Assembly (NCBI RefSeq): GCF_007859675.1
Contig: NZ_CP042305.1
Coordinates: forward strand, 248,001-312,000
Direction: 5' to 3'
Source: Humibacter ginsenosidimutans
GTDB taxonomy: Bacteria > Actinomycetota > Actinomycetes > Actinomycetales > Microbacteriaceae
DNA length: 64,000 nucleotides
Shown here: in pieces, positions 1 to 64,000 of the stretch
Numbering within the stretch: the stretch's first letter is position 1
Layout: the number at the start of each line of letters is the position of its first letter
Translations under genes and position numbers: made by a program
The notes under the pieces: model-generated
What the model saw: the letters and a program-made list of their open reading frames with translations, nothing else
Told to the model about the DNA's origin: nothing
Database searches by the model: none

Positions 1-1376
1 GCATCCCGTTCGCCGAAGCGCCCGTCGGCGAGCTTCGGTTCGCCGCACCGGTGCCCAAGGCGCCGTGGGACGGCGTGCTCGACGCCGTCGAGTTCGGGGC
101 GACGGCGCAGCGCGGAGACCAGGGGGTGACGCTCATTCCCGAGCCGAGCATCCCCGGCGACTCCACCTTGAACGTGAACGTGTTCACGCCGTCGCCCGAG
201 GCCACGGCGCCGGGCGAGGGGCTGCCCGTGCTGGTGTGGATTCACGGCGGCGGCTACTTCGCGGGATCACCCGCCAGCCCCTGGTACGACGGGCGCAACT
301 TCAACCGCGATGGCGTCGTCACGGTGTCGATCTCGTACCGGCTCGGCTTCGATGGCTTCGGGTGGATTGAGGATGCCCCGTCGAACCGCGCCGTGCGCGA
401 CTGGCTGCTCGCCCTCGAGTGGGTGCAGCAGAACATCGCCGCCTTCGGTGGCGACCCGTCGCGCGTCACCATCGCCGGTCAGTCAGCAGGCGGCGGTGCG
501 GTGCTGACGCTGCTCGGCATTCCGCAGGCTCAGCACCTGTTCCACGCCGTCTACGCCGTCTCCGGCGTACTCGCCGACGTGAAGCCCGCGAAGGCCGAGG
601 CGTTCGGACGCGCCCTCGCCGAGGCCGCGGGCGTCGCGCCCACCCGCATCGGCTGGTCGACGCTCTCGGAGGAGCGTGTTCTCGAGTTGCAGAAGAAGGC
701 GACCCAGCTCGATGGGGATGCCCTGAACACGGTGGCCGACGACGGGCTGCCGCTCGGTCCGGCCATCGACGGCGAGCTGCTGCAGATGTCCACGCCCGAC
801 TCGTTGCGCTCGGGGGTCGGCGCGGACAAGCCGCTCGTACTGGGCGCGACGGACGACGAATTCACCATGGCCACGGCCGACGCCGAGAAGTCGTTGCGGT
901 GGGTGCCGAAGGGGCTGCTGCTGAGCAAGCTCGGCGTGCCGAAGGCTGCGCGCAAGGCGTACCTGGCGGCGAACGCCGACGTGGTCGCCAAGGGCAAGGC
1001 CCGCCTCGCCGGTCGCGTGGTGACCGATCGACTCTTCCGCGTCGGCGTGCTGAGGATCGCCGCCGCCCGCGGCTCCGCGCCGACCTGGGTCTACCGCTTC
1101 TCGTGGCCGTCAGGGCATTTCGGCTACGCGGAGCACTGTCTCGACGTGCCGTTCTTCTTCGACTGCCTCGACGGGCCGGCGATCGACCACCTCGCCGGAG
1201 ACCACGCACCGCAGTCGCTCGCCGACGATATCCATTCGGCGGCCGTCGCGTTCGTCGTCGGCGGCGATCCGGGGTGGGAGCGTTACGAGACGGCATCCCA
1301 CGCGACGAGGGTGTGGGACGTGCCGAGTCGCGACGACGCGAACGCCTACGCGTCGGTGCGGCCGCTGCTCAGGTAG
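1..1376 (+). CDS. Carboxylesterase type B family protein (5' end outside window)
   Basis: This is a serine ester hydrolase of the type B carboxylesterase (alpha/beta hydrolase) family; the substrate is unknown. The reading frame is already open at base 3 and the first codons read IPFAEAPVGELRF, the usual family start region, so the true start lies upstream and the GTG at 51 is internal. The oxyanion-hole motif HGGG is near 243 and the nucleophile elbow GQSAGG has its Ser codon at 483-485. A likely catalytic His sits in YAEHCLDVPF near 1130. About 458 codons are visible, against roughly 500 for the family. It converges on pntB. Family assignment is firm. Confidence 0.9.
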   Translation, partial: IPFAEAPVGELRFAAPVPKAPWDGVLDAVEFGATAQRGDQGVTLIPEPSIPGDSTLNVNVFTPSPEATAPGEGLPVLVWIHGGGYFAGSPASPWYDGRNFNRDGVVTVSISYRLGFDGFGWIEDAPSNRAVRDWLLALEWVQQNIAAFGGDPSRVTIAGQSAGGGAVLTLLGIPQAQHLFHAVYAVSGVLADVKPAKAEAFGRALAEAAGVAPTRIGWSTLSEERVLELQKKATQLDGDALNTVADDGLPLGPAIDGELLQMSTPDSLRSGVGADKPLVLGATDDEFTMATADAEKSLRWVPKGLLLSKLGVPKAARKAYLAANADVVAKGKARLAGRVVTDRLFRVGVLRIAAARGSAPTWVYRFSWPSGHFGYAEHCLDVPFFFDCLDGPAIDHLAGDHAPQSLADDIHSAAVAFVVGGDPGWERYETASHATRVWDVPSRDDANAYASVRPLLR

Positions 1377-1400
1377 TGCAGCGGAGGGCGTCCGGTCGCG

Positions 1401-2804
1401 TCACAGCACCTTGAGGATGTCCTCCACCCGTTCTTTCGCGTCGCCGAACAGCATCTGCGTGTTCTCCCGCCAGAACAGCGGGTTGGGCACGCCTGCATAG
1501 CCGGAGGCCATCGACCGCTTGAACACGATGACGTTCTCCGCCTCCCAGACGCGCAGCACGGGCATCCCGGCGATCGGGCTGCCCGGGTCTTCGGCGGCGG
1601 CCGGGTTGACCGTGTCGTTGGCGCCGATGACGAGCACGACCGAGGTCGAGGCCAGGTCGTCGTTGATCTCGTCCATCTCGAGCACGATGTCGTACGGCAC
1701 CTTCGCCTCCGCAAGCAGCACGTTCATGTGCCCCGGCAGGCGCCCGGCGACCGGGTGGATGCCGAACCGCACCTCGACGCCCCGCTCGCGCAGCCGCTTG
1801 GCCAGCTCCGCCACCGGGTACTGGGCCTGCGCGACGGCCATGCCGTAGCCGGGCGTGATGACCACGGAGGATGCCCCGGCGAGCAGCGAGGCCGCCCCCT
1901 CTGCATCGATCTCGCGGTGCTCGCCGTGCTGCTCGTCGCCGCCCTTCGGCGCCTCGATGCCGAAGCCGCCGGCGATGACAGACAGGAACGACCGGTTCAT
2001 CGCCTTGCACATGATGTAGGAGAGGTAGGCGCCGGAGGACCCGACGAGCGCGCCGGTGACGATGAGCAGGTCGTTGTTCAGCAGGAAGCCGGCGGCGGCC
2101 GCAGCCCAGCCCGAGTAGCTGTTGAGCATCGAGACGACCACCGGCATGTCGCCGCCGCCGATCGAGGCGACGAGGTGCCAGCCGAGCGCGAGCGCGAGCG
2201 CGGTCACCACGACGAGCAGCCACAGCTGCGGTGCGGCGACGTACCACACGGTCAGAGCGACGAACACGACGAGCGCACCCATGTTGAGCACGTTCTTGCC
2301 CGGCAGCATGAGCGGGCGCGACGAGATGCGGGCCGCGAGCTTGAGGTAGGCGACGATCGATCCGGTGAACGTGACGCCGCCGATGAAGACGCCGATGAAG
2401 ACCTCGGCGTGGTGGATGCCGATGAGGTTCGCGGCGATGCCCGTGGTGTCGAGGGCGCCGTTCCAGCCGACGAGCACGGCCGCGAGACCCACGAACGAGT
2501 GGAAGAGCGCGATGAGCTGGGGCATCCCGGTCATCGCGACGGTGCGGGCCCGCCAGAGTCCGATCGCGGCACCGATGAGCACGGCGACGACGAGCAGGGT
2601 GACGCCCAGCGGCAGGGACGCGGTGCCCCACGCACCGGTCAGCGCGACGATGATCGTGGCGACGAGTGCGATCGTCATGCCGATGATCCCGTAGACGACG
2701 CCCCGCTTGGAGGTCTCGTGCTTGCTGAGCCCCGCGAGGCTCAGGATGAACAGCAGTGCGGCGACGATGTACGCCGCGTCGGCGATGGCGGTCGCGATGC
2801 TCAC
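1401..2804 (-). CDS. pntB: NAD(P) transhydrogenase subunit beta
   Basis: This is the beta subunit of the proton-translocating transhydrogenase, which passes hydride between NADH and NADP+ using the proton gradient. At 467 residues it matches the family length. The first ~270 residues form about eight or nine hydrophobic helices (membrane domain II). The C-terminal third is the NADP(H)-binding domain III, with [28 protein letters not shown] and [12 protein letters not shown]. The start overlaps the end of pntA by 4 bp, so the two are translationally coupled. It supplies NADPH for biosynthesis and redox defence. Confidence 0.96.
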
Positions 2805-4393
2805 CGATCACCTGCCTTCGTGGCAGTGTCTTTGACGAACATGGCGAGCATCCTGCGCGTCACGGCGAAACCGCCGAACACGTTGATGGATGCCACGAGC
2901 ACCGCCACCGCCGCGATCACCTGCACCAGCGGCGACGGCGCCACGATCTGCACCATCGCGCCCACGACGATGATGCCCGAGATGGCGTTGGTGACGCTCA
3001 TCAGCGGGGTGTGCAGCGAGTGCGCGACCTGTCCGATCACGTAGAAGCCGATCACGACGGCGAGCGTGAGCACGAGAAAGTGCTGGGGAAGGGGAGGCGG
3101 GGCGAACGCGCAGATCGCGAACAGCGCAGCGATGCCCAGCGCGACGAGCGCGGTCTTGCCGCCAGCGGACAGCCTGCGCTTCGGCTTCGCCTGACTCGGC
3201 TCCGCGGTGACGTCTGCCGCTTGCTGCGGCGCGGCAGACACCTGCACGGGCGGTGGAGGCCAGGTGATCGCGCCGTCGCGCACCACGGTGACCGCGCGCT
3301 GCACGATGTCGTCGACGTCGATGACCAGCCTGCCGTCTTTGCCGGGCGTCAGCAGGGCGAGCAGGTTGAACAGGTTGGTGCCGTAGAGCTGGGATGCCTG
3401 CGCGGGCAGTCGCCCCGCGAGGTCCGTGTACCCGAGGATCGTGACCCCTTCCGGCGTCACGATCCGCTCGCCCGCGACGGATCCCTCAACGTTTCCGCCC
3501 TGAGCAGCCGCCATGTCGACGATCACACTGCCGGGTCTCATGCTCGCGACGTCGGCTGCGGTGACGAGCCGAGGCGCCGCGCGGCCGGGGATGAGCGCGG
3601 TGGTGATGATGACATCCACATCGGCCGCCTGCTCGGAGTAGATCTCGGCGGCCCTGCGGTCGTAGGCCTCGCTGGTCGCCTTCGCATAGCCGTCGGTGGA
3701 CTGCTCGACGGCGACGTCGACCGGCAGGTACTCGCCGCCGATCGAGTGCACCTGATCGGCGACCTCGGGGCGCGGGTCCGTCGCCCGCACCACGGCGCCG
3801 AGGCTGGAGGCCGCGCCGATCGCGGCCAGTCCTGCCACGCCGGCGCCGGCGACGAGCACCTTCGCAGGCGGCACCTTGCCTGCCGCGGTCACCTGGCCGG
3901 TGAAGAACCGCCCGAACTCGTTCGCGGCCTCGATCACCGCCCGGTAGCCGGAGATGTTCGACATGGAGCTGAGCACGTCCATCGACTGCGCACGCGAGAT
4001 GCGCGGCACGGCGTCGAGCGCGAGCGCCGTGATGCTGCGGGTCGCGAGCCACTCGAGCAGCTCCGGTCGCAGGGCGGGGCTCAGCATGCCGACGAAGGTG
4101 GCGGTATCGCCCAGCCGGCCCACGTCATCCTTCGTCGGCGGCGTGATGCGCAGCACGATGTCCGACGCCCATGCCGTCTCCGTGTCGACGAGAGTCGCGC
4201 CCGCCTTGCCGTAGGCGTCGTCGGGGAACGAGGATGCCACGCCGGCTCCCCGCTCCACCACCACGTCGTACCCCAGGCCGCGCAGTCTCTCCGCGGTGGT
4301 CGGAGACGCCGAGACACGGGTCTCGCCCTCGGGTTCGGCGACGATTGCCATGCGGAGCGGAACGTTCATCCGCTCCGATGCGGTGCTGTCCAT
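2801..4393 (-). CDS. pntA: NAD(P) transhydrogenase subunit alpha (fused alpha1-alpha2)
   Basis: This is the alpha subunit of the membrane transhydrogenase. The first ~370 residues are the NAD(H)-binding domain I, with the family signature [20 protein letters not shown] at 131-150 and the dinucleotide-binding loop [11 protein letters not shown] at 183-193. A Pro/Lys-rich linker follows, then about four membrane helices, so it is the fused alpha1+alpha2 form and not the split form seen in many actinobacteria. It has 530 residues against about 510 in E. coli; the extra length is N-terminal, and starts at Met9 or Met15 are also possible. It is co-transcribed with pntB. Confidence 0.95.
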
Positions 4394-4441
4394 GTTGATG
4401 ACGATAGGGGACGAGCACCCGCCGTCGTCAGTGCTCGCGGG

Positions 4442-4903
4442 TCAGTACTCGCCCTTGATCACGAAGAAGGAGCCCCGGATGACCCCGGCGAGCTTCGACT
4501 TCTGCCTCGCGAACTTGAACGCGGCGAGTTCGGCCGGCACCTCCATGCCCTCGCAGAGCTTGAAGCCGACGGCGCGTTTGCCCGCATCGTCGAGCGTGTA
4601 CATCGCGTTGATCGAGAGCCCCGACTCGTAGAACACGTATGCCATGCGGATGCCCGCCACGACGAACTCGGTCGCCTCCAGCGCAGGGGAGGCGATCTCG
4701 ATGCCCCGCTCCTCCGAGAGGATGCGGCTCAGCCACTCGACGGTCTCCGGCACCTCATCGGCGGGGGAGACCGTGAACACGTGGTCGTACTTGTTCTTGA
4801 AATAACGGGCCTCGTTGGCGCGGAGGCCGGCGAGGGCATCCGCGAACGGGGACGATTCGAGGCCCGTGGTGGAGACGTTCACGAAGTCGACGGCGTAGGG
4901 CAT
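4442..4903 (-). CDS. Conserved-looking hypothetical protein
   Basis: This 153-residue protein is soluble, of mixed charge, with no signal peptide or membrane segment, and I do not recognise its family. It is rich in aromatic residues and ends in RGSFFVIKGEY. A good ribosome binding site (AGGAG, 5 bases upstream) supports the start. It lies 13 bases downstream of the TMEM175-like channel gene on the same strand, so the two are probably one transcript. Function is unknown; a role connected with the channel is only inference from position. Confidence 0.75.
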   Translation of the reverse strand: MPYAVDFVNVSTTGLESSPFADALAGLRANEARYFKNKYDHVFTVSPADEVPETVEWLSRILSEERGIEIASPALEATEFVVAGIRMAYVFYESGLSINAMYTLDDAGKRAVGFKLCEGMEVPAELAAFKFARQKSKLAGVIRGSFFVIKGEY

Positions 4904-4916
4904 GGTTTCTCCTCGA

Positions 4917-5510
<594 letters not shown>

Positions 5511-5557
5511 CCCGAAAGCCTATGGTGTGTACAGAGGCGATCGGGGGCGGGGCGATC

Positions 5558-5698
5558 ATGAGTCGGTTCACGGAGCGGCTGAAGAAGCTGGTGCATTGGC
5601 CGGAGCGCACGAAGACCCCGGCAGAGCACAAGCAAGAATCACGCTGGGAGGGCGAGGGCGGCGCCCTTCACCCTGATGACGACGAGCAGCACGACTGA
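5558..5698 (+). CDS. Small hypothetical protein, 46 aa
   Basis: This short open frame encodes a highly charged peptide: a basic, amphipathic N-terminal half (MSRFTERLKKLVHWPERTK) and an acidic tail ending DDDEQHD. The ATG at 5558 follows a purine-rich stretch (GGGGGCGGGG) that could act as a ribosome binding site. It is divergent from the TMEM175 gene and lies in the only coding-like frame of this gap. No family is recognised. The base composition is that of its neighbours. It could be a real small protein or a chance frame. Confidence 0.5.
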   Translation: MSRFTERLKKLVHWPERTKTPAEHKQESRWEGEGGALHPDDDEQHD

Positions 5699-5738
5699 GC
5701 CGGATCATCTGCCGCTCGCGCCGACGACCCCGGCGACC

Positions 5739-6332
5739 TCAGCGCGCCTGCGATGCACCGCGAACGGCGTAGCGGTGCATCGTGACCCCGCTGTCGAACA
5801 CGGCATGCTCGAGAAGGTCGAGCTCGATCACGCGCTCGTGCGCGTCGAACAGCGGCCGGCCCGTGCCCAGGACGGCCGGGTGGGTGAAGAGCAGCAGCTC
5901 GTCGAGGATGCCCGCCTCCAGCAGCTGCGTCGCCAGCGTCGCGCCTCCCACCCCGATGTCGCCCGTGGACTCGGCGCGCAACCGGGCGAGCTGGTCGATC
6001 GCGTCGTCTCCGCCGACCACGCGCGTGTTGTGGTCAGCGTGATCCCGGGTGCGTGACACGAGCACCTTGGGTGCCGAGGTCCAGATCTCGCCGTACTCGC
6101 GCAGCACGTCGGAGAGCGACGCGTCATCGCGCGCAGCGGGCCAGTACGCCTCCATGGTCTCGTAGATCACCCTGCCCTCGACCATCGCCGACAGGGCGCG
6201 TGCCCGAGCGTTGAACTCGCGATGCAGCTGTTCGTCGATGCGCAGCCAGTCGCCGCCGCCCTGCTCGCCCGTGGTCCGCTCGATGAACAGGTCGAGCGAG
6301 ACGTTCATCCAGTACACGAGTCGAGCGGGCAT
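5739..6332 (-). CDS. Dihydrofolate reductase / RibD C-terminal-like protein
   Basis: This 197-residue protein belongs to the RibD C-terminal/DHFR-like fold, a group of NADPH-dependent reductases of mostly unknown substrate. Hallmarks are the N-terminal MNVSLDLFI strand (usually VSLDGFI), the central GGATLATQLLEAGILDEL segment that binds the cofactor, and the C-terminal FDSGVTMHRY strand. I chose the ATG at 6332 because GGAGGTG lies 6 bases upstream; a longer frame to 6422 has no site and no homology-like sequence. A second paralogous protein lies at 50193-50747. It has no obvious operon partner. Confidence 0.85.
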   Translation of the reverse strand: MPARLVYWMNVSLDLFIERTTGEQGGGDWLRIDEQLHREFNARARALSAMVEGRVIYETMEAYWPAARDDASLSDVLREYGEIWTSAPKVLVSRTRDHADHNTRVVGGDDAIDQLARLRAESTGDIGVGGATLATQLLEAGILDELLLFTHPAVLGTGRPLFDAHERVIELDLLEHAVFDSGVTMHRYAVRGASQAR

Positions 6333-6460
6333 GCGGGCACCTCCGAGTTCGGTCGCCAACCACCCTAAGTCCCTTAATGGGGGTCTGGCCAGGGAAAAAA
6401 CCGCGTGATAGGCCGGTGCCATCGGTCGTCGACCGGTGACTCACGACGGAGGGTGCTGGC

Positions 6461-6721
6461 ATGAGTGGGAACAACGGCGAAGTCGATCTGGTTCCGAATC
6501 CGAACGACAAGGGGGTCAAGGGATCGACGGTGAATCTTCTCTGGCTCATCCTGGTCTGCACCCTGGCCGCGGTCATCGTGATCAGCCTGTTGGCGTCGGT
6601 GCTGCTCATCGCGCTGGGGCTCGACGCGAGCCTGATCGTGGGGATCGGATCCGCCGCCCTCACGGGTCTTCTGGGGCTCTTCGTGTCGCCGTCGACCGGA
6701 GGCGAGCCGAAACAGGGCTGA
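6461..6721 (+). CDS. Small membrane protein, 86 aa
   Basis: This is a hypothetical protein with a polar, Asn-rich N terminus of about 24 residues and two hydrophobic helices (about residues 25-48 and 54-76), ending in a short polar tail. The ATG at 6461 is preceded by GGAGGG at good spacing. The layout is that of a two-pass membrane protein with both ends on the same side. It stands alone between a divergent reductase gene and a PEBP-like gene. No family is recognised. Confidence 0.75.
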   Translation: MSGNNGEVDLVPNPNDKGVKGSTVNLLWLILVCTLAAVIVISLLASVLLIALGLDASLIVGIGSAALTGLLGLFVSPSTGGEPKQG

Positions 6722-6823
6722 CTGGCGGGGTCGACCGGGGCCGCGCCAACGGTCGTGACTCGGTAGTCTCAACGCTCGGACACCGCGCCGAACACGTGGC
6801 AGGCTCGGGCCGCAGGAGGATCG

Positions 6824-7426
6824 ATGTCACTGGCCGAACTCGTCGCCACACCGCTCGGCTGGCTGCTGCGCGGCAGGAGGGCGGACCCGAGCCGCAGCGT
6901 GCAGTTCGCCGACGAGCTCGCGGGCGCCGGCATCCTCACCGTCAGCTCCACGTCGTTCGATGACGGCGCCGCTATCGCGCGCAAGCACTCGGGCGTCGGC
7001 CGTGGCCAGAACGTGTCGCCCGAGCTGCACTGGAGCGGGATGCCCGAGGGCACACGGCAGGTGCTCGTGATCATCGAAGACCCGGACGTTCCGCTCGCGC
7101 TGCCCGTCGTGCACACGATCGCGCTCGTCGACCCCGCAGGAGACCCCGACGGTGACTTCGGGGATGCGACGAGCGGTTCGCTGCGCGAGGGCGCGCTCAC
7201 GGTCGGCAATCTCCGCGTGCAGTACGTGCCGGCGTTCCGCGACAGGGTCGGGTACCAGGGACCGCGGCCGCTGCCCGGGCACGGCGTGCATCATTACGGG
7301 TTCCACGTGTACGCGCTCGACACGGTGCTGGATGCCGACGCCCTCGCCGGTCTCGACGCGCTGCTTCCGCAGGCGGCCGGCCACGTGCTCGCCGCCGGAG
7401 TGCTCACCGGGTGGCAGCGCGGCTGA
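6824..7426 (+). CDS. YbhB/YbcL family (PEBP-like) protein
   Basis: This 200-residue protein is a bacterial phosphatidylethanolamine-binding / Raf kinase inhibitor-like protein. The ligand-binding signature is visible as GQNVSPELHWSGMPEGTR followed by IIEDPDVP near residues 64-92, and as HHYGFHVYALD later. Bacterial members are cytoplasmic proteins of uncertain role. The ATG at 6824 follows a strong AGGAGG site. It is a single gene that converges on the MFS transporter. Confidence 0.9.
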   Translation: MSLAELVATPLGWLLRGRRADPSRSVQFADELAGAGILTVSSTSFDDGAAIARKHSGVGRGQNVSPELHWSGMPEGTRQVLVIIEDPDVPLALPVVHTIALVDPAGDPDGDFGDATSGSLREGALTVGNLRVQYVPAFRDRVGYQGPRPLPGHGVHHYGFHVYALDTVLDADALAGLDALLPQAAGHVLAAGVLTGWQRG

Positions 7427-7452
7427 CGCGCGCCGCACGCTTCACGGGTGCA

Positions 7453-8667
7453 CTACAGATGGTCGGCGCGCCGGCCGATGATGACGATGGACGACACCAG
7501 CGAGAGCGCGTAGAACGCGAACATCGCCAGTCCCATGTTGAACCCGTTGTCGGTGCCGAGAAGGCCGAGCAGCGGTGCCGAGATGGCAGCGGCGACCAGG
7601 GAAGCCGCACCGATCAGCGCAGATGCGACACCCGCGAACTGCGAGTGACCGCTGAGCGCCATGGCCTGGTTGTTCGGCGTGACCAGCTGCTGGAACCCGA
7701 TGCACAGCCACGACGTGATCGTGACGCCGATCAGCCCGAGCGTCGGCGCTGCGAGCATCATCAGACCGGCGACCACGAGGGCGCCGACGAGTCCGATCAC
7801 GGCGACCCTGTGCGGCGTCCGGCTGCGCAGCAGACGAGGGCTGATGCGGTTCATGCCGAGCATCACGACGGCGCCTCCGGCCAGGATGAGTCCGTAGACC
7901 TGCTGCGAGACGCCGTACCAGTCCTGGGCGACGAAGCTGAGGCCGGAGATGTAGCAGAAGCTCGCCGCCATCATGGCCGCCTGCGACAGCGTCGAACCGA
8001 CGAAGACACGGTCGCGGCCGAGCGCCTTGACGCCGGTGAGGAAGCCGGCCTGCTCGAGGTGGTGGCGGACATCCCTGGTCTCGGGCAGCGCGATGATGGC
8101 CGTCACGGCGAGCGCCGCGGCCATCGCGCCCTGGATGAGGAAGATGCCGTGCCAGTCGGTGTAGAGCAGGAGGGCCGAGCCGATGAGCGGGGCGACGATC
8201 GGCGCACCGGTGGCGATGAACATGATGGTCGAGTATCGCTTCGACGCGTTGCGGCCCGTGGAGATGTCGCGCACGATCGCCATGGCGATGGCCGGTGCGG
8301 CGGCGGATCCGGCGCCCTGCAGCGCGCGGAACACGATGAGCCACCCGATGCTCGGAGCGAGGGCGGAGAGCACGGAGAACGCGGTGTGGGCGAAGAGGCC
8401 GATGATGAGCGGCATGCGCCTGCCGAACGAGTCCGACAGTGAGCCGAAGACGATCTGGCCGACCGCCATGCCGAGCAGCGAGCCGGTGAGCGTGATCTGC
8501 ACGGCGGCTTCCGACGTGCTGAACTCGCGGGCGATCTGGGGGAGCGCCGGCAGGTACATGTCGGTGGTCATCGGACCGAGCGCCGACACGATGCCGAGCA
8601 GGATGATGAGGCCGCGATACGACCGGGCGGGCCCCGGCTGAGAGTGGTCGGCGTCCGCGTGCATCAT
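7453..8667 (-). CDS. Bcr/CflA-type multidrug MFS transporter
   Basis: This protein of about 404 residues has twelve predicted membrane helices and is a drug:proton antiporter of the DHA1 Bcr/CflA subfamily. The helix 1-2 segment TDMYLPALPQIAREF is characteristic, and the motif A loop reads GSLSDSFGRRMPLI. I place the start at the first of two adjacent ATG codons (8667/8664) because the frame further upstream is Arg/Ser-rich and unlike the family. An in-frame ATG at 8697 is an alternative; none has a strong ribosome binding site. It is divergent from the AAA+ gene. Confidence 0.88.
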   Translation of the reverse strand: MMHADADHSQPGPARSYRGLIILLGIVSALGPMTTDMYLPALPQIAREFSTSEAAVQITLTGSLLGMAVGQIVFGSLSDSFGRRMPLIIGLFAHTAFSVLSALAPSIGWLIVFRALQGAGSAAAPAIAMAIVRDISTGRNASKRYSTIMFIATGAPIVAPLIGSALLLYTDWHGIFLIQGAMAAALAVTAIIALPETRDVRHHLEQAGFLTGVKALGRDRVFVGSTLSQAAMMAASFCYISGLSFVAQDWYGVSQQVYGLILAGGAVVMLGMNRISPRLLRSRTPHRVAVIGLVGALVVAGLMMLAAPTLGLIGVTITSWLCIGFQQLVTPNNQAMALSGHSQFAGVASALIGAASLVAAAISAPLLGLLGTDNGFNMGLAMFAFYALSLVSSIVIIGRRADHL

Positions 8668-8780
8668 CAGCACCGTACCGGATGCCGAAGAGGCCATCGG
8701 ACCATGCCCGTCGGTCGTGTCGAGCGAGCCGCGCGCTCGCCGTTTCCCCGTGCGCGGGGACACCGTGCATATCGTGGAGC

Positions 8781-10241
8781 ATGACGCCTTCGATACAGTC
8801 GAACTCCGCTTCTCAGACCCCTGCGCCGACCAACGATGCCGCCGGTGCACCGCGTTCTGCTGCGCCGCAGATTCGCACGCTCGGCGAGCTGAAGGCGTCC
8901 GGTCACGTGCAGAAGACGTTGCGCGCCGAGGTGCGCGACAACCTGCTGGCGAAGCTGCGCGCCGGTGAGGATGCCTGGCCGGGCGTGCACGGGTTCGAGG
9001 CGACGGTCATCCCGCAGCTCGAGCGGGCCCTGCTGGCCGGACACGACATCGTGCTGCTCGGCGAACGCGGACAGGGCAAGACACGGCTGCTGCGCACCAT
9101 CGGCGGGCTGCTCGACGAGTGGACGCCGGTGATCGACGGCGCGGAGCTGGGTGAGCACCCCTATGAGCCGATCACGCATGAGTCGATCAGACGCGCCGCG
9201 GAGCTCGGCGACGGTCTTCCCGTCGCGTGGCGGCACCGCAGCGAGCGGTACGTCGAGAAGCTCGCGACGCCCGACACGTCGGTGGCCGACCTGATCGGCG
9301 ACGTCGACCCGATGAAGGTGGCGGAGGGTCGTTCGCTCGGCGACCCGGAGACCATCCACTTCGGGCTCATCCCGCGCAGCCACCGCGGCATCGTCGCGAT
9401 CAACGAGCTGCCCGATCTGGCCGAGCGCATCCAGGTGTCGATGCTCAACGTGATGGAGGAGCGCGACATCCAGATCCGCGGCTACGTCCTGCGGCTGCCC
9501 CTCGACGTGCTCGTCGTCGCGAGCGCCAACCCGGAGGACTACACGAACCGCGGACGCATCATCACCCCGTTGAAGGACAGGTTCGGGGCGGAGATCCGCA
9601 CGCACTACCCGCGGCAGCTCGAGGCGGAGATCGCCGTCATCCGGCAGGAGGCCGAGCTGGTGGCCGAGGTGCCCGACCACCTGGTCGAGATCCTCGCCAG
9701 GTTCACACGCAACCTGCGCGAGTCGAGCTCGATCGACCAGCGCAGCGGCGTGAGCGCCAGGTTCGCGATCGCCGGCGCCGAGACCATCGCGGCCGCGGCC
9801 CTGCACCGGTCGACGGCTCGTGGCGAAGACGAGGCCGTGGCCCGCACCGTCGACCTCACGACGGCGGTCGACGTGCTCGGCGGCAAGATCGAGTTCGAAT
9901 CGGGGGAGCAGGGTCGCGAGTCCGAGGTGCTCACCCACCTGCTGCGCACCGCGACGGCAGACGCCGTGCGAACGCACTTTCGCGGCATCGACTTCGGGCC
10001 GCTCGTGGCCGCCATCGAGGGCGGAGCGATGGTCGCCACCGGTGAGCGCGTGACCGCAGCGGAGTTCCTCGACGGCCTGCCCCTCCTGGGGGAGTCGCCG
10101 CTCTACGACGAGGTGGTGGAACGGGTGGATGCCCGCACCCCCGGCGAGCGCGCCGCCGCGATCGAGCTCGCGCTGGAGGGGCTCTACCTCGCCCGCAGGA
10201 TCGGCAAGGACACCGACGGGAACGAGACGATCTATGGCTGA
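8781..10241 (+). CDS. AAA+ ATPase, MoxR / Mg-chelatase subunit I-like
   Basis: This 486-residue AAA+ ATPase resembles the BchI/ChlI subunit and MoxR chaperones, which remodel or insert cofactors together with a VWA partner. Walker A is GERGQGKT at 94-101. A Walker B/sensor region follows (GIVAINELPDLAERIQVSMLNVMEERDIQIRG region near residues 204-235), and sensor 1 is VVASANPED. The first ~30 residues are low-complexity. The ATG at 8781 fits where similarity begins; the frame extends further upstream without support. It overlaps the VWA gene by 8 bases, so the two are certainly one unit. No chlorophyll or cobalamin genes are nearby, so the client is unknown. Confidence 0.9.
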   Translation: MTPSIQSNSASQTPAPTNDAAGAPRSAAPQIRTLGELKASGHVQKTLRAEVRDNLLAKLRAGEDAWPGVHGFEATVIPQLERALLAGHDIVLLGERGQGKTRLLRTIGGLLDEWTPVIDGAELGEHPYEPITHESIRRAAELGDGLPVAWRHRSERYVEKLATPDTSVADLIGDVDPMKVAEGRSLGDPETIHFGLIPRSHRGIVAINELPDLAERIQVSMLNVMEERDIQIRGYVLRLPLDVLVVASANPEDYTNRGRIITPLKDRFGAEIRTHYPRQLEAEIAVIRQEAELVAEVPDHLVEILARFTRNLRESSSIDQRSGVSARFAIAGAETIAAAALHRSTARGEDEAVARTVDLTTAVDVLGGKIEFESGEQGRESEVLTHLLRTATADAVRTHFRGIDFGPLVAAIEGGAMVATGERVTAAEFLDGLPLLGESPLYDEVVERVDARTPGERAAAIELALEGLYLARRIGKDTDGNETIYG

Positions 10242-12313
10242 GCAGCCCGGCGCACGGTCGGGATCGGGACCGCTCAGCCGCTTCCACCGCTACGAGGGCG
10301 GCGACCCGCTCGCGCCGCCCGTCGACCTCGCCGAGGCGCTCGACGCCATCGGCGAAGACGTGATGGCCGGCTACTCGCCGGAGCGCGCCCTGAGCGAGTT
10401 CCTGAGACGCGGCGGGCGCGACACATTGGGCCTCGACGACCTGGCGCGTCGGGTGGCGGAACGGAAGCGGGAGCTGCTGAGGCGACACGAGCTCGGGGGG
10501 ACGCTGCGGGACATCCAGAAACTGCTCGAGAACGCGGTGCTCGCCGAACGCAAACAGCTCGCGCGTGACGTCGAGATGGATGACACGGATCGAGCCTTCG
10601 CCGAGATGCGGCTGGAGAACCTGCCCCCCTCGACAGCGGCGGCCGTGAAAGAGCTGGGGGACTACGACTGGCGGTCGTCCACGGCCAAGGCCGACTACCA
10701 GAAGATCAAGGACATGCTCGGCCAGGAGCTCCTGGGTCAGCGCTTCGAAGGCATGAAGCAAACCTTGGAGAACGTGACCGACGACGACCGGCGGTCGGTG
10801 AACGAGATGCTGTCGGACCTCAACGAGCTCCTGGACAAGCACCGACGCGGAGCAGACACCCCAGAGGACTTCGAGCGGTTCATGGCCGAGCACGGCAGGT
10901 TCTTTCCCGAGAACCCGCAGAACATCGACGAGCTGATCGACGCGCTCGCCGCACGCTCCGCCGCGGCGCAGCGGATGCTCAACTCGATGACGGAGGAGCA
11001 GCGGCAGGAACTGATGGAGCTGTCGGCACAGGCCTTCGGCTCACCGCAGCTCATGCAGCAGCTGGCCGATCTCGACGACAACCTGCAGGCGTTGCGCCCA
11101 GGCGAGAACTGGAGCGGGGCGGAACGCTTCGACGGCGATCAGCCGCTCGGGCTCGCCGATGGCGCTCAGGTGCTCGCCGACCTCGCCGACCTCGACGAGC
11201 TGTCGGAGCAGCTCACCCAGGGTTACGACGGGGCGCGCCTCGACGAGCGTCGACCTCGACAAGCTGGCCCGCCAGCTCGGCGACGAGGCCGCCGTGGATG
11301 CCCGCACCCTGCGCGACCTCGAGCAGGCGTTGCGCCGCGCGGGCACGTTCCGCCGCGATTCGCGAGGCGACCTTCAGCTCACACCGAAGGCGATGCGTCA
11401 GCTCGGTCAGAGCCTCCTGCGCGACATCGCCGAGCGGATGTCGCGACGCAGGGGCGAGCGCGACGTGCGGCTCGCGGGGGCGGCGGGGGAGGCATCCGGT
11501 GCGACGAGGCCATGGGAGTTCGGCGCCACCGAGCCGTGGGACATCCCGCGCACGGTGTTGAACGGCGTGCTGCGTCGCGCGGGCGGTGCGGGTGACGGCG
11601 GCGGCTCCGGTCGGCGCATCGAGCTCGACGACATCGAGGTGGCGGAGACCGAGACGCGAACGCAGGCGGCGGTCGCGCTGCTCGTCGACACGTCGTTCTC
11701 GATGGCGATGGACGGCCGCTGGGTGCCCATGAAGCGCACCGCGCTCGCCCTGCACACGCTGATCCGCACCCGGTTCAGGGACGACAGCCTGCAGCTCATC
11801 GGGTTCTCGCGGCACGCGCAGGTGATGGAGATCGAGGAGCTCACCGGGCTCGACGCCATGTGGGACAAGGGCACCAACCTGCACCACGCGCTGCTCTTGG
11901 CGAACCGGCACTTCCGCAAGCATCCCGACGCTCAGCCCGTGCTGCTCGTGGTGACTGACGGCGAGCCCACCTCGCACCTCGAGGCCGACGGCTCCGTGCG
12001 ATTCGCCTACCCGCCGCATCCGGTCACCATCGCCCGCACAGTGGAGGAGCTGGATGCCTCAGCCCGCCTCGGCGCGCAGATCACGATCTTCCGTCTCGGC
12101 TCCGATCCAGGGCTGGCGCGCTTCGTCGACTCGCTCGCGAACCGCGTCGGCGGACGCGTGGTCGCCCCCGAGCTCGGCGACCTCGGGGTCGCCGTCGTGG
12201 ACAGCTTCCTCGGTTCGAGGTGGGGCGGTGGCTACGGCGCCGAGGCCGGGGGAGCAGCGGGCGGGGGCTGGTTCGGCCGCGGCGGCTGGGTGGACGGCGA
12301 GCTGTTCGGGTAG
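10234..12313 (+). pseudogene. VWA domain protein, interrupted by a single-base frameshift
   Basis: This is the partner of the upstream AAA+ ATPase. Codons 1-338 (ATG at 10234) form a long helical, acidic region. The frame then switches by one base near 11248 and another 354 codons follow to 12313. They contain a VWA metal-binding domain with the MIDAS motif DTSFSM and the later Thr/Asp elements (KGTNLHHA, VVTDGEP). Dropping the C at 11248 restores an uninterrupted product of about 692 residues reading LDEVDLDKLARQLGDEA across the junction. Both halves look conserved, so a sequencing error or very recent mutation is likelier than old decay. Confidence 0.85.
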
Positions 12314-12340
12314 CGCCGGTCCATCGGCCTGGTCGGCCGG

Positions 12341-13186
12341 TCACGCGCCGGCGCGGATGGCGATGATGCCCGCGACGGCGCAGAACGTGGCCACGGTGCG
12401 CCAGCGGTTGAAGCGCTCGCCGAAGAACAGCACCCCGATCAGCCCGGCCGCCAGCACGCCGGTCTCGCGCAGCGCCGAGACGAGGGCGAGCGGTGCGACG
12501 GACTGCGCCCAGACGACGATCGTGTAGGCGGCGACCGAGAGCACGCCGCCTGCGCTGCCGCGCACGACGTTGTGTGGCGCAGCGACAAGGAACGCGCGTC
12601 GATCCTTCGACAGCGCGAGGCACACGAGCGGGATGGTGAGCCCCTGGGCGAGGAACAGCCACGACGCGTAGCTCAGGGCATCCCCCGACGCACGCACGCC
12701 GACGCCGTCGACCACGGAGTACGCCGTGATCGAGGCGCCCACCGCCACGGCCATGAGCACGCCGACGAGGTTCGAGCGCCCTGAGCCGGCCCAGGCCACG
12801 GCGAGCAGGGCCGCGGCGACCACGCCGACGCCGACGAGCTGCATGATCGTGAGCCGCTCGCCGAGCACCGTGACGGCGATGACGGTCACGCCGAGCACGG
12901 CGATCCCCCTGGTGAGCGGGTAGGCGCGCGAGAACTCCGTCTTCTCGTACGCGGCGGTGAGCAGAATCAGATAGACCGTCTGGATGCCCGCGGAGACGAG
13001 CAGGTACGGCCACGCTCCTGCGGCTGGCAGCGGGAACAGCAGGCATCCGGCGACCCCGGCGGCGAGGTAGACGACGCCGATGAGCGCCGACGACACGAGA
13101 CGCTGGGGGATGGCCTTCGCGATCGCGTTCCACGCGCCGTGCATCACGGCGGAGCCGAGCACAGCGACGAGGACGAGTCCGCTCAC
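12341..13186 (-). CDS. EamA/DMT family transporter
   Basis: This 281-residue protein has about nine or ten hydrophobic helices in two repeats, typical of the drug/metabolite transporter superfamily (EamA). The second repeat contains APLALVSALRETGVLAAGLIG and ends GIIAIRAGA. The start is the GTG at 13186, which overlaps the stop of the upstream phosphatase-superfamily gene by 4 bases (GTGA), so the pair is coupled. The longer upstream frame is Arg-rich and not credible. The substrate is unknown; coupling suggests it carries the enzyme's substrate or product. Confidence 0.88.
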   Translation of the reverse strand: MSGLVLVAVLGSAVMHGAWNAIAKAIPQRLVSSALIGVVYLAAGVAGCLLFPLPAAGAWPYLLVSAGIQTVYLILLTAAYEKTEFSRAYPLTRGIAVLGVTVIAVTVLGERLTIMQLVGVGVVAAALLAVAWAGSGRSNLVGVLMAVAVGASITAYSVVDGVGVRASGDALSYASWLFLAQGLTIPLVCLALSKDRRAFLVAAPHNVVRGSAGGVLSVAAYTIVVWAQSVAPLALVSALRETGVLAAGLIGVLFFGERFNRWRTVATFCAVAGIIAIRAGA

Positions 13187-14076
13187 GCCGGCGTCGACGC
13201 AGTGGCGGGGGCGTCGTCCCGGTGACCGAACGGTGCACCCTCGAAGTCGGCGTCGGCGGGCACAGGGATGCCGAGCGCGTGCAGCACGTGGGGAGCGATG
13301 TCGGCGTGATCGACGCCTGCGCCGTGCTCGGCGTGGATGCCGGGGCCCGCCGCCGCGATCCACGCGTTGCGCTCCTCGACGCTGTCGCCGCCGTGGTGCC
13401 CGGCGTCGAGATGGCCGTGATCGGTGACGACGATGACCGTCCACTCCTCGTCGCTGCGGTGCGGTCTCGCCTCGATGGCGGCCAGGAGCACGCCGAGCTG
13501 CTCGTCGCACGTCTCGATGGCGGACCGGTAGCGAGCGGTGACGCCTTCGTGATGGCCCACCGTGTCGGGCAGCACGACGTAGCTGAAGACGGCGGCGTGA
13601 TCGCGCAGCAGCAGCTCTCGGGCGGTGCGCGAGATCACCGCGTCGTCCATCACGGCCACGATGCTCAGGTCACCGTCTTCGGCCCCCGGTGCGAGCTCCG
13701 GCCGGTAGCCGCCGGCGCGGAACACCGGTCCGCCGCCCGCCTCGGTGACGAGTTGTCCCCACGACGCGGCGGCGAAAGTCGTGGCTTCGGGCAAGACCGT
13801 TCTGATGCGGGTGAGGAAGTCCGGGTAGCACTCGAAGCGGTGCGAGTGCAGGTCGTTGTCGCGCACGCCGTGCAGGTCGCTGTAGGTGCCGGTGGCGACG
13901 GTGGACCACACGGGCCCGGAGATCGTCGGGTTCGCGGGATGCACCGGCACGGTCGCGAAGAAGCCGTCGGTCGCGATGCTGTCGAGCCACGGCGTGCTGG
14001 CGGCGCGCACTTCGTCGTCGCGCACGCCGTCCCAGGCGACGACGAGAACGTGGCTGCTGAGGTGGGACTGACTCAT
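13183..14076 (-). CDS. Alkaline phosphatase superfamily / nucleotide pyrophosphatase-like enzyme
   Basis: This 297-residue enzyme has the metal-dependent fold of type I phosphodiesterases and alkaline phosphatases. Visible elements are the first metal Asp in VVAWDGVRDD (about residue 15), the nucleophile region NPTISGPVWSTVATG, the second-metal segment LPDTVGHHEG, and VVTDHGHLDAGHHGG with the third Asp/His set. No signal peptide is seen, so it acts in the cytoplasm. It is coupled to an EamA transporter downstream and follows a LysR regulator. The substrate could be a phosphodiester, phosphomonoester or phosphonate; the sequence does not decide. Confidence 0.85.
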   Translation of the reverse strand: MSQSHLSSHVLVVAWDGVRDDEVRAASTPWLDSIATDGFFATVPVHPANPTISGPVWSTVATGTYSDLHGVRDNDLHSHRFECYPDFLTRIRTVLPEATTFAAASWGQLVTEAGGGPVFRAGGYRPELAPGAEDGDLSIVAVMDDAVISRTARELLLRDHAAVFSYVVLPDTVGHHEGVTARYRSAIETCDEQLGVLLAAIEARPHRSDEEWTVIVVTDHGHLDAGHHGGDSVEERNAWIAAAGPGIHAEHGAGVDHADIAPHVLHALGIPVPADADFEGAPFGHRDDAPATASTPA

Positions 14077-14142
14077 GGTGTCCGACGCTACGCCGACCGG
14101 ATCGTCGCCAATCGCGCCGCAACCGATGGGACTATCGGTTCT

Positions 14143-14994
14143 TCACGCACGGACCGCGTCGAAGAGCGCACGGCACAACACGGTGTCCCGTTCCGCGCGG
14201 CGGCACACCAGGCGCTCCTCGAGCACGATCGCGGGATCTTTGATGTCGAGCATGACCAGGCGAGGGTCGTCGATCATCTCGTTCTCGGCGATCACCGCGA
14301 CGCCCAGGCCGGCCGTCGCGGCGGCGAGCGCACCCTCGCGGGAGTCGGCCTCGAGTGCCGTGCGCAGCTCGGTGCCGTTCGCCGCGCTCTCCAGTGCCGC
14401 CCTGCTGGCACTGCCCGACTCGCGCAGGATCAGGCGTTCCTTCAGAAGCCTCGTGAGCCGCACGGTCTTCTGCCCGGCGAATGCGTGATCGGTGCGCACG
14501 ACGGCGGTCAGCGTCTGGCGGTCGACGACGCGCGAGGCGAGGTCGTCGTCATCGGCGACCCCTGCCGCGATGATCACATCGTCGAGTCCGGAGCGCAGCC
14601 GGGCGACCAGCCGTTCCGCGTTGTCGGAGCCGAGACGCACCGCGACTGCGGGGTACTGCTCCCGCACCGCAGCGATCAGGGGGATGGCGTGCACCGGGGC
14701 ATCCGCGGAGATGCGCAGCTGAACGCCGTCGAGTCGCTGGGCGGATTCGAGGATGCCGCGTGCCCGGCCCTCGAGTTCGAACAGGCGCCTGCTCACCTCG
14801 TGCAGCCGTTCACCGAGCGGGGTGAGCGCGATGCTCGCTGCACGTCGCTCGATCAGCGTGACGCCGTACTCCGCTTCGAGGGCGGCGACCTGCTCGGACA
14901 CCGTGGGCTGTCGAACGCCGAGGTCGCGCGCGGCCGCCGAGAAACCGCCCGTCGAGGCGACGGCGTCGAAGGATCGGAGCTGCGTGATGCGCAT
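14143..14994 (-). CDS. LysR family transcriptional regulator
   Basis: This 283-residue LysR regulator has an N-terminal winged helix (RSFDAVASTGGFSAAARDLGVRQPTVSEQVAALE, about residues 7-40) and a C-terminal effector-binding domain. Its start codon lies inside a perfect dyad with LysR-box geometry (14991-15009), which suggests autoregulation. The phosphatase-superfamily and EamA genes follow 66 bases downstream on the same strand and are its likely targets. LysR regulators of this general type occur beside aminoethylphosphonate genes in other bacteria, but nothing here proves that effector. Confidence 0.92.
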   Translation of the reverse strand: MRITQLRSFDAVASTGGFSAAARDLGVRQPTVSEQVAALEAEYGVTLIERRAASIALTPLGERLHEVSRRLFELEGRARGILESAQRLDGVQLRISADAPVHAIPLIAAVREQYPAVAVRLGSDNAERLVARLRSGLDDVIIAAGVADDDDLASRVVDRQTLTAVVRTDHAFAGQKTVRLTRLLKERLILRESGSASRAALESAANGTELRTALEADSREGALAAATAGLGVAVIAENEMIDDPRLVMLDIKDPAIVLEERLVCRRAERDTVLCRALFDAVRA

Positions 14995-15009
14995 AGGGAG
15001 AGCCTATGC
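14991..15009. promoter_or_regulatory. LysR-type operator, perfect inverted repeat
   Basis: GCATAGG-N5-CCTATGC is a perfect 7-bp inverted repeat. It contains the T-N11-A core expected of LysR-family sites (T14994, A15006) and overlaps the lysR start codon. Confidence 0.6.
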
Positions 15010-15144
15010 AGGCAGCGGAGTCGCAGTGCCGCCAGACCGTGGGGCTGTTCCGTCGGAGCGACGGACCGGCGCTCGGCCATGGCTTGTGACTGCACGCGCT
15101 CGTAGACTCGTGCACACACCGCGACGCTCATGGGGGAGACGATC

Positions 15145-15315
15145 ATGGCCGATCTCGAGACGCAGGCTCTCATCGCCGACGCACGGCAGGCGGCGAGTGC
15201 CGCGAGTTTCGACATTCAGCAGTTGCCGGAGAACTCGATCGAGCGCCGGGCGCTGCACAATCTCATCACCGCTGTCGACGCGCTGATCTCCGCCGTCGAC
15301 TCGGGCGACGACTGA
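15145..15315 (+). CDS. Small hypothetical protein, 56 aa
   Basis: This 56-residue acidic, helical-looking protein (MADLETQALIADARQAAS at its start) has no cysteine, signal peptide or membrane segment. The ATG at 15145 is preceded by GGGGGAG at good spacing, which argues for the shorter of two in-frame starts (the other is at 15130). It is divergent from lysR and convergent with the HNH nuclease gene. No function can be given. Confidence 0.7.
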   Translation: MADLETQALIADARQAASAASFDIQQLPENSIERRALHNLITAVDALISAVDSGDD

Positions 15316-15352
15316 GGGGTTCCGGCGAAGCGGGAATCAGCGCATCGCCGTC

Positions 15353-16783
15353 TTAGAACGGCGGCGGGTCCGAGTCGTATCCGGTCGGTGTTCGCACGCG
15401 GATGCCTCCGCCGGGCTTCGGATCGAGCCGGATGCCCGTGACCGACTTGAGCCTGTGCAGCCGCGGCTTGAGCGGAACGAGGTTCGCCACGTCGGTCGTG
15501 CCGCCGTCGTGCCATTCGACGACGTGGTCGATGTCGGCGTCGGGGGAGAGGTACGGCGCTGCATCGTCGTCGAGTCCATAGCGGATGCGCAGCCACAGCC
15601 TCTGGTCGGCGGTCGGACGGTAGCGCGACGCGTCGAGCACGAGCGTTGAAGGTCGCCCCGGATCGGCGATCACCTTGCGAAAGGCCGGGGCGTCGCGAAG
15701 CGCTCGGCCCGCGGATTTCGGTGGAACAGGGCCGTATCCGAGCAGCTCGGCGTAACGCCCTGCCTCGTCGATCAGCAACACCGGCTGCACGGTCGCGGCG
15801 GCGGGAGTGTCGCCTCCGGTCAGCCAGTCGATGGCGAGGTCGGCACGCAGCTGGTCGAGGGTGCGCGTCTCGCCGGCAGCGTTGCGCAACCGGCGGGCTG
15901 TGCCGCCGAGTCGCGACTCGACGCGGGCCGCGTCGACGACCGGCAGGTAGACGTTGAGCCAGGCCATGCCATCGTGGTCGGGCTCGACGCTGACACGGCG
16001 CTTCGTGCGCGCCTCCTCGTGCCGTTGCTGCAGGGTGTCGGCGCACAGTCGTTCGCGCAGCAGCCGTGCCCTCCGTCGGAACTCCCCGGCGCGAAGCCCC
16101 TCGGCGATGCCGGCCAGTCGCTCATCGAAAGCGGTCATCGCGGCCTCGTCGAGGATGCCTGCCGACGCGTCGACGGCGGCCCGCACGTGCTGCACGCTCA
16201 CGGCGCCCGCCACGAAGAGCTCGCACAGACGGGGGAGTGAGGAGGAGAGCACGTCGGCCTGGTGCGCCCAGGCACGCACGGTGTTCTCCGACACGTGCAG
16301 CCTGTGCGCGAGGTCGAAGGCGACGGAGCGCTCGGCGAAATCACGGGCATCCACACTCGGGCCGGCGCCCGCCGGCGACGCCGAGCCGCCCATGACGGCG
16401 GACGGCAGGTAGAGCTGCGGGTTGTCCCCGGCGATGTGCACGGCGTCGCGCACCGCGAAGAGCTGACGCGCGGCCAACAGATTGACCATGGTCTGCGTCG
16501 CGACTGCGTCGGCGACGGCGGCGTCCATGATGTACCCCGCCGACACGGCCTGCGGTGCAGGCTCCAGATCGATGGATGCCTGTGCGTGCGCGCCCCAATC
16601 GCTGACCACCGAGAAGCCATCGTCGTCTGCGTAGAGGTCGCTGCCCGCGTATGAGTTGTCGCCCTCCAGGTGCTGGCCGCCGTTCGTATGAAGGTTGTCA
16701 GCGGCCGCGGCGTCGAGTGGATCGATGCCGAAGGTGCGTGCGAACGTATATGCGTCACTGGTGTGCATACGCGATCCGTTCAT
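15353..16783 (-). CDS. HNH endonuclease, DUF222 / 13E12 repeat family
   Basis: This protein of about 476 residues has the DUF222 region typical of the actinobacterial 13E12 family (helical, with FDLAHRLHVSENTVRAWAHQAD and LPRLCELFVAGAVSVQHVRA). The C-terminal HNH nuclease fold reads DADIDHVVEWHDGGTTDVANL. Such genes are abundant in Microbacteriaceae and are suspected mobile or phage-defence nucleases; the function is unproven. I chose the ATG at 16783; an ATG at 16768 is also possible, and neither has a clear ribosome binding site. The promoter region is AT-rich compared with the genome. Confidence 0.88.
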   Translation of the reverse strand: MNGSRMHTSDAYTFARTFGIDPLDAAAADNLHTNGGQHLEGDNSYAGSDLYADDDGFSVVSDWGAHAQASIDLEPAPQAVSAGYIMDAAVADAVATQTMVNLLAARQLFAVRDAVHIAGDNPQLYLPSAVMGGSASPAGAGPSVDARDFAERSVAFDLAHRLHVSENTVRAWAHQADVLSSSLPRLCELFVAGAVSVQHVRAAVDASAGILDEAAMTAFDERLAGIAEGLRAGEFRRRARLLRERLCADTLQQRHEEARTKRRVSVEPDHDGMAWLNVYLPVVDAARVESRLGGTARRLRNAAGETRTLDQLRADLAIDWLTGGDTPAAATVQPVLLIDEAGRYAELLGYGPVPPKSAGRALRDAPAFRKVIADPGRPSTLVLDASRYRPTADQRLWLRIRYGLDDDAAPYLSPDADIDHVVEWHDGGTTDVANLVPLKPRLHRLKSVTGIRLDPKPGGGIRVRTPTGYDSDPPPF

Positions 16784-16900
16784 ACGAATAAATATACGAC
16801 GAATCGCCGACATTCTGGCGATGACATAGCCGGAAGCGGAGTGCCCGCGACCCTCGGACCGGCTCTTACTTGTTCGCCGCCGATCGAACAGAATCGTGAG

Positions 16901-17644
16901 ATGTCGGTTGCGCAGGTGGCGGTTCTCTCGGACGTGCACGGAAACCTCACCGCCTTCGAGGCGGTGCTCGCCGACATCTCCGCGCGGGGCATCGACACGA
17001 TCTACAGCCTCGGCGACGTTGCAGGCAAAGGACCGCGCGGTTCTCAAGCGGTCCAACTGGCCCGCGAGCGCTGCGCCGTCAACGTTCGCGGCAACTGGGA
17101 CGAACTGCTGGCATCCGACAGGGTCGACGACCCCGTGGGCGCATGGTGGCGCGACGAGCTCACCGTGGAGGATCGTCGCTGGCTCGGCTCCCTGCCTGCG
17201 TCGTACGACCTCGCCTTCGGCGGATCGGCCTTTCGACTCTTCCATGCCTCGGCCGCCAGCGTCTTCACGCGCGTGTTCGAGCAGCATTCGCCGGCCGAGT
17301 TCGAGGGCATGTTCGCCAACACTCAGCTCACTGGTCCTGGACCGCTGCCGACGGTCGTCTGCTATGGGGACATTCATGGCGCCTACGTCAAGACGGTCGC
17401 GGACCGCACGCTCGTCAACGTCGGCAGCGTGGGCAATCCGCTGGACGAGACGACTGCCTGCTACGTCGTGCTCACCGCCTCGCGGACAGCCCGCCCGGAG
17501 GCGCCGACGGTCGAGTTCGTGCGCGTCGCCTATGACAGGGAAGCGGAGGTCGCCATCGCGATGGCCAGCGGGATGCCCGAGGCGGAGGCCTACGCCATCG
17601 AACTGCGCACTGCGGTCTATCGCGGGTTCCAGACCCCGGACTGA
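16901..17644 (+). CDS. Metallophosphoesterase, YfcE/MJ0936-type
   Basis: This 247-residue calcineurin-like phosphoesterase has the ordered metal motifs DVHGN (residues 11-15), GDVAGKGP, GNWDE, a central His in FRLFHAS, and GDIHGAY. The family hydrolyses phosphomonoesters or diesters with two metals; the natural substrate is unknown. The ATG at 16901 puts the first motif about ten residues from the N terminus, as in relatives. It is divergent from the HNH nuclease and followed by an iron-box-controlled gene. It has no membrane or export signal. Confidence 0.88.
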   Translation: MSVAQVAVLSDVHGNLTAFEAVLADISARGIDTIYSLGDVAGKGPRGSQAVQLARERCAVNVRGNWDELLASDRVDDPVGAWWRDELTVEDRRWLGSLPASYDLAFGGSAFRLFHASAASVFTRVFEQHSPAEFEGMFANTQLTGPGPLPTVVCYGDIHGAYVKTVADRTLVNVGSVGNPLDETTACYVVLTASRTARPEAPTVEFVRVAYDREAEVAIAMASGMPEAEAYAIELRTAVYRGFQTPD

Positions 17645-17659
17645 ACCAACTTCGCACAC

Positions 17660-17678
17660 TTAGGGTTGCCTAACCTAA
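17660..17678. promoter_or_regulatory. DtxR/IdeR-type iron box
   Basis: TTAGGGTTGCCTAACCTAA matches the classical DtxR operator TTAGGTTAGCCTAACCTAA at 17 of 19 positions. It lies about 140 bases upstream of the siderophore-interacting protein gene and just after the metallophosphoesterase stop. It predicts iron-dependent repression of the downstream gene. Confidence 0.8.
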
Positions 17679-17819
17679 CCGCAGCCGATAGTGTCGTGGC
17701 CGCGGGCATCCGCAGCACCAGTCCACAGCCCGGGGCGGGCGGTGTCGGTGCGCGGATGCCCGACCACCCGAATGCACCGCGCCTCACTCTCTCGACGGCG
17801 CCGAGCCGAGGAGATCGAG

Positions 17820-18560
17820 ATGGCGGCCAACTGGCAGCGTGGCGTGCTCAAGGCGATGGGCGTGAAGAACCATTCGGCGCGGGTGATCGACGTCACCGAC
17901 CTCACGCCGTGGTACCGCCGCATCCGCCTCTCGGCGCCCGGGTTTCTCGACGAGATCGCCCTGCATCCGACGATCTGGCTGCGGCTGTGGGTGCCGTCGC
18001 TCACCAGCGACAAGGTGGTGCAGCGCGGCTACACGATTCTCGAGCCCGACGTCGCGGCGGGGGAGTTCAGCCTCGACTTCGTGCTGCACGAGCCGACCGG
18101 GCCTGCCGCGGCGTGGGCGAAGAGCGCCGTCGTCGGCACGACAGCAGAGGTCGCGCACACCCCGCAGCGCCTCACCATCGACCCGCAGACCCGCCTGCTC
18201 GTGCTCGCGGGCGACACCACGGCGCTGCCCGCCATCAACACGATGCTGCAGCACGCGCCCGAGGATGCCGTCAAGCACGTCGTCGTGCAAGACGACCACG
18301 ACGACCACGAGGCGCTTCCCCTCGCGGCGGATGCCCGCACCACGGTGTCGTGGGCCGCGCCCGACGCGACCGGAGCGAGTGTCGTCGCCGGGCTGCAGGC
18401 ATCCCTGCCGCACGAGGTTCCGGATGCCGTCTACCTCTGGGCCGCGGGCGAGCGCAAACTCGTGAAGGCGGTCAGGGAGTACGCACGCGGCACGCTCGGC
18501 CTGGACCGGCACCGTCACCACGCGCAGAACTACTGGATCCAGGGTTACAACGCGGGATAG
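17820..18560 (+). CDS. Siderophore-interacting protein (FAD/NAD(P)H ferric reductase family)
   Basis: This 246-residue cytoplasmic flavoprotein of the SIP/ViuB family reduces ferric siderophores to release iron. The FAD-binding domain is first (YRRIRLSAPG, then the flavin motif RGYTILEP near residue 64), followed by the SIP C-terminal domain. That domain has LVLAGDTTALPAINTML and VYLWAAGERKLVKAVREYAR and ends HHAQNYWIQGYNAG. The ATG at 17820 follows GAGGAG. The DtxR-like box upstream predicts induction under iron limitation. No siderophore transporter or synthesis gene is in the window. Confidence 0.92.
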   Translation: MAANWQRGVLKAMGVKNHSARVIDVTDLTPWYRRIRLSAPGFLDEIALHPTIWLRLWVPSLTSDKVVQRGYTILEPDVAAGEFSLDFVLHEPTGPAAAWAKSAVVGTTAEVAHTPQRLTIDPQTRLLVLAGDTTALPAINTMLQHAPEDAVKHVVVQDDHDDHEALPLAADARTTVSWAAPDATGASVVAGLQASLPHEVPDAVYLWAAGERKLVKAVREYARGTLGLDRHRHHAQNYWIQGYNAG

Positions 18561-18599
18561 GACGTCACGGCCGTCGCGGGGTGATCGGCGGCCGGACGA

Positions 18600-19247
18600 T
18601 CAGCGATCGACGTCGCCGAGATAGGCGAGCACGGCCATCACCCGCCGGTTGGTGCCGTCGTCGGGTGCGAGGCCCAGCTTGTCGAACGTGGTCGTCGTGT
18701 ACTTGCTGATCGCACCTTCGCTGAGGTGCAGGCGTTCGGCGATGGCGCTGTTGGAGAGGCCCTCGGCCATCAGCGAGAGCAGTTCGCGCTCGCGGTCGGT
18801 GAGCGCGCTCAGCCTCGCCTGGGGTCGGTCGAGGAGCTTCGCCACGACGACGGGGTCGAGCGCGGTGCCGCCGCTCGCAACCCGTTCCAGGCTGCCGATG
18901 AACTGCTCGTCGTCGAAGACGCGGTCTTTGAGCAGATAGCCGACGCCGCCGTTGCCGTCGGCCAGCAGTTCGCGCGCATAGAGGTGCTCGACGTGCTGGG
19001 ACAGCACGAGCACGGGCAGACCCGGCACCTGCGCTCGCGCGGCGAGGGCGGCGCGCAGGCCGTCGTCGGTGTTGTCGGGCGGCATGCGCACGTCGACGAC
19101 GGCGACCTCCGGGCGGTGCTCGAGCAGCGCGACGAGCGCCTCCGGCCCGGTCGCCGCGGTGGCGACGACGTCGTGACCGAACGCCTGCAACAGCCGCACG
19201 AGACCCTCGCGCAGCAGGAACTGGTCTTCGGCGACGACTATTCGCAC
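18600..19247 (-). CDS. LuxR/NarL-type response regulator
   Basis: This 215-residue response regulator has a receiver domain (AEDQFLLREGL at the start, phospho-acceptor Asp in VAVVDVRMP near residue 52, Lys in LLKDRVF) and a C-terminal LuxR helix-turn-helix (LTDRERELLSLMAEGLSNSAIAERL region). It overlaps the 3' end of the histidine-kinase gene by 10 bases, so the two form a coupled pair. Targets are not known; the membrane-protein gene at the head of the operon is a candidate. Confidence 0.93.
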   Translation of the reverse strand: MRIVVAEDQFLLREGLVRLLQAFGHDVVATAATGPEALVALLEHRPEVAVVDVRMPPDNTDDGLRAALAARAQVPGLPVLVLSQHVEHLYARELLADGNGGVGYLLKDRVFDDEQFIGSLERVASGGTALDPVVVAKLLDRPQARLSALTDRERELLSLMAEGLSNSAIAERLHLSEGAISKYTTTTFDKLGLAPDDGTNRRVMAVLAYLGDVDR

Positions 19248-20500
19248 GGCATCCTCATTGTCACGGTCGTTGGCCCGCCCGACGGGCTGTCGAGCTCCAT
19301 GGTGGCGTCGAACACGGCGAGACGGCGTCGCACGCCGTCGAGACCTCCGCCGTCGGAGAAGGATGCTCCGCCGCGGCCGTCGTCGTGCACGACGACATCG
19401 ACGTGCTCGCGTTGCCGTGCGACGGTGACGGAGGCTCTGGATGCCCGCGCATGTTTGGCCGCGTTCGTCAGCAGTTCGGCGACACCGAAGTAAAGCGCGG
19501 CCGCCAGCGGTGACGCCAGCCCGAGATCGTCAGGCCCCGCGACGTCGACCGGAAGCGGGCTGTCGAGGGCAAGGGCCCGCAGTGCGGGCACCAGTCCACG
19601 CTCGACGAGCACCGGCGGATACACGCCTCGCACGAGGTCGCGGAGCTGGTTCAGCGAGTCGGCGGTTCCGAGGCGCGCCGAGCGCAGCAGCTCGCGCGCC
19701 TGGTCGGGGCGGGACCCGATGAGGCGTTCCGCCGCGGCGATGTCGAGGCCGACGGCCACGAGCCGGGACTGGGCGCCGTCGTGCAGATCGCGCTCGATGC
19801 GCCGGATCTCGGCGTCGTGCGCGGCCGTCAGGTCGGCGCGCTGTTCACGGAGGCCGCGTTCGGTGTCGCTGGCCGGGGTTCCGGTCAGGAGCCGCCTGCC
19901 GAGCGGCGGAACGATGCGCCACGCCACACCGACGACGGCGCATGCGACGACGACGAGCAGCAGGGCTGCCACGACGGCCAGTGGCGACGGGTTCAAGCAG
20001 AGCACGATCGCGCCGGCGAGCGCGGCGGCCGGAGCGACGCAGACGGGAAGCACGGTGACCGCGGCCACGGGCATCCAGAGCACCTCTCGCCAGAACGCGG
20101 GCTCGGCGGCGCGGCGCATCCGCTGATCGCTGTGCGCGTCGTCGCGGGTGCGTTCGTACGACGAGCCGTTCCACCAGTACCCGGTCGCCAGGCGTACGGG
20201 CTCTGGACGTTGGCGATAACCGTCGGGCAATTCGATGCCGGTCCAGCGCCGCACCAGGCGACGGAACAGTGTCGCGACGGGATGCGCCAGTGCGAGCGTC
20301 ACCGCGGCCGTGATGATCGCCAACGCGGCCCACGACCACGGGTTCGACCACGACCACGGCGACCCGAGCAGCCGCAGCGCGGCCAGCACGGGAAGCAGCG
20401 CGATGCACGCAGGCACGATGAGGGCGCACAGGGCGAACGTCGTCGACCGCAGCAGCCCCGTGGCCACCGAACGCGCGACCCGCATGATCGAAGCGATCAT
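19238..20500 (-). CDS. NarL-class sensor histidine kinase
   Basis: This membrane-bound sensor kinase of about 420 residues has several N-terminal hydrophobic helices in the first ~210 residues. The dimerisation box of the HisKA_3 class follows (IRRIERDLHDGAQSRLVAVG, with the phospho-accepting His), then an HATPase domain with LLTNAAKHARAS and DDGRGG. The ATG at 20500 has AGGAG upstream; the frame continues further but without support. It is coupled to the response regulator. There is no extracellular sensor domain of size, so the helices probably sense the signal. Confidence 0.9.
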   Translation of the reverse strand: MIASIMRVARSVATGLLRSTTFALCALIVPACIALLPVLAALRLLGSPWSWSNPWSWAALAIITAAVTLALAHPVATLFRRLVRRWTGIELPDGYRQRPEPVRLATGYWWNGSSYERTRDDAHSDQRMRRAAEPAFWREVLWMPVAAVTVLPVCVAPAAALAGAIVLCLNPSPLAVVAALLLVVVACAVVGVAWRIVPPLGRRLLTGTPASDTERGLREQRADLTAAHDAEIRRIERDLHDGAQSRLVAVGLDIAAAERLIGSRPDQARELLRSARLGTADSLNQLRDLVRGVYPPVLVERGLVPALRALALDSPLPVDVAGPDDLGLASPLAAALYFGVAELLTNAAKHARASRASVTVARQREHVDVVVHDDGRGGASFSDGGGLDGVRRRLAVFDATMELDSPSGGPTTVTMRMPCE

Positions 20501-20558
20501 GCTCGGTGCTCCTGCCGCCGGGGTGCCGCTGCCATCTTCCGTATTGTTCCATCCGCGC

Positions 20559-21020
20559 TCACGCACCGGGCTGCTCCCGGCGGGCACGCCACGCGATCAC
20601 AGCGACCGGTACGAGCACCAGCGAGCCGATTCCCTGCAGCAGCGCGTACCAGAGCGGCGCGACTCCTGGGATGAAGTCGACCACGATCACGGCGACCGGC
20701 AGAACGCTTGCCACCATCCGCAGGCGTCCGAGCGCAGCCGTGCTGCCACGCTCCGCCGCCCGTGCGAGTCGCACGAAGAGCGGAGAAACGGCGATCAGGA
20801 TGCCCGCCCGCACCCACATGAACACGCTCGGCGTTCCGCCGCTGATCGCCGAGGCGATCAGCACGGCCAACACGACCGTGTTCCACACGCCGAAGATCCA
20901 GGCGCACTTCGCGGCCGTCTCCAGCGCCCGCGAGGCAGTCGTGTCGTGGCCCTTCCGATGCTGCGACGTCGCCTCGGTCTTCGCGTTCGAGTTCGGATTC
21001 GCGTTCAGTCCCGTCTCCAT
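20559..21020 (-). CDS. Membrane protein, ~153 aa
   Basis: This protein has a polar Asn/Lys-rich N terminus of about 30 residues and about four hydrophobic helices. The ATG at 21020 follows GGGAG with 6-base spacing, better than the in-frame alternatives at 21035 and further upstream. It lies 58 bases upstream of the histidine kinase on the same strand and probably heads the operon. No family is recognised. It may modulate the kinase or be a co-regulated envelope protein; both are inference. Confidence 0.75.
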   Translation of the reverse strand: METGLNANPNSNAKTEATSQHRKGHDTTASRALETAAKCAWIFGVWNTVVLAVLIASAISGGTPSVFMWVRAGILIAVSPLFVRLARAAERGSTAALGRLRMVASVLPVAVIVVDFIPGVAPLWYALLQGIGSLVLVPVAVIAWRARREQPGA

Positions 21021-21159
21021 GACGGCTCCCTTCATCCAGTGATTCCACGCTAGAAAGACGGCGAACGGCGCTGTACGGGGGCAGACCCACGATCGGGTGG
21101 GGCCAGCCCCACAACGGCACGCACGGGCGGCGGCGCGAGTCGGAGACGCCTCGGCGCGC

Positions 21160-21202
21160 ACGGAATCCGTTAGCGTCCCTCAGCTGCGCGTATGGATTCC
21201 GT
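21160..21202. promoter_or_regulatory. Paired palindromes upstream of the kdp locus
   Basis: Two copies of an 11-bp palindrome, ACGGAATCCGT (21160-21170) and ATGGATTCCGT (21192-21202), lie with centres 32 bp apart, about three helical turns. They are 100-150 bases upstream of the first kdp-region start. A KdpE binding region is a plausible role. This 288-base gap (21021-21308) shows no other feature. Confidence 0.5.
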
Positions 21203-21308
21203 AAGGGCGTCGCAGGCGCCCGTGACGGGCGGGTTCGATAGTGCCTTGGCCGCGAGGTGCGGCCCGCGACCGCCGGTGGCGGCGCGTGGAGTCGAACGGA
21301 GCATCCTC

Positions 21309-21392
21309 GTGCTTGACGTGTTCTGCATACTCGGCATCGTCGCCCTCGGCGTCGTCGTCGCCCTGGTCGCAAGGGTGGTGGAGAAGCTGTGA
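21309..21392 (+). CDS. 27-aa single-helix membrane peptide upstream of kdpF
   Basis: This very short frame starts with GTG at 21309 behind a clear GGAG site at 7-base spacing. It encodes one hydrophobic helix ([20 protein letters not shown]) and a basic end, RVVEKL. Its stop overlaps the GTG start of kdpF (GTGA), so it is translationally coupled to the transporter operon. The layout copies KdpF itself: a single helix followed by a short charged tail. It may be a second small subunit or stabiliser of the KdpFABC complex, or a leader that sets kdpF translation. Confidence 0.65.
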
Positions 21393-21478
21393 TCGTCTTC
21401 GTCGTGCTGTCGGCGGTGCTGGCCACCGCATCCCTCGTGTACCTGGTGTACGCGCTCGTGAAGCCGGAGAAGTTCTAG
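21389..21478 (+). CDS. kdpF: K+-transporting ATPase small subunit KdpF
   Basis: This 29-residue single-helix peptide ends in [12 protein letters not shown]; the KPEKF tail is the signature of KdpF, which stabilises the KdpABC complex in the membrane. The GTG start overlaps the stop of the preceding 27-aa peptide, and kdpA begins 5 bases after its stop. It is recognised from the C-terminal motif and its position. Confidence 0.88.
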
Positions 21479-21483
21479 CCCCG

Positions 21484-23241
21484 ATGACAACTCTCTGGCT
21501 CTTCATCGCCCAGCTCGCCACCGTGGCCCTGATGCTCGTCATCAGCTATCGGCCGCTCGGCGACTACCTGGCGCACACGTTCACCTCCCGCAAAGACCTG
21601 AAGGTCGAACGCGGCATCTATCGCCTGATCGGCGTCGACTCCGCCTCCGAGCAGAGCTGGCAGGTCTACCTGCGCAGCGTGCTGGCGTTCTCGATCGTCG
21701 GCGTGCTGCTCGTCTACCTGATCCAACGGCTCCAGGCATGGCTGCCGTACTCGCTCGGCCTCCCCGCCGTTCCACAAGGATTGTCGTTCAACACGGCGAT
21801 CTCGTTCGTCACGAACACGAACTGGCAGTCGTACTCACCGGAGGTGACCGTCGGCTACACCGTGCAGATCGCAGCGCTCACGGTGCAGAACTTCGTCTCG
21901 GCGGCCGTCGGTCTCGCCGTCGCCATCGCGCTCGTGCGCGGGTTCGCCGCACACCGCAACGAAGGCCGAGAGGCGAACGAGTCCACTCGTTCGTCCGAGG
22001 CCAAGGCAGCGGTTGACGTGCGCAGCACGGAACACAGGTCGGGCACGATCGGCAACTTCTGGGTGGACCTCATCCGCGGAACGCTGCGCATACTGCTCCC
22101 GCTGTCGGTGCTGTTCACCATCGTGCTCATCGCCGGCGGTGCGATCGAGAACTTCAACGCGGTCGACACCGTGCACACGCTCGCCGGCGCCACGCAGCAC
22201 ATCCCGGGTGGGCCCGCCGCCTCGCAGGAGGCGATCAAGCTGCTGGGCAACAACGGCGGCGGCTTCTTCAACGCCAACTCGGCGCACCCCTTCGAGAACC
22301 CGACGGCGTGGACCAACCTCATCGAGGTGTTCATGATGCTGCTCGTGCCGTTCTGCCTGCCGAGGGCGTTCGGCCGCATGGTCGGCGACAACCGCCAGGG
22401 GTACGCGATCGCGGCCGCCATGGGCGTGATCTTCGTGGTCTCCCTCTCGCTCTTCACCTGGATCGAGACCGCGGGCGGCGGAACGGCCACCGCGGCGGCC
22501 GGCGGCGCGATGGAGGGCAAGGAGCAGCGCTTCGGCATCCTCGGCACCACCCTGTTCGGCACGACGAGCACCCTGACGTCGACGGGAGCTGTGGATGCCG
22601 CGCACGACTCCCTCACCCCGCTCGGCGGCATGATGACGATGATCAACATGATGACCGGCGAGGTCGCCCCGGGCGGCATCGGGGCCGGGCTCTACGGCAT
22701 CCTCGTGATGGCGATCATCGCCGTCTTTCTCGCCGGGCTCATGGTGGGCCGCACGCCGGAATACCTCGGCAAGAAGATCGGCGCCCGCGAGGTGAAGCTG
22801 GCGAGCCTGTACTTCCTCACCACCCCGACGATCGTGCTCGCCGGCACCGCGCTGAGCTTCGCCATTCCGGGAGTCGTGCAGAGCGTGGAGAAGACGACGA
22901 TCTTCAACCCCGGCCAGCACGGGTTCTCCGAGATCCTCTACGCGTTCACCTCGGCGGCCAACAACAACGGCTCGGCGTTCGGCGGCATCTCCGCGAACAC
23001 GCCGTGGATGAACGCGGCACTGGGGGCCGCGATGTTCCTCGCCCGTTTCATCCCGATCGTGTTCGTGCTCGCGCTCGCCGGATCTCTCGCGGCTCAGGAG
23101 AAGCTCCCCGTCACGGCCGGCACCATGCCGACGCACAGGCCGCAGTTCGTCGGACTGCTGGTCGGAACCATCCTCATCATCACCGCACTCACCTACTTCC
23201 CGGTGCTCGCACTGGGGCCGCTCGCAGAAGGACTGCACTGA
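21484..23241 (+). CDS. kdpA: K+-transporting ATPase subunit A
   Basis: This 585-residue membrane subunit binds and passes K+ through a pore related to the Trk/Ktr channels. Selectivity-filter loops are visible: [33 protein letters not shown] and [13 protein letters not shown]. About ten membrane helices are present, the usual number. The ATG at 21484 directly follows kdpF and gives the family N terminus [10 protein letters not shown]; the frame extends upstream only by chance. It works with KdpB, KdpC and KdpF in high-affinity uptake at low external K+. Confidence 0.97.
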
Positions 23242-23244
23242 GCC

Positions 23245-25410
23245 ATGGAAGAGACCCGAGCCATGAACGAAACCCTCACCACAGAGCCGTCGGCGCGGCA
23301 TCCGCGAACCGAGAAGGCCCGCGGCGGCGCGTTCAACGCGCGCCAGCTCGTCACGAGCCTTCCGGATGCCCTGCGCAAGCTGAGCCCCCTTCAGATGTGG
23401 CACAACCCGGTCATGTTCATCGTGGAGGTGGGAGCCGCGCTCACCACGCTGCTCGCCATCGCCCAGCCCTTCCTCGGCGGCCAGGTCTCGGGCGGCACCA
23501 CCACGACCGTCGCCTTCACCTGGTGGATCGCGGTCTGGCTGTGGCTCACCGTGCTGTTCGCCACGCTCGCCGAGGCGGTCGCCGAGGGGCGCGGCAAGGC
23601 GCAGGCCGCGAGCCTGCGCAAGACCCGCACGACGACCACCGCCAACCGCGTGGTCGACTATCGCGACGACGACCCCGGAGCCGTGCATGCGCCGACCACG
23701 CAGGTCGCGTCGGCCGACCTGAAGCTCGGGGACGTCGTGGTCGTGACGGCAGGCGAGCCGATCCCCGGAGACGGAGACATCGTCTGGGGCATCGCCTCGG
23801 TCGACGAGTCGGCGATCACGGGGGAGTCGGCGCCCGTCGTGCGCGAGTCGGGCGGTGACCGCAGCGCCGTCACCGGCGGCACTCGGGTGCTCTCCGACCG
23901 CATCGTCGTGCGCATCACGTCGAAGCCGGGGGAGACGTTCGTCGACCGCATGATCCGGCTCGTGGAGGGCGCGAGCAGGCAGAAGACGCCGAACGAGATC
24001 GCCCTGAACATCCTGCTGGCCAGCCTCACGATCGTGTTCGTCGTGGTGATCCTCATCCTCGGTCCCGTCGCGGGCTATGCGGATGCCACGCCCACGGTTC
24101 CCGTGCTCGTCGCCCTGCTCGTCTGCCTCATCCCGACCACGATCGGCGCGCTGCTGTCGGCCATCGGCATCGCGGGCATGGACCGGCTCGTGCAGCGCAA
24201 CGTGCTCGCCATGTCGGGACGCGCCGTCGAGGCCGCCGGCGACGTCAACACCCTGTTGCTCGACAAGACGGGAACGATCACCTACGGCAACCGCCAGGCG
24301 AGCGAGTTCCTGCCGTTGAGCGGGGTGGGCGACGACGAGCTGGTGGACGCCGCCGCGCTGGCCTCGCTCAGCGATCCGACACCGGAGGGATCGTCCGTCG
24401 TCGCACTGGCGACCAGCCTCGGCCGCACGCCGCCTGCCTCCGTGCCGGGCGATGTGGTGCCGTTCACGGCGCAGACCCGCATGAGCGGCGTCGACCTCGC
24501 CGACGGCACCGTCATCCGCAAGGGCGCGGCGAGCGCCGTCGTCACGTGGGCCGGAGAGGATGCTGCACCGCCGGCATCCGTCATCGCTCAGCTCGACCAG
24601 CTGGTCGAGGGCATCTCGCAGTCCGGCGGCACACCGCTCGCGGTCGCGACCCGCGGAACGGACGGGACCACGCGCATCCTCGGCGTCATCCACTTGAAGG
24701 ACGTCGTGAAGACCGGCCTCGTCGAGCGGTTCGCCGACCTGCGACGCATGGGCATCCGCACCGTGATGGTCACCGGCGACAACCCGCTCACGGCCAAGGC
24801 GATCGCGCAGGAGGCGGGGGTCGACGACTTTCTGGCCGAGGCGACGCCCGAGGACAAGCTGGCGCTGATCCGCAGGGAGCAGGAAGGCGGAAGCCTCGTC
24901 GCGATGACCGGCGACGGCACGAACGATGCGCCGGCGCTCGCACAGGCCGACGTGGGCGTGGCGATGAACACCGGAACGTCGGCCGCGAAGGAGGCCGGCA
25001 ACATGGTCGACCTCGACTCCGACCCCACGAAGCTCATCGACATCGTCTCGATCGGCAAGCAGCTGCTCATCACCCGCGGCGCGCTCACCACGTTCTCCAT
25101 CGCGAACGACGTCGCGAAGTACTTCGCGATCATCCCGGCGATGTTCGTCGGCGTGTTCCCCGGGCTGCATGTGCTCAACATCATGGGGCTGCACTCGCCG
25201 TCGTCGGCCATCCTCTCCGCGGTGATCTTCAACGCGATCATCATCGTGATCCTGATTCCGCTCGCTCTGCGCGGCGTGCGCTACCGGCCGTCGAGCGCCT
25301 CCCAGCTGCTCGGTCGCAACCTGCTTCTGTACGGCATCGGCGGCATCATCGCGCCGTTCATCGGCATCAAGCTCATCGATCTGCTGATCGCACTGATCCC
25401 GGGGTTCTGA
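23245..25410 (+). CDS. kdpB: K+-transporting P-type ATPase subunit B
   Basis: This P-type ATPase subunit of 721 residues energises K+ uptake by KdpFABC. Landmarks are the actuator motif ITGESAPV, the phosphorylation site DKTGTIT (near residue 340), the nucleotide-domain KGAASAVV and the hinge [21 protein letters not shown]. About seven membrane helices are visible. The ATG at 23245 is three bases after kdpA; an in-frame ATG at 23263 is an alternative. The stop overlaps a micro-ORF (ATGA) that leads into kdpC. Confidence 0.97.
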
Positions 25411-25481
25411 TGACCGAGACCTCCTTTTCGGCGACTTCGCCGCAGAACCGCACGACTTTCGAGAAAGAAGAACTGAGATGA
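25410..25481 (+). CDS. 23-aa micro-ORF linking kdpB and kdpC
   Basis: The ATG at 25410 overlaps the kdpB stop, and the TGA at 25479-25481 overlaps the kdpC start, so the frame bridges the two genes exactly with ATGA junctions on both sides. The peptide is polar ([20 protein letters not shown] and four more residues). It also contains the purine-rich ribosome binding site of kdpC (AAAGAAGAA). It may serve translational coupling and not encode a functional peptide. Confidence 0.45.
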   Translation: MTETSFSATSPQNRTTFEKEELR

Positions 25482-26110
25482 GTCCCGCACTTCGTGGCAC
25501 CGGGCGGCAGTATTGGGTGGCCCTGCGCGCGATGATCGTGCTGACCGTGCTGCTGGGCGTGGCGTACCCACTCGTGATGACGGCCGTCGGGCAGCTGACG
25601 ATGCCGGCGCGCGCGAACGGCTCCCTGATCACCGTGAACGGCACGACAGTCGGCTCGAGTCTGATCGGCCAATCGTTCACCGACGGGAAGGGCAACCCGT
25701 TGCCGCAGTGGTTCCAGTCCCGGCCGTCGGCCGCCGGGGACGGCTATGACGCCAACGCGTCGAGCGCCAGCAACCTCGGGCCGAACAACTCGGAGCTCGT
25801 CAAGCAGATCGACGCCCGCAAGGCGCAGATCGAGAAGCTCGACGGCGTGGATGCCGCGAGCATCCCGCCCGACGCGCTGACGGCGTCAGGCTCGGGCCTC
25901 GACCCGCACATCTCGCCCGCCTACGCGCTGCTGCAGGTGCACGCCGTGGCGAAGGCGCGGGGCATTCCGGAATCCCGGGTCGAGGCGCTTGTGACGTCTA
26001 TGATTCAGGGGCGGGACCTCGGGTACCTGGGCGAGCCGACGGTGAACGTGCTGCAGCTCAACCTGGCGCTGTCGAAGATGGATCCGGCGGGCGACGCCGG
26101 CTCCAAGTGA
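25478..26110 (+). CDS. kdpC: K+-transporting ATPase subunit C
   Basis: This 210-residue subunit is anchored by one N-terminal helix (MIVLTVLLGVAYPLVMTAVG near residues 19-38) with a periplasmic-side domain. Family motifs are GSSLIGQSF, QWFQSRPSA and SGSGLDPHISPAYALLQVHAVA. It helps KdpB bind ATP and assembles the complex. The ATG at 25478 has a purine-rich binding site inside the preceding micro-ORF. The kdpD gene follows after 31 bases. Confidence 0.96.
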   Translation: MSPALRGTGRQYWVALRAMIVLTVLLGVAYPLVMTAVGQLTMPARANGSLITVNGTTVGSSLIGQSFTDGKGNPLPQWFQSRPSAAGDGYDANASSASNLGPNNSELVKQIDARKAQIEKLDGVDAASIPPDALTASGSGLDPHISPAYALLQVHAVAKARGIPESRVEALVTSMIQGRDLGYLGEPTVNVLQLNLALSKMDPAGDAGSK

Positions 26111-26141
26111 CGAACGAGTTGGCGTAAGAGCTGGGACGGGC

Positions 26142-28691
26142 ATGGCGAGAGGCAAGCTGCGGGTGCTGCTCGGAGCCGCGCCGGGCGTCGGCAAGACCTA
26201 CGCCATGCTGGACGAGGGCAGGCGGCTGCTGGAGACCGGCAAAGACGTGGTGGTCGCCGTCGTGGAGACGCACGGCAGGGCCGCGACCGCTGCGATGCTC
26301 GACGGCCTCGAAGTGGTGCCGCGGCGTGCGGTGAACCACCGCGGCGTCGAGCTCACCGAGCTGGACCTCGACGCTGTGCTGGCCCGTGCTCCCGAGGTCG
26401 CCCTCGTCGACGAGCTCGCACACACGGACGCGCCGGGCGGCCGCCACGAGAAGCGCTGGGAAGACGTGGCGGAACTGCTGGATGCCGGCATCACCGTGAT
26501 CTCCACGGTCAACATCCAGCACATCGAGTCGCTGAACGACGTGGTGGAGCAGATCACCGGCATCGGTCAGCAGGAGACGATCCCGGACTCCGTGCTGCGC
26601 GCCGCCGATCAGGTGGAGGTGATCGACCTGGCGCCGCAGGCGCTGCGCGACCGCCTCTCCGAGGGACTGGTCTATCCGGCCGCGAGGGTGGACGCTGCGC
26701 TCTCCAACTACTTCAGGCTCGGCAACCTCACCGCACTGCGCGAGCTCGCCCTGCTGTGGCTCGCCGACGAGGTCGACAGCGCCCTGCAGACCTATCGGCG
26801 CGAGCACGGCATCGACAGCAAGTGGGAGGCGCGGGAGCGCGTCGTCGTCGCGCTCACCGGTGGGCCGGAGGGCGAGACCCTGCTGCGCAGGGGTGCGCGC
26901 ATCGCGGCACGGTCGGGCGGAGGCGAGCTCGTCGCGGTGCACGTCGTCAGCGATGACGGGCTGAGGGAGCGGCATCCGGGCGCGCTGGCTGAGCAGCGCG
27001 CGCTGGTCGAGAAGCTGGGCGGGGCGTACCACGAGATCGTGGGCTCCGACATTCCGGCTGCCCTCGTGGAGTTCGCAAAGGCCGTCAACGCGACGCAACT
27101 CGTGATCGGGGTGTCGCGGCGTTCGCGGCTGCTCGCCTTCCTCACCGGGCCCGGCATCGGCTCGACGGTGATCAGGGCGTCGGGCGACATCGACGTGCAC
27201 ATCGTGTCGCACGCCGCGGCGGGCAGCGCCCAGCTGACCCTGCCGAGGGCGCGCGGCTCGTTGAGCGTGCGGCGCAGGGTCTACGGGTTCGTGCTGGCGG
27301 TCGTCGGCGGCCCGCTGCTCAGCTGGCTGCTCTGGGCGGTGCACACCCCGGACGCCCTGACCAGTGACGTGCTCGCCTTCCAACTGCTCGTGATCGTGGT
27401 CGCGCTCATCGGCGGCATCTGGCCGGCGCTGTTCGCCGCAGTGCTGTCGGGACTCACGCTCGACTTCCTCTTTCTCGCGCCGGTTTATACGATCACGATC
27501 GCCGAGCCGGTGCACCTCCTGGCGCTGCTGCTCTACGTGGTGGGTGCTGCGCTCGTGAGCTTCGTCGTCGACCAGGCGGCACGCCGATCGCGGGCGGCGC
27601 AGCGCTCGGCGGCGGAGTCCGACGTGCTCGCCACTGTGGCAGGCGGAGTCATCCGCGGCGAAGACGCGGTGCACGCCCTGGTGCAGCGCACCAGGGAAGC
27701 GTTCGGACTCGAGCGGGTGCGGCTGCTGGATGCCGACGGCGCCGAGATCTCGCACGATGCGGCTCCCGAGTCCGAGGCGGTCGGACCCGATGTCGAAAAG
27801 CCCGTCACGGTCGAATCGGTGGGGGAGCGCGGCACGCTCGAGCTCTATGGGGCGGAGCTCACGGCATCCGATCGCCGTGTGCTCCAGGTCATCATCACGC
27901 AGCTGAATGCGGCGCTCGAGCACCGGGAGCTGAGCGACACGGCCAGCGAACTCGGACCGCTCGCCGAGACCGACCGCGTGCGATCGGCGCTGCTCGCCGC
28001 AGTAGGGCACGACCTGCGTCGGCCGTTGGCCGCGGCCACCGCCGCTGTGACGAGCCTGCGCTCGCACGACGTCGAACTGTCGCAAGGGGACAGGGATGCC
28101 TTGCTCGCCACCGCGAACGACAGCCTCGGCAATCTGGACGCGCTCGTGACCAATCTGCTCGACGTGACCAGGGTGCAGGCGGGCGTGCTCGCCGTCTCGC
28201 TGCGCCGCGTCGAGATCGAGGACCTGCTGCCCGCTGCGCTCGAGGAGCTCTCCGCGCCCCCGGGCAGCGTCGCGCTCGACGTGCCCGACGACACACCGGC
28301 CGTGATGGCCGACCCCGTGCTGCTGCAGCGCGTGCTGGTCAACCTGCTCGCGAACGCCTTGAGGTACTCGCCGCGCGGCATCCCACCAAGGCTCGGCGTC
28401 AGCGTGTTCGGCGATGAGGTGCAGGTGCGCGTCGCGGATGCCGGCGCCGGCGTTCCCGACGACCGCAAGGACGCCATCTTCCAGCCGTTCCAGCGCGAGG
28501 GAGACACCGACAACTCGACGGGGATCGGACTCGGCCTCGCCCTCTCGAAGGGGTTCGTCGAGGGGATGGGCGGAACCCTCGCACCGGAGGACACCCCGGG
28601 CGGCGGGCTCACGATGGTGGTGGCGCTCCCGGGGTTCTCGCGGGCGAACCCCACGCGCACCGCGCTTCACCAGGAGAAAGGACCGCGATGA
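26142..28691 (+). CDS. kdpD: Osmosensitive K+ channel histidine kinase KdpD
   Basis: This 849-residue sensor kinase responds to K+ limitation or osmotic stress. The order is: an N-terminal KdpD domain with the P-loop GAAPGVGKTYAMLDEG (about 11-26) and the DELAHTDAPG motif; a USP-like domain (VVALTGGPEGETLLRR); four membrane helices around 380-470; a GAF-like segment; and a HisKA/HATPase kinase core with AVGHDLRRPLAA and GLGLALSKGFVEGMGG. The stop overlaps kdpE by 4 bases. The length is slightly under E. coli KdpD (894). It probably controls the kdp promoter upstream of 21309. Confidence 0.95.
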   Translation: MARGKLRVLLGAAPGVGKTYAMLDEGRRLLETGKDVVVAVVETHGRAATAAMLDGLEVVPRRAVNHRGVELTELDLDAVLARAPEVALVDELAHTDAPGGRHEKRWEDVAELLDAGITVISTVNIQHIESLNDVVEQITGIGQQETIPDSVLRAADQVEVIDLAPQALRDRLSEGLVYPAARVDAALSNYFRLGNLTALRELALLWLADEVDSALQTYRREHGIDSKWEARERVVVALTGGPEGETLLRRGARIAARSGGGELVAVHVVSDDGLRERHPGALAEQRALVEKLGGAYHEIVGSDIPAALVEFAKAVNATQLVIGVSRRSRLLAFLTGPGIGSTVIRASGDIDVHIVSHAAAGSAQLTLPRARGSLSVRRRVYGFVLAVVGGPLLSWLLWAVHTPDALTSDVLAFQLLVIVVALIGGIWPALFAAVLSGLTLDFLFLAPVYTITIAEPVHLLALLLYVVGAALVSFVVDQAARRSRAAQRSAAESDVLATVAGGVIRGEDAVHALVQRTREAFGLERVRLLDADGAEISHDAAPESEAVGPDVEKPVTVESVGERGTLELYGAELTASDRRVLQVIITQLNAALEHRELSDTASELGPLAETDRVRSALLAAVGHDLRRPLAAATAAVTSLRSHDVELSQGDRDALLATANDSLGNLDALVTNLLDVTRVQAGVLAVSLRRVEIEDLLPAALEELSAPPGSVALDVPDDTPAVMADPVLLQRVLVNLLANALRYSPRGIPPRLGVSVFGDEVQVRVADAGAGVPDDRKDAIFQPFQREGDTDNSTGIGLGLALSKGFVEGMGGTLAPEDTPGGGLTMVVALPGFSRANPTRTALHQEKGPR

Positions 28692-29374
28692 AGATCGTCG
28701 TCGCCGACGATGACCGGCAGATCCTCGGGGCTCTGCGCATCATCCTGAGCGCCCGCAGCTACGACGTGGTCGTGGCGGCGAACGGCAAGCAGGCCCTCGA
28801 GAAGGTGATCGACGGGCATCCCGATCTCGTGGTGCTCGACCTCGGCATGCCCGAGCTCGATGGGCTCGAGGTGATCGACGCCATTCGCGGCTGGAGCACG
28901 GTGCCCATCCTCGTCATCTCCGGCCGCGCCGACTCCGCCGAGAAGGTGGAGGCACTCGACCGTGGAGCCGACGACTACGTGACCAAGCCGTTCGCGACCG
29001 ACGAGCTGCTGGCGCGCATCCGGGCTCTCGTGCGCCGCACTCCCGCCTCCGACGAGGAGCCGAGGGTGTCCTTCGACGACGTGGTGGTCGATCTCGGGGC
29101 GCGGCGCGTGACGAAAGACGGGCATCCGGTGCGGCTCACGCCGACCGAGTGGCAGATCCTGTCGCTGCTCGTTCGCAACCCCGATCGCCTGGTCACGAGG
29201 GAGGCGATCCTCACCGAGGTGTGGGGGCCGCACCACACGTCGGACTCCGGCTACCTTCGGCTCTATCTCGCGCAGTTGCGCAAGAAGCTCGAACCCGAGC
29301 CGTCGAGCCCGAGGTTCCTCATCACGGAATCCGGCATGGGCTACCGGTTCGTGCCCGGCGGCGAACAGTCGTGA
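28688..29374 (+). CDS. kdpE: OmpR-type response regulator KdpE
   Basis: This 228-residue response regulator has a receiver domain (VADDDRQILGALRIIL at the start, phospho-acceptor Asp in LVVLDLGMPELDG, Lys in YVTKPF) and a winged-helix DNA-binding domain (VRLTPTEWQILSLLVRN, ending GMGYRFVP). It overlaps kdpD by ATGA and should activate the kdp genes when phosphorylated. The paired palindromes at 21160-21202 are a candidate target. Confidence 0.95.
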   Translation: MKIVVADDDRQILGALRIILSARSYDVVVAANGKQALEKVIDGHPDLVVLDLGMPELDGLEVIDAIRGWSTVPILVISGRADSAEKVEALDRGADDYVTKPFATDELLARIRALVRRTPASDEEPRVSFDDVVVDLGARRVTKDGHPVRLTPTEWQILSLLVRNPDRLVTREAILTEVWGPHHTSDSGYLRLYLAQLRKKLEPEPSSPRFLITESGMGYRFVPGGEQS

Positions 29375-29462
29375 CGCCGGTGTAGCTTTCGCGCGGTGCT
29401 CGTACCCTGGAGTGGACGGTCGCTCGCGGCCGCGCGCAGTGATCGAGCAGTGGAGGTGTGTG

Positions 29463-29789
29463 ATGGCCGGTGAGGATGCCCGTGGCACAGACCCCGTCGA
29501 CTCGCGCCAGCGCGCCTCGCGGGGTCACACCGCGGCCAAGGCGCCGATGACGCTTGAGGAGGCCGAGCGCATCGAGCGGCAGTACGACCGCGGCACCCTC
29601 GACCTGTCGTTGCCCGGCACCGAGGAGATCGTCGCGGAGGCCCACCGCGTGCGGCTTCGCGCCGAGCTGTGGGGCGCACACAAAAGCGATGACCGTCGCC
29701 GTCAGGCCAAGGGCACCGTCGTGGTCGTGTGCGCGTTCATCGTGATCACGGTCGTCGGCCTGGTCGCCTGTCTCGCCGTGGCGTACTGA
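29463..29789 (+). CDS. Hypothetical protein with C-terminal membrane anchor, 108 aa
   Basis: This protein has a charged N-terminal ~80 residues (MTLEEAERIERQYDRGTLD in the middle) and a single hydrophobic helix at about 84-106 ending at the C terminus, so it is probably tail-anchored with the bulk in the cytoplasm. The ATG at 29463 follows GGAGG, better than an upstream in-frame start at 29412. It comes after kdpE and converges on the MarR gene. The family is not recognised. Confidence 0.7.
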   Translation: MAGEDARGTDPVDSRQRASRGHTAAKAPMTLEEAERIERQYDRGTLDLSLPGTEEIVAEAHRVRLRAELWGAHKSDDRRRQAKGTVVVVCAFIVITVVGLVACLAVAY

Positions 29790-29792
29790 GCC

Positions 29793-30272
29793 TCAGTCGC
29801 CCTCGGAGAACTCGGCGACGGCGCGCCTTCCGGCGTCCGCGGTGCGTTCGAGGAACCCGCTGATGAGCGCGAGCTCGGCGGGGGAGTAGGCGTCGCACAC
29901 GGCGTCCAGCTGCGAGTTCATCCCGTCGTAGTGCCGGAACACCTCGCCGATCGCCTCCCGGCGCACGGAGAGCACCACGGCCCGCCGATCGTCGGCGTCG
30001 CGCTCGCGCTGGATCCAGCCGCCCTTCTCCAGGCGGTCGACGACGCCCGTCATCGTCGCGGGATGCACGCCGACGCGCCGAGCGAGCGCGCTCGGGCTGG
30101 CCGGCCCGTGCTGCGCGAGGAAGTCGAGGCAGTCGAGGTCGATGTCGCGCAGCTCCACCCGCGCCGAGACGTGGTGCGAGAGCAGGGCGATCTGGTTGTT
30201 CACGTCGCGGAATCGCCGCTTGAGCTCGCCCGTCACCCGACGGCGGGTGCGGGTGTCCTCTGTTCCGGCCAT
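29793..30272 (-). CDS. MarR family transcriptional regulator
   Basis: This winged-helix MarR regulator of about 159 residues has the DNA-binding core DCLDFLAQHGPASPSALARRVGVHPATMTGVVDRLEKGG and the wing RERDADDRRAVVLSVRRE. The ATG at 30272 gives MAGTEDTRTRR; an in-frame ATG at 30290 is also possible. It is divergent from the NAD(P)-binding protein and peroxiredoxin-like gene pair across a short AT-rich gap, so those genes are its likely targets. The ligand is unknown. Confidence 0.9.
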   Translation of the reverse strand: MAGTEDTRTRRRVTGELKRRFRDVNNQIALLSHHVSARVELRDIDLDCLDFLAQHGPASPSALARRVGVHPATMTGVVDRLEKGGWIQRERDADDRRAVVLSVRREAIGEVFRHYDGMNSQLDAVCDAYSPAELALISGFLERTADAGRRAVAEFSEGD

Positions 30273-30284
30273 AGCAATTCTCGC

Positions 30285-30314
30285 TTTCATATAGTACGGT
30301 TTCCATATTATCGG
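30285..30314. promoter_or_regulatory. AT-rich tandem element between divergent genes
   Basis: Two adjacent similar 15-mers, TTTCATATAGTACGG and TTTCCATATTATCGG, lie between marR and the NAD(P)-binding protein gene. They stand out from the GC-rich surroundings and probably hold the divergent promoters and the MarR operator. Confidence 0.4.
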
Positions 30315-30337
30315 AATTCGGCGACAAGGAGAATCTA

Positions 30338-31105
30338 GTGAACATCGTGGTGTTCGGGGCCAACGGACCGACGGGCCGACTCGTCGTGCGGCTCGCGCTG
30401 GAGCGCGGGCACGCCGTCACGGCCGTCACACGCTCGCCGCAGGCGTTCCCGATGTCGGACCCGAGGCTGCGGGTCGAACGGGGCGACGTCTTCGCGCCAG
30501 AGACGATCCGTCCGCTGCTGCAGGGACGGGATGCCGTGCTCTCGGCACTCGGCGTCCCCTATGGTCGAGAGCCCATCACCACGTACTCGGTGGGTGCGCG
30601 CAGCATGCTCGACGCGATGGCACAGCACGGAGTGCGTCGTCTCGTGTGCGTGAGCTCGAGCGCGGTCGACGCCGACGCGGGTCCGCACGGCGGCTTCTTC
30701 TTCGAGCGGGTGCTGCAGCCGTTCGTCACCAACGTTCTCGGCAAGACGCTGTACGACGACATGAAGCGCATGGAGAGCATCGTCGCGGGCAGCGACGTCG
30801 ACTGGACCGTGATGCGGCCGTCCGGCCTGTTCGACGCGGATGCCGTCAGCGACTACCGCATGGCCGAGCGGTACGTGCCGCAGAAGTTCACCTCCCGCAT
30901 CGACCTCGCGGATGCCATGCTCCGGCAGCTCGACGACCGGCGCTTCGTGCGCACCACGGTCGCGGTCGGCACGGTGTCGGGCGCTCCGTCGGTGGCGCAG
31001 CTGATGATGCGAGAGGCGTTCAAGCGGCCGCCGCGACCCACGGCATCCGGGGCTGCCGGCGGCGTGTCCGACGGCGCGGCGGCTGTGGGACAGGTGTCGG
31101 AATGA
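30338..31105 (+). CDS. NAD(P)-binding atypical SDR / NmrA-like protein
   Basis: This 255-residue protein has an N-terminal Rossmann motif, FGANGPTGRLV at residues 6-16, of the NAD(P)H-binding (NmrA/ TrkA-like) SDR group, without the classical YxxxK pair. The later segment VDWTVMRPSGLFDA is typical of these proteins. It may be a reductase or a redox sensor. The GTG at 30338 follows AAGGAG. It overlaps the next gene by ATGA. It is divergent from MarR, which probably controls it. Confidence 0.85.
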   Translation: MNIVVFGANGPTGRLVVRLALERGHAVTAVTRSPQAFPMSDPRLRVERGDVFAPETIRPLLQGRDAVLSALGVPYGREPITTYSVGARSMLDAMAQHGVRRLVCVSSSAVDADAGPHGGFFFERVLQPFVTNVLGKTLYDDMKRMESIVAGSDVDWTVMRPSGLFDADAVSDYRMAERYVPQKFTSRIDLADAMLRQLDDRRFVRTTVAVGTVSGAPSVAQLMMREAFKRPPRPTASGAAGGVSDGAAAVGQVSE

Positions 31106-31671
31106 CGCGCATCGCGGTCGGCGACGTCATCGAGCGCCGGCCGTTCACGAGCATCCACGACAGAACCTTCACGGTGCCTGACGACGACCGGATCGTGCAC
31201 CTGCAGTTCCGTCGCTTCGCAGGCTGCCCGGTCTGCAACCTCCACCTCCATCAGGTGGGCGCCAGGCTGGGCGAGCTGACGGATGCGGGAATCCTGGAGG
31301 TGGCCTTCTTCCACTCGAGGCCCGAGGTCATGCGGGACTTCCAGGGCGAGCTGCCCTTCGACGCCGTCGCGGACCCGGAGCGGATCGTCTATCGGGAGTT
31401 CGGCGTCGAGCGGATCACCCTGGGCATGGCATGGCGGGCGCTCGTTCCGCACGTCTGGACGACGGCGATCCGGTCGCTGCGCTGGACGCAGCGACGCCGG
31501 GGTCTGCGCGGCTCGGTCGGAGAGGGGGAGAACGTGCTCGGGCTGCCGGCGGAGTTCCTCATCGCGCCGAACGGGACCGTGCTGACGGCGCACTACGGGC
31601 GCTCCGTCGACGACCATTGGTCAGTGGACGAGATCCTGTCCCACGCGGCCGCAGAGCGAAGCCGCCTCTGA
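31102..31671 (+). CDS. Peroxiredoxin-like (AhpC/TSA-type) protein
   Basis: This 189-residue thioredoxin-fold protein has a CPVC motif in RRFAGCPVCNLHLHQVG near residues 33-47, as in the 'peroxiredoxin-like family', which reduces peroxides or disulfides. The C-terminal part AEFLIAPNGTVLTAHYG is the usual strand-turn. The ATG overlaps the stop of the NAD(P)-binding gene, so the two are translated together. A thiol-redox pair under MarR control is a reasonable reading. The resolving cysteine cannot be assigned with certainty. Confidence 0.82.
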   Translation: MTRIAVGDVIERRPFTSIHDRTFTVPDDDRIVHLQFRRFAGCPVCNLHLHQVGARLGELTDAGILEVAFFHSRPEVMRDFQGELPFDAVADPERIVYREFGVERITLGMAWRALVPHVWTTAIRSLRWTQRRRGLRGSVGEGENVLGLPAEFLIAPNGTVLTAHYGRSVDDHWSVDEILSHAAAERSRL

Positions 31672-31740
31672 CGCTCGAGGAGATCGAGGCGCAAGCGCCG
31701 CGTGCGCGTCGGTGGTGAACCGCTGGCTACTCTTGTGCCG

Positions 31741-32691
31741 ATGAACGGCACACCCGAGCCATTCCATCCCGACCTGCGGGCCGCGCGATGGATCCCGAAT
31801 CTCGGCGTCTCGCGCGCGACGCTGCGTCTGTTCCGCGCGTCTCCGCGAGAGGCGGGCTCGACACCGACGGTCGAGGTCAGCTCGGCTTCCGTGCACACGA
31901 CGGACGGGGAGCTGGTCCTCCGGATCTTCCGGCCGCGCGCGGCGGCAGACCCCGTGCCCGGCCTGTTCTGGATCCATGGCGGCGGCCTCGTCATCGGCAC
32001 TCCGCAGCAGGACGACGCCACCAACAGGCTCCTGGCCGAGACCCTCGGCATCGTCGTCATCGCCGCGCAGTACCGGCTCGCGCCTGAGCATCCGGCCCCC
32101 GCCGCGCTCGACGACCTCATCGCCGAGTGGCGTGCCGTGCTGGGGGACCCGAACCGGTTCGGCGTCGATCCCTCCCGGATGGCGATCGGAGGCGGCAGCG
32201 CCGGCGGGGGCCTCGCCGCCGCGCTGGTCCAGCGGCTGCACGACGAGAAAGATCCCGAGCCGATCTTCCAGTTGCTCGTCTACCCGATGCTGGACGACCG
32301 CACGGTGCTCCGCACGGACATCGACACCCGCCATCACCGTTTCTGGCCGGCGTCGAGCAACAGGTACGGGTGGGAGTCGTACCTCGGCGTGCCCGCGGGC
32401 AGCGCGGAGGTTCCGCCGTATTCGGTGCCGGCGCGCCGTGAAGACCTCACGGGGCTGCCGCCGGCGTGGATCGGAGTCGGGACGCTCGACCTGTTCCACG
32501 ACGAGGATCTCGCGTACGCCGATCGCCTCCACGCGGCCGGCGTTCCCTGCGAGGTCGTCGAGGTGCCCGGCGCCTTCCACGGCTTCGACGCGACCTTCAC
32601 GAAGGCGGCCGTGACGAAGGAGTTCCATGCGACGATCGCTCGCGCACTGCGTGGGGCGCTCCGGCTGCCTGAGGAGTCGCCCGCGTCGTGA
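31741..32691 (+). CDS. Alpha/beta hydrolase, HSL-type esterase
   Basis: This 316-residue esterase of the hormone-sensitive-lipase family has the oxyanion motif WIHGGGLVIG near residue 75-84, the nucleophile elbow GGGSAGGG near 150, the acid in IGVGTLDLFHDED and the His in GAFHGFDA. The ATG at 31741 gives a family-like N terminus; an upstream in-frame ATG at 31702 is less likely. It stands alone between the peroxiredoxin-like gene and the convergent Fic gene. The substrate is probably a short-chain ester. Confidence 0.93.
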   Translation: MNGTPEPFHPDLRAARWIPNLGVSRATLRLFRASPREAGSTPTVEVSSASVHTTDGELVLRIFRPRAAADPVPGLFWIHGGGLVIGTPQQDDATNRLLAETLGIVVIAAQYRLAPEHPAPAALDDLIAEWRAVLGDPNRFGVDPSRMAIGGGSAGGGLAAALVQRLHDEKDPEPIFQLLVYPMLDDRTVLRTDIDTRHHRFWPASSNRYGWESYLGVPAGSAEVPPYSVPARREDLTGLPPAWIGVGTLDLFHDEDLAYADRLHAAGVPCEVVEVPGAFHGFDATFTKAAVTKEFHATIARALRGALRLPEESPAS

Positions 32692-32739
32692 CGCTCGGTG
32701 TCAAAGCGAGCGCGACTGACGCGTCAGCGGGCGCAGGTG

Positions 32740-33933
32740 CTAGAGGCGGTCGCGGCGAGCCCTCGCGGCGAACTCGTCGAGCGCGTCGAGAACTTCGGAT
32801 GCCTGCCAGATGCGGTAGCGATTCTCGCCCGCGGCCTTGGTCAGGATTCCTGAATCGGCGAGGCGATTGATCGCTGTGCCTGCCGCCACCTCACTGACCT
32901 CGAGGAATCTCGCCGCCGTCGCGACCCTGATCACCGGGCGCTCCAGCAGCAGGTCCATCAATCGGTGCACCGAGGAATCTGTTCGGGCTCTGACGAGCTC
33001 GTTCCAACCGTCGCGGATGTCGTTGATGTCGGCAACGAGTCTGGTGCCGTTGCTGACCGCTGCGAAGCTCGCGTAGGTGATCGCGTGCACGATGGCGTCC
33101 ACGTCTCCGTCGCGGTAATCGGAGAGTGCTTCGAAGTAGGCGTGCGGGCTCCGGAGCAGACCTGCCGACACGGGCACCGTCAGGTTCCGAGTGAGTCCGC
33201 CGCGATGGAGCATCGCGTGGATCAGCGCGCGGCCGGTGCGGCCGTTTCCGTCGGGGAACGGATGGATGGTCTCGAACTGGGCGTGCGCGATCGCCGCCTG
33301 CGCGAGAAGAGGAACGTCCGTGCGATCCACGAAGTCGAGCAGGTCATGCATGAGTTCGGGCACGCGTTCGTGATGCGGGGGCACGAAGTCCGCGTCGTGG
33401 GGTGAGACTGCGCCGCCTCCGATCCAGACCTGCTCCTGACGCCATTGCCCGACGAAGTGCGGTGCCGTCTCGCCGAGGAGTGCTGCGTGCATGGCTATGA
33501 GGGCGTCTTCATCGAGGTCGGTGCTGAGAGCGATGGCTGCATCCATGGCACGGGTGTTCGCGACGACCAGGCGTGCGTTCTCAGAACGCGCCGCGCCGAT
33601 CTCTGCGAGTGCGACCTGTTTCGCACCGGCGGTCAGGTTCTCGACCTCGGAGCTCGACGACGACTCCGCTCGCAGCAGGATGGCGGGGAAGGGAGCGATG
33701 ACGGCTCCAGCCTCCGCGTCGAAGCGGGCGAGTGCGTGACTTGCCGCGTCTGCGGCGGCGAGCGTTTCGGGCTCGAGCACAACAGAGGCCCGCCCGATCC
33801 GCGCCGGGATGGCTGCGTGATAATCACCCGAAGCCCGGCGTAACTGCCGTCGAGAGCCGACCGCGGCCTCGTTGCGCGCCCACGATCGGGATTCGAACGA
33901 GATCGCGGGCCATGAAGTCACATCATTGACCAT
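32740..33933 (-). CDS. Fic family protein (class II-type, self-inhibited AMP transferase)
   Basis: This 397-residue Fic-domain protein, which typically transfers AMP from ATP to target proteins, has the complete catalytic motif HPFPDGNGRTGR at 224-235. An N-terminal inhibitory motif of the form SxxxEN is seen at 94-99 (SSEVEN), the layout of class II Fic proteins that carry their own inhibitor. The C-terminal ~90 residues look like a winged helix (RPVIRVATAARFLEVSEVAAG). The start at 33933 lacks a ribosome binding site and may be leaderless. No separate antitoxin gene is seen. Confidence 0.92.
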   Translation of the reverse strand: MVNDVTSWPAISFESRSWARNEAAVGSRRQLRRASGDYHAAIPARIGRASVVLEPETLAAADAASHALARFDAEAGAVIAPFPAILLRAESSSSSEVENLTAGAKQVALAEIGAARSENARLVVANTRAMDAAIALSTDLDEDALIAMHAALLGETAPHFVGQWRQEQVWIGGGAVSPHDADFVPPHHERVPELMHDLLDFVDRTDVPLLAQAAIAHAQFETIHPFPDGNGRTGRALIHAMLHRGGLTRNLTVPVSAGLLRSPHAYFEALSDYRDGDVDAIVHAITYASFAAVSNGTRLVADINDIRDGWNELVRARTDSSVHRLMDLLLERPVIRVATAARFLEVSEVAAGTAINRLADSGILTKAAGENRYRIWQASEVLDALDEFAARARRDRL

Positions 33934-33942
33934 GACTTTATT

Positions 33943-33974
33943 TAACCAAAGGATCAGTCAAGAGCCTTTGGTTA
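33943..33974. promoter_or_regulatory. Perfect 10-bp inverted repeat in the fic promoter
   Basis: TAACCAAAGG-N12-CCTTTGGTTA lies 10 bases upstream of the fic start. On the fic strand its spacer holds TTGACT, a good -35 hexamer. This suits an operator, perhaps for the Fic protein's own helix-turn-helix domain. Confidence 0.55.
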
Positions 33975-34104
33975 GAGGCAAAGAGGCAAGGACTCACTTC
34001 TTCGGATCGAGAACGAGTCCGATCGCGCGGACTCGATTCGCGATGGTCGGCTACGGCCCGTCCGACGACGCACCCCTTGACGCGGGCTGTCGTGCGGCCT
34101 AACC

Positions 34105-34122
34105 TACAACCAAATGGTTGTA
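34105..34122. promoter_or_regulatory. Operator of the ArsR-SRPBCC operon
   Basis: TACAACCA-AA-TGGTTGTA is a perfect 8-bp inverted repeat directly upstream of the arsR-type gene and would overlap its promoter. It probably mediates autoregulation. An ATG at 34114 falls inside it, which argues for the start at 34132. Confidence 0.65.
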
Positions 34123-34131
34123 CATATCTCG

Positions 34132-34551
34132 ATGGTGAACGCGCCGACAACGACGGCGCTCAGCGACGACGAGGTCGATCGCCTGTTCCACGCGTTGGCG
34201 GATGCCACACGCCGTGACATCGTGACCCGCACCCTGCGCAGCGATCAGTCGATCTCCGCGTTGGCCCGCGGCTACGCGATGAGCTTCGCGGCGGTGCAGA
34301 AGCACGTCGCCGTGCTCGAGTCCGCTGGGCTCGTGCGCAAGGAGCGGCGCGGTCGGGAGCAGCTGGTGCGGGGAGAGCCCCAGTCCATCAGGCGTGCGGG
34401 GGAGCTGCTGAGCCGTTATGAGGCGATCTGGAACGAGCGCGCGGCCGGGATCGAGCGCATCCTCGCCGGTGATCTCGCGACGGCACGGATGTCGCGCGCC
34501 TCCGACGCCCGGCAACACGAAACGACCGACGGAGAGGAAACGGAACGATGA
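34132..34551 (+). CDS. ArsR family transcriptional regulator
   Basis: This 139-residue winged-helix repressor has the core DRLFHALADATRRDIVTRTL, followed by SISALARGYAMSFAAVQKHVAVLESAGLVRKERRGREQLV. It lacks the cysteine pairs of metal-sensing ArsR proteins and belongs to the group paired with SRPBCC proteins. The start at 34132 is preferred to 34114, which lies within the operator. Its stop overlaps the next gene by ATGA. It probably represses its own operon. Confidence 0.9.
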   Translation: MVNAPTTTALSDDEVDRLFHALADATRRDIVTRTLRSDQSISALARGYAMSFAAVQKHVAVLESAGLVRKERRGREQLVRGEPQSIRRAGELLSRYEAIWNERAAGIERILAGDLATARMSRASDARQHETTDGEETER

Positions 34552-35036
34552 CAGTGATCGGCAGCACCAAAGACGCGGAGAAGCTCACGCTGACGTTCGT
34601 GACCGAGTTCGACGCGACGCCCGAGCGGGTGTGGCAGGTGTGGGAAGACCCGCGCCAGCTCGAGCGCTGGTGGGGTCCGCCGACCTGGCCGGCCACGTTC
34701 GAGAGGCATGAGCTGGCCCCGGGCGGCCAGTCGCGCTACCACATGACAGGTCCGGAAGGAGAGAAGTCGCCCGGCTGGTGGGCGACGGTCGAGGTGGATG
34801 CCCCGCACTCGCTCGTCGTCGACGACGGCTTCTCGCAGCCCGACGGCGAGCCCGACCCAGCCATGCCCACCATGCGCATGCACGTGTCGCTGGAGGGCCT
34901 CGACGACGGCTCACGCACCCGAATGACGATCCTCACCCGCTTCGAGAGCTTCGATCAGCTCGAGAAGGTCTCGGCCATGGGCATGGTCGAGGGCATGACG
35001 CAGGCGCTCGGCCAGATCGACGGCATCCTCGCCTGA
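34548..35036 (+). CDS. SRPBCC (AHSA1-like) domain protein
   Basis: This 162-residue START-like protein of the AHSA1 group has TFVTEFDATPERVWQVWEDPRQLERWWGPPTWPATFERHEL as its core signature. The fold makes a hydrophobic ligand cavity; the ligand is unknown. The gene is coupled to the ArsR regulator and followed by a VOC-family gene, an arrangement repeated in many actinobacteria. It is probably derepressed when the ArsR protein leaves its operator. Confidence 0.9.
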   Translation: MTVIGSTKDAEKLTLTFVTEFDATPERVWQVWEDPRQLERWWGPPTWPATFERHELAPGGQSRYHMTGPEGEKSPGWWATVEVDAPHSLVVDDGFSQPDGEPDPAMPTMRMHVSLEGLDDGSRTRMTILTRFESFDQLEKVSAMGMVEGMTQALGQIDGILA

Positions 35037-35068
35037 AGCACACGCAAGAGAAAGCACACGCTAGAGAA
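35037..35068 (+). repeat. 16-bp tandem duplication before the VOC gene
   Basis: AGCACACGCAAGAGAA is followed directly by AGCACACGCTAGAGAA, two 16-bp units with one mismatch, filling the gap between the SRPBCC stop and the ribosome binding site of the next gene. Confidence 0.7.
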
Positions 35069-35079
35069 GGAGAACGACC

Positions 35080-35547
35080 ATGACCCAGATCGCAGCCATC
35101 CAGCCGTGCCTGTGGTTCGACGACCGGGCGCGCGAGGCGATGGAGTACTACGTGAGCGTGTTTCCGAACTCGCGCATCGTCTCCATCGAGGGGTACCCGG
35201 ACGAATCGCTCGACGAGCATTTCGCCGGCATGTCCGACAAGGTGCTCAACGGCAGACTCACGCTCAACGGGGTGGATTTCGTCTGCCTCGACGGAGGCCC
35301 GCTCTTCACCTTCAACGAGTCCATCTCGTTCGTCGTGACGTGCGCGGACCAGGCGGAGATCGATCGGTACTGGGCGGCGTTGTCGCACGTGCCGGAGTCC
35401 GAGCAGTGCGGCTGGTGCAAAGACCGGTTCGGCATCAGCTGGCAGATCATCCCCGAGAACATGGGGGAGCTCGTGAACTCGCCTGCGCGCATCCAGGTGA
35501 TGATGTCGCAGAAGAAGATCGTGATCGACGAGCTGCAGAACGCCTGA
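35080..35547 (+). CDS. VOC family (PhnB-like) protein
   Basis: This 155-residue protein of the vicinal-oxygen-chelate superfamily, PhnB / 3-demethylubiquinone methyltransferase-like group, begins IQPCLWFDDRAREAMEYYVSVFPNSRI and contains CGWCKDRFGISWQIIP. Despite the PhnB name such proteins are not tied to phosphonates. The ATG at 35080 follows AAGGAG. It is the third gene of the ArsR operon. The function is unknown. Confidence 0.9.
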   Translation: MTQIAAIQPCLWFDDRAREAMEYYVSVFPNSRIVSIEGYPDESLDEHFAGMSDKVLNGRLTLNGVDFVCLDGGPLFTFNESISFVVTCADQAEIDRYWAALSHVPESEQCGWCKDRFGISWQIIPENMGELVNSPARIQVMMSQKKIVIDELQNA

Positions 35548-35554
35548 GACGTCG

Positions 35555-36130
35555 GTGCCCGTGGGTAACGTGGTGCGGGTGTCCGACTCACCAGCCGTCA
35601 TCCTTCGCGCACCCACCGACTTCGACGTCGAGGTGCTCTACCGCCTCGCCTCCGACCTCGACACGTGGGAGGAGCGCAGCCCGTCCACCCCTGCCCCGCT
35701 GACCAGGGCCGCCTACGAGGCTCGACGTGCCGATCAGGACTCGGCGGCCCGCAACGTGCGCTTCGTCATCGAGGCGGAGGGCACGGCGGTCGGCAGCATC
35801 TCGCTCTTCGACTTCGACGATCTCGCGCGCCACGCCGAGGTGGGCATCGCACTCGTGACCGAGGCTCGGGGCAAGGGCATCGGCACGGATGCGATCGCCC
35901 AACTCGTCGAGTTCGCCTTCGTGCGCTGCAACCTGCGTCGCGTTCACCTCGAGGTGATCGAGTCGAACGCCGGCGCGATCCGGGCCTACGAGAAGGCCGG
36001 ATTCGTGCTCGAGGGTCGGCAGCGCGAACACGCCTGGGTGCGCGGGCGCTACGAGGACATCCTGCGCATGGGCCTGTTGCGCTCGGAATGGGAATCCGCA
36101 CGCGAAGAAGCCCCGACGCGTCGGGGGTGA
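35555..36130 (+). CDS. GNAT family N-acetyltransferase (RimJ/RimL-like)
   Basis: This acetyltransferase of up to 191 residues has the acetyl-CoA loop VTEARGKGIGTDAI, followed by LRRVHLEVIESNAGAIRAYEKAGFVLEG, as in proteins that acetylate amino groups of proteins, amino sugars or antibiotics. The GTG at 35555 is the longest start; a GTG at 35579 is an alternative, and neither has a good ribosome binding site. It converges on the Clp ATPase gene. The substrate is unknown. Confidence 0.9.
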   Translation: MPVGNVVRVSDSPAVILRAPTDFDVEVLYRLASDLDTWEERSPSTPAPLTRAAYEARRADQDSAARNVRFVIEAEGTAVGSISLFDFDDLARHAEVGIALVTEARGKGIGTDAIAQLVEFAFVRCNLRRVHLEVIESNAGAIRAYEKAGFVLEGRQREHAWVRGRYEDILRMGLLRSEWESAREEAPTRRG

Positions 36131-36207
36131 CGCGCCGGGGCAGAGGCCGCCGGGTGGGAACGAGGTCCCTTGGGGGAAAGACCCCGACGACCGGCTAGGG
36201 GACCGGA

Positions 36208-38763
36208 TCAGGCCGCGACGGGCATGCGCACGCCGGAGGTGACGCTGAGGTCATCGCCGCGGGCATCCACCAGCACGGCGCCGCCGTCGTCGACGGATCC
36301 GTTCACCAGCAGATCGGCGACGCGATCGTCGACCTCGCGCTGGATCACCCTGCGCAGCGGGCGGGCGCCGAACTCCGGCTCGTAGCCGTGGTCGGCGATC
36401 CACTCGATGGCCGCATCCGTCACCGTGAGTGTGATCTCTCGCTGGGCGAGCCGCGCATCGGTCGCGGTGAGCAGCAGACGGACGATGTCGCGCAGCTGGT
36501 CGCGGTCGAGCTTGCGGAACAGCACGATCTCGTCGATGCGGTTGATGAACTCCGGCCGCATGTTCTCACGCAGCTTGCCCATCACCCGATCGCGCAACGC
36601 CTTCTCGTCGCCGAATCCGTCGGCGCCGGGCGCCACGAACCCGAGCGCACCGCTCTTGGAGGCGAGGAACTCGCTGCCGATGTTCGAGGTCATGATCACG
36701 ACCGTGTTGCGGAAGTCGACGGTGCGGCCCTGACCGTCGGTGAGGCGCCCGTCATCCAGCACCTGCAGCAGCAGGTTGAAGATGTCGGGGTGCGCCTTCT
36801 CGATCTCGTCGAAGAGCAGCACGGAGTACGGGTTGCGGCGCACGCGCTCGGTCAGCTGGCCGGCCTCGTCGTAGCCGACGTACCCGGGAGGGGCGCCGAT
36901 CAGCCGAGCAGCCGTGTGGCGTTCGCCGAACTCGCTCATGTCGAAGCGGATCATCGACTTCTCCGAGCCGAACAGCGAGCCCGCAAGGGCCTTCGCCAGC
37001 TCGGTCTTGCCGACGCCCGTCGGGCCGAGGAACAGGAAGCTGCCGACCGGGCGGTTCTCGTCGCCCATGCCCGTGCGGTTGCGGCGCACCGACTTGGCGA
37101 CCGCCGTCACAGCGTCGTCCTGACCGATCACGCGGTCGTGCAGTTCGCTTTCGAGCTTCGCCAGCCGTTCGCGGTCGGCTTCGCCGATGCGTGCCACAGG
37201 GATGCCCGTGGCGCGCGCGATCACCGCGGCGATCTGCGGCTCGTCGATGACGGCATCCTCGCCGACGCGGGCGCCCGAAGCGGATGCCTCCGCCAGCTTC
37301 GCCTCGACCGCGGCGATCTCGTCGCGCAGCGTCGACGCCTGCTCGTAGTGCTCGGCCGACACGGCGGCGTTCTTCTCCGCCTCGAGGTCGGCCAGCTGCT
37401 GCATGAGCGCGGACGCGTCGACCAGCTTGCCGAGCCGCAGCCGCAGCCGCGCGCCGGCCTGGTCGATGAGGTCGATCGCCTTGTCGGGCAGGAACCGGTC
37501 GGAGACGTAGCGGGCCGACAGCTCCACCGCGGCGCGGATCGCGTCGTCGGTGTAGGTCACACCGTGGTGTTGCTCGTAGGCGGGCTTGAGGCCCGTGAGG
37601 ATCGCGATCGAGTCCTCGATCGACGGCTCTGCCACGGTCACCGGCTGGAACCGGCGCTCCAGCGCTGGGTCCTTCTCGATGATGCGGTACTCCTTGAGCG
37701 TGGTCGCGCCGATCAGGTGCAGGTCGCCCTTCGCGAGGCGCGGCTTCAGGATGTTGCCGGCATCCATGCCGCCGTCGCCCGCTCCGCCTGCTCCCATCAC
37801 GGTGTGCACCTCGTCGATGAAGACGATCAGCTCGCCCTTGCGATCGGCGATCTCGTCCATCGTCTTCGTGAGCCGTTCCTCGAAGTCGCCGCGGTAGCGG
37901 GTGCCGGCGAGCATGCCGGGCAGGTCGAGCGAGACGACGCGCTTGTCGCGCAGCTGCTCGGGAACCCCGCCGTCCACGATGGCCTGCGCCAGTCCCTCGA
38001 CGATCGCGGTCTTGCCCACACCGGCCTCGCCGACCAGCACCGGGTTGTTCTTGGTGCGACGGGAGAGGATCTCCACGGTCTGCTCGATCTCGTCGACACG
38101 GCCGATCACCGGGTCGAGCTTGCCGTCGCGGGCGAGCTGGGTGAGGTCGGTGCCGAACTTGTCGAGCATCGGCGTCTCGGATGCCTCTGGCGAGTCATCC
38201 GGATCGCCCGCCGCGCCCGCACCCACCGACGCGCCATCGCGCATGGCGCCTGCCAGTGCCTCGGGCGTCACGCCCGCGGACTGCAGCACCTGGCCCGCCG
38301 GGGAGTCCTGGGCGATGACGAGCGCATAGAAGAGGTGCTCGGGGTCGATGTAGGTCGAGCCGGACGCGCGTGCCACCTGGTACGCGTGGAACAGCGTGCG
38401 CTGGGCCGATGGGGTGAGCGCCGGAGCATCGCTCGTCGCGTCGGCGGTCTGCGGCAGACGCTGCTCGGCGGCGCGAACGATGCGCGACGGGTCGACACCG
38501 ATGCGCCGCATCGCTTCAGCGGCCGGGTCGGTGTCGGCCATCACCCGCAGAATGTGCAGCGCGTCGAGCTCGTTGTGGCCGTGTTCGAGCGCGAAGCGCC
38601 CTGCGCGCTGCAGCACCTCCTGGGTGCGGCGGCTGAGGAACCGGCTGATGTCGATCGAGCGCGACTCGCGCGCGCGTTCCCCTGCGAGGTAGCGCGCGAG
38701 GAACTCATCGAACGAGTTGCCCTCGCTGCCCTCGGGGGCGCCGGGGAAGAAGTTGTCAGGCAC
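36208..38763 (-). CDS. ClpC-like AAA+ ATPase (Clp ATP-binding subunit)
   Basis: This 851-residue Hsp100 unfoldase has an unusual ~45-residue N-terminal lead, a double Clp N domain (about 46-190), D1 with GEAGVGKTA and [11 protein letters not shown], a short UVR-like middle region ([20 protein letters not shown]), and D2 with GPTGVGKTE and [10 protein letters not shown]. The D2 loop carries ALGF, where ClpC proteins have the LGF tripeptide that docks to ClpP, so it probably feeds ClpP. That loop and the short middle region speak against ClpB. The GTG start has AGGAG upstream. A HAIR-like element suggests HspR control. Confidence 0.9.
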
Positions 38764-38809
38764 TGAGTCTCCTGTTGATCCGGGATGTTGTCCGTCGACT
38801 CGCTCGAAC

Positions 38810-38828
38810 TTGAGTCGAGTCTTATCAA
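38810..38828. promoter_or_regulatory. HAIR-like HspR operator
   Basis: TTGAGT-N7-TATCAA fits the HspR inverted repeat CTTGAGT-N7-ACTCAAG with exact spacing and two mismatches in the inner twelve bases. It lies about 47 bases upstream of the Clp ATPase start, suggesting heat-shock derepression. Confidence 0.55.
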
Positions 38829-38913
38829 CTTCAACGCGCTGCGACGCGAGCTATTCCCGTGCTGGACTTCTCGTCTGAGGGACGGGTCACAACCCCCTTC
38901 CGACCATGCGCGA

Positions 38914-38945
38914 CGAGGGCGCCGGTCCGCAGACCGACGCCCTCG
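38914..38945 (-). terminator. Strong hairpin downstream of the nuclease gene
   Basis: A 14-bp stem with one mismatch (CGAGGGCGCCGGTC, loop CGCA, GACCGACGCCCTCG) lies about 20 bases past the stop of the secreted nuclease gene. It has no T-run, as is common in actinobacteria. Confidence 0.65.
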
Positions 38946-38966
38946 CGCACTGTTTCCCGAACGCCG

Positions 38967-41900
38967 CTACGGCAGCCTGGCGTCGAGGTTCAGGATGCGC
39001 GTGGTCTGCGAGGCGCTGAAGTTGTCGTCGCTGATGAGCGCGATGCCCGTTGATCCGCCGTGGCCATAGCCATGACCGCGACCCGAACCGTGCGACGACG
39101 TCACGACCATGCCCTCGAAGTTGTCGAGCAGCGGGTTCGCCTGCGCTTCCTTGGCGGTGGCGCCGAGCGTCGGGCACTGCACAACGTCGGCGACGAGCGA
39201 CTTCGTCACGGCGAGATCGCTCGGGGCCTCGGCGAGGTCGGCGATCGTGCTCACGTCACGGGCATCCACGAGCCCCTTCACCGCGTAGAGCTTGACCGAG
39301 TTGCCGATCGTCGCGTTCCATGCGGCCTCCTCGACCACGAACCCGTCGTCGCCGTATGCGGTGATCTCCGGGATGCGCATGCCCGGCTCGGTGCGATACT
39401 CCACCTGCTTGCTCAGCGACCAGCGACCGTGCCTGTCCTGCGTGTAGACGAGCAGTCGGTGTGCGGTGGCGTCGCCATCCGTGGAGACGTCGCCCGAGAG
39501 CGCACCCTCCATCGCGGCCACGATCGTCTTGCCGTTCGGCGTGATCGTGAGGCCCTCGAGCGTGGCGTTCGATGTCGCCTCGCCCGCCGGCGTCGTGCCG
39601 GTCACGGCGAACCGGGCGGGGATGGGCAGCGACGCCTTCTGGATGCCGTCGCGTCCGAAGACGCGGATCGACGGCTCTGTCTCGCTGCTCACCACGAAGT
39701 CACCGTTCGGCAGCACCGTGAGGCCCTCGTTGTCGCTGTCGGTCCCGTTGTACGGCGTGCCGTCCGGGCGCTTGAGCACGAGCGGGTCGCGCGTCACCTT
39801 CGGGTTCGTCGTGTCGGAGAGGAACCAGATGCGCGCTGGGTCGCTGGCGTGGTTGTCCACGGCGGCCACATAGCCGCCCGACCGCGGATCCTTCGCGAGC
39901 GAGGAGAGTCCACCGAGCTCGACGCCGTGGTAGCTCAGCTTGTCGAGAGCGTCCGAGTAGCCGGAGGCCACGGCATCCGGACCGCACGTGCGCTGCTGGT
40001 AGCCGGGCGGCGACCAGGGCTTGGCGCCCGCGGTGATCGCGACCTCCTGCGGGTCGTGGTCGCTCACCTGGTTCGCGAACTCCGCGTTGACGTGCACCAC
40101 CTGGTAGCTCGGCTTGCCCACTCCCGAGGTCACGAGTATGTGGTCGAGCACCTCGGAGATGCCGTCGTAGTCGTACGTGTACTGCTGGTTCTTCGGCAGC
40201 GTGGTGATGAGGTCGGTGAGGATCGGCCTGCCGCTCGCGGCGCCGGTGAGGGTCGCCAGCGCAGGGCTGAACTGGTAGTCGTTCAGGTCGCCGGCGACGA
40301 TCACCTTGGCCTTCTTGTCCACCTTCAGCAGGGATGCCACGAAGTCGTGCACCTCGGTGGCCTGCTGCTGCCGCTGCACGGCCGACGACTGCTGCGGGTA
40401 CTGATACCGCCCGTCGGCGTTCTGGTCACCCAGCTTCGCGTCGAAGTGATTGCCGATGACGAACACGTCCTGGCCGCGGAACAAGAACTCGCCGACCAGC
40501 GGCTTGCGGCTGCTCTGCCAGGCGTCGCTCGTGGGGTCGATGCGGCCGGGGGAGAGGGTGAGCTGCGGCTGCCCCTTCACCTTCGTCACGGCCGTGGCCG
40601 TGGTCGAACGGTCGACGTTCGAGCCGCCGCGGTCCACGAAGGCCACGCGCGTCGGGTCGAACAGGAAGGCGACGCGGATGTTGCCGCCCGGCTGACCGCC
40701 GTCCTGGTCGTTGACCGGGTCGATCTCCCGCCAGTCGTAGAGCGGTCCGCCCGCTGCCTTGATCGCCGCGGTGAGCTTCGCGAGCGTCTGGTCGGCCGCG
40801 ACCGTGCCGGAGTCCGTCGCGCCGTCGTTGTCCTGCACCTCTTCGAGCGCGACGACGTCGGGCGACGCGAGGTTCGTGACCACACCCTGCGCCAGCCGGC
40901 TGTACTTGTCGGCAGAGTCGCTGGGAGCGAGGTTCTCCACGTTGTAGGTCGCGACCGACAGCTGGTCGGCGGCGGCCTTCTTCGCGACGACGGGCTTGAG
41001 CCCGCCCGCCTTGACCGTGCCGAGCTGCGTCGCGGCGAGCAGGTAGCCGCCGTAGAGCGAGTAGTCGATCGGTCCGACGGTCGCACCGGAGAACACGTCA
41101 CCCACTGTCACGTTCGGATTCGAGCCGTCGGCGGGAACGACCTCGAGGCGTCCGGACGGCGTCTGGTTCTCGCCGGTCAGCAGTGTTCCGCCGCGGTAGC
41201 TCGTGTTCTGGTTCGGCTTCGTGGTGATGTACTGCTCGCCATAGCTGTCGCTCGGCCCGACGACGCGGGCGTTGTCCACCTCCACGCGCATGCCCTCGAT
41301 CGACTCGTAGTAGTCGAGCGCGGAACGCGTCGGCGTGATCGGTGTGGTCTCGATGTTCGCGCCGCCCAGGTCGGGTGCGTATGTGTTCGGCACGGTGTTC
41401 GGCCCGAGCACGATCGGCGCTGGCAGCGGGTTGCCGTGCGAGAGGGTGAAGACCTTCGGACTCTGGATCTCGGTGATCGAGAGGTTGGAGGTCTGCGAGA
41501 CCGTGTCCCCGCTGGCCAGCGGGTAGTAGTCCTTCACCGTGCCGCTGACGAGCACCGAGTCGCCGGCGGCGACCGTCGGAGAGCTGCTCGTGTAGACGAA
41601 CACGCCCTCGCTGGTGGCGGGGTTCTGGTCGGGGTCGGGGTCTTGCATCCAGAACCCGCGGCTCGAACCGGATGCCCGCACGCCCGTCACGACGCCTGGC
41701 ACGTTCGTCACCTGGTCACCGTTCAGGGGCGACACGAAGCTCGTGCCCTGAATGTCGTGGATGCGCGTGGTTCCGGCCTCGGGAGGTGTGGTCGAACCGC
41801 CGCCGTCGTCGCCGGCGGTGGCGGCGCCCGGTGTCGGCGCACCGGAGACGAAGTCCGCCGCGTTGTCGTCGGTGTCGGCGCCTGCCGTGCGTTGCACGGA

Positions 41901-42443
41901 GGCGGTGTTCGAGGCGCCGCCGGCGGGGGAGTCCTCTGCGATGGCCGCGGCCCCGAAGCCGACGAGGTCGACGGATGCCGCCCCGCACGCCGCAGAGTCA
42001 CCGCACGTCAGCGCCGTGCCGCTCGACACGAGCGCCACGGTGCCGTCGGTGGCCGACATCGCGATCGAGCCCGTGGCATCCGACTGCGGGAGCGGTGACG
42101 TGCCGCCGTTGCCCTTCGCCTCGGCCACCACGTAGAACGCACCAGGGGCGATCGAGCCGGTCAACGAGGTCGCCTGCCAGCTGCCGGTCGCGGCCTTGGA
42201 GTGGTACTGCACCGACCAGCCGCTGAGGTCGACCGACGTCGTGCCTCGGTTGGAGAGTTCGATGAAGTCGTTGGTATAGGTGGCGCCCGCATTGCCGCCG
42301 CCTCCGTACACCTCGTTGATCACGACGCCGCTCGACGGCGCCGCGTGCGCGGCGGCCGTGGCGACCAGAGTGCCCGACAGCATCCCGAGTGCAGCGACCG
42401 CCACGGCGGCCCCTCTCGAGACGCGGGTGAGTGCTGAACGCAT
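38967..42443 (-). CDS. Secreted ExeM/NucH-type nuclease fused to a phytase-like esterase domain
   Basis: This exported protein has 1158 residues. It has a Sec signal peptide (basic start, hydrophobic core, cleavage near AHAAP at 33-37), then a lamin-tail domain (VVINEVYGGGGNAGATYTND, then FIELSNRGTTSVDLSGWSV). A linker and an endonuclease/exonuclease/phosphatase domain follow (VATYNVENLAPSDSADKY, then VALEEVQDN, FVIGNHFDAK, VAGDLNDYQFSP and ANQVSDHDPQ). The C-terminal ~340 residues resemble the 'esterase-like activity of phytase' family (DNEGLTVLPNGDFVVSSETE). No sortase or membrane anchor is seen. It probably degrades extracellular DNA and phosphate esters. A PHO-box-like site upstream fits phosphate control. 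A ribosome binding site AAGGGG precedes the ATG. Confidence 0.92.
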   Translation of the reverse strand: MRSALTRVSRGAAVAVAALGMLSGTLVATAAAHAAPSSGVVINEVYGGGGNAGATYTNDFIELSNRGTTSVDLSGWSVQYHSKAATGSWQATSLTGSIAPGAFYVVAEAKGNGGTSPLPQSDATGSIAMSATDGTVALVSSGTALTCGDSAACGAASVDLVGFGAAAIAEDSPAGGASNTASVQRTAGADTDDNAADFVSGAPTPGAATAGDDGGGSTTPPEAGTTRIHDIQGTSFVSPLNGDQVTNVPGVVTGVRASGSSRGFWMQDPDPDQNPATSEGVFVYTSSSPTVAAGDSVLVSGTVKDYYPLASGDTVSQTSNLSITEIQSPKVFTLSHGNPLPAPIVLGPNTVPNTYAPDLGGANIETTPITPTRSALDYYESIEGMRVEVDNARVVGPSDSYGEQYITTKPNQNTSYRGGTLLTGENQTPSGRLEVVPADGSNPNVTVGDVFSGATVGPIDYSLYGGYLLAATQLGTVKAGGLKPVVAKKAAADQLSVATYNVENLAPSDSADKYSRLAQGVVTNLASPDVVALEEVQDNDGATDSGTVAADQTLAKLTAAIKAAGGPLYDWREIDPVNDQDGGQPGGNIRVAFLFDPTRVAFVDRGGSNVDRSTTATAVTKVKGQPQLTLSPGRIDPTSDAWQSSRKPLVGEFLFRGQDVFVIGNHFDAKLGDQNADGRYQYPQQSSAVQRQQQATEVHDFVASLLKVDKKAKVIVAGDLNDYQFSPALATLTGAASGRPILTDLITTLPKNQQYTYDYDGISEVLDHILVTSGVGKPSYQVVHVNAEFANQVSDHDPQEVAITAGAKPWSPPGYQQRTCGPDAVASGYSDALDKLSYHGVELGGLSSLAKDPRSGGYVAAVDNHASDPARIWFLSDTTNPKVTRDPLVLKRPDGTPYNGTDSDNEGLTVLPNGDFVVSSETEPSIRVFGRDGIQKASLPIPARFAVTGTTPAGEATSNATLEGLTITPNGKTIVAAMEGALSGDVSTDGDATAHRLLVYTQDRHGRWSLSKQVEYRTEPGMRIPEITAYGDDGFVVEEAAWNATIGNSVKLYAVKGLVDARDVSTIADLAEAPSDLAVTKSLVADVVQCPTLGATAKEAQANPLLDNFEGMVVTSSHGSGRGHGYGHGGSTGIALISDDNFSASQTTRILNLDARLP

Positions 42444-42465
42444 GCTGCGATTCCCCTTCGACGTG

Positions 42466-42485
42466 TGTCACCCAATCAGGTGACA
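42466..42485. promoter_or_regulatory. Perfect inverted repeat upstream of the nuclease gene
   Basis: TGTCACC-N6-GGTGACA, 23 bases upstream of the ATG, overlaps the PHO-box-like element by 5 bases. It could be a second regulator's site or a stem in the leader. Confidence 0.45.
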
Positions 42486-42502
42486 GTGAACCCCGAGTGA
42501 AG
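42481..42502 (-). promoter_or_regulatory. PHO-box-like direct repeat
   Basis: On the nuclease strand the sequence reads CTTCACTCGGG then GTTCACTGTCA, two 11-base units. They match the Streptomyces PHO-box unit G(G/T)TCAYYYR(G/C)G at 10 and 8 of 11 positions. The site lies 38 bases upstream of the ATG, suggesting PhoP activation at low phosphate. Confidence 0.5.
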
Positions 42503-42594
42503 GCGGAGCGAAACCTCGCGGTGGCTCTTCGCTCATCCGTGCAGTCGCGCGCTCGATACTGTGATCACGACAGCTCGACCAGGCAGGAGCATCC

Positions 42595-42999
42595 ATGAGC
42601 GCAGCAGTCCGTCGTCCGGCAGGCGTCACCCTGATCGCGGTTCTCGCGTGGATCGAGGGTGCCCTCAACATCGTCGCAGGCATCGTTCTCCTGGTCTTCA
42701 AGAACGAGCCGAGCATGCACATCGCCGGCGTGAGCGAGAGCTCGCTGATCACCTCCGCGATTCTCACGATCCTGTTCGGTGTGGTGGTCGTGCTCGTCGC
42801 CGGCGGGTTGTTGCGCGGCTCGAGCGGTGCGCGCATCGTCGTCACCGTGGTGCAGCTGCTGGCGATCGCGGGGGATGCCTTCACCGCATGGGCGTACCCC
42901 GATCAGTTCGCCTGGTCGGCGGTGAGCGCCCTCATCTCGCTGCTCATCATCGTGCTGCTGTGGACGGGGCGGGCGAACGACTTCTTCCGGTCTCGGTGA
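42595..42999 (+). CDS. Four-helix membrane protein (DUF7144-like)
   Basis: This 134-residue protein has about four hydrophobic helices and a short basic C terminus. The layout (RPAGVTLIAVLAWIEGALNI at the start, GGLLRGSSGARIVVTVVQL in the middle) matches a family of small actinobacterial membrane proteins of unknown function. The ATG at 42595 follows AGGAG. It is divergent from the secreted nuclease gene and could share its control region, but has no clear functional tie. Confidence 0.8.
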   Translation: MSAAVRRPAGVTLIAVLAWIEGALNIVAGIVLLVFKNEPSMHIAGVSESSLITSAILTILFGVVVVLVAGGLLRGSSGARIVVTVVQLLAIAGDAFTAWAYPDQFAWSAVSALISLLIIVLLWTGRANDFFRSR

Positions 43000-43030
43000 G
43001 GGGTGAGGTGGGGCGGGAACACGTACCTGT

Positions 43031-43459
43031 TTACGCGAGGTCCTGTCGACGTGCCTCGTCCGCGATGGCGGCGACCGCCTCGATCTCGACGAGCTGATTC
43101 CGATAGCCGAGAACGGTGACGCCGAACAATGTGCTGGGCACCTCGTGCTCGGCGAAGGCATCCCGCACGACATCCCACACCGTTCCAAGGTCCTCATTGC
43201 GCTGGGTTGCGACGAGCACCCTCGTGTAAGCGACGTCCTCAAGCGAGGCGCCGGCGGCGGCCAACGCAGAGTTGAGGTTTTCAATGCACTTCGCCGCCTG
43301 GCCGGCGTAGTCACCAGCGCCGACGACCGTGCCATCGGCATCGAGAGGGCATGCTCCGGCGAGGTGGATCAGCCGGGTGCCCGCCTCTGTGACCGACGCA
43401 TACGCGTAGCCGGGCGTCTCGGCCAAGGCATGAGAACGGATCAGGGTCACATTGGACAC
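43031..43459 (-). CDS. RidA family protein (reactive imine deaminase-like)
   Basis: This 142-residue protein of the RidA/YjgF family typically hydrolyses reactive enamines or imines formed by amino-acid enzymes. Visible family elements are HLAGACPLDADGTVVGAGDYAGQ and the C-terminal PSTLFGVTVLGYRNQLVEIEAVA; the Arg of the active site is not in its most usual context, so it may belong to a RidA subfamily. It starts at a GTG (43459). It converges on the small membrane-protein gene. Confidence 0.9.
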   Translation of the reverse strand: MSNVTLIRSHALAETPGYAYASVTEAGTRLIHLAGACPLDADGTVVGAGDYAGQAAKCIENLNSALAAAGASLEDVAYTRVLVATQRNEDLGTVWDVVRDAFAEHEVPSTLFGVTVLGYRNQLVEIEAVAAIADEARRQDLA

Positions 43460-43639
43460 CAGATCACCCTAGCGATCTGACCACGCGTCAGATGATGAAG
43501 GATCGCCCAGCCACATGTGGCCTTGATGCGGCGCTCGGTGACCATCCGCGGCGCGCGGAGAAGGCCTTCGCCCGCTCATGAAAGCAGGTGTGGTGCAGGG
43601 CGGTCGCCTTCAGATCGTCCGCGTTCGTATGCTCGGACG

Positions 43640-44242
43640 GTGGACCTCGACATCCTGACAGAGAAGCTCACCACGTATCGCAAGGAGAGCGACCGGCCTG
43701 TCGTCGTGGGCATCTCAGGGTACTGCGGATCGGGCAAGTCCACGCTCGCACGGTCGCTGGTTTCGGCGCTGCCGGGCGCGGTGCGACTGCGCGGCGACGA
43801 TTTTCTCGGTCCTGTTCGCTCCCATCGACGTTCCGCGGACTGGGACGGCGTCGAGCGCACACGCCTCGTCGAAGAGGTGCTCTCCCCATTTCGGGCGGGC
43901 CGACCGAGCATGTTCCAACGGTTCGACTGGGGGCGAGGAGAGCTCGCACCGCCGGAACCGATACCGACAACCGACCTTCTGATCGTCGACCTGATCGGTC
44001 TGTTCCATCGTGAAGCGTTGCCGAACCTCGACGTCACCATCTGGTGCGACGTCGACCTCGACGTCGCCGCCACTCGGGGAATGGCCCGTGACCATCGATT
44101 GGGCAGGGACCACGACACGTTGTGGCGGGATGTCTGGATTCCGAACGAGCGCGATTTCGAGAAGAAGCACTCGCCTCAAGAGTGCGGCGCGATGTTCTAC
44201 CGAGGAGAGCGGCTCAGCCTCGCTCAGCACCCCAGCGCCTGA
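43640..44242 (+). CDS. Uridine kinase-like P-loop kinase
   Basis: This 200-residue P-loop kinase has Walker A GISGYCGSGKSTLARSL at about 28-44, GDDFLGP (the position of the catalytic Asp in nucleoside kinases) and a DRxLGRD-like lid (RDHRLGRDHDTLWRDVWIPNERDF). The substrate could be a nucleoside or other small alcohol. The GTG at 43640 gives the family N terminus VDLDILTEKL; the longer frame is not credible. Its 3' end overlaps the convergent HxlR gene by 29 bases. Confidence 0.85.
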   Translation: MDLDILTEKLTTYRKESDRPVVVGISGYCGSGKSTLARSLVSALPGAVRLRGDDFLGPVRSHRRSADWDGVERTRLVEEVLSPFRAGRPSMFQRFDWGRGELAPPEPIPTTDLLIVDLIGLFHREALPNLDVTIWCDVDLDVAATRGMARDHRLGRDHDTLWRDVWIPNERDFEKKHSPQECGAMFYRGERLSLAQHPSA

Positions 44243-44495
44243 GCGCGACGATCGCCTCCTGCAAGGCGCGACCCCGATCGGTCAATGCATAGGCCCGCGT
44301 GTTGTGCTTCAGGGGCAGCCGGGAGAGCACGCCGGCCTCCTCGAGTTCGCGCAGGCGGGTCGCGAGCACGCTCATCGGCACGCCGAGGTCGCGTTGCAGG
44401 TCGCCGTACCGCTGAGGTCCGTCGAGCAGCCGTTCCACGATGAGCAAGGCCCACCGCGCTCCGACGACGTCGAGTGCCGCAGTGAGATCGCTCAC
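44214..44495 (-). CDS. HxlR family transcriptional regulator
   Basis: This short (93-residue) winged-helix HxlR regulator has ALDVVGARWALLIVERLLDGPQRYGDLQRDL and the second helix set VPMSVLATRLRELEEAGVLSR. The GTG at 44495 overlaps the stop of the upstream VOC gene by 4 bases (GTGA). HxlR proteins often sense reactive electrophiles. It is short for the family and lacks the N-terminal Cys that many members have. It probably regulates its own operon. Confidence 0.88.
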   Translation of the reverse strand: MSDLTAALDVVGARWALLIVERLLDGPQRYGDLQRDLGVPMSVLATRLRELEEAGVLSRLPLKHNTRAYALTDRGRALQEAIVALRRWGAERG

Positions 44496-44896
44496 GCCGA
44501 CGGATCGGTGTCCGGCTTCATCCAGAACGGCGAGTAGTGGTACCCGTCGGGGTCGTCGAACTGGCGCTGGTACATGAAGGGGTAGTCGTCGGTGTCGCCG
44601 ATCCGGCCGCCGGCCGCGCGGGCGCGCTCGACGAGTTCGTCGACGGCCTCGCGGCTGGCGAGGTCGAACGAGACCGTCACCTTCGAAGGTGTGTCCGGCC
44701 CGCCGATCAGGTCTTCGGTCCCGCCGACGCTGGCATACATCTCGCGGCTGCCGAGCATGACGTACTGCTCCGGCGCGATCGCGAAGCAGGACACGTTGTG
44801 ATCCGACATCTTGGTGTTGAGGGTCCAGCCGAGCGCGGTGTAGAAGGCGGTCGCGCGTTCGACGCTCTCGACGGGGCAGGTGATGAAAAGGCTCAT
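44492..44896 (-). CDS. VOC family (glyoxalase/bleomycin-resistance-like) protein
   Basis: This 134-residue VOC-fold protein begins MSLFITCPVESVERATAFYTALGW and ends with the metal-region strand QFDDPDGYHYSPFWM. I place the start at the ATG at 44896. The longer frame begins at a TTG (44932) that is better read as the first base of a -35 hexamer TTGACA (44927-44932). It heads a two-gene operon with the HxlR regulator. The substrate is unknown; detoxification of small carbonyls or antibiotics is possible. Confidence 0.88.
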   Translation of the reverse strand: MSLFITCPVESVERATAFYTALGWTLNTKMSDHNVSCFAIAPEQYVMLGSREMYASVGGTEDLIGGPDTPSKVTVSFDLASREAVDELVERARAAGGRIGDTDDYPFMYQRQFDDPDGYHYSPFWMKPDTDPSA

Positions 44897-45003
44897 GCAG
44901 CACACACTTTCAAAATCGAAGTATGATGTCAAGGCTCAGCCGATGCGGAATCGCAATGCGGTGAAGCCGGGGTCAGCCGTGTGCGGACGAATAGCGTTGT
45001 CGG

Positions 45004-45483
45004 GTGAGGTCCTGGCGGAGGGGAGCGGCGTCGGTTCTCGTGGTCGTCGCCGTTGCCTCGGGTTGCGCCGGTTGCGGCGTCCGCGCGTGCGCGGAGCCGT
45101 CGATTCCCATACCGGCGGTGTGGCTGGATGCATCGCCATGGTTGTCCGCCCATCCGCACACGTCGCTGCGGGCGTGCTTCGCTCATCGGTGTCGGGTCAT
45201 CGGCGGCGGACAGCAGCCCGTGCCTCTGGCTCAAGGGAACACGAGTCTTGGCGATCCTGAGCCCTTGACGGTCTCCACGACGGGCGCGGACTCGCGTCGG
45301 TTGGTCAGCGAACGCGTCGCGCTCAAGGACGACGTGGCGCACGGGCCCTGCGGGGACCTGCACTTCTGGGGTGCGAACGCCCGTGTCTCCGCGGGTGGAC
45401 ATGTCGAGATGCTCGGCTGGTCGGGTGCGTACCTGCCGCCGGCGACATCCACGCCCGAGCCCACGCCATCATCGACGACATGA
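45004..45483 (+). CDS. Putative lipoprotein, Cys-rich, 159 aa
   Basis: The N terminus has the form of a lipoprotein signal peptide: Arg-rich start, hydrophobic VLVVVAVA, and a lipobox ASGC with Cys21. Further cysteines (24, 29, 59, 116) suggest disulfides outside the cell. The end is Pro/Ser/Thr-rich. The GTG start has no ribosome binding site and may be leaderless. The stop overlaps the next membrane-protein gene by ATGA. No family is recognised. Confidence 0.6.
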   Translation: MRSWRRGAASVLVVVAVASGCAGCGVRACAEPSIPIPAVWLDASPWLSAHPHTSLRACFAHRCRVIGGGQQPVPLAQGNTSLGDPEPLTVSTTGADSRRLVSERVALKDDVAHGPCGDLHFWGANARVSAGGHVEMLGWSGAYLPPATSTPEPTPSSTT

Positions 45484-45809
45484 TGAACGCCGGCAGAGCG
45501 GGATCGAGTCGTGTCCCGGCGCCATGGAGCCGCCGGGAGAACGTCGCCGCCGTGCTGCTGGGCATCGTCGTCTTCGCAGCGATCGGGCTCTTCGTGCCGA
45601 TCCCCAGTCTCGCCTGGTTCCTGGTGATGGCAGCGTTGCTCGTCGTCGTGGGCATCGCTTCGATCGTGACGGGTGTCGTCGTTCTGGCGCAGACGTCGCG
45701 AAGTCGGCGTTCGATCGCGGTCGGACTCGGCGCCGTGATGGTTCCCCCGTTCTTCTGGTGGGGGCTGGCCTCTGGTTCCTTGCTTCTGCTGCACGACCTG
45801 CGGCTCTAG
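45480..45809 (+). CDS. Small membrane protein, 109 aa
   Basis: This protein has three hydrophobic segments (about 22-42, 43-68 and 82-106) after a basic N terminus (SRVPAPWSRRENVAA). The start is one of two adjacent ATGs (45480/45483) and overlaps the lipoprotein stop, so the pair is co-translated. The family is not recognised. A lipoprotein plus a multi-pass partner suggests one envelope complex, by inference only. Confidence 0.7.
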   Translation: MMNAGRAGSSRVPAPWSRRENVAAVLLGIVVFAAIGLFVPIPSLAWFLVMAALLVVVGIASIVTGVVVLAQTSRSRRSIAVGLGAVMVPPFFWWGLASGSLLLLHDLRL

Positions 45810-45864
45810 GGCTGTGGTGCACTCCGCGATCGTCCACCAGCCACATCGCCCACGTGCGCCCCGC

Positions 45865-45896
45865 TTGACCTTGACCCATGGGTCAACGTTTAGCGT
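45865..45896 (+). promoter_or_regulatory. MerR-type promoter with dyad operator
   Basis: A -35 TTGACC (45865-45870) and a -10 TAGCGT (45891-45896) are separated by an overlong 20-bp spacer. The spacer holds the perfect palindrome TTGACCCATGGGTCAA (45871-45886). This is the classic layout of promoters that MerR-family activators distort. Confidence 0.75.
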
Positions 45897-45935
45897 GAAC
45901 ATGTCACGGTGCATCGGCGCCGTCGGGAGGCATCC

Positions 45936-46367
45936 ATGAGAATCGGCGAGGTCGCCACGTCGGCGGGCGTCACCGTCAAGACGGTGCGGCACTACGAGAC
46001 GCTCGGCCTCATCCGGTCGACGCGGCTGAGCAACGGCTACCGCGACTACGGCGAGGATGCCCCGCGGCTGGTCGCCGAGGCGCACGCGCTGAGCCGTGCG
46101 GGCATCCGTCTCGAACAGACCCGTCCGTTTCTCGACTGCCTGAGCGAAGGCAGCGAGCACGGCGACGACTGCGTCACGACGCGCCCTGCCTACCGGGCGG
46201 CGATCGACGACCTCACGGAGCGCATCGACGAACTGAGCCGCCGTCGCGACGCGCTGCTCGAGTTGCTCGCGACAGCCGAGGCCCGAGAGGATGCCGGCTG
46301 CCAGTTCGCCGACGCCCGCCCCGTTCACGAAGACAGCCGCGTTCACGAAGGAGTACTGAAAGCATGA
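45936..46367 (+). CDS. MerR family transcriptional regulator
   Basis: This 143-residue MerR regulator has the DNA-binding domain MRIGEVATSAGVTVKTVRHY, then ETLGLIRSTRLSNGYRDYGED, a long dimerisation helix, and three cysteines (68, 79 and 122) that could bind metal or sense oxidation. The ATG at 45936 follows GGGAGG. Its stop overlaps the thioredoxin start (ATGA). The dyad promoter just upstream is its likely target. The signal could be thiol stress, redox-cycling compounds or a soft metal. Confidence 0.92.
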   Translation: MRIGEVATSAGVTVKTVRHYETLGLIRSTRLSNGYRDYGEDAPRLVAEAHALSRAGIRLEQTRPFLDCLSEGSEHGDDCVTTRPAYRAAIDDLTERIDELSRRRDALLELLATAEAREDAGCQFADARPVHEDSRVHEGVLKA

Positions 46368-46684
46368 TCACCGCAGACGAGTCCACGTTCGAGAGCGCCG
46401 TCGAATCGGCCGCGACACCCGTGCTGGTGTACTTCTGGGCCACCTGGTGCGGTCCGTGTCGTGTGCTCGGCCCGCTGCTCGAGCAGATCGAGTCGGAGAA
46501 CGGCGAGGCGTTCACCGTCGTGAAGGTCAACGCCGACGATTCACCGGCGCTGGCCGCCCGTTTCGGGGTGATGGCGGTGCCGACCATGAAGCTCCTGGTC
46601 GACGGTGAGGTGAGGCGCACCATCGTGGGCTCGAAGCCCAAGGCCGCGCTGGTCGCGGAGCTCGCACCCGTGCTCGCTTCCTGA
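46364..46684 (+). CDS. Thioredoxin
   Basis: This 106-residue thioredoxin has the active site WCGPC at 28-32 (Cys29 and Cys32), the cis-Pro in FGVMAVPTMKLLVDG and the usual end. It is full length with no signal peptide, so it is cytoplasmic. It reduces protein disulfides using thioredoxin reductase, which is not in the window. Translational coupling to a MerR regulator is unusual for a housekeeping thioredoxin and suggests an inducible copy. Confidence 0.95.
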   Translation: MITADESTFESAVESAATPVLVYFWATWCGPCRVLGPLLEQIESENGEAFTVVKVNADDSPALAARFGVMAVPTMKLLVDGEVRRTIVGSKPKAALVAELAPVLAS

Positions 46685-46689
46685 GCGCA

Positions 46690-46705
46690 GAGCCCGGCCG
46701 GGCTC
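46690..46705 (+). terminator. Short palindrome after the thioredoxin gene
   Basis: GAGCCCGGCCGGGCTC is a perfect palindrome 5 bases past the stop codon. It could form a 6-bp stem and lies between convergent genes. It has no T-run. Confidence 0.4.
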
Positions 46706-46738
46706 ACGCACGCCAGGCCGTGGCGTCACCACGAACCG

Positions 46739-46876
46739 TCAGGGCTCTTCATCGGCTTCCAGCGTCTCGTCGGGATCGATCGACGAATCGTCGGTCTCGG
46801 TCGCGGCCATCGCCTCCTGCTCCTCGGCCCTCGCCTCTGCCGCGATCTCCTCGTCGTGTCGTTTCCTGCCCAGCAT
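46739..46876 (-). CDS. Small acidic protein, 45 aa
   Basis: This short frame starts at an ATG (46876) with a very strong ribosome binding site, AGGAGGA, at ideal spacing. The product has a basic start (MLGRKRHDEE) and is otherwise strongly acidic and helical (many Glu/Ala), ending ETLEADEEP. No cysteines or membrane segment are present. It lies 43 bases downstream of the molybdopterin oxidoreductase on the same strand and may be co-transcribed. The function is unknown. Confidence 0.7.
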   Translation of the reverse strand: MLGRKRHDEEIAAEARAEEQEAMAATETDDSSIDPDETLEADEEP

Positions 46877-46919
46877 GCTTCCTCCTGACTCGATGGGTCT
46901 GACTCGATCGGTGCGGCTG

Positions 46920-49310
46920 TCAACCCGCCGGAGCCGACGCCGTGTTCGTCGGCGCGGGCGCCGGTCCCGTACCTGCCCGAAATCTGCGCACCGACACGGC
47001 GGAGACCTTGAACTCGGGCTGCTTCGAGACCGGATCCCACGCGCTCAAGGTGAGTTCGTTCGCGGCAGTGAGCGGATCACCGCCGTAGTGCCAGGGCGCG
47101 AACACGACGCCTTCTCGCACGTGCGAGACCCGAGCGGGCGCGTCAATGTGGCCGCGGCGGGATGTCACGCGCACGACATCGCCCTCGGCGACGCCCAGCC
47201 GCGCGGCATCCTGCTGCGACAGCTCCACCCACATCGACGGCGCCGCATCGTTGAGCTGCCTGGCCCGCTTCGACTTCGTGCGGGTGTGCCAGTGGTACAC
47301 GGTGCGCCCTGTGGTCAGCCGCAGCGGGTACTCGTCGTCGGGTGTCTCGTACGCCGGCTCGAACGGCACCGTCTTGAGGATGGCGCGCCCGTCGGGATGG
47401 TCGGACCGGTACTGCGCCTCGCTCGTCGCCTCGCCGGTGCTCAGGTCGTGACCCCACGTCTCGCAGTACTCGATCTCGGTCGCGAAGTGCGCGTCGATGT
47501 AGAGACGCTCGGTGCCGTGCGGTGCGCCGGCGGTGACCGGCCATTGCACCCCGCCACGCTCGTTCAGCTGCTCGTAGGTGAGCGCCGAGTAGTCACAGAG
47601 CCGGCCCGCGCTGCACGCCTTCCACCCTTCGAAGGCGCCCTCGGGGGTGTCCCAGCCAGGCAGGGCTCGACCGTCCTTGTCTTTCAGGCCCAGTCGGGTG
47701 GCGTAGTCCACCCAGATGTCGAGGTCACTGCGGGCCAGCCCAGGCGGCTCCACGGCCTTGTTCTGCAGGTGCACGGTGCGGTCGACGTTCGTGAACGTGC
47801 CCGTCTTCTCCGCCCACAGCGCGGCGGGAAGCACCACATCGGCCAGCTCGGCCGTCTCGCTCAGATAACCGTCGGAGACCACGACGAAGCACTGATCACC
47901 GCTCAGCGTCGTGCGGATGCGCGCCAGGTCGGGCATGGAGACCGCGGGGTTGGTGCCGGCGATCCAGAGGAACCCGATGGAGCCCTTCTCGGCGAGACGG
48001 AAGATGTGGTTCGCGTCGGTGGGCGGCCCGTCGTGGGGGATGGTCGAGGCATCCACGTTCCACAGCTTCGCGAGCTGATCGACGTGGTCGGGGTTGGCCC
48101 AGTTGCGGAAGCCGGGCAGCGCGGCGCCGCAGCCCGCCTCGCGGTTGTTCTCGGCCGACGGCTGCCCGTTCATCTGCAGGATGCCCGCACCGGGCCGTCC
48201 GAGCATCCCGCGCAGCAGATGCAGGTTGTTCACCTGGCACGACGCGGCCGTCGCCTGGTGCGACTGATAGAAGCCCATCGAACACGTGGAGACGACACGG
48301 TCGCTGGTGGCGAAGATCTCGGCGGCGCGACGGATGTCATCGGCCGGCACCGCGCAGATCTCCGCGGCCCATTCCGCGGTCGCCTCCGCCGTCACCGCCC
48401 GCAGTTGCTCGAACCCGATCGTGTGTTCGCCGACGTATTGCGCGTCGACCGCGCCCATCGCGATGAGCTCGTGCACCAGCGCGTTCATGAGGGCGAGGTT
48501 CGTGCCGTTGAGGATCGGCAGGTGCACGGTGGCGCGCTCGGCGACCTTGGTGCGACGAGGGTCGACGCACACCAGCCGCGGCGGGTTCGGGCCGTCGAGA
48601 CGGTCGAGCATTCTCGTCCACAGCACGGTCTGCGTCTCGGCGACGTTGTGGCCGTACAAGAAGATCGCGTCGCAGCTGTCGATGTCGGCGTACGACCCCG
48701 GCTGGCCGTCTGAGCCGAACGTCTCCTGGAACGCGGCTGAGGCGGTCGCCGTGCACAGGCGCGTGTTGCCGTCCATGTGCGGGGTGCCGATGCCCGCCTT
48801 GCCGATCACCGCGAGCGTGTAGTACTCCTCGATGGTCAGCTGGCCCGAGGTGTAGAACGCGTGCGAGAGCGGGCCCCTGCCCGCCAGAAGGTCGGCGGAG
48901 CGCTCCACCACCGCGGCCATCGCGGTCCCCCAGTCGGTCTCCACGAGCCTTCCGTTCCGCCGTATCAGGGGAGTGGTGAGCCGTTCGTGCAGCTGGCCCT
49001 GCCAGCCGTAGAGCCCTTTCGGCCCGAGCCGACCGTGGTTGACGCGGTCGTCGGCGCGGCCGCGCACGCCGACCATCCTGCCGTCGGCCACCGCCACCTG
49101 AAGGCCGCAGCCGTTGCTGCACAGCAGGCACGCGCCATCCACCCACTCGACATGCTCGGCGCTCACGCCCTCGGCGAGGTACTCGTCGACACGTTGCGGC
49201 CACACCGCCCCCGAGGCGTAGGGGGTGCGGCGACCCCAGATGTCGCGGATGCGGTCTTCGTTCGACGTCACGTCGATCACCACCTCGTGTTCAGACGACT
49301 CGCCTTCCAC
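46920..49310 (-). CDS. Molybdopterin oxidoreductase (nitrate reductase / formate dehydrogenase-like)
   Basis: This 796-residue Mo-bisMGD enzyme most resembles cytoplasmic assimilatory nitrate reductases (NasA/NarB). Cys186 in GNTRLCTATA is the likely Mo ligand. The N-terminal FeS motif supplies three cysteines (C61, C64 and C68 in CLLCSNGC), but the expected fourth is Gly96 in GRLGPKG. The C-terminal cofactor-capping domain is present. It has no Tat signal, no extra [2Fe-2S] domain, and no electron-transfer partner, nitrite reductase or cofactor gene nearby. The GTG start at 49310 is the longest; a later start is possible. Confidence 0.9.
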   Translation of the reverse strand: MEGESSEHEVVIDVTSNEDRIRDIWGRRTPYASGAVWPQRVDEYLAEGVSAEHVEWVDGACLLCSNGCGLQVAVADGRMVGVRGRADDRVNHGRLGPKGLYGWQGQLHERLTTPLIRRNGRLVETDWGTAMAAVVERSADLLAGRGPLSHAFYTSGQLTIEEYYTLAVIGKAGIGTPHMDGNTRLCTATASAAFQETFGSDGQPGSYADIDSCDAIFLYGHNVAETQTVLWTRMLDRLDGPNPPRLVCVDPRRTKVAERATVHLPILNGTNLALMNALVHELIAMGAVDAQYVGEHTIGFEQLRAVTAEATAEWAAEICAVPADDIRRAAEIFATSDRVVSTCSMGFYQSHQATAASCQVNNLHLLRGMLGRPGAGILQMNGQPSAENNREAGCGAALPGFRNWANPDHVDQLAKLWNVDASTIPHDGPPTDANHIFRLAEKGSIGFLWIAGTNPAVSMPDLARIRTTLSGDQCFVVVSDGYLSETAELADVVLPAALWAEKTGTFTNVDRTVHLQNKAVEPPGLARSDLDIWVDYATRLGLKDKDGRALPGWDTPEGAFEGWKACSAGRLCDYSALTYEQLNERGGVQWPVTAGAPHGTERLYIDAHFATEIEYCETWGHDLSTGEATSEAQYRSDHPDGRAILKTVPFEPAYETPDDEYPLRLTTGRTVYHWHTRTKSKRARQLNDAAPSMWVELSQQDAARLGVAEGDVVRVTSRRGHIDAPARVSHVREGVVFAPWHYGGDPLTAANELTLSAWDPVSKQPEFKVSAVSVRRFRAGTGPAPAPTNTASAPAG

Positions 49311-49395
49311 GCTCTCACCAGAATCGGCTCACGTCACCCCCCTCGATCGATCGGTCGACATGCCTCCGCGCCGAGTGGGCGGCTCCATGTCCTTG

Positions 49396-49423
49396 TCGTT
49401 GCGCCCGCGTGACGACGCAACGA
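49396..49423. promoter_or_regulatory. Inverted repeat upstream of the methyltransferase
   Basis: TCGTTGCG-N12-CGCAACGA is a perfect 8-bp inverted repeat about 10 bases before the GTG start, in the gap between divergent genes. It could be an operator or a leader hairpin. Confidence 0.4.
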
Positions 49424-49433
49424 GGATGGGCCG

Positions 49434-50189
49434 GTGATCGATCAGCAGCAGATCTGGGACGACGACGCCGCGCAGAGCTACGACACTCCCGGCGAAGGCA
49501 TGTTCAGCGACGGGGTGCTCGGGCCGGCGGTCGACGCGCTGAACGAGCTCGCCGCCGGTGGTCCGGCCGTGGAGTTCGCGATCGGCACGGGACGGGTGGC
49601 GATCCCGCTCTCCGAGACGGGCATCGCAGTGAGCGGGATCGAGCTTTCGCACGCGATGCTCGCCAGGCTCCGCGAGAAGGTCGACGAAGACCGCATTCCG
49701 GTCGTGCAGGGCGACATGGCCACGGCATTCGCGGGCACGGACTTCGCGCTGGCCTACCTGGTGTTCAACACCATCTCCAACCTGCTCACTCAAGACGAAC
49801 AGGTGGAGTGCTTCGCCAACGCGGCACGACATCTGCGCCCGGGCGGATGCTTCGTGATCGAGCTCTGGGTGCCCCAGCTGCGTTCGCTGCCGCCCGGCCA
49901 TGGTGGAACCGTCGAGGTGAGCGAGCCCGGCTACGTGCTGGTGGATGCCGTCGACCCGCTCGAGCAGCGCCTCACCTCGCACCACTTCAGGTTCGCCCCC
50001 GACATCGAGGGAGGCCGAGAGGCACGGGTCTTCCGCTCGCCGCATCGCTACATCTGGCCAAGCGAACTCGACCTGATGGCCCGGCTCGCCGGATTCCGTC
50101 TGGAGTCGCGCTGGGCGGATTGGAAACGAAACGCGTTCACCGCCGAGTCGACCAGCCACGTCTCGGTGTACCGCCTCGAGGAGGGCTGA
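49434..50189 (+). CDS. Class I SAM-dependent methyltransferase
   Basis: This 251-residue methyltransferase has the SAM-binding glycine loop VEFAIGTGRVAIPLSETG (about 44-61), the acidic residue in GIELS, and motif II-like DFALAYLVFNTISNL. The substrate is unknown. The GTG at 49434 follows GAGGA. The DHFR-like gene starts 3 bases after its stop with its ribosome binding site inside the methyltransferase end, so the two are co-transcribed. Confidence 0.88.
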   Translation: MIDQQQIWDDDAAQSYDTPGEGMFSDGVLGPAVDALNELAAGGPAVEFAIGTGRVAIPLSETGIAVSGIELSHAMLARLREKVDEDRIPVVQGDMATAFAGTDFALAYLVFNTISNLLTQDEQVECFANAARHLRPGGCFVIELWVPQLRSLPPGHGGTVEVSEPGYVLVDAVDPLEQRLTSHHFRFAPDIEGGREARVFRSPHRYIWPSELDLMARLAGFRLESRWADWKRNAFTAESTSHVSVYRLEEG

Positions 50190-50192
50190 AGA

Positions 50193-50747
50193 GTGCTGAT
50201 CTACTCGATGACCGCGTCGGCCGACGGCTTCATCGCCGACCGCGACGGCGGTATCGACTGGAGCGCACCGGACGACGAGCTCTTCCAGGCGCATCTCGAC
50301 GAGGTGCGCAGCCTCGGCGCCTACCTGCTCGGCCGCCGACTCTACGAGACCATGCTCGTCTGGGAGACGCAGCCGGCGCTGAGCGAGAGCGAGTCGGGTG
50401 CTGCGTTCGCCGAGACCTGGCGCACCCTGCCGAAGATCGTGTTCAGTCGCAGCGGCGCACCCGTTCAGGGACGTGCCCGACTCGCAGAGAAGCCCCTGGC
50501 CGAAGAGATCGTCACCGCCCTCGAGACGACCGACAAGCCGGTCTCGATCGGCGGCGCCGCACTCGCCGCGGCCGCCATCGAATTCGGCTTCGTCGACGAG
50601 TTCCGCCTCTTCCGCGCTCCCGTCGTCCTGGGCGGCGGCACCCCGTACTTCCCGCCCGTCCCCGAGCAGATCCGGATGCGGACGCTCGAGACCCGAACGT
50701 TCGACTCCGGTGTCGTCTACGAGCGGTATCTGCGCGTCAGCGCCTAG
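50193..50747 (+). CDS. Dihydrofolate reductase / RibD C-terminal-like protein
   Basis: This 184-residue protein of the RibD C-terminal/DHFR fold has MTASADGFIADRDGGIDW at the start, YLLGRRLYETM, the NADPH-binding segment SIGGAALAAAAIEFGFVDEF and the terminal TFDSGVVYERYL. It is a paralogue of the protein at 5739-6332, but with the more usual 'ADGFIA' motif. The GTG start has GGAGGG upstream. It overlaps the convergent ABC-transporter ATPase gene by 4 bases. Confidence 0.9.
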   Translation: MLIYSMTASADGFIADRDGGIDWSAPDDELFQAHLDEVRSLGAYLLGRRLYETMLVWETQPALSESESGAAFAETWRTLPKIVFSRSGAPVQGRARLAEKPLAEEIVTALETTDKPVSIGGAALAAAAIEFGFVDEFRLFRAPVVLGGGTPYFPPVPEQIRMRTLETRTFDSGVVYERYLRVSA

Positions 50748-51868
50748 CGCGAGCGCACCACAACGGGACGGCCCTTGAATCGCACGTGCACCGCGGCATC
50801 CGGCACAGGGCGGTCGCGAACGTCGTGCTGCACCGAGGCCAGCGTGCCGTCCTCGAACCGCACGGTCGTGCGACGCATCGAGCCCAGGAAGCTCGAGCCC
50901 ACGACGACGGCCGGCAGAGCGTCATCGGCGCCACCCGCGCGCTCGTCCAGCTCGAGGTCCTCCGGCCTGATCAGCGCCGTCACCTCACCGCTCGCGCTCT
51001 CGCCGAGCACCGTGAGCCGGCGGCCGAACACGACGACCTCGTCGCCATCGGCGACGCCCGGAAGCCGGTTGCTCAAGCCCACGAAGTCGGCCACGAACGG
51101 CGTCGACGGCTGCAGGTAGAGCTCCTCGGGCGTGCCGATCTGCTCGATCGCCCCCGCATTCATGACCGCAACGCGGTCGGCGACGGCGAGCGCCTCCTCC
51201 TGATCGTGCGTGACGAACACCGTGGTGATGCCGAGCTCCCGCTGGATGCGCCGGATCTCCTCGCGCAGCTGCACCCGCACCTTCGCGTCGAGAGCTGACA
51301 GCGGCTCGTCGAGCAGCAGCACGCGGGGCCGCGTCACGAGTGCACGTGCGAGCGCGACCCGCTGCTGCTGCCCACCGGACAGCTCGTGCGGATAGCGTTC
51401 GCCGAAGGACGCCAGTCCCACCAGGTCGAGAGCCTCGGCGGCGCGGGCGGCGCGCTTGCGGGCATCCACCCGGCGCATGCGCAGTCCGAACTCCACGTTC
51501 TGCGTGGCCGTGAGGTGCGGAAAGAGCGAGTACGACTGGAACACCATGCCGATGTCGCGGCGGTTCGCGGCCACGGCGGCGACGTCGGTTCCGTCGATGA
51601 GGATGCTGCCGGCATCCACCCGCTCCAGGCCCGAGAGCGCGCGGAGCATGGTCGTCTTGCCACAGCCGGACGGACCGAGCAGGGCGACGAACTCGCCGGG
51701 GTTGATGCTCAGCGTGACGCCCTGCAGAGCACGGTGCGAACCGTAGGTCTTGACGATGTCGACCAGCTCGACGGCGGTGCCCTTGATGGTCAGGGGGCCG
51801 GTGTCTCCCGGCCCACCGCCGCCCGGCGTGGATGCCGGGTGGTCGGTGTCGTGCAGGGTGACGGTCAT
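50744..51868 (-). CDS. ABC transporter ATP-binding protein, 2-aminoethylphosphonate type
   Basis: This 374-residue ATPase of the PotA/PhnT group has Walker A GPSGCGKTTM, Q-loop FQSYSLFPHL, signature LSGGQQQRVALARAL and Walker B LLLDEPLSALD. A TOBE-like C-terminal domain is present (LIRPEDLELDE). It energises the two permeases just upstream, with which it overlaps by 4 bases. Spermidine and thiamine transporters are similar; the phosphonate assignment rests on the downstream catabolic genes. Confidence 0.92.
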   Translation of the reverse strand: MTVTLHDTDHPASTPGGGGPGDTGPLTIKGTAVELVDIVKTYGSHRALQGVTLSINPGEFVALLGPSGCGKTTMLRALSGLERVDAGSILIDGTDVAAVAANRRDIGMVFQSYSLFPHLTATQNVEFGLRMRRVDARKRAARAAEALDLVGLASFGERYPHELSGGQQQRVALARALVTRPRVLLLDEPLSALDAKVRVQLREEIRRIQRELGITTVFVTHDQEEALAVADRVAVMNAGAIEQIGTPEELYLQPSTPFVADFVGLSNRLPGVADGDEVVVFGRRLTVLGESASGEVTALIRPEDLELDERAGGADDALPAVVVGSSFLGSMRRTTVRFEDGTLASVQHDVRDRPVPDAAVHVRFKGRPVVVRSR

Positions 51869-52698
51869 GATGCGCTCCTTCTGGTGCGGCGGTACGAGCC
51901 GACTCGGCCGATCACGAGCAGCAGCACGAACGCGAACACCAGGGCGAACACGGCGAAGATCGCCGCGACGTAGGGGTCGGTCTGCTGCAGCAGGAACAGC
52001 GCGGTCTGGAAGGTGGTCTGGTTGAGGAACGACGCGATCGTGTACTCGCCGAGCACGACGGCGATCGTGAGAAAACAGGCGGAGAGGATGCCGCGCTTGA
52101 GGTTGGGCAGGATGACCCGCCCGAGCACCGACAGCCAGCCGGCGCCGAGCGAGCGGGCTGCCTCACCGAGCACCACCAGATCGAGGGCCGCGATGTTCGC
52201 CTGGATCGGCCGGTACGCGTAGGGCAGCACGATGATGCCGATCGCGAACGAAAGCGTCCACGCGACCGAGCCGAACACGCCGGCCACCACCTGGTACACG
52301 GGCACGAACCCCACCACGAGCACCACGGTCGGCACCGTGATGGGCAGCAGGCAGACGAACTCGATGGCCCGGCGCATGCTCGGGTAGCGCAGTTCCACCA
52401 GCACCATCGTGGGCAGCAGCACGAGCAGCACGACGGCCACCGTGATCACGCAGATCAGCAGCGAGTTGCCGATGCCGGTGAAGAGCTGATCATAGGTGAG
52501 CTCCTGCGACGGGTCGAAGATCGCCGCGTAGTGCACGAGCGTGAACGAGGAGAACGAGCCGGTCGCGCCGGGCGCACGGAACGTGAAGAGCAGCATGGCC
52601 GCGATCGGCAGCAGAAAGAGGATGCCCGCCACGGTCAGGATGATCGTGCTCGTCGTGCGGCTCGGTGCGGCGCCGACGCGCACGTCGTGCCGGCTCAC
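51865..52698 (-). CDS. ABC transporter permease, 2-aminoethylphosphonate type
   Basis: This 277-residue permease has about six membrane helices and the ABC-interaction loop EAARSLGAGWLSVLGRVILP. The start is the GTG at 52698 with GGAGGTG upstream; it overlaps the stop of the other permease (GTGA). The longer upstream frame is Arg-rich and not real. It pairs with the 303-residue permease to form the channel of the importer. Confidence 0.9.
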   Translation of the reverse strand: MSRHDVRVGAAPSRTTSTIILTVAGILFLLPIAAMLLFTFRAPGATGSFSSFTLVHYAAIFDPSQELTYDQLFTGIGNSLLICVITVAVVLLVLLPTMVLVELRYPSMRRAIEFVCLLPITVPTVVLVVGFVPVYQVVAGVFGSVAWTLSFAIGIIVLPYAYRPIQANIAALDLVVLGEAARSLGAGWLSVLGRVILPNLKRGILSACFLTIAVVLGEYTIASFLNQTTFQTALFLLQQTDPYVAAIFAVFALVFAFVLLLVIGRVGSYRRTRRSAS

Positions 52699-53606
52699 CG
52701 CTGCCACCTCCTGGCTCGTCGCTGCAGCATCGAGTACGCGGCCATGACGATCACCATCACCACGAGCATCCCGAGCGCCAGCACTCCGGCCGTGTTGGAG
52801 ACGCCCACGATCGTCTCGCTCGTGAGCTGCTGCTTGATGGCCAGCGGCATGATGCCGCCCTGGTCGATCAGCGCGGCCGCCGTCGCGAACGACGAGAACG
52901 CGTTCGCGAACAGCAGGATCGTGCTGCCCCAGAACGCGGGAGCCAGGATCGGGAAGGCGACCCGCCACCAGTACGTGGCGCGCGACGCGCCGAGCGTCGC
53001 CGCTGCCTCCGCCCACTGGTGCTGCATGCCCTCGATCGCGGGCATGAACGTGATGACCATCAGCGGGATGGAGAAGTAGAGGTAGGGGAAGACGAGACCG
53101 CTCACCTGATAGAGCAGGGGACCGTTAGCGTTGATGTCGAACCCGAAGGTCTGCTTGAGCGTGAGCGTCAGCACACCCTGAAGGCCGATCAGCGCGATGA
53201 ACGCGAACGCCAGCATGATGCCGCCGAACTGAGCGAGCACGCTGGATGCCGAGTCCACCACCGTGCGCAGCATGCCGGTGGGCTTGGCGCCGAGCAGGGC
53301 GAAGCAGATCAACGCCCCCACGACGGCGCCCACGAGGGCGACAACGGCCGAGACCCAGAACGAGTTGACCATGTCGGTCACGATCACCGGATTGGCGAAT
53401 GCGGCGAGGTTCGCGAAGGTGAAGGCCCCGGCATCCGTGAAGAACCCGCTCGCCACGGCGTAGACCGTGGGAACGGCGAGGAACAGAAGCACGTACAGCG
53501 CGAACGGCGTGAAGCCCAGCCACCCTGCCCCAAGGCGCCGGAACCTGGCGGTTCCGGCGCCCGTGGCGGTGGTGGCCGTCGCGATCGGTGTGGACGCGGC
53601 GGTCAT
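52695..53606 (-). CDS. ABC transporter permease, 2-aminoethylphosphonate type
   Basis: This 303-residue permease has about six helices and the interaction loop EAAATLGASRATYWWRVAFPIL. The N-terminal ~25 residues are Thr/Ala-rich. It lies 20 bases downstream of the binding-protein gene and overlaps the second permease. Both permeases resemble the PhnU/PhnV or PotB/PotC type; phosphonate specificity is inferred from context. Confidence 0.9.
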   Translation of the reverse strand: MTAASTPIATATTATGAGTARFRRLGAGWLGFTPFALYVLLFLAVPTVYAVASGFFTDAGAFTFANLAAFANPVIVTDMVNSFWVSAVVALVGAVVGALICFALLGAKPTGMLRTVVDSASSVLAQFGGIMLAFAFIALIGLQGVLTLTLKQTFGFDINANGPLLYQVSGLVFPYLYFSIPLMVITFMPAIEGMQHQWAEAAATLGASRATYWWRVAFPILAPAFWGSTILLFANAFSSFATAAALIDQGGIMPLAIKQQLTSETIVGVSNTAGVLALGMLVVMVIVMAAYSMLQRRARRWQR

Positions 53607-53626
53607 CGCAGCTCCTTCAGACTCGG

Positions 53627-54823
53627 TCAGCCGACCGTCTTCGACCAGCTGGAGCCGAGCAGCGAACCGGCCTTGGTGGCCTGGTCTGCCGTGAGCTGCA
53701 CGAAGTTCTTCGGCGGCTCACCCACGGACTTCAGCGTGCTCTCGTCCACGGTCTTGTTCGAGATCATGGCCTGCAGGGTGGCCGGATAGGCGCCGGAGGC
53801 CAGGTACAGGTTCTGCACCTCGGGGCTGTACAGGTACTCCTCCCACAGGCGAGCGGCCGCCGGGTTCGGGCCGTCGGCGTTGATCGCCTGGTTGTAGTAG
53901 CTGCCCAGTGCCGTGCCGGGAAGCACCACGGTCTTCCAGTTCGGGTTGCCCGCCGAACCGCCCGCCGGACCCCAAGCCAGGTTGTTGTAGCTCCACTGGA
54001 TGACCACGGGCGTCTCGCCCGAGTTCACCGTGGCCTGCGTCGGCAGCACGGAGAGGAAGTTGCCGGCCTTCTTCAGCTTGCCGAAGAAGTCGATGCCCGG
54101 CTGGATGTCGTCGGCCGTGCCGCCCGACTGGAGGTTGGCCCAATAGACAGCGCTCGCAGCCTCGTTGGCCTGGGTCGGGTCGCCCTTGATGGCGACCTTG
54201 CCCTTGTAGTCGGAGCCGAGCAGGTCGTCGATGCTCTTCGGCGCCTTCTTGATCACCTTGGAGTCGTAGCCGATCGACATCAGGCCGGTGTAGTCGTAGT
54301 ACCACTTGCCTTTCGCGTCTTTGTAGTCGGCGGGCAGGTCGGCCCAGTTCTTCACCTTGTAGTCGGCGAGCAGGTCGAGATTGTCGTCGAGAACGGCGGT
54401 GCCGAGGTCGAACACGTCGGGGGCGGTGCTCTGCCCCTTCTGCGACTTCGCCGCGGCGACCTCGTCGGCGCTGGAACCGTTCGGGTTCTCCGAGTTGATC
54501 TTGATGTTCGGGTACTTCTTCTGGAAGCCGGCGATGATCTTGCCGTAGTTCGCCCACGACGGCGGCAGGGTGATCACGTTGAGGTGGCCCTCCTTGTTCG
54601 CCGCTGCGACGAGACCCGCCATGCCGCCGAAGTCGGCGGCGCTTGTCGCCTTCTGCGCCTGCTCGAGCGTGAGGGTCTTCGCGTCTGCGGCGTTCGCCGT
54701 GTTCGCTCCGCTGCCTGCGCAGGCCGTGAGCGAGAGGGCGACGACCGTCGCCAGGGCGGCGGTCGCGAGAATGCGCTTGCCGCCTCGCGTGCCCGCGGTG
54801 CGGGCGATCGCGCGTAGTTCCAT
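53627..54823 (-). CDS. ABC transporter substrate-binding lipoprotein (2-aminoethylphosphonate type)
   Basis: This extracellular lipoprotein has 398 residues, a lipobox LTAC with Cys35 and a periplasmic-binding fold of the spermidine/iron/aminoethylphosphonate family (VITLPPSWANYGKIIAGFQKK near the start, DVFDLGTAVLDDN, YYDYTGLMSIGYD). The ATG at 54823 has AAAGGA upstream. It feeds the two permeases downstream. The substrate is inferred from the FAD oxidase and PhnX-like hydrolase beside it. Confidence 0.9.
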   Translation of the reverse strand: MELRAIARTAGTRGGKRILATAALATVVALSLTACAGSGANTANAADAKTLTLEQAQKATSAADFGGMAGLVAAANKEGHLNVITLPPSWANYGKIIAGFQKKYPNIKINSENPNGSSADEVAAAKSQKGQSTAPDVFDLGTAVLDDNLDLLADYKVKNWADLPADYKDAKGKWYYDYTGLMSIGYDSKVIKKAPKSIDDLLGSDYKGKVAIKGDPTQANEAASAVYWANLQSGGTADDIQPGIDFFGKLKKAGNFLSVLPTQATVNSGETPVVIQWSYNNLAWGPAGGSAGNPNWKTVVLPGTALGSYYNQAINADGPNPAAARLWEEYLYSPEVQNLYLASGAYPATLQAMISNKTVDESTLKSVGEPPKNFVQLTADQATKAGSLLGSSWSKTVG

Positions 54824-54885
54824 GTCCGTGTCCTTTACGGTTCGGTGTTCGGGTGTGTCTTGGTGGTCGGTGAAGTCGTGGGGGC

Positions 54886-56091
54886 TCACGCTGCGGTGTG
54901 GGCCTGTCGGGAGGAGACGAGCTCGTCGAGAACGGCACGCGCGAGCCCGAAGCCCGTCGTCATGCCGATGCCGCTGGTGACGGATGCCACGACCACCCCG
55001 GGCTCCGGGCTCGCCATCAGGAACGGCCCGGTCGGGGCGGAGGCGTACACGCCCCGCCAGCGCCGCAGCACCGTGAGGTCGGGCACGCCGAACAGCAGGC
55101 GGAACTGGTCGAGCAGCAGCTCGTCGACCTCTTCGGCCTCGAACGGCGTGAGCGTGGTGTCGTAGTGGTGGGTGTCGCCGATCACGATGCGACCGTTCGC
55201 CCGCTGCGTGAACATGAGGTTCACGGTGTTCTCTAACAGCTCGGGCGCGGACTCGGCGAGTTCGGCACGCACCCTCTGCGCGGAGTCCGTGCTCGCGAAG
55301 CCGTCGTAGCGCAGCAGCGAGGTGCCGGTGAACACTCCGGGGGCGACGGTCATGCCGGAGGGTGCCTCGATCTCCATCATGCGCAGGCGGCAGCGCTGCA
55401 CCCCCGCCTCGGCGGCGAGCTCGGGGTAGTGTCTGTCCACGTCGTGTCCGACGGCGAGCACGACCGTCTCGGCCGTGTACTCCCGCCGGTTCGTGCGCAC
55501 GAGCCCGCCCGAGATCTCGAGCACGTTCTCGCCGTACCGCAGGTCGGCGCCGCGCTCCGCGATCGCCGCGGCGAGCGCCGGGATCGCGTCGGGGGAGTCG
55601 ACGCGCAGATCGAGAGGGAGGTGCGCGCCGGCGACGAGGCCGGGCGAGTCGAAGCCCGCCAGCCGCGCGGCCTCGGCGGGGGTGAGCATCCTCACGGCGT
55701 CGTCGCGCAGCGCGTGAAACTCCTCGAGCACGTCGGCCTCCGCCTGCGTGCGGGCCAGCACCACCGTGCCGTCGGTGCGCACCGGGATGCCCGCGACGGC
55801 TCCCGCCTGCAGCCACGTCTCGCGGGCATCCATCGCGTACTCCAGCGCGAGACCCGACTGCGCGGTGGCGCACAGGTGCCCGAAGTTCCGGATGCTCGCA
55901 CCCACCGCGCGCTCGTCGCGCTCGATCACGATGACCGACATCCCGCGCAGCACGGCGTGCCAGGCGTGGGCGAGCCCCACGATGCCCGCACCGACCACGA
56001 TGAGGTCGGCGTGCGGGGCGATGGCGGAGGAGTCGTCGGAAGTCACGGCTCGAGTCTGCAGGGACGAAGGCGGCGGATCGGCCGATTCCAT
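54886..56091 (-). CDS. FAD-dependent amine oxidoreductase of phosphonate catabolism (TIGR03364-like)
   Basis: This DAO-type FAD oxidoreductase of about 401 residues has the dinucleotide motif VVGAGIVGLAHAWHA, IRNFGHL near residue 70, and a C-terminal FAD contact SGIGMTTGFGLA. The family, related to glycine and D-amino-acid oxidases, is known from clusters with PhnX-like hydrolases and phosphonate transporters. It should oxidise an amino- or methylamino-phosphonate to an aldehyde. The ATG at 56091 is the longest start; a GTG at 56046 is likely too. No signal peptide is seen. Confidence 0.88.
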   Translation of the reverse strand: MESADPPPSSLQTRAVTSDDSSAIAPHADLIVVGAGIVGLAHAWHAVLRGMSVIVIERDERAVGASIRNFGHLCATAQSGLALEYAMDARETWLQAGAVAGIPVRTDGTVVLARTQAEADVLEEFHALRDDAVRMLTPAEAARLAGFDSPGLVAGAHLPLDLRVDSPDAIPALAAAIAERGADLRYGENVLEISGGLVRTNRREYTAETVVLAVGHDVDRHYPELAAEAGVQRCRLRMMEIEAPSGMTVAPGVFTGTSLLRYDGFASTDSAQRVRAELAESAPELLENTVNLMFTQRANGRIVIGDTHHYDTTLTPFEAEEVDELLLDQFRLLFGVPDLTVLRRWRGVYASAPTGPFLMASPEPGVVVASVTSGIGMTTGFGLARAVLDELVSSRQAHTAA

Positions 56092-56107
56092 CCACTTGTC
56101 ATGAGAT

Positions 56108-56156
56108 GTTCACCTGACAGGAAATCGCGGCGATTCGAGGCAAACATCGGGTGAAC
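56108..56156. promoter_or_regulatory. PHO-box-like half units between the divergent phosphonate genes
   Basis: GTTCACCTGAC on the plus strand (56108-56118) and GTTCACCCGAT on the minus strand (56146-56156) each match the 11-base PHO unit at about 9 positions. Neither has a convincing second direct repeat. Candidate only. Confidence 0.3.
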
Positions 56157-56200
56157 AGGCGGTGTCCGAAGGGGCTGTCTTGTTGTCCGGTGTCGACATC

Positions 56201-56206
56201 TATAGT
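56201..56206 (+). promoter_or_regulatory. Leaderless -10 box of the GntR gene
   Basis: TATAGT lies 6 bases before the ATG at 56213, so transcription should begin at or next to the start codon. There is no ribosome binding site. Confidence 0.55.
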
Positions 56207-56212
56207 CAAGCT

Positions 56213-56998
56213 ATGACGGTGCCTCTCCACGAACGCGTTCGCACGAGCATCAGGGACCGCATCCTCAGCGGCGACCTCGTCGCGGGTGACACACTGCCCA
56301 GCGAGGCGGAGCTGTGCGCACAGTTCGGGGCCTCCCGTGGCCCGGTACGTCAGGCCATCTCGGCGCTGAGCGCCGAGGGCCTGATCGAGACCAGTCAGGG
56401 CAAGGTGCCCACGGTGAGCAGGCTGCCGCTGAAGCAGCCGATCGACGACTTCTTCTCGTTCTCCGCCTGGGTCACGGCCATCGGCCGCATACCCGGCCAG
56501 CACACTGTGGAGATCGCCCTCCGCAGGGCCGACCCGGTGCTGTCCGCCGAGCTTCGCGTCGATGACGACGAGAACATCGTGCAGCTGTTGCGGGTGCGCT
56601 CCATCGACGCAGAGCCCACCATGCTGGAGCGCACGGCGTTCGTGGCGTGGGTCGGCCGCATGCTGTTCGACTTCGACACCGACTCCGGGTCGATCTTCGG
56701 GCACCTGATCGAACAGGGCGTTCCGCTCGACCACGGCGAGCACACCATCGACGCGGTCGCCGCCGATGAGCAGGACGCCCTCCACCTGTCCGTTCCCGTC
56801 GGCTCGCCGCTGCTGCGCGTGCGTCGCGTCACCACCTCGCGCGACGGCGAGGTGCTCGAGTACTCCGACGATCGCTACCGGCCCGATCGCGCCGATCTCG
56901 TGGTGCGCAACGCGAGAACGCCGACCAGCCAGCGCGTCTTCGTCACCCGTCAACTCACCCCGGAGACCTCCGGAGACACCAGCAGGAGAACACCGTGA
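56213..56998 (+). CDS. GntR family regulator with UTRA domain (phosphonate cluster)
   Basis: This 261-residue HutC/PhnF-type regulator has an N-terminal winged helix (PLHERVRTSIRDRILSGDLV, then AGDTLPSEAELCAQFGASRGPVRQAI) and a C-terminal UTRA ligand-binding domain (PMLERTAFVAWVG region, ending EYSDDRYRPDRADL). It is divergent from the transporter and oxidase genes and coupled by GTGA to the PhnX-like hydrolase. It is probably the cluster's local repressor, sensing a phosphonate or pathway intermediate. The leaderless ATG at 56213 fits a -10 box. Confidence 0.9.
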   Translation: MTVPLHERVRTSIRDRILSGDLVAGDTLPSEAELCAQFGASRGPVRQAISALSAEGLIETSQGKVPTVSRLPLKQPIDDFFSFSAWVTAIGRIPGQHTVEIALRRADPVLSAELRVDDDENIVQLLRVRSIDAEPTMLERTAFVAWVGRMLFDFDTDSGSIFGHLIEQGVPLDHGEHTIDAVAADEQDALHLSVPVGSPLLRVRRVTTSRDGEVLEYSDDRYRPDRADLVVRNARTPTSQRVFVTRQLTPETSGDTSRRTP

Positions 56999-57690
56999 CC
57001 ATTCGACTCGTCTGCCTCGACATGGCAGGAACGACCATCGACGAAGGCGGTGTCGTCTACGACGTGCTCCGCTCCAGCGTCGAGAACGCCACCGGCCGCC
57101 GGGTCGCCGACGACGTGCTCGCGCGGTGGACCGGCACCGACAAGCACGGGGCGATCACCGGACTCCTCACCGAGATCGGCGACGACCCGGCGCGTGCCGA
57201 CGAGGTCTTCGCCGTCTTCTCGAGGAGGCTCGACGAGGCCTACGCCGCCACGCAGGCCACGCTCTTCCACGGCGTGCGCAAGGCGGTCAGGAGTCTGCGC
57301 AGCCACGGCGTGAAGGTCGCGCTGCAGACCGGGTACACGCTCGAGGTGGCGGCGCCGCTGCTGGATGCCGTGGGCTGGCGCATCGGCCACGACATCGACG
57401 CCATCGCCACGGCCGACGACGTCTCCGCCTCCAGGCCCGCTCCGTACCTCGTGTTCCGCACCATGGAGGCCACGGGGGTGCGCAGCGTCGACGAGGTGCT
57501 GGTCGCAGGGGACACCCCGAACGACCTCGGCGCCGGGCACAACGCCGGTGCGAGGTACGTGGTCGGGGTGCTGACCGGCGCGGCCGATGCGGTGCAGCTG
57601 GGCAGGCATCCGCACACGCACCTGCTTCCCGGTGTCGCCGACATCCCGGCGCTCCTGGCAGAGGCGGGGGAGTTGCCTGCAGGGGGCTGA
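56995..57690 (+). CDS. Phosphonatase-like HAD hydrolase (TIGR03351-like)
   Basis: This 231-residue HAD enzyme resembles phosphonoacetaldehyde hydrolase. The nucleophile is Asp9 in LDMAGTTID, the DxAGT form used by phosphonatases. Lys50 in the cap (WTGTDKHGAI) sits where PhnX forms a Schiff base with the aldehyde. Arg147 replaces the usual HAD lysine, and the acidic motif is GDTPNDLGA. These features suggest cleavage of the C-P bond of a 2-oxo-ethylphosphonate. There is no PhnW transaminase; the FAD oxidase probably makes the aldehyde. The GTG start overlaps the GntR gene. Confidence 0.9.
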   Translation: MTIRLVCLDMAGTTIDEGGVVYDVLRSSVENATGRRVADDVLARWTGTDKHGAITGLLTEIGDDPARADEVFAVFSRRLDEAYAATQATLFHGVRKAVRSLRSHGVKVALQTGYTLEVAAPLLDAVGWRIGHDIDAIATADDVSASRPAPYLVFRTMEATGVRSVDEVLVAGDTPNDLGAGHNAGARYVVGVLTGAADAVQLGRHPHTHLLPGVADIPALLAEAGELPAGG

Positions 57691-57793
57691 CGCCGACGGA
57701 TGCACGCAGGTAGCGTTGCCGACGAGAGCGCACTTCCGGTTCACAGCGTCTTTCGGAGATCCCGGGGGCGGGGCCGGCGAAGGAGAGACACTC

Positions 57794-58207
57794 ATGTCCG
57801 TCGTACTCAGCCCCTACCTGAGCTTTCGCGACAACGCTCGCGAAGCCATGGAGTTCTACCAGACCGTCTTCGGCGGTGACCTCACGGTCAGCACGTTCCG
57901 CGACTTCCACATGCAGGAGGAGCCGAGCGAGCTCGACAAGGTGATGCACTCGCAGTTGACGGCGCCCGGTGGCATCACGCTGATGGCCGCCGACACGCCG
58001 AACCGCATGGACCACACGCCCGGCGGTGCCGTCACGATCTCGCTGAGCGGTGACGACGAGCCGACGCTGCGCGGGTACTGGGATCGGCTCTCCGATGGCG
58101 CGAACATCAGCCAGCAGCTCTCGCAGGCGCCGTGGGGAGACTGGTTCGGCCAGCTCGTCGACCGCTTCGGGGTCGCCTGGATGATGGACATCTCGGCTCA
58201 GGGCTGA
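57794..58207 (+). CDS. VOC family (PhnB-like) protein
   Basis: This 137-residue PhnB-like VOC protein starts LSPYLSFRDNAREAMEFYQTVFGGDL and ends APWGDWFGQLVDRFGVAWMMDIS. The ATG at 57794 follows AGGAG. Although next to the phosphonate cluster, the PhnB family is not established as a phosphonate enzyme, and a 103-base gap separates it from the hydrolase gene. It lies 10 bases before the LigD-type polymerase. The function is unknown. Confidence 0.9.
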   Translation: MSVVLSPYLSFRDNAREAMEFYQTVFGGDLTVSTFRDFHMQEEPSELDKVMHSQLTAPGGITLMAADTPNRMDHTPGGAVTISLSGDDEPTLRGYWDRLSDGANISQQLSQAPWGDWFGQLVDRFGVAWMMDISAQG

Positions 58208-58217
58208 GCGGTCATCC

Positions 58218-59270
58218 ATGGCAGACGAGACAACGCTCGACGTCAACGGCCCGCACGGCGTGCGCCGGGTGCGCATCAGCCACCCGGGCCGGGTGGTGTA
58301 TCCGCAGGTGGGGATCACGAAGCTCGATCTCGCGCACTACGCGATCGCGGTGGCCGAGCCGTTCCTGGCGGCCAACGGCGACCGGCCCGTGTCGCTGCAG
58401 AGGTTCAGGGACACGATCGACGGCGAACAGTTCTTCTCGAAGAACCCGCCGCGCGGCACGCCCGACTATGTGCGCGACGTGACGGTCGTCTACCCGAGCG
58501 CCAGGTCGCATCCCCAGCTCGTGCTCGACGAGCCCGCGTCGATCGTCTGGGCCGTGCAGATGGGCACCGTCGTGTTCCATCCGTGGGCGTCGCGGGCCGA
58601 AGACTCCGACAACCCCGATCAGCTCCGCATCGATCTCGATCCGCAGCCCGGCACCGACTTCTCCGACGCGATCCCGGCAGCGACCGAGTTGCGTGCCGTT
58701 CTCGCGGAAGCGGGTCTGGATGCGTTTGTGAAGACCTCGGGCAACCGCGGCCTGCACGTGTTCGCGCCCATCCGACCCGAGCACGAGTTCCTCGATGTGC
58801 GCCACGCTGTCATCGCGGCCGCTCGCGAGCTGGAGCGTCGCATGCCGGATGCCGTCACCACGGCCTGGTGGAAAGAGGAGCGCGGAGAGAAGATCTTCGT
58901 CGACTTCAACCAGGCGAACCGCGACCGCACGATGGCGGGTGCGTACAGCCCGCGGGCGCTGGCACACGCATCCGTCTCGGCCCCCGTCACCTGGGACGAG
59001 CTCGAGTCTGTCGATCCGCACGACTTCACCGTGCTCACCATGCCGCAGCGGCTGGCCGATGCCGGAGATCCGTGGGCGGATTTCGGGGCGCACCCCGGCA
59101 GCATCGACGTGTTGCTGTCGTGGTGGCGGCGCGACACCGAGAACGGCCTCGGCGAGCTTCCGTTCCCTCCCGACTTCCCGAAGATGCCGGGCGAGCCGCC
59201 GCGCGTGCAGCCCAGCAAGAAGGTCGACGCCAACTGGGACGCCGCAGGCAACCGCGTCGACGAGGCCTGA
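58218..59270 (+). CDS. LigD-type DNA polymerase/primase domain protein
   Basis: This 350-residue stand-alone polymerase domain of the archaeo-eukaryotic primase fold is found in bacterial LigD and related PrimPols of non-homologous end joining. The metal-binding pair is in LRIDLDPQPG, and KTSGNRGLHVF, VWAVQMGTVVFHPW and VDFNQANRDRTMAGAYSPRA are typical. It converges on an ATP-dependent ligase gene, so two LigD activities sit on facing genes. No Ku gene and no 3'-phosphoesterase domain are seen in the window. Confidence 0.93.
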   Translation: MADETTLDVNGPHGVRRVRISHPGRVVYPQVGITKLDLAHYAIAVAEPFLAANGDRPVSLQRFRDTIDGEQFFSKNPPRGTPDYVRDVTVVYPSARSHPQLVLDEPASIVWAVQMGTVVFHPWASRAEDSDNPDQLRIDLDPQPGTDFSDAIPAATELRAVLAEAGLDAFVKTSGNRGLHVFAPIRPEHEFLDVRHAVIAAARELERRMPDAVTTAWWKEERGEKIFVDFNQANRDRTMAGAYSPRALAHASVSAPVTWDELESVDPHDFTVLTMPQRLADAGDPWADFGAHPGSIDVLLSWWRRDTENGLGELPFPPDFPKMPGEPPRVQPSKKVDANWDAAGNRVDEA

Positions 59271-59319
59271 GCGGCGCAACGACACTCTGCTCCCTGAGGG
59301 CGTGCAGCGAGTCGAACGG

Positions 59320-60378
59320 TCAGGCCAGCACGTCGCCCAGGTCGTACGCCGCAGGCTGATCGAGCTGGTCGAAGGTGCATGAGCGAGGCTCGCGGTCGTC
59401 GCGCCACCGTTCGAACTGCACGGTGTGCCTGAAGCGCGCACCCTCGAGCTGGTCGTAGCGCACCTCGAGCACACGCTCCGGGCGCAGCGTGACGAACGAG
59501 ACATCCTTGCTCGACGAGAAGCGGCTCCGCTCGCCCTCTCCGGTCACCGCATTGCCCTCGGCGTCGCGCTCGACCAGCGGTTCCAACTCGTCGACGAGCT
59601 CGAGTCGGCGTGCGTTGCTGAACGCGGATGCGCCGCCAACGCTCCGCAATGCCCCGTCGCTGTCGTAGAGACCGAGCAGCAGCGATCCCACGCCACGTCC
59701 GCTGGAGTGCACGCGGTAGCCGATCAGCACGACGTCGGCCGTGCGGTGATGCTTCACCTTGAGCATCGTGCGCTTGCCAGGGGCATAGGGGGCGGCGAGC
59801 GGCTTCGCCACAACCCCGTCGAGCCCGGCGCCCTCGAACTCCACGAGCCATCGCCTGGCAGTCTCGACGTCGGTCGTGGTCTGGCACAGGTGCAGCGGCT
59901 CGACCCACGGCGCCGCGAGCTGCTCCAGCGCGGCGCGGCGCTCGGCGAACGGCTGCTCCATCAGATCCTCGCCGTCGAGGGCGAGCAGATCGAAGGCCAC
60001 GAACATCGCCGGCGTCGTCTCCGCGAGCAGGGCGATGCGGGTTGCGGCCGGATGGATGCGCTGCGACAACGCCTCCCAGTCGAGTCGCTCCTCGCCCCTC
60101 GTTCCGCGACGCAGCACGATCTCCCCGTCGAGCACGCAGCGCGGCAACTGCCAGGCGAATGCCGAGACCAGCTCGGGAAAATACCTGGTCAGCGGCTTGG
60201 AACCGCGGCTGCCGATCTCGACGTCCCGTCGGCCGTGGGCATCCGCCTCGCCGACCGCGACGATGCCGCGGAATCCGTCCCACTTCGGTTCGTACGAGAG
60301 GCCGCCCGGCACGGAGTCCGGGACGGGGACGCCGTCGACGGCTTTGGCGAGCATGGGCGCCACGAGGGATTCAGCCAT
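59320..60378 (-). CDS. ATP-dependent DNA ligase (LigC/LigD ligase-domain type)
   Basis: This 352-residue ligase has the nucleotidyl-lysine motif EPKWDG (Lys32), then motifs CVLDGEIVLRRG, MFVAFDLLALDGED, GLDGVVAKPLAAPY and RTMLKVKHHRTADVV. An OB-fold domain follows. The ATG at 60378 gives the family start MAESLVAPMLAKA. It faces the LigD-type polymerase and follows the AlkA gene on the same strand by 14 bases. It probably seals breaks in end joining or in base-excision repair with the neighbouring glycosylase. Confidence 0.93.
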   Translation of the reverse strand: MAESLVAPMLAKAVDGVPVPDSVPGGLSYEPKWDGFRGIVAVGEADAHGRRDVEIGSRGSKPLTRYFPELVSAFAWQLPRCVLDGEIVLRRGTRGEERLDWEALSQRIHPAATRIALLAETTPAMFVAFDLLALDGEDLMEQPFAERRAALEQLAAPWVEPLHLCQTTTDVETARRWLVEFEGAGLDGVVAKPLAAPYAPGKRTMLKVKHHRTADVVLIGYRVHSSGRGVGSLLLGLYDSDGALRSVGGASAFSNARRLELVDELEPLVERDAEGNAVTGEGERSRFSSSKDVSFVTLRPERVLEVRYDQLEGARFRHTVQFERWRDDREPRSCTFDQLDQPAAYDLGDVLA

Positions 60379-60392
60379 GTGCCGATCATGCC

Positions 60393-61295
60393 TCAGGCCG
60401 ACGACGTGCGGGAGAACGCGTCGGCGGTCCACAGCTGCATCGTGGCGTACGCCCGCCACGGTCGCCAGCGTTCGCCGAGCTCCGACGCGGCGGCCGGCGT
60501 CACGCCGCCGAGGGCCCTGCGCAGCACGAGGTCGCCGACGGGGTAGGCATCGGGATCGCGCAGCACCCGCAGAGCCAGGTAGTCCACGGTCCACGGTCCG
60601 ATGCCCGGCAGCGCGAGCAATGCGGAGCGCACCGTGGCCGCATCCTCGCCGCGTCGCACGCGCAGCCCGTCGGCGAACGCCGCAGCGACGGCGATCACCG
60701 TGCGGGCCCTCGCGAGCGGGATGCCGACTGCGGCGCGCAGCTGATCGAGGTCGGCGTCCGCGACGACGCGCGCCTCGGGAAACGCGAGCAGCTCGCCGGG
60801 TCCTGGCGCTCCGTAGGCGGCCGCGAGCCGCCCGGTGAAGGTGCGGCAGGCGGCCAGAGAGACCTGCTGGCCGAGCACGGTCTGCACGGCGGCCTCGAAG
60901 GCATCGGGATGCCCGATCACCCGCACGGCGGGCCGCTCCCTCACCAGCGGGCCCAGCACCGCGTCACCCGCGAACGCCTCTCCGACGGCGTCGATGTCCG
61001 TGTCGAGGTCGAACCACTCCCGCACGATCTCCGTCGTCTCGGCGTCGCCTCCGCCGAGGATCCGCACGCCGTCGTCGAGCACCGCGACGGTCACGGGAAC
61101 GAGTCCGGATGCCGTGCGCAGCAGCCTCGTCACCGTCCCGTCGTCGAGATCCACGCGCTCCACCCCCGGCACGCTGTGGTTCACGAGCGATCGCAGCACC
61201 ACCTCGCGCTCGAGGTGTCCGGCGAGCGGGCTGCCCGCGGATTCGCGCGATGCCCGCTCGCCCGTCGCCGACCCCGGCGACGCCGGCCCGGTCAC
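60393..61295 (-). CDS. alkA: DNA-3-methyladenine glycosylase II
   Basis: This 300-residue glycosylase has an AlkA N-terminal domain and the HhH-GPD catalytic region: GIGPWTVDY at 231-239 and the catalytic Asp255 in YPVGDL, with QTVLGQQVSLAACRTFTGRL before it. It removes alkylated bases. The GTG at 61295 overlaps the stop of ogt (GTGA). It is the last repair gene of the sigma factor-ogt-alkA operon; the ligase follows 14 bases on. Confidence 0.92.
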   Translation of the reverse strand: MTGPASPGSATGERASRESAGSPLAGHLEREVVLRSLVNHSVPGVERVDLDDGTVTRLLRTASGLVPVTVAVLDDGVRILGGGDAETTEIVREWFDLDTDIDAVGEAFAGDAVLGPLVRERPAVRVIGHPDAFEAAVQTVLGQQVSLAACRTFTGRLAAAYGAPGPGELLAFPEARVVADADLDQLRAAVGIPLARARTVIAVAAAFADGLRVRRGEDAATVRSALLALPGIGPWTVDYLALRVLRDPDAYPVGDLVLRRALGGVTPAAASELGERWRPWRAYATMQLWTADAFSRTSSA

Positions 61296-61873
61296 GCCGC
61301 GGCCTCGAGCGCGAGCAGAGTGCGCTTCGCGTCCAGGCCGCCCGCGTAGCCGCCCAGCGATCCGTCGCCGCGCAGCACCCGATGGCACGGCACGACGATC
61401 GGAAGCGGGTTCGTGGCGCAGGCCGTGCCCACAGCACGGTACGCGCGGGGCCGGCCGGCGGCATCCGCGAGCTCCCCGTAGCTGGCGGTGTGCCCGTAGG
61501 CGATGGTGGGCAGCAGGCGCTGCACCTCGCCGCGGAACCCACGGCTGAGCGCCCGGTCGAGCGGCAGGTCGAAGGCCGTGCGCCGGTGTTCGAAGTACTC
61601 GTCGAGCTCGGCGACCGCATGATCGAGCCGGGCGGGCGCCTCCAGCACCCGCGGGCTCACCCTGTCGGCGAGCGCCTGCAGCACGTCGTCGAAGCCCTCG
61701 CTCTCGAACGCGATGCGTACGATGCCCTGCGTCGTGCTCGCCACGAGCAGCCTGCCAACAGGTGTCTCCGTGTACCGGTAGGCGATGTCGAGCAGTCCGC
61801 GCTCGCCCGCCTCCCGTTGCAGCCGCTCGTGCAGGGCGGAGAGGTGCTCCGTCAGCTCGTTCGTCGCCATCAC
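61292..61873 (-). CDS. ogt: Methylated-DNA--[protein]-cysteine S-methyltransferase
   Basis: This 193-residue suicide methyltransferase repairs O6-alkylguanine. The active site is PCHRVL at 162-167 (Cys163), with the helix-turn-helix region FRGEVQRLLPTIAYGHTASYGELA before it and GGYAGGLDAKRTLL after. It is coupled on both sides: the start overlaps the sigma-factor stop and its stop overlaps the alkA start. With AlkA it makes an alkylation-damage operon. Confidence 0.95.
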   Translation of the reverse strand: MMATNELTEHLSALHERLQREAGERGLLDIAYRYTETPVGRLLVASTTQGIVRIAFESEGFDDVLQALADRVSPRVLEAPARLDHAVAELDEYFEHRRTAFDLPLDRALSRGFRGEVQRLLPTIAYGHTASYGELADAAGRPRAYRAVGTACATNPLPIVVPCHRVLRGDGSLGGYAGGLDAKRTLLALEAAA

Positions 61874-62364
61874 CCGGCTCCCATCGTTCGTCGCAGCGAG
61901 CGGATGCCGTCGGCCGCCGCCCGCCTCGCGGCCTCCGTCGTGCCGCCGATGATGTCAGCCACCTCCTGGTATCGCAGCCCGCCGAGGTAGTGGTAGGTGA
62001 CCGCCTTGCGCTGGCGCTCCGGCAGCGTCGCGACGGCACGCACCACCTGGTCCGATTCCTCGCGCCACTCGGCGTCGAGCTCGGGCAGGCCCAGCGTGCT
62101 CGCCTCTTCGGGAACGTGCTCGACCGGAAGTGCATGGCGGCCCTTGGCGCGCAGCAGGTCGATGCACTTGCGGCGCGCGATCGTGACCAGCCACGCTTCG
62201 ACGTTCGCGTCGGGGGCGAGGCGCGGGTAGGCATCCATGGCGGAGAGGAAAGTCTCCGACCAGGCGTCATCCGCGTCGTGCACGGCGAGCATCGAGCGGC
62301 ACACGCGCAGCACGACGGTGCCGTGTGTGCGCACGACGGTCTCGAACGGCAGGGGCATCATCAC
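61870..62364 (-). CDS. ECF-type RNA polymerase sigma factor
   Basis: This 164-residue sigma factor has region 2 (VLRVCRSMLAVHDADDAWSE, then TFLSAMDAYPRL and WLVTIARRKCIDLLRAK) and region 4 (LPERQRKAVTYHYLGGLRYQEVADIIG). The start is the GTG at 62364 or the ATG at 62361. It is the first gene of a unit with ogt and alkA, with which it overlaps. No anti-sigma factor is seen, so its activity may be set by transcription or by an unlinked protein. Confidence 0.9.
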   Translation of the reverse strand: MMMPLPFETVVRTHGTVVLRVCRSMLAVHDADDAWSETFLSAMDAYPRLAPDANVEAWLVTIARRKCIDLLRAKGRHALPVEHVPEEASTLGLPELDAEWREESDQVVRAVATLPERQRKAVTYHYLGGLRYQEVADIIGGTTEAARRAAADGIRSLRRTMGAG

Positions 62365-62412
62365 ACGGTAGACGTTGCCCGCGACGAAAACGTGAGGTCG
62401 GCGGGTCGCCTC

Positions 62413-63441
62413 CTAGTCCGCGAGCAGCTCGCGCACGCGGGGGATGACCTTCGTGGCGTACAGCTCGATCGAGTGCATCAGCAGGTCGTGCGGCATCGGG
62501 CCGTTCGCGTACTTGAGGTCGAAACGATCGACGCCCAGCACCTTGATCGCCTCGGAGATGCGCTTGGCGACCGTCTCCGGCGAGCCGACGTACAGCGACC
62601 CGTGTCGCACCTCGCTGATGTACTGCTCCTTGCTCTGCGGCGCCCAGCCGCGCTCGCGCCCGATGCGGTCGGTGGATGCCTTCTGATACGGATACAGCTG
62701 CTCCATCGCCAGCTCGTCGGTGTCGGCGACGAACCCGGGGGAGTGCATCGCCAGCGGCATGGGCTCGCGCTCCAGCTGCTCCTGGGCGCGCTTGTACAGG
62801 TCCACGTACGGGGCGAAGCGCCCTGCGTTGCCGCCGATGATCGCCAGGGCCATGGGGATGCCGTAGCGCACCGACCGAATGACGCTCTCCGGGCTGCCGC
62901 CCACTCCGACCCACGCCTTGAGCCGGCCCGACTCCGTCTTCGGGTACACCTGCTGGTCCGTCAGAGGTGCTCGGACCGTGCCCACCCAGGTCACGGGGTC
63001 CTCCTCGCGGAGCAGGCTGAACAGTTCCAGCTTCTCCTCGAAGAGCTTCTCGTACTGCGACAGGTCGAATCCGAACAGCGGGAACGACTCGGTGAACGAG
63101 CCGCGTCCGACGGTGATCTCCGCGCGGCCGTTCGACACGGCATCCAGCGTCGCGAACCGTTCGTAGACGCGCACAGGGTCGTCGGAGCTGAGCACGGTCA
63201 CCGCGGTGCCCACCGTGATGTCCTTCGTGCGGGAGGCGATGGCCGACAGCACGATGTCGGGGGCGCTGATCGCGAAGTCGGCGCGATGGTGTTCGCCGAT
63301 CCCGAAGGCGTCGACGCCGAGCTCATCGGCGAGCACCGCCTCGTCGATGACGTTCCTGATGGTCTCGGCGGCCGGGCCCTGTGCGCCGTCCTCGCCGAGG
63401 GGAACGTCCCCGAAGGTGTCCAGTCCGAACTTCACGGCCAC
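62413..63441 (-). CDS. LLM class flavin-dependent oxidoreductase
   Basis: This 342-residue luciferase-like (F420- or FMN-dependent) oxidoreductase has the conserved regions FGIGEHHRADFAISAPDIVL, TKDITVGTAVTVLSSDDPVR and FATLDAVSNGRAEITVGRGS. The GTG at 63441 is chosen because GAGAGGGG lies 5 bases upstream; it gives VAVKFGLDTFGD. It lies 48 bases upstream of the sigma-factor gene's 5' end in tandem and is probably independent. The substrate is unknown. Confidence 0.92.
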   Translation of the reverse strand: MAVKFGLDTFGDVPLGEDGAQGPAAETIRNVIDEAVLADELGVDAFGIGEHHRADFAISAPDIVLSAIASRTKDITVGTAVTVLSSDDPVRVYERFATLDAVSNGRAEITVGRGSFTESFPLFGFDLSQYEKLFEEKLELFSLLREEDPVTWVGTVRAPLTDQQVYPKTESGRLKAWVGVGGSPESVIRSVRYGIPMALAIIGGNAGRFAPYVDLYKRAQEQLEREPMPLAMHSPGFVADTDELAMEQLYPYQKASTDRIGRERGWAPQSKEQYISEVRHGSLYVGSPETVAKRISEAIKVLGVDRFDLKYANGPMPHDLLMHSIELYATKVIPRVRELLAD

Positions 63442-63588
63442 AGCGGCCCCTCTCCATTTGTATGCGAATGCATGCATCGACAACGCGACGGACCTCTCCA
63501 TCATTCCCGGCCGACGCGAGACGAGCGAGGGATCGCGTCCGAGCGCAAGGGGTGGGCCCGAACCTTGTGCCGGCGTACCGTGGCGAAG

Positions 63589-64000
63589 ATGGAGCCACTC
63601 GACCTCGCGAAGAAGAAGGCGCATCGGGCGAGCAAGCAGACCCGCAAGCTCGCGAAATCGCTGCGCGACCACGACGAGCCGCAACCGCCGTCACCCGCGC
63701 AGGTCGCGCTGCGAGAGCGTGAGGCGAAGGCCGCGGCATCCGCACGCTACGGACGCATGCCGTGGGGTTACGTGCTCTCGCGCACCCTGCGCGAGTACGG
63801 GCGAGACGGATGCTCCGACCTCGCCGCCGGCCTCACCTACTTCTCCGTGCTGTCGGCTCTGCCCGCCCTCCTGGCGCTCGTCTCGGTCCTGGGTCTTCTG
63901 GGTGCGGGCGGCGAGGGGTCCAAGACCCTGCTCGATGTCGTGGATGCCGTCGCGCCGGAGCAGGTGCAACCCGCCCTGGCAGGTCTCGTGAACCAGCTCA
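63589..64000 (+). CDS. YihY/BrkB family membrane protein (3' end outside window)
   Basis: The open frame runs off the window end. The visible 137 residues have a Lys/Arg-rich N terminus and then a typical YihY/BrkB start: RTLREYGRDGCSDLAAGLTY, FSVLSALPALLALVSVLG as the first membrane helix, and LLDVVDAVAPEQVQPAL. It is an integral membrane protein of poorly known function, once misnamed RNase BN. A GTG at 63580, in frame, is an alternative start. It is divergent from the LLM oxidoreductase. Confidence 0.85.
   Translation, partial: MEPLDLAKKKAHRASKQTRKLAKSLRDHDEPQPPSPAQVALREREAKAAASARYGRMPWGYVLSRTLREYGRDGCSDLAAGLTYFSVLSALPALLALVSVLGLLGAGGEGSKTLLDVVDAVAPEQVQPALAGLVNQL

Follow-up and report, generated by a model that had tools for sequence, protein, structure and literature searches.

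Described routes of aminophosphonate degradation and the Humibacter cluster

The closest described systems are built around PbfD oxidases (Acinetobacter baumannii PbfD1 and M. fucicola PbfD2). PbfD enzymes, including the A. baumannii member of TIGR03364, convert N-methyl-2-aminoethylphosphonate (N-methyl-AEP) and 2-aminoethylphosphonate (AEP) to phosphonoacetaldehyde, and PbfD2 has been proposed as a stand-in for PhnW (PMC10590968). The published PbfD census was built on clusters containing phnX or phnY/phnA, with PbfD homologs elsewhere mentioned in passing only (PMC10590968). In Achromobacter, a TIGR03364 oxidoreductase, HpnW, is reported to be operonic with a true PhnX, and its function is left unidentified there (PMC11203657). 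Clusters with the (R)-1-hydroxy-AEP ammonia-lyase PbfA represent a neighboring route to the aldehyde that we propose below.

The cluster compared here with these systems is located in Humibacter ginsenosidimutans (assembly GCF_007859675.1, contig NZ_CP042305.1), in a window of 64,000 nt (forward strand, positions 248,001–312,000) that is the whole stretch of DNA analyzed. Four of its genes encode an ABC importer, and the other three an FAD oxidase of the TIGR03364 family, a regulator of the GntR/UTRA type, and a hydrolase of the TIGR03351 family (Table 1). A first-pass annotation had placed such a cluster at 50744..57690, and its gene calls and positions all agree with the open reading frames and profile scores. 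Like PbfD clusters, it combines the oxidase with a phosphonatase-type hydrolase and an importer, and it is PhnW-free as reported for M. fucicola (PMC10590968), but the partner hydrolase belongs to TIGR03351 and not to PhnX. The pairing of a TIGR03364 enzyme with a phosphonatase-type hydrolase recalls the HpnW operon, where the partner, however, is a true PhnX. With the PhnWX pathway and its 2-AEP ABC importer, the cluster shares the proposed aldehyde and products, an ABC importer, and a GntR/UTRA regulator, but it lacks PhnW and PhnX, and its importer subunits score under the phosphonate cut-offs. The cluster most likely represents a new variant on a known pathway, with an oxidase step known from other bacteria and a proposed role for the TIGR03351 hydrolase.

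Table 1. Features of the cluster, in window coordinates
Feature	Position	Strand	Remarks
ABC importer ATPase	50744..51868	-	top-scoring NCBIfam model PhnT2 at 411.2 bits, under its cut-off of 457.7
ABC importer permease, BPD_transp_1	51865..52698	-	best model PhnV, weak: 46 bits (cut-off 358.7)
ABC importer permease, BPD_transp_1	52695..53606	-	best model sulfate permease, weak: 54.4 bits (cut-off 240)
Lipoprotein substrate-binding protein, SBP_bac_6	53627..54823	-	PhnS model 39.7 bits (cut-off 395.3)
FAD amine oxidase, TIGR03364 / PbfD-like	54886..56046	-	alternative longer start 56091
Operator-like site ACTTGTCATGAGATGT	56094..56109	.	upstream of oxidase; predicted, recurring palindrome ACTTGTnnnnACAAGT
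Weaker operator-like site ACATCTATAGTCAAGC	56196..56211	.	immediately 5' of regulator start codon; predicted
GntR-family regulator with UTRA domain	56213..56998	+	HutC/PhnF type, under equivalog cut-offs
HAD hydrolase TIGR03351 (PhnX-like)	56995..57690	+	Asp9, Lys50, Thr112, Arg147, Asp173, Asp177 kept; Ala53 at PhnX His56

We interpret the cluster, with a probability of roughly 0.78, as an inducible aminophosphonate-scavenging unit that couples import, oxidation to phosphonoacetaldehyde, cleavage by the TIGR03351 hydrolase, and GntR/UTRA repression. The importer would take up AEP and/or N-methyl-AEP. The PbfD-like FAD oxidase would then use oxygen for an oxidative deamination to phosphonoacetaldehyde and ammonia or methylamine, in the role of PhnW. 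The hydrolase would form a Schiff base via Lys50 and attack the phosphorus with Asp9, releasing acetaldehyde and phosphate in the role of PhnX, without His56. By binding at ACTTGTnnnnACAAGT-type sites, the GntR/UTRA protein may repress both divergent units until a ligand arrives. The genes, their families, residues and conservation, the absence of PhnW, PhnX and PhnJ matches above cut-off, and the predicted sites are our own observations, while the PbfD and PhnX chemistry comes from the literature.

No aminotransferase gene and no PbfA gene is present within the cluster. The earlier report of a missing aminotransferase also holds genome-wide: the proposed search for phnW elsewhere in the genome returned no homolog above the cut-off (best match 29.8 bits; cut-off 400.8). 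With the same model, none of 14 control genomes exceeded the cut-off and Endozoicomonas reached 619.1 bits. Neither true PhnX nor PhnJ had a genome-wide match above the cut-off (Escherichia coli served as positive control for the PhnJ search only). A hidden PhnW, PhnX, or C-P lyase above cut-off was rejected on these searches, which covered PhnW, PhnX, and PhnJ.

The oxidase and its pairing with the hydrolase

The window oxidase scores 395.7 bits against TIGR03364 (curated cut-off 285.1), is 25–28 per cent identical to Acinetobacter PbfD1 homologs, and gives a structure model with a mean pLDDT of 92.8. By analogy, published PbfD chemistry would largely explain the oxidase half of the pathway, and the earlier statement that the joint substrate of oxidase and hydrolase is not settled is outdated for the oxidase (PMC10590968). 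Of the candidate substrates named at that time, AEP and N-methyl-AEP agree with PbfD chemistry (PMC10590968), and either may be the preferred one. The 1-hydroxy compound, proposed as the substrate in the TIGR03364 model description (quoted in PMC10590968), looks weaker because (R)-1-hydroxy-AEP is handled by a separate enzyme, PbfA.

Among 150 genomes of the same family, the oxidase occurs in 37, the hydrolase in 42, and both in 36 (hypergeometric P = 3e-27, kinship not corrected for), and the two genes are at most 2.3 kb apart in 33 of these 36. Chance co-location was ruled out by these co-occurrence and proximity counts. In 68 of 80 named loci, the hydrolase has a TIGR03364-like gene no more than 10 kb away. 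Judged from the sequences, the earlier proposal that the oxidase supplies an aldehyde to the hydrolase is probably right.

The amine oxidase and HAD superfamilies are both broad, and an ordinary amine oxidase could in principle adjoin an ordinary HAD phosphatase without any role in phosphonate use. Among PDB entries, the sequence relatives of the window oxidase (amino acid, glycine, and sarcosine oxidases) would fit such an arrangement, as would the fold matches of the hydrolase. Its structure model has a high mean pLDDT (94.8), yet it matches PhnX and other HAD hydrolases equally well in fold, and we discarded the modeled fold as proof of function. We nonetheless give this explanation next to no credence, since both proteins exceed the curated cut-offs of phosphonate-associated models and the pair travels with PhnD-, PhnS-, PhnM-, PhnF-, PhnR-, PhnW-, or PbfA-type genes.

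The hydrolase and the His56 position

The window hydrolase is above the curated cut-off of TIGR03351 (278.7 bits; cut-off 218.9) and under that of PhnX (TIGR01422; 94.2 bits; cut-off 220), against which six PhnX comparison sequences score 325.5 to 353.8 bits. In a tree of 46 hand-picked sequences, a branch with 100/100 support sets these six apart, and the window hydrolase falls outside this PhnX clade. It nevertheless shares with Bacillus cereus PhnX the HAD fold, the nucleophile Asp, the Schiff-base Lys, a Thr, an Arg, and a Mg-binding Asp. In the alignment, D9, K50, T112, R147, and D173 are the equivalents of the PhnX nucleophile, Schiff-base Lys, Thr126, Arg160, and Asp186 (residue roles after PMC7916636), which bears out the earlier reading of Asp9 and Lys50 as the catalytic and Schiff-base positions. 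Asp9 is present in 79 of 80 sequences (the remaining one is without its N-terminus) and Lys50 in all 80.

The position of PhnX His56 is occupied by Ala53, an absence that the first-pass annotation missed. Histidine was found at this position in none of 132 TIGR03351-type sequences versus six of six PhnX sequences. Tyr22 and Tyr83 are invariant across 69 oxidase-linked sequences, and Glu22 with Val or Ile at 83 occurs in 12 of 29 family loci and in Streptomyces-like sequences; Tyr22 or Tyr83 as a general replacement of His56 was dropped in view of the latter. Our literature search, which covered few subscription papers, found no published assay of any TIGR03351 enzyme, and a text search for the term 'TIGR03351' had no match.

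If the pair acted on another aminophosphonate, with an aldehyde other than plain phosphonoacetaldehyde (e.g. from the 1-hydroxy compound), the hydrolase could have lost His56 for that reason. The missing histidine, the TIGR03364 description, and the low identity of the oxidase to PbfD1 homologs would be compatible with such a substrate. We consider it improbable on comparative grounds. In oxidase trees of 31 and 29 hand-picked sequences, which include Acinetobacter PbfD1 homologs and leave out M. fucicola PbfD2, the partner hydrolase changes from true PhnX to TIGR03351 or back three or more times on well-supported branches; of the hydrolases labeled TIGR03351, thirteen were individually above the cut-off and, L102, L117, and L119 aside, the rest were labeled by sequence similarity. 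At least three switches persist without two sequences whose hydrolase falls under the cut-off. The hydrolases of loci L117 (169.6) and L119 (165.2) are under it, and that of L102 was scored on its matched stretch only (213.5 versus 218.9).

In Endozoicomonas, a TIGR03351 gene (253.4 bits; cut-off 218.9) is grouped with genes for PhnW (619.1; 400.8), PbfA (a piece; 585.5; 525), PhnR (304.2; 296.75), and an AEP importer (PhnS2 471.3; 392.75, PhnT2 486.5; 457.7), and its genome has no match to true PhnX above the cut-off. A search of 274 sampled genomes of its class for further PhnW-linked TIGR03351 genes gave two hits, Endozoicomonas itself and G367; the G367 hydrolase (210.6 bits, under the cut-off) adjoins oxidase, DUF5690, and PhnM-like genes. 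PbfA also adjoins a window-type oxidase in two related actinobacterial clusters, L067 and L070 (560.6 and 562.8 bits; cut-off 525). Locus L126 gave nothing informative. Partner switching, the Endozoicomonas PhnW/PbfA cluster, and PbfA beside the oxidase all suggest one shared aldehyde, phosphonoacetaldehyde.

In our view, TIGR03351 probably represents a second phosphonoacetaldehyde hydrolase class, forming a clade apart from PhnX that works without His56 and has at least two active-site types (Ala53/Tyr22/Tyr83, as in the window, and Val53 with mostly Glu22). With PbfD-type oxidases, it would form complete PhnW-free and PhnX-free pathways in Actinomycetota, Bacteroidota, and perhaps a cyanobacterium, missed by phnW/phnX/phnJ surveys. 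Surveys of phosphonate use rely largely on phnW, phnX, phnA, and phnJ. If TIGR03351 has this activity, many actinobacteria (both genes in 36 of 150 family genomes) degrade aminophosphonates by a route invisible to these markers, and the family offers a natural test of the importance of PhnX His56 in Schiff-base C-P cleavage.

Importer

All importer subunits are under the phosphonate equivalog cut-offs (PhnSTUV / PhnS2T2U2), with phosphonate-type models scoring best for the ATPase, one permease, and the binding protein; the ATPase also scores 350.8 bits against PotA. The earlier description of the importer as dedicated is overstated: relatives of the binding protein occur in 90 of 150 family genomes and are near the pair (within 3 kb of oxidase or hydrolase) in 15. 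These counts, the PotA score, the sub-threshold subunits, and the presence of the binding protein at a shared site without the oxidase–hydrolase pair in four of six genomic stretches would suit an importer with another cargo (e.g. polyamine- or thiamine-like), beside which the pair merely settled. We regard this as a possible but unlikely explanation: in addition to the phosphonate-type models that score best for three subunits, the closest binding proteins (at least 73 per cent identical, 14 family genomes) have the oxidase or hydrolase within 3 kb in 13 cases.

Importers beside the pair vary across 68 oxidase-bearing loci: 33 are of PhnD type, 15 of the window type, nine DUF5690, and three PhnS-like, with none seen near the pair in eight. 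The queries defining the PhnD and PhnS types scored 276.6 and 173.5 for PhnD (cut-off 261.1) and 501.9 for the PhnS-type PRK15046 (cut-off 310).

Regulator and predicted operator

The regulator has GntR (PF00392) and UTRA (PF07702) domains, both above cut-off, and is under the cut-offs of HutC (102.5 bits; 220), PhnF (97.8; 156.8), and PhnR (68.8; 296.75). From 42 stretches, L060, L066, L077, and L079 (shorter than 150 bases) were left out, and the palindrome ACTTGTnnnnACAAGT recurs in the divergent oxidase/regulator intergenic regions of all 38 tested, with a consensus derived from Paenarthrobacter loci that belong to the tested set. Random windows came from the same loci and may overlap the true site, which makes the per-locus P-values rough. 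We predict the palindrome to be a candidate operator. The operator-like sites had been missed by the earlier annotation.

Cluster organization and genomic context

The cluster consists of seven close-set genes in two divergent units. The first-pass annotation had described it as an importer, an FAD oxidase, a regulator and a PhnX-like hydrolase packed together, and the genes are indeed placed there, with both enzymes above their family cut-offs: the oxidase scores 395.7 bits against the TIGR03364 profile (cut-off 285.1), and the hydrolase scores 278.7 bits against TIGR03351 (cut-off 218.9) and falls well short with the model for true PhnX (94.2 bits, cut-off 220). The importer subunits are similar to phosphonate, polyamine, and sulfate importers, and none passes an equivalog cut-off. 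The genes bordering the cluster, one for a RibD_C-domain protein and one, at the opposite end, for a VOC-family protein, are of different families.

Locations of the features discussed (L, database loci compared)
Feature	Location	Strand	Content
Whole cluster	50744-57690		seven genes, two divergent units
Minus unit		-	outward from the centre: FAD oxidase, substrate-binding lipoprotein, two permeases, ATPase
Plus unit		+	GntR/UTRA regulator, then HAD hydrolase, overlapping by four bases
Operator-like sites	56094-56109; 56196-56211		palindrome copies
Second TIGR03351 paralogue, same genome	C1:2429387-2430043 (L020:8343-9191)		altered hydrolase
Asp-to-Ala paralogues	L020, L161, L162, L027		altered nucleophile
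Rhodococcus koreensis and Mycobacterium sherrisii clusters	L033:4400-10669; L036:4587-10681		TIGR03351 hydrolase, IclR-like, MoxR-like, and one more gene, lined up consecutively

A search of the surrounding genome (4.18 Mb, single contig) covered PhnW, PhnX, and PhnJ. The phnW homolog that the first-pass annotation proposed to look for elsewhere did not appear: no gene exceeds the PhnW cut-off (best 29.8 of 400.8 bits). The PhnX cut-off is likewise unmet, the best match being the window hydrolase itself (87.7 of 220 bits). In none of the 14 control genomes does a gene exceed the PhnW or PhnX cut-off, which leaves both searches without an internal positive control; each model does score above its cut-off elsewhere (PhnW in Endozoicomonas, PhnX in six PhnX entries). 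PhnJ gave zero matches in the window's genome, and the Escherichia coli control was positive with the same search.

Chemistry and relatives of the oxidase

Purified PbfD1 of Acinetobacter baumannii (annotated as TIGR03364) and PbfD2 of M. fucicola convert N-methyl-2-aminoethylphosphonate and 2-aminoethylphosphonate (AEP) to phosphonoacetaldehyde using oxygen, after which PhnX releases phosphate; in M. fucicola, PbfD2 is proposed to stand in for PhnW (PMC10590968). As described in the excerpted text of that study, its census comprises clusters with phnX or phnY/phnA, and PbfD homologs outside such clusters occur in Terrabacteria, mostly cyanobacteria (PMC10590968). Clusters of the window's type therefore appear to lie outside the published survey. 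HpnW is a TIGR03364 gene of Achromobacter phosphonatase operons, and its function is left open in the excerpted text of PMC11203657. The window oxidase is 25–28 per cent identical to Acinetobacter homologs and 35–39 per cent identical to three proteobacterial homologs adjoining true phnX genes. Judged by sequence, either AEP or N-methyl-AEP may be the preferred substrate of the pathway.

In A. baumannii locus L115 (NZ_CP104448.1), genes that by eye resemble the regulator, importer, PbfD1, and PhnW are consecutive with PhnX (353.8 bits); this 4.09-Mb record, labelled a plasmid, is probably a chromosome.

Substrate of the hydrolase

Three comparative results point to phosphonoacetaldehyde as the likely substrate of TIGR03351 hydrolases. 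First, in an oxidase tree of 31 author-chosen entries, well-supported branches require the partner hydrolase to have changed at least three times between the PhnX and TIGR03351 types. Oxidases of Acinetobacter that are linked to PhnW/PhnX are paired with TIGR03351-linked oxidases of Bacteroidota, three proteobacterial PhnX-linked oxidases with the main group of actinobacterial oxidases linked to TIGR03351, and one actinobacterial PhnX-linked oxidase with a cyanobacterial one. The cyanobacterial and Hymenobacter hydrolases score below the TIGR03351 cut-off of 218.9 (169.6 and 165.2 bits), and three changes are still required when their entries are removed. That PhnX and TIGR03351 hydrolases are interchangeable as partners suggests a single aldehyde.

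Second, a TIGR03351 gene of Endozoicomonas arenosclerae (253.4 bits, cut-off 218.9) adjoins PhnR, PhnS2 (471.3 bits, cut-off 392.75), PhnT2 (486.5, cut-off 457.7), PhnW (619.1, cut-off 400.8), and PbfA, whose reading frame is seemingly broken (585.5 bits for the larger piece, cut-off 525). No gene in this single draft genome passes the PhnX cut-off, and no second PhnW-linked case was found among 274 genomes of the same class. Third, L067 and L070, two actinobacterial records that derive from metagenomes, each have PbfA (560.6 and 562.8 bits, cut-off 525) between the binding protein and the oxidase. Phosphonoacetaldehyde is the product of both PhnW and PbfA (PMC12366243).

Our literature search found no published test of a TIGR03351 hydrolase. 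The pathway logic is already known from the PbfD work; what is novel is that PhnX is consistently replaced by a hydrolase that belongs to a different clade and has no His56.

Co-occurrence of the two enzymes

Among 198 genomes of the phylum (E-value 1e-30), TIGR03351 and TIGR03364 each occur in eight and together in five; in four of these five (all except the window's own), the genes are separated by <130 bases. Among 150 genomes of the family, the oxidase occurs in 37, the hydrolase in 42, and both together in 36 (P = 3e-27, a value that ignores kinship), and in 33 of the 36 the two genes are at most 2.3 kb apart (exceptions: genomes G479, G562, and G522).

A scan with the hydrolase as query gave at least 541 relatives, from which the best 80 named loci were taken; some of these loci are curtailed by contig ends. 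A TIGR03364-like gene lies within 10 kb of the hydrolase in 68 of these 80 (upstream on the opposite strand in 58, on the same strand in 10), and a GntR-type gene is present in 44 of the 68. The 12 loci lacking the oxidase are L033, L036, L041, L048, L049, L051, L057, L062, L078, L081, L089, and L101.

The L033 and L036 clusters lie close to sulfoacetaldehyde acetyltransferase (TIGR03457; 1121.1 bits in L033, by eye in L036). Mycobacterium loci L048, L049, L051, L057, and L062 combine MFS/GntR genes, a TIGR03351-like gene, and an HpnZ-like alcohol dehydrogenase (324.5 of 328.1 bits in L048, a short gene call), with no oxidase, and perhaps represent a 2-hydroxyethylphosphonate route. In locus L072, which carries the title Sporosarcina beigongshangi, the genes downstream of an oxidase/hydrolase cluster follow nearly the order found in Arthrobacter sp. 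GMC3 (L071); the record is possibly misnamed or contaminated.

Predicted operator

The palindrome ACTTGTnnnnACAAGT recurs in divergent oxidase–regulator intergenic stretches, frequently accompanied by another copy close to the opposite gene. In all 38 stretches that are 150 bases or longer (four of 42 were shorter and were dropped), 10–12 of the 12 outer bases match, and each palindrome beats at least 96 per cent of random windows drawn from its own locus. The window's copies are weaker (10/12 and, counted by hand, 8/12), and their positions agree with those in Humibacter sp. RRB41. Judging from its family, the GntR/UTRA regulator would act as a repressor.

Importers

Calling the importer dedicated, as the first-pass annotation did, was an overstatement: relatives of its binding protein occur in 90 of the 150 family genomes, and in 15 genomes the protein is encoded no more than 3 kb from either enzyme of the pair. 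At ≥73 per cent identity it occurs in 14, near either enzyme in 13. In six genomes with the binding protein elsewhere, whose surroundings we read, four carry it at one shared site, flanked on one side by a pair of threonine-dehydratase-like and AI-2E-like genes and on the other by a winged-helix-like gene (named by sequence reading), and two at other places; the oxidase–hydrolase pair is absent from all six stretches. In L073 and like loci, the pair occupies that same shared site. The importer was probably adopted by the pathway rather than made for it.

Importer types beside the pair in the 68 oxidase-bearing loci are PhnD (33), the window's (15), DUF5690 (9), and PhnS-like (3), with none seen in eight. 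The DUF5690 permease-like gene, a candidate fourth importer type, adjoins TIGR03364 oxidases in Bacteroidota, Novosphingobium, and genome G367 (L125, L106, and L120). In Chryseobacterium (L100, L102-L105, L107, and L108) the pair is adjoined by genes named for their likeness to a Streptomyces phosphodiesterase-like query, and in Hymenobacter L119 by an annotated alkaline phosphatase family gene; such neighbors suggest that aminophosphonate may be freed from esters or lipids.

An altered paralogue

Elsewhere in the window's genome, a second paralogue of the TIGR03351 type (210.8 bits, cut-off 218.9) adjoins purS/purQ-like genes and an alcohol dehydrogenase of the HpnZ type (328.0 bits, cut-off 328.1). 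Ala stands in place of its nucleophile Asp, and the same substitution occurs in genome G008 and in the two further members of the genus that were seen. Paralogues in other family genomes carry different changes, and three adjoin purS/purQ-like genes (L156, L159, and L160). The second paralogue looks like a catalytically dead phosphonatase that has been retained for some reason.
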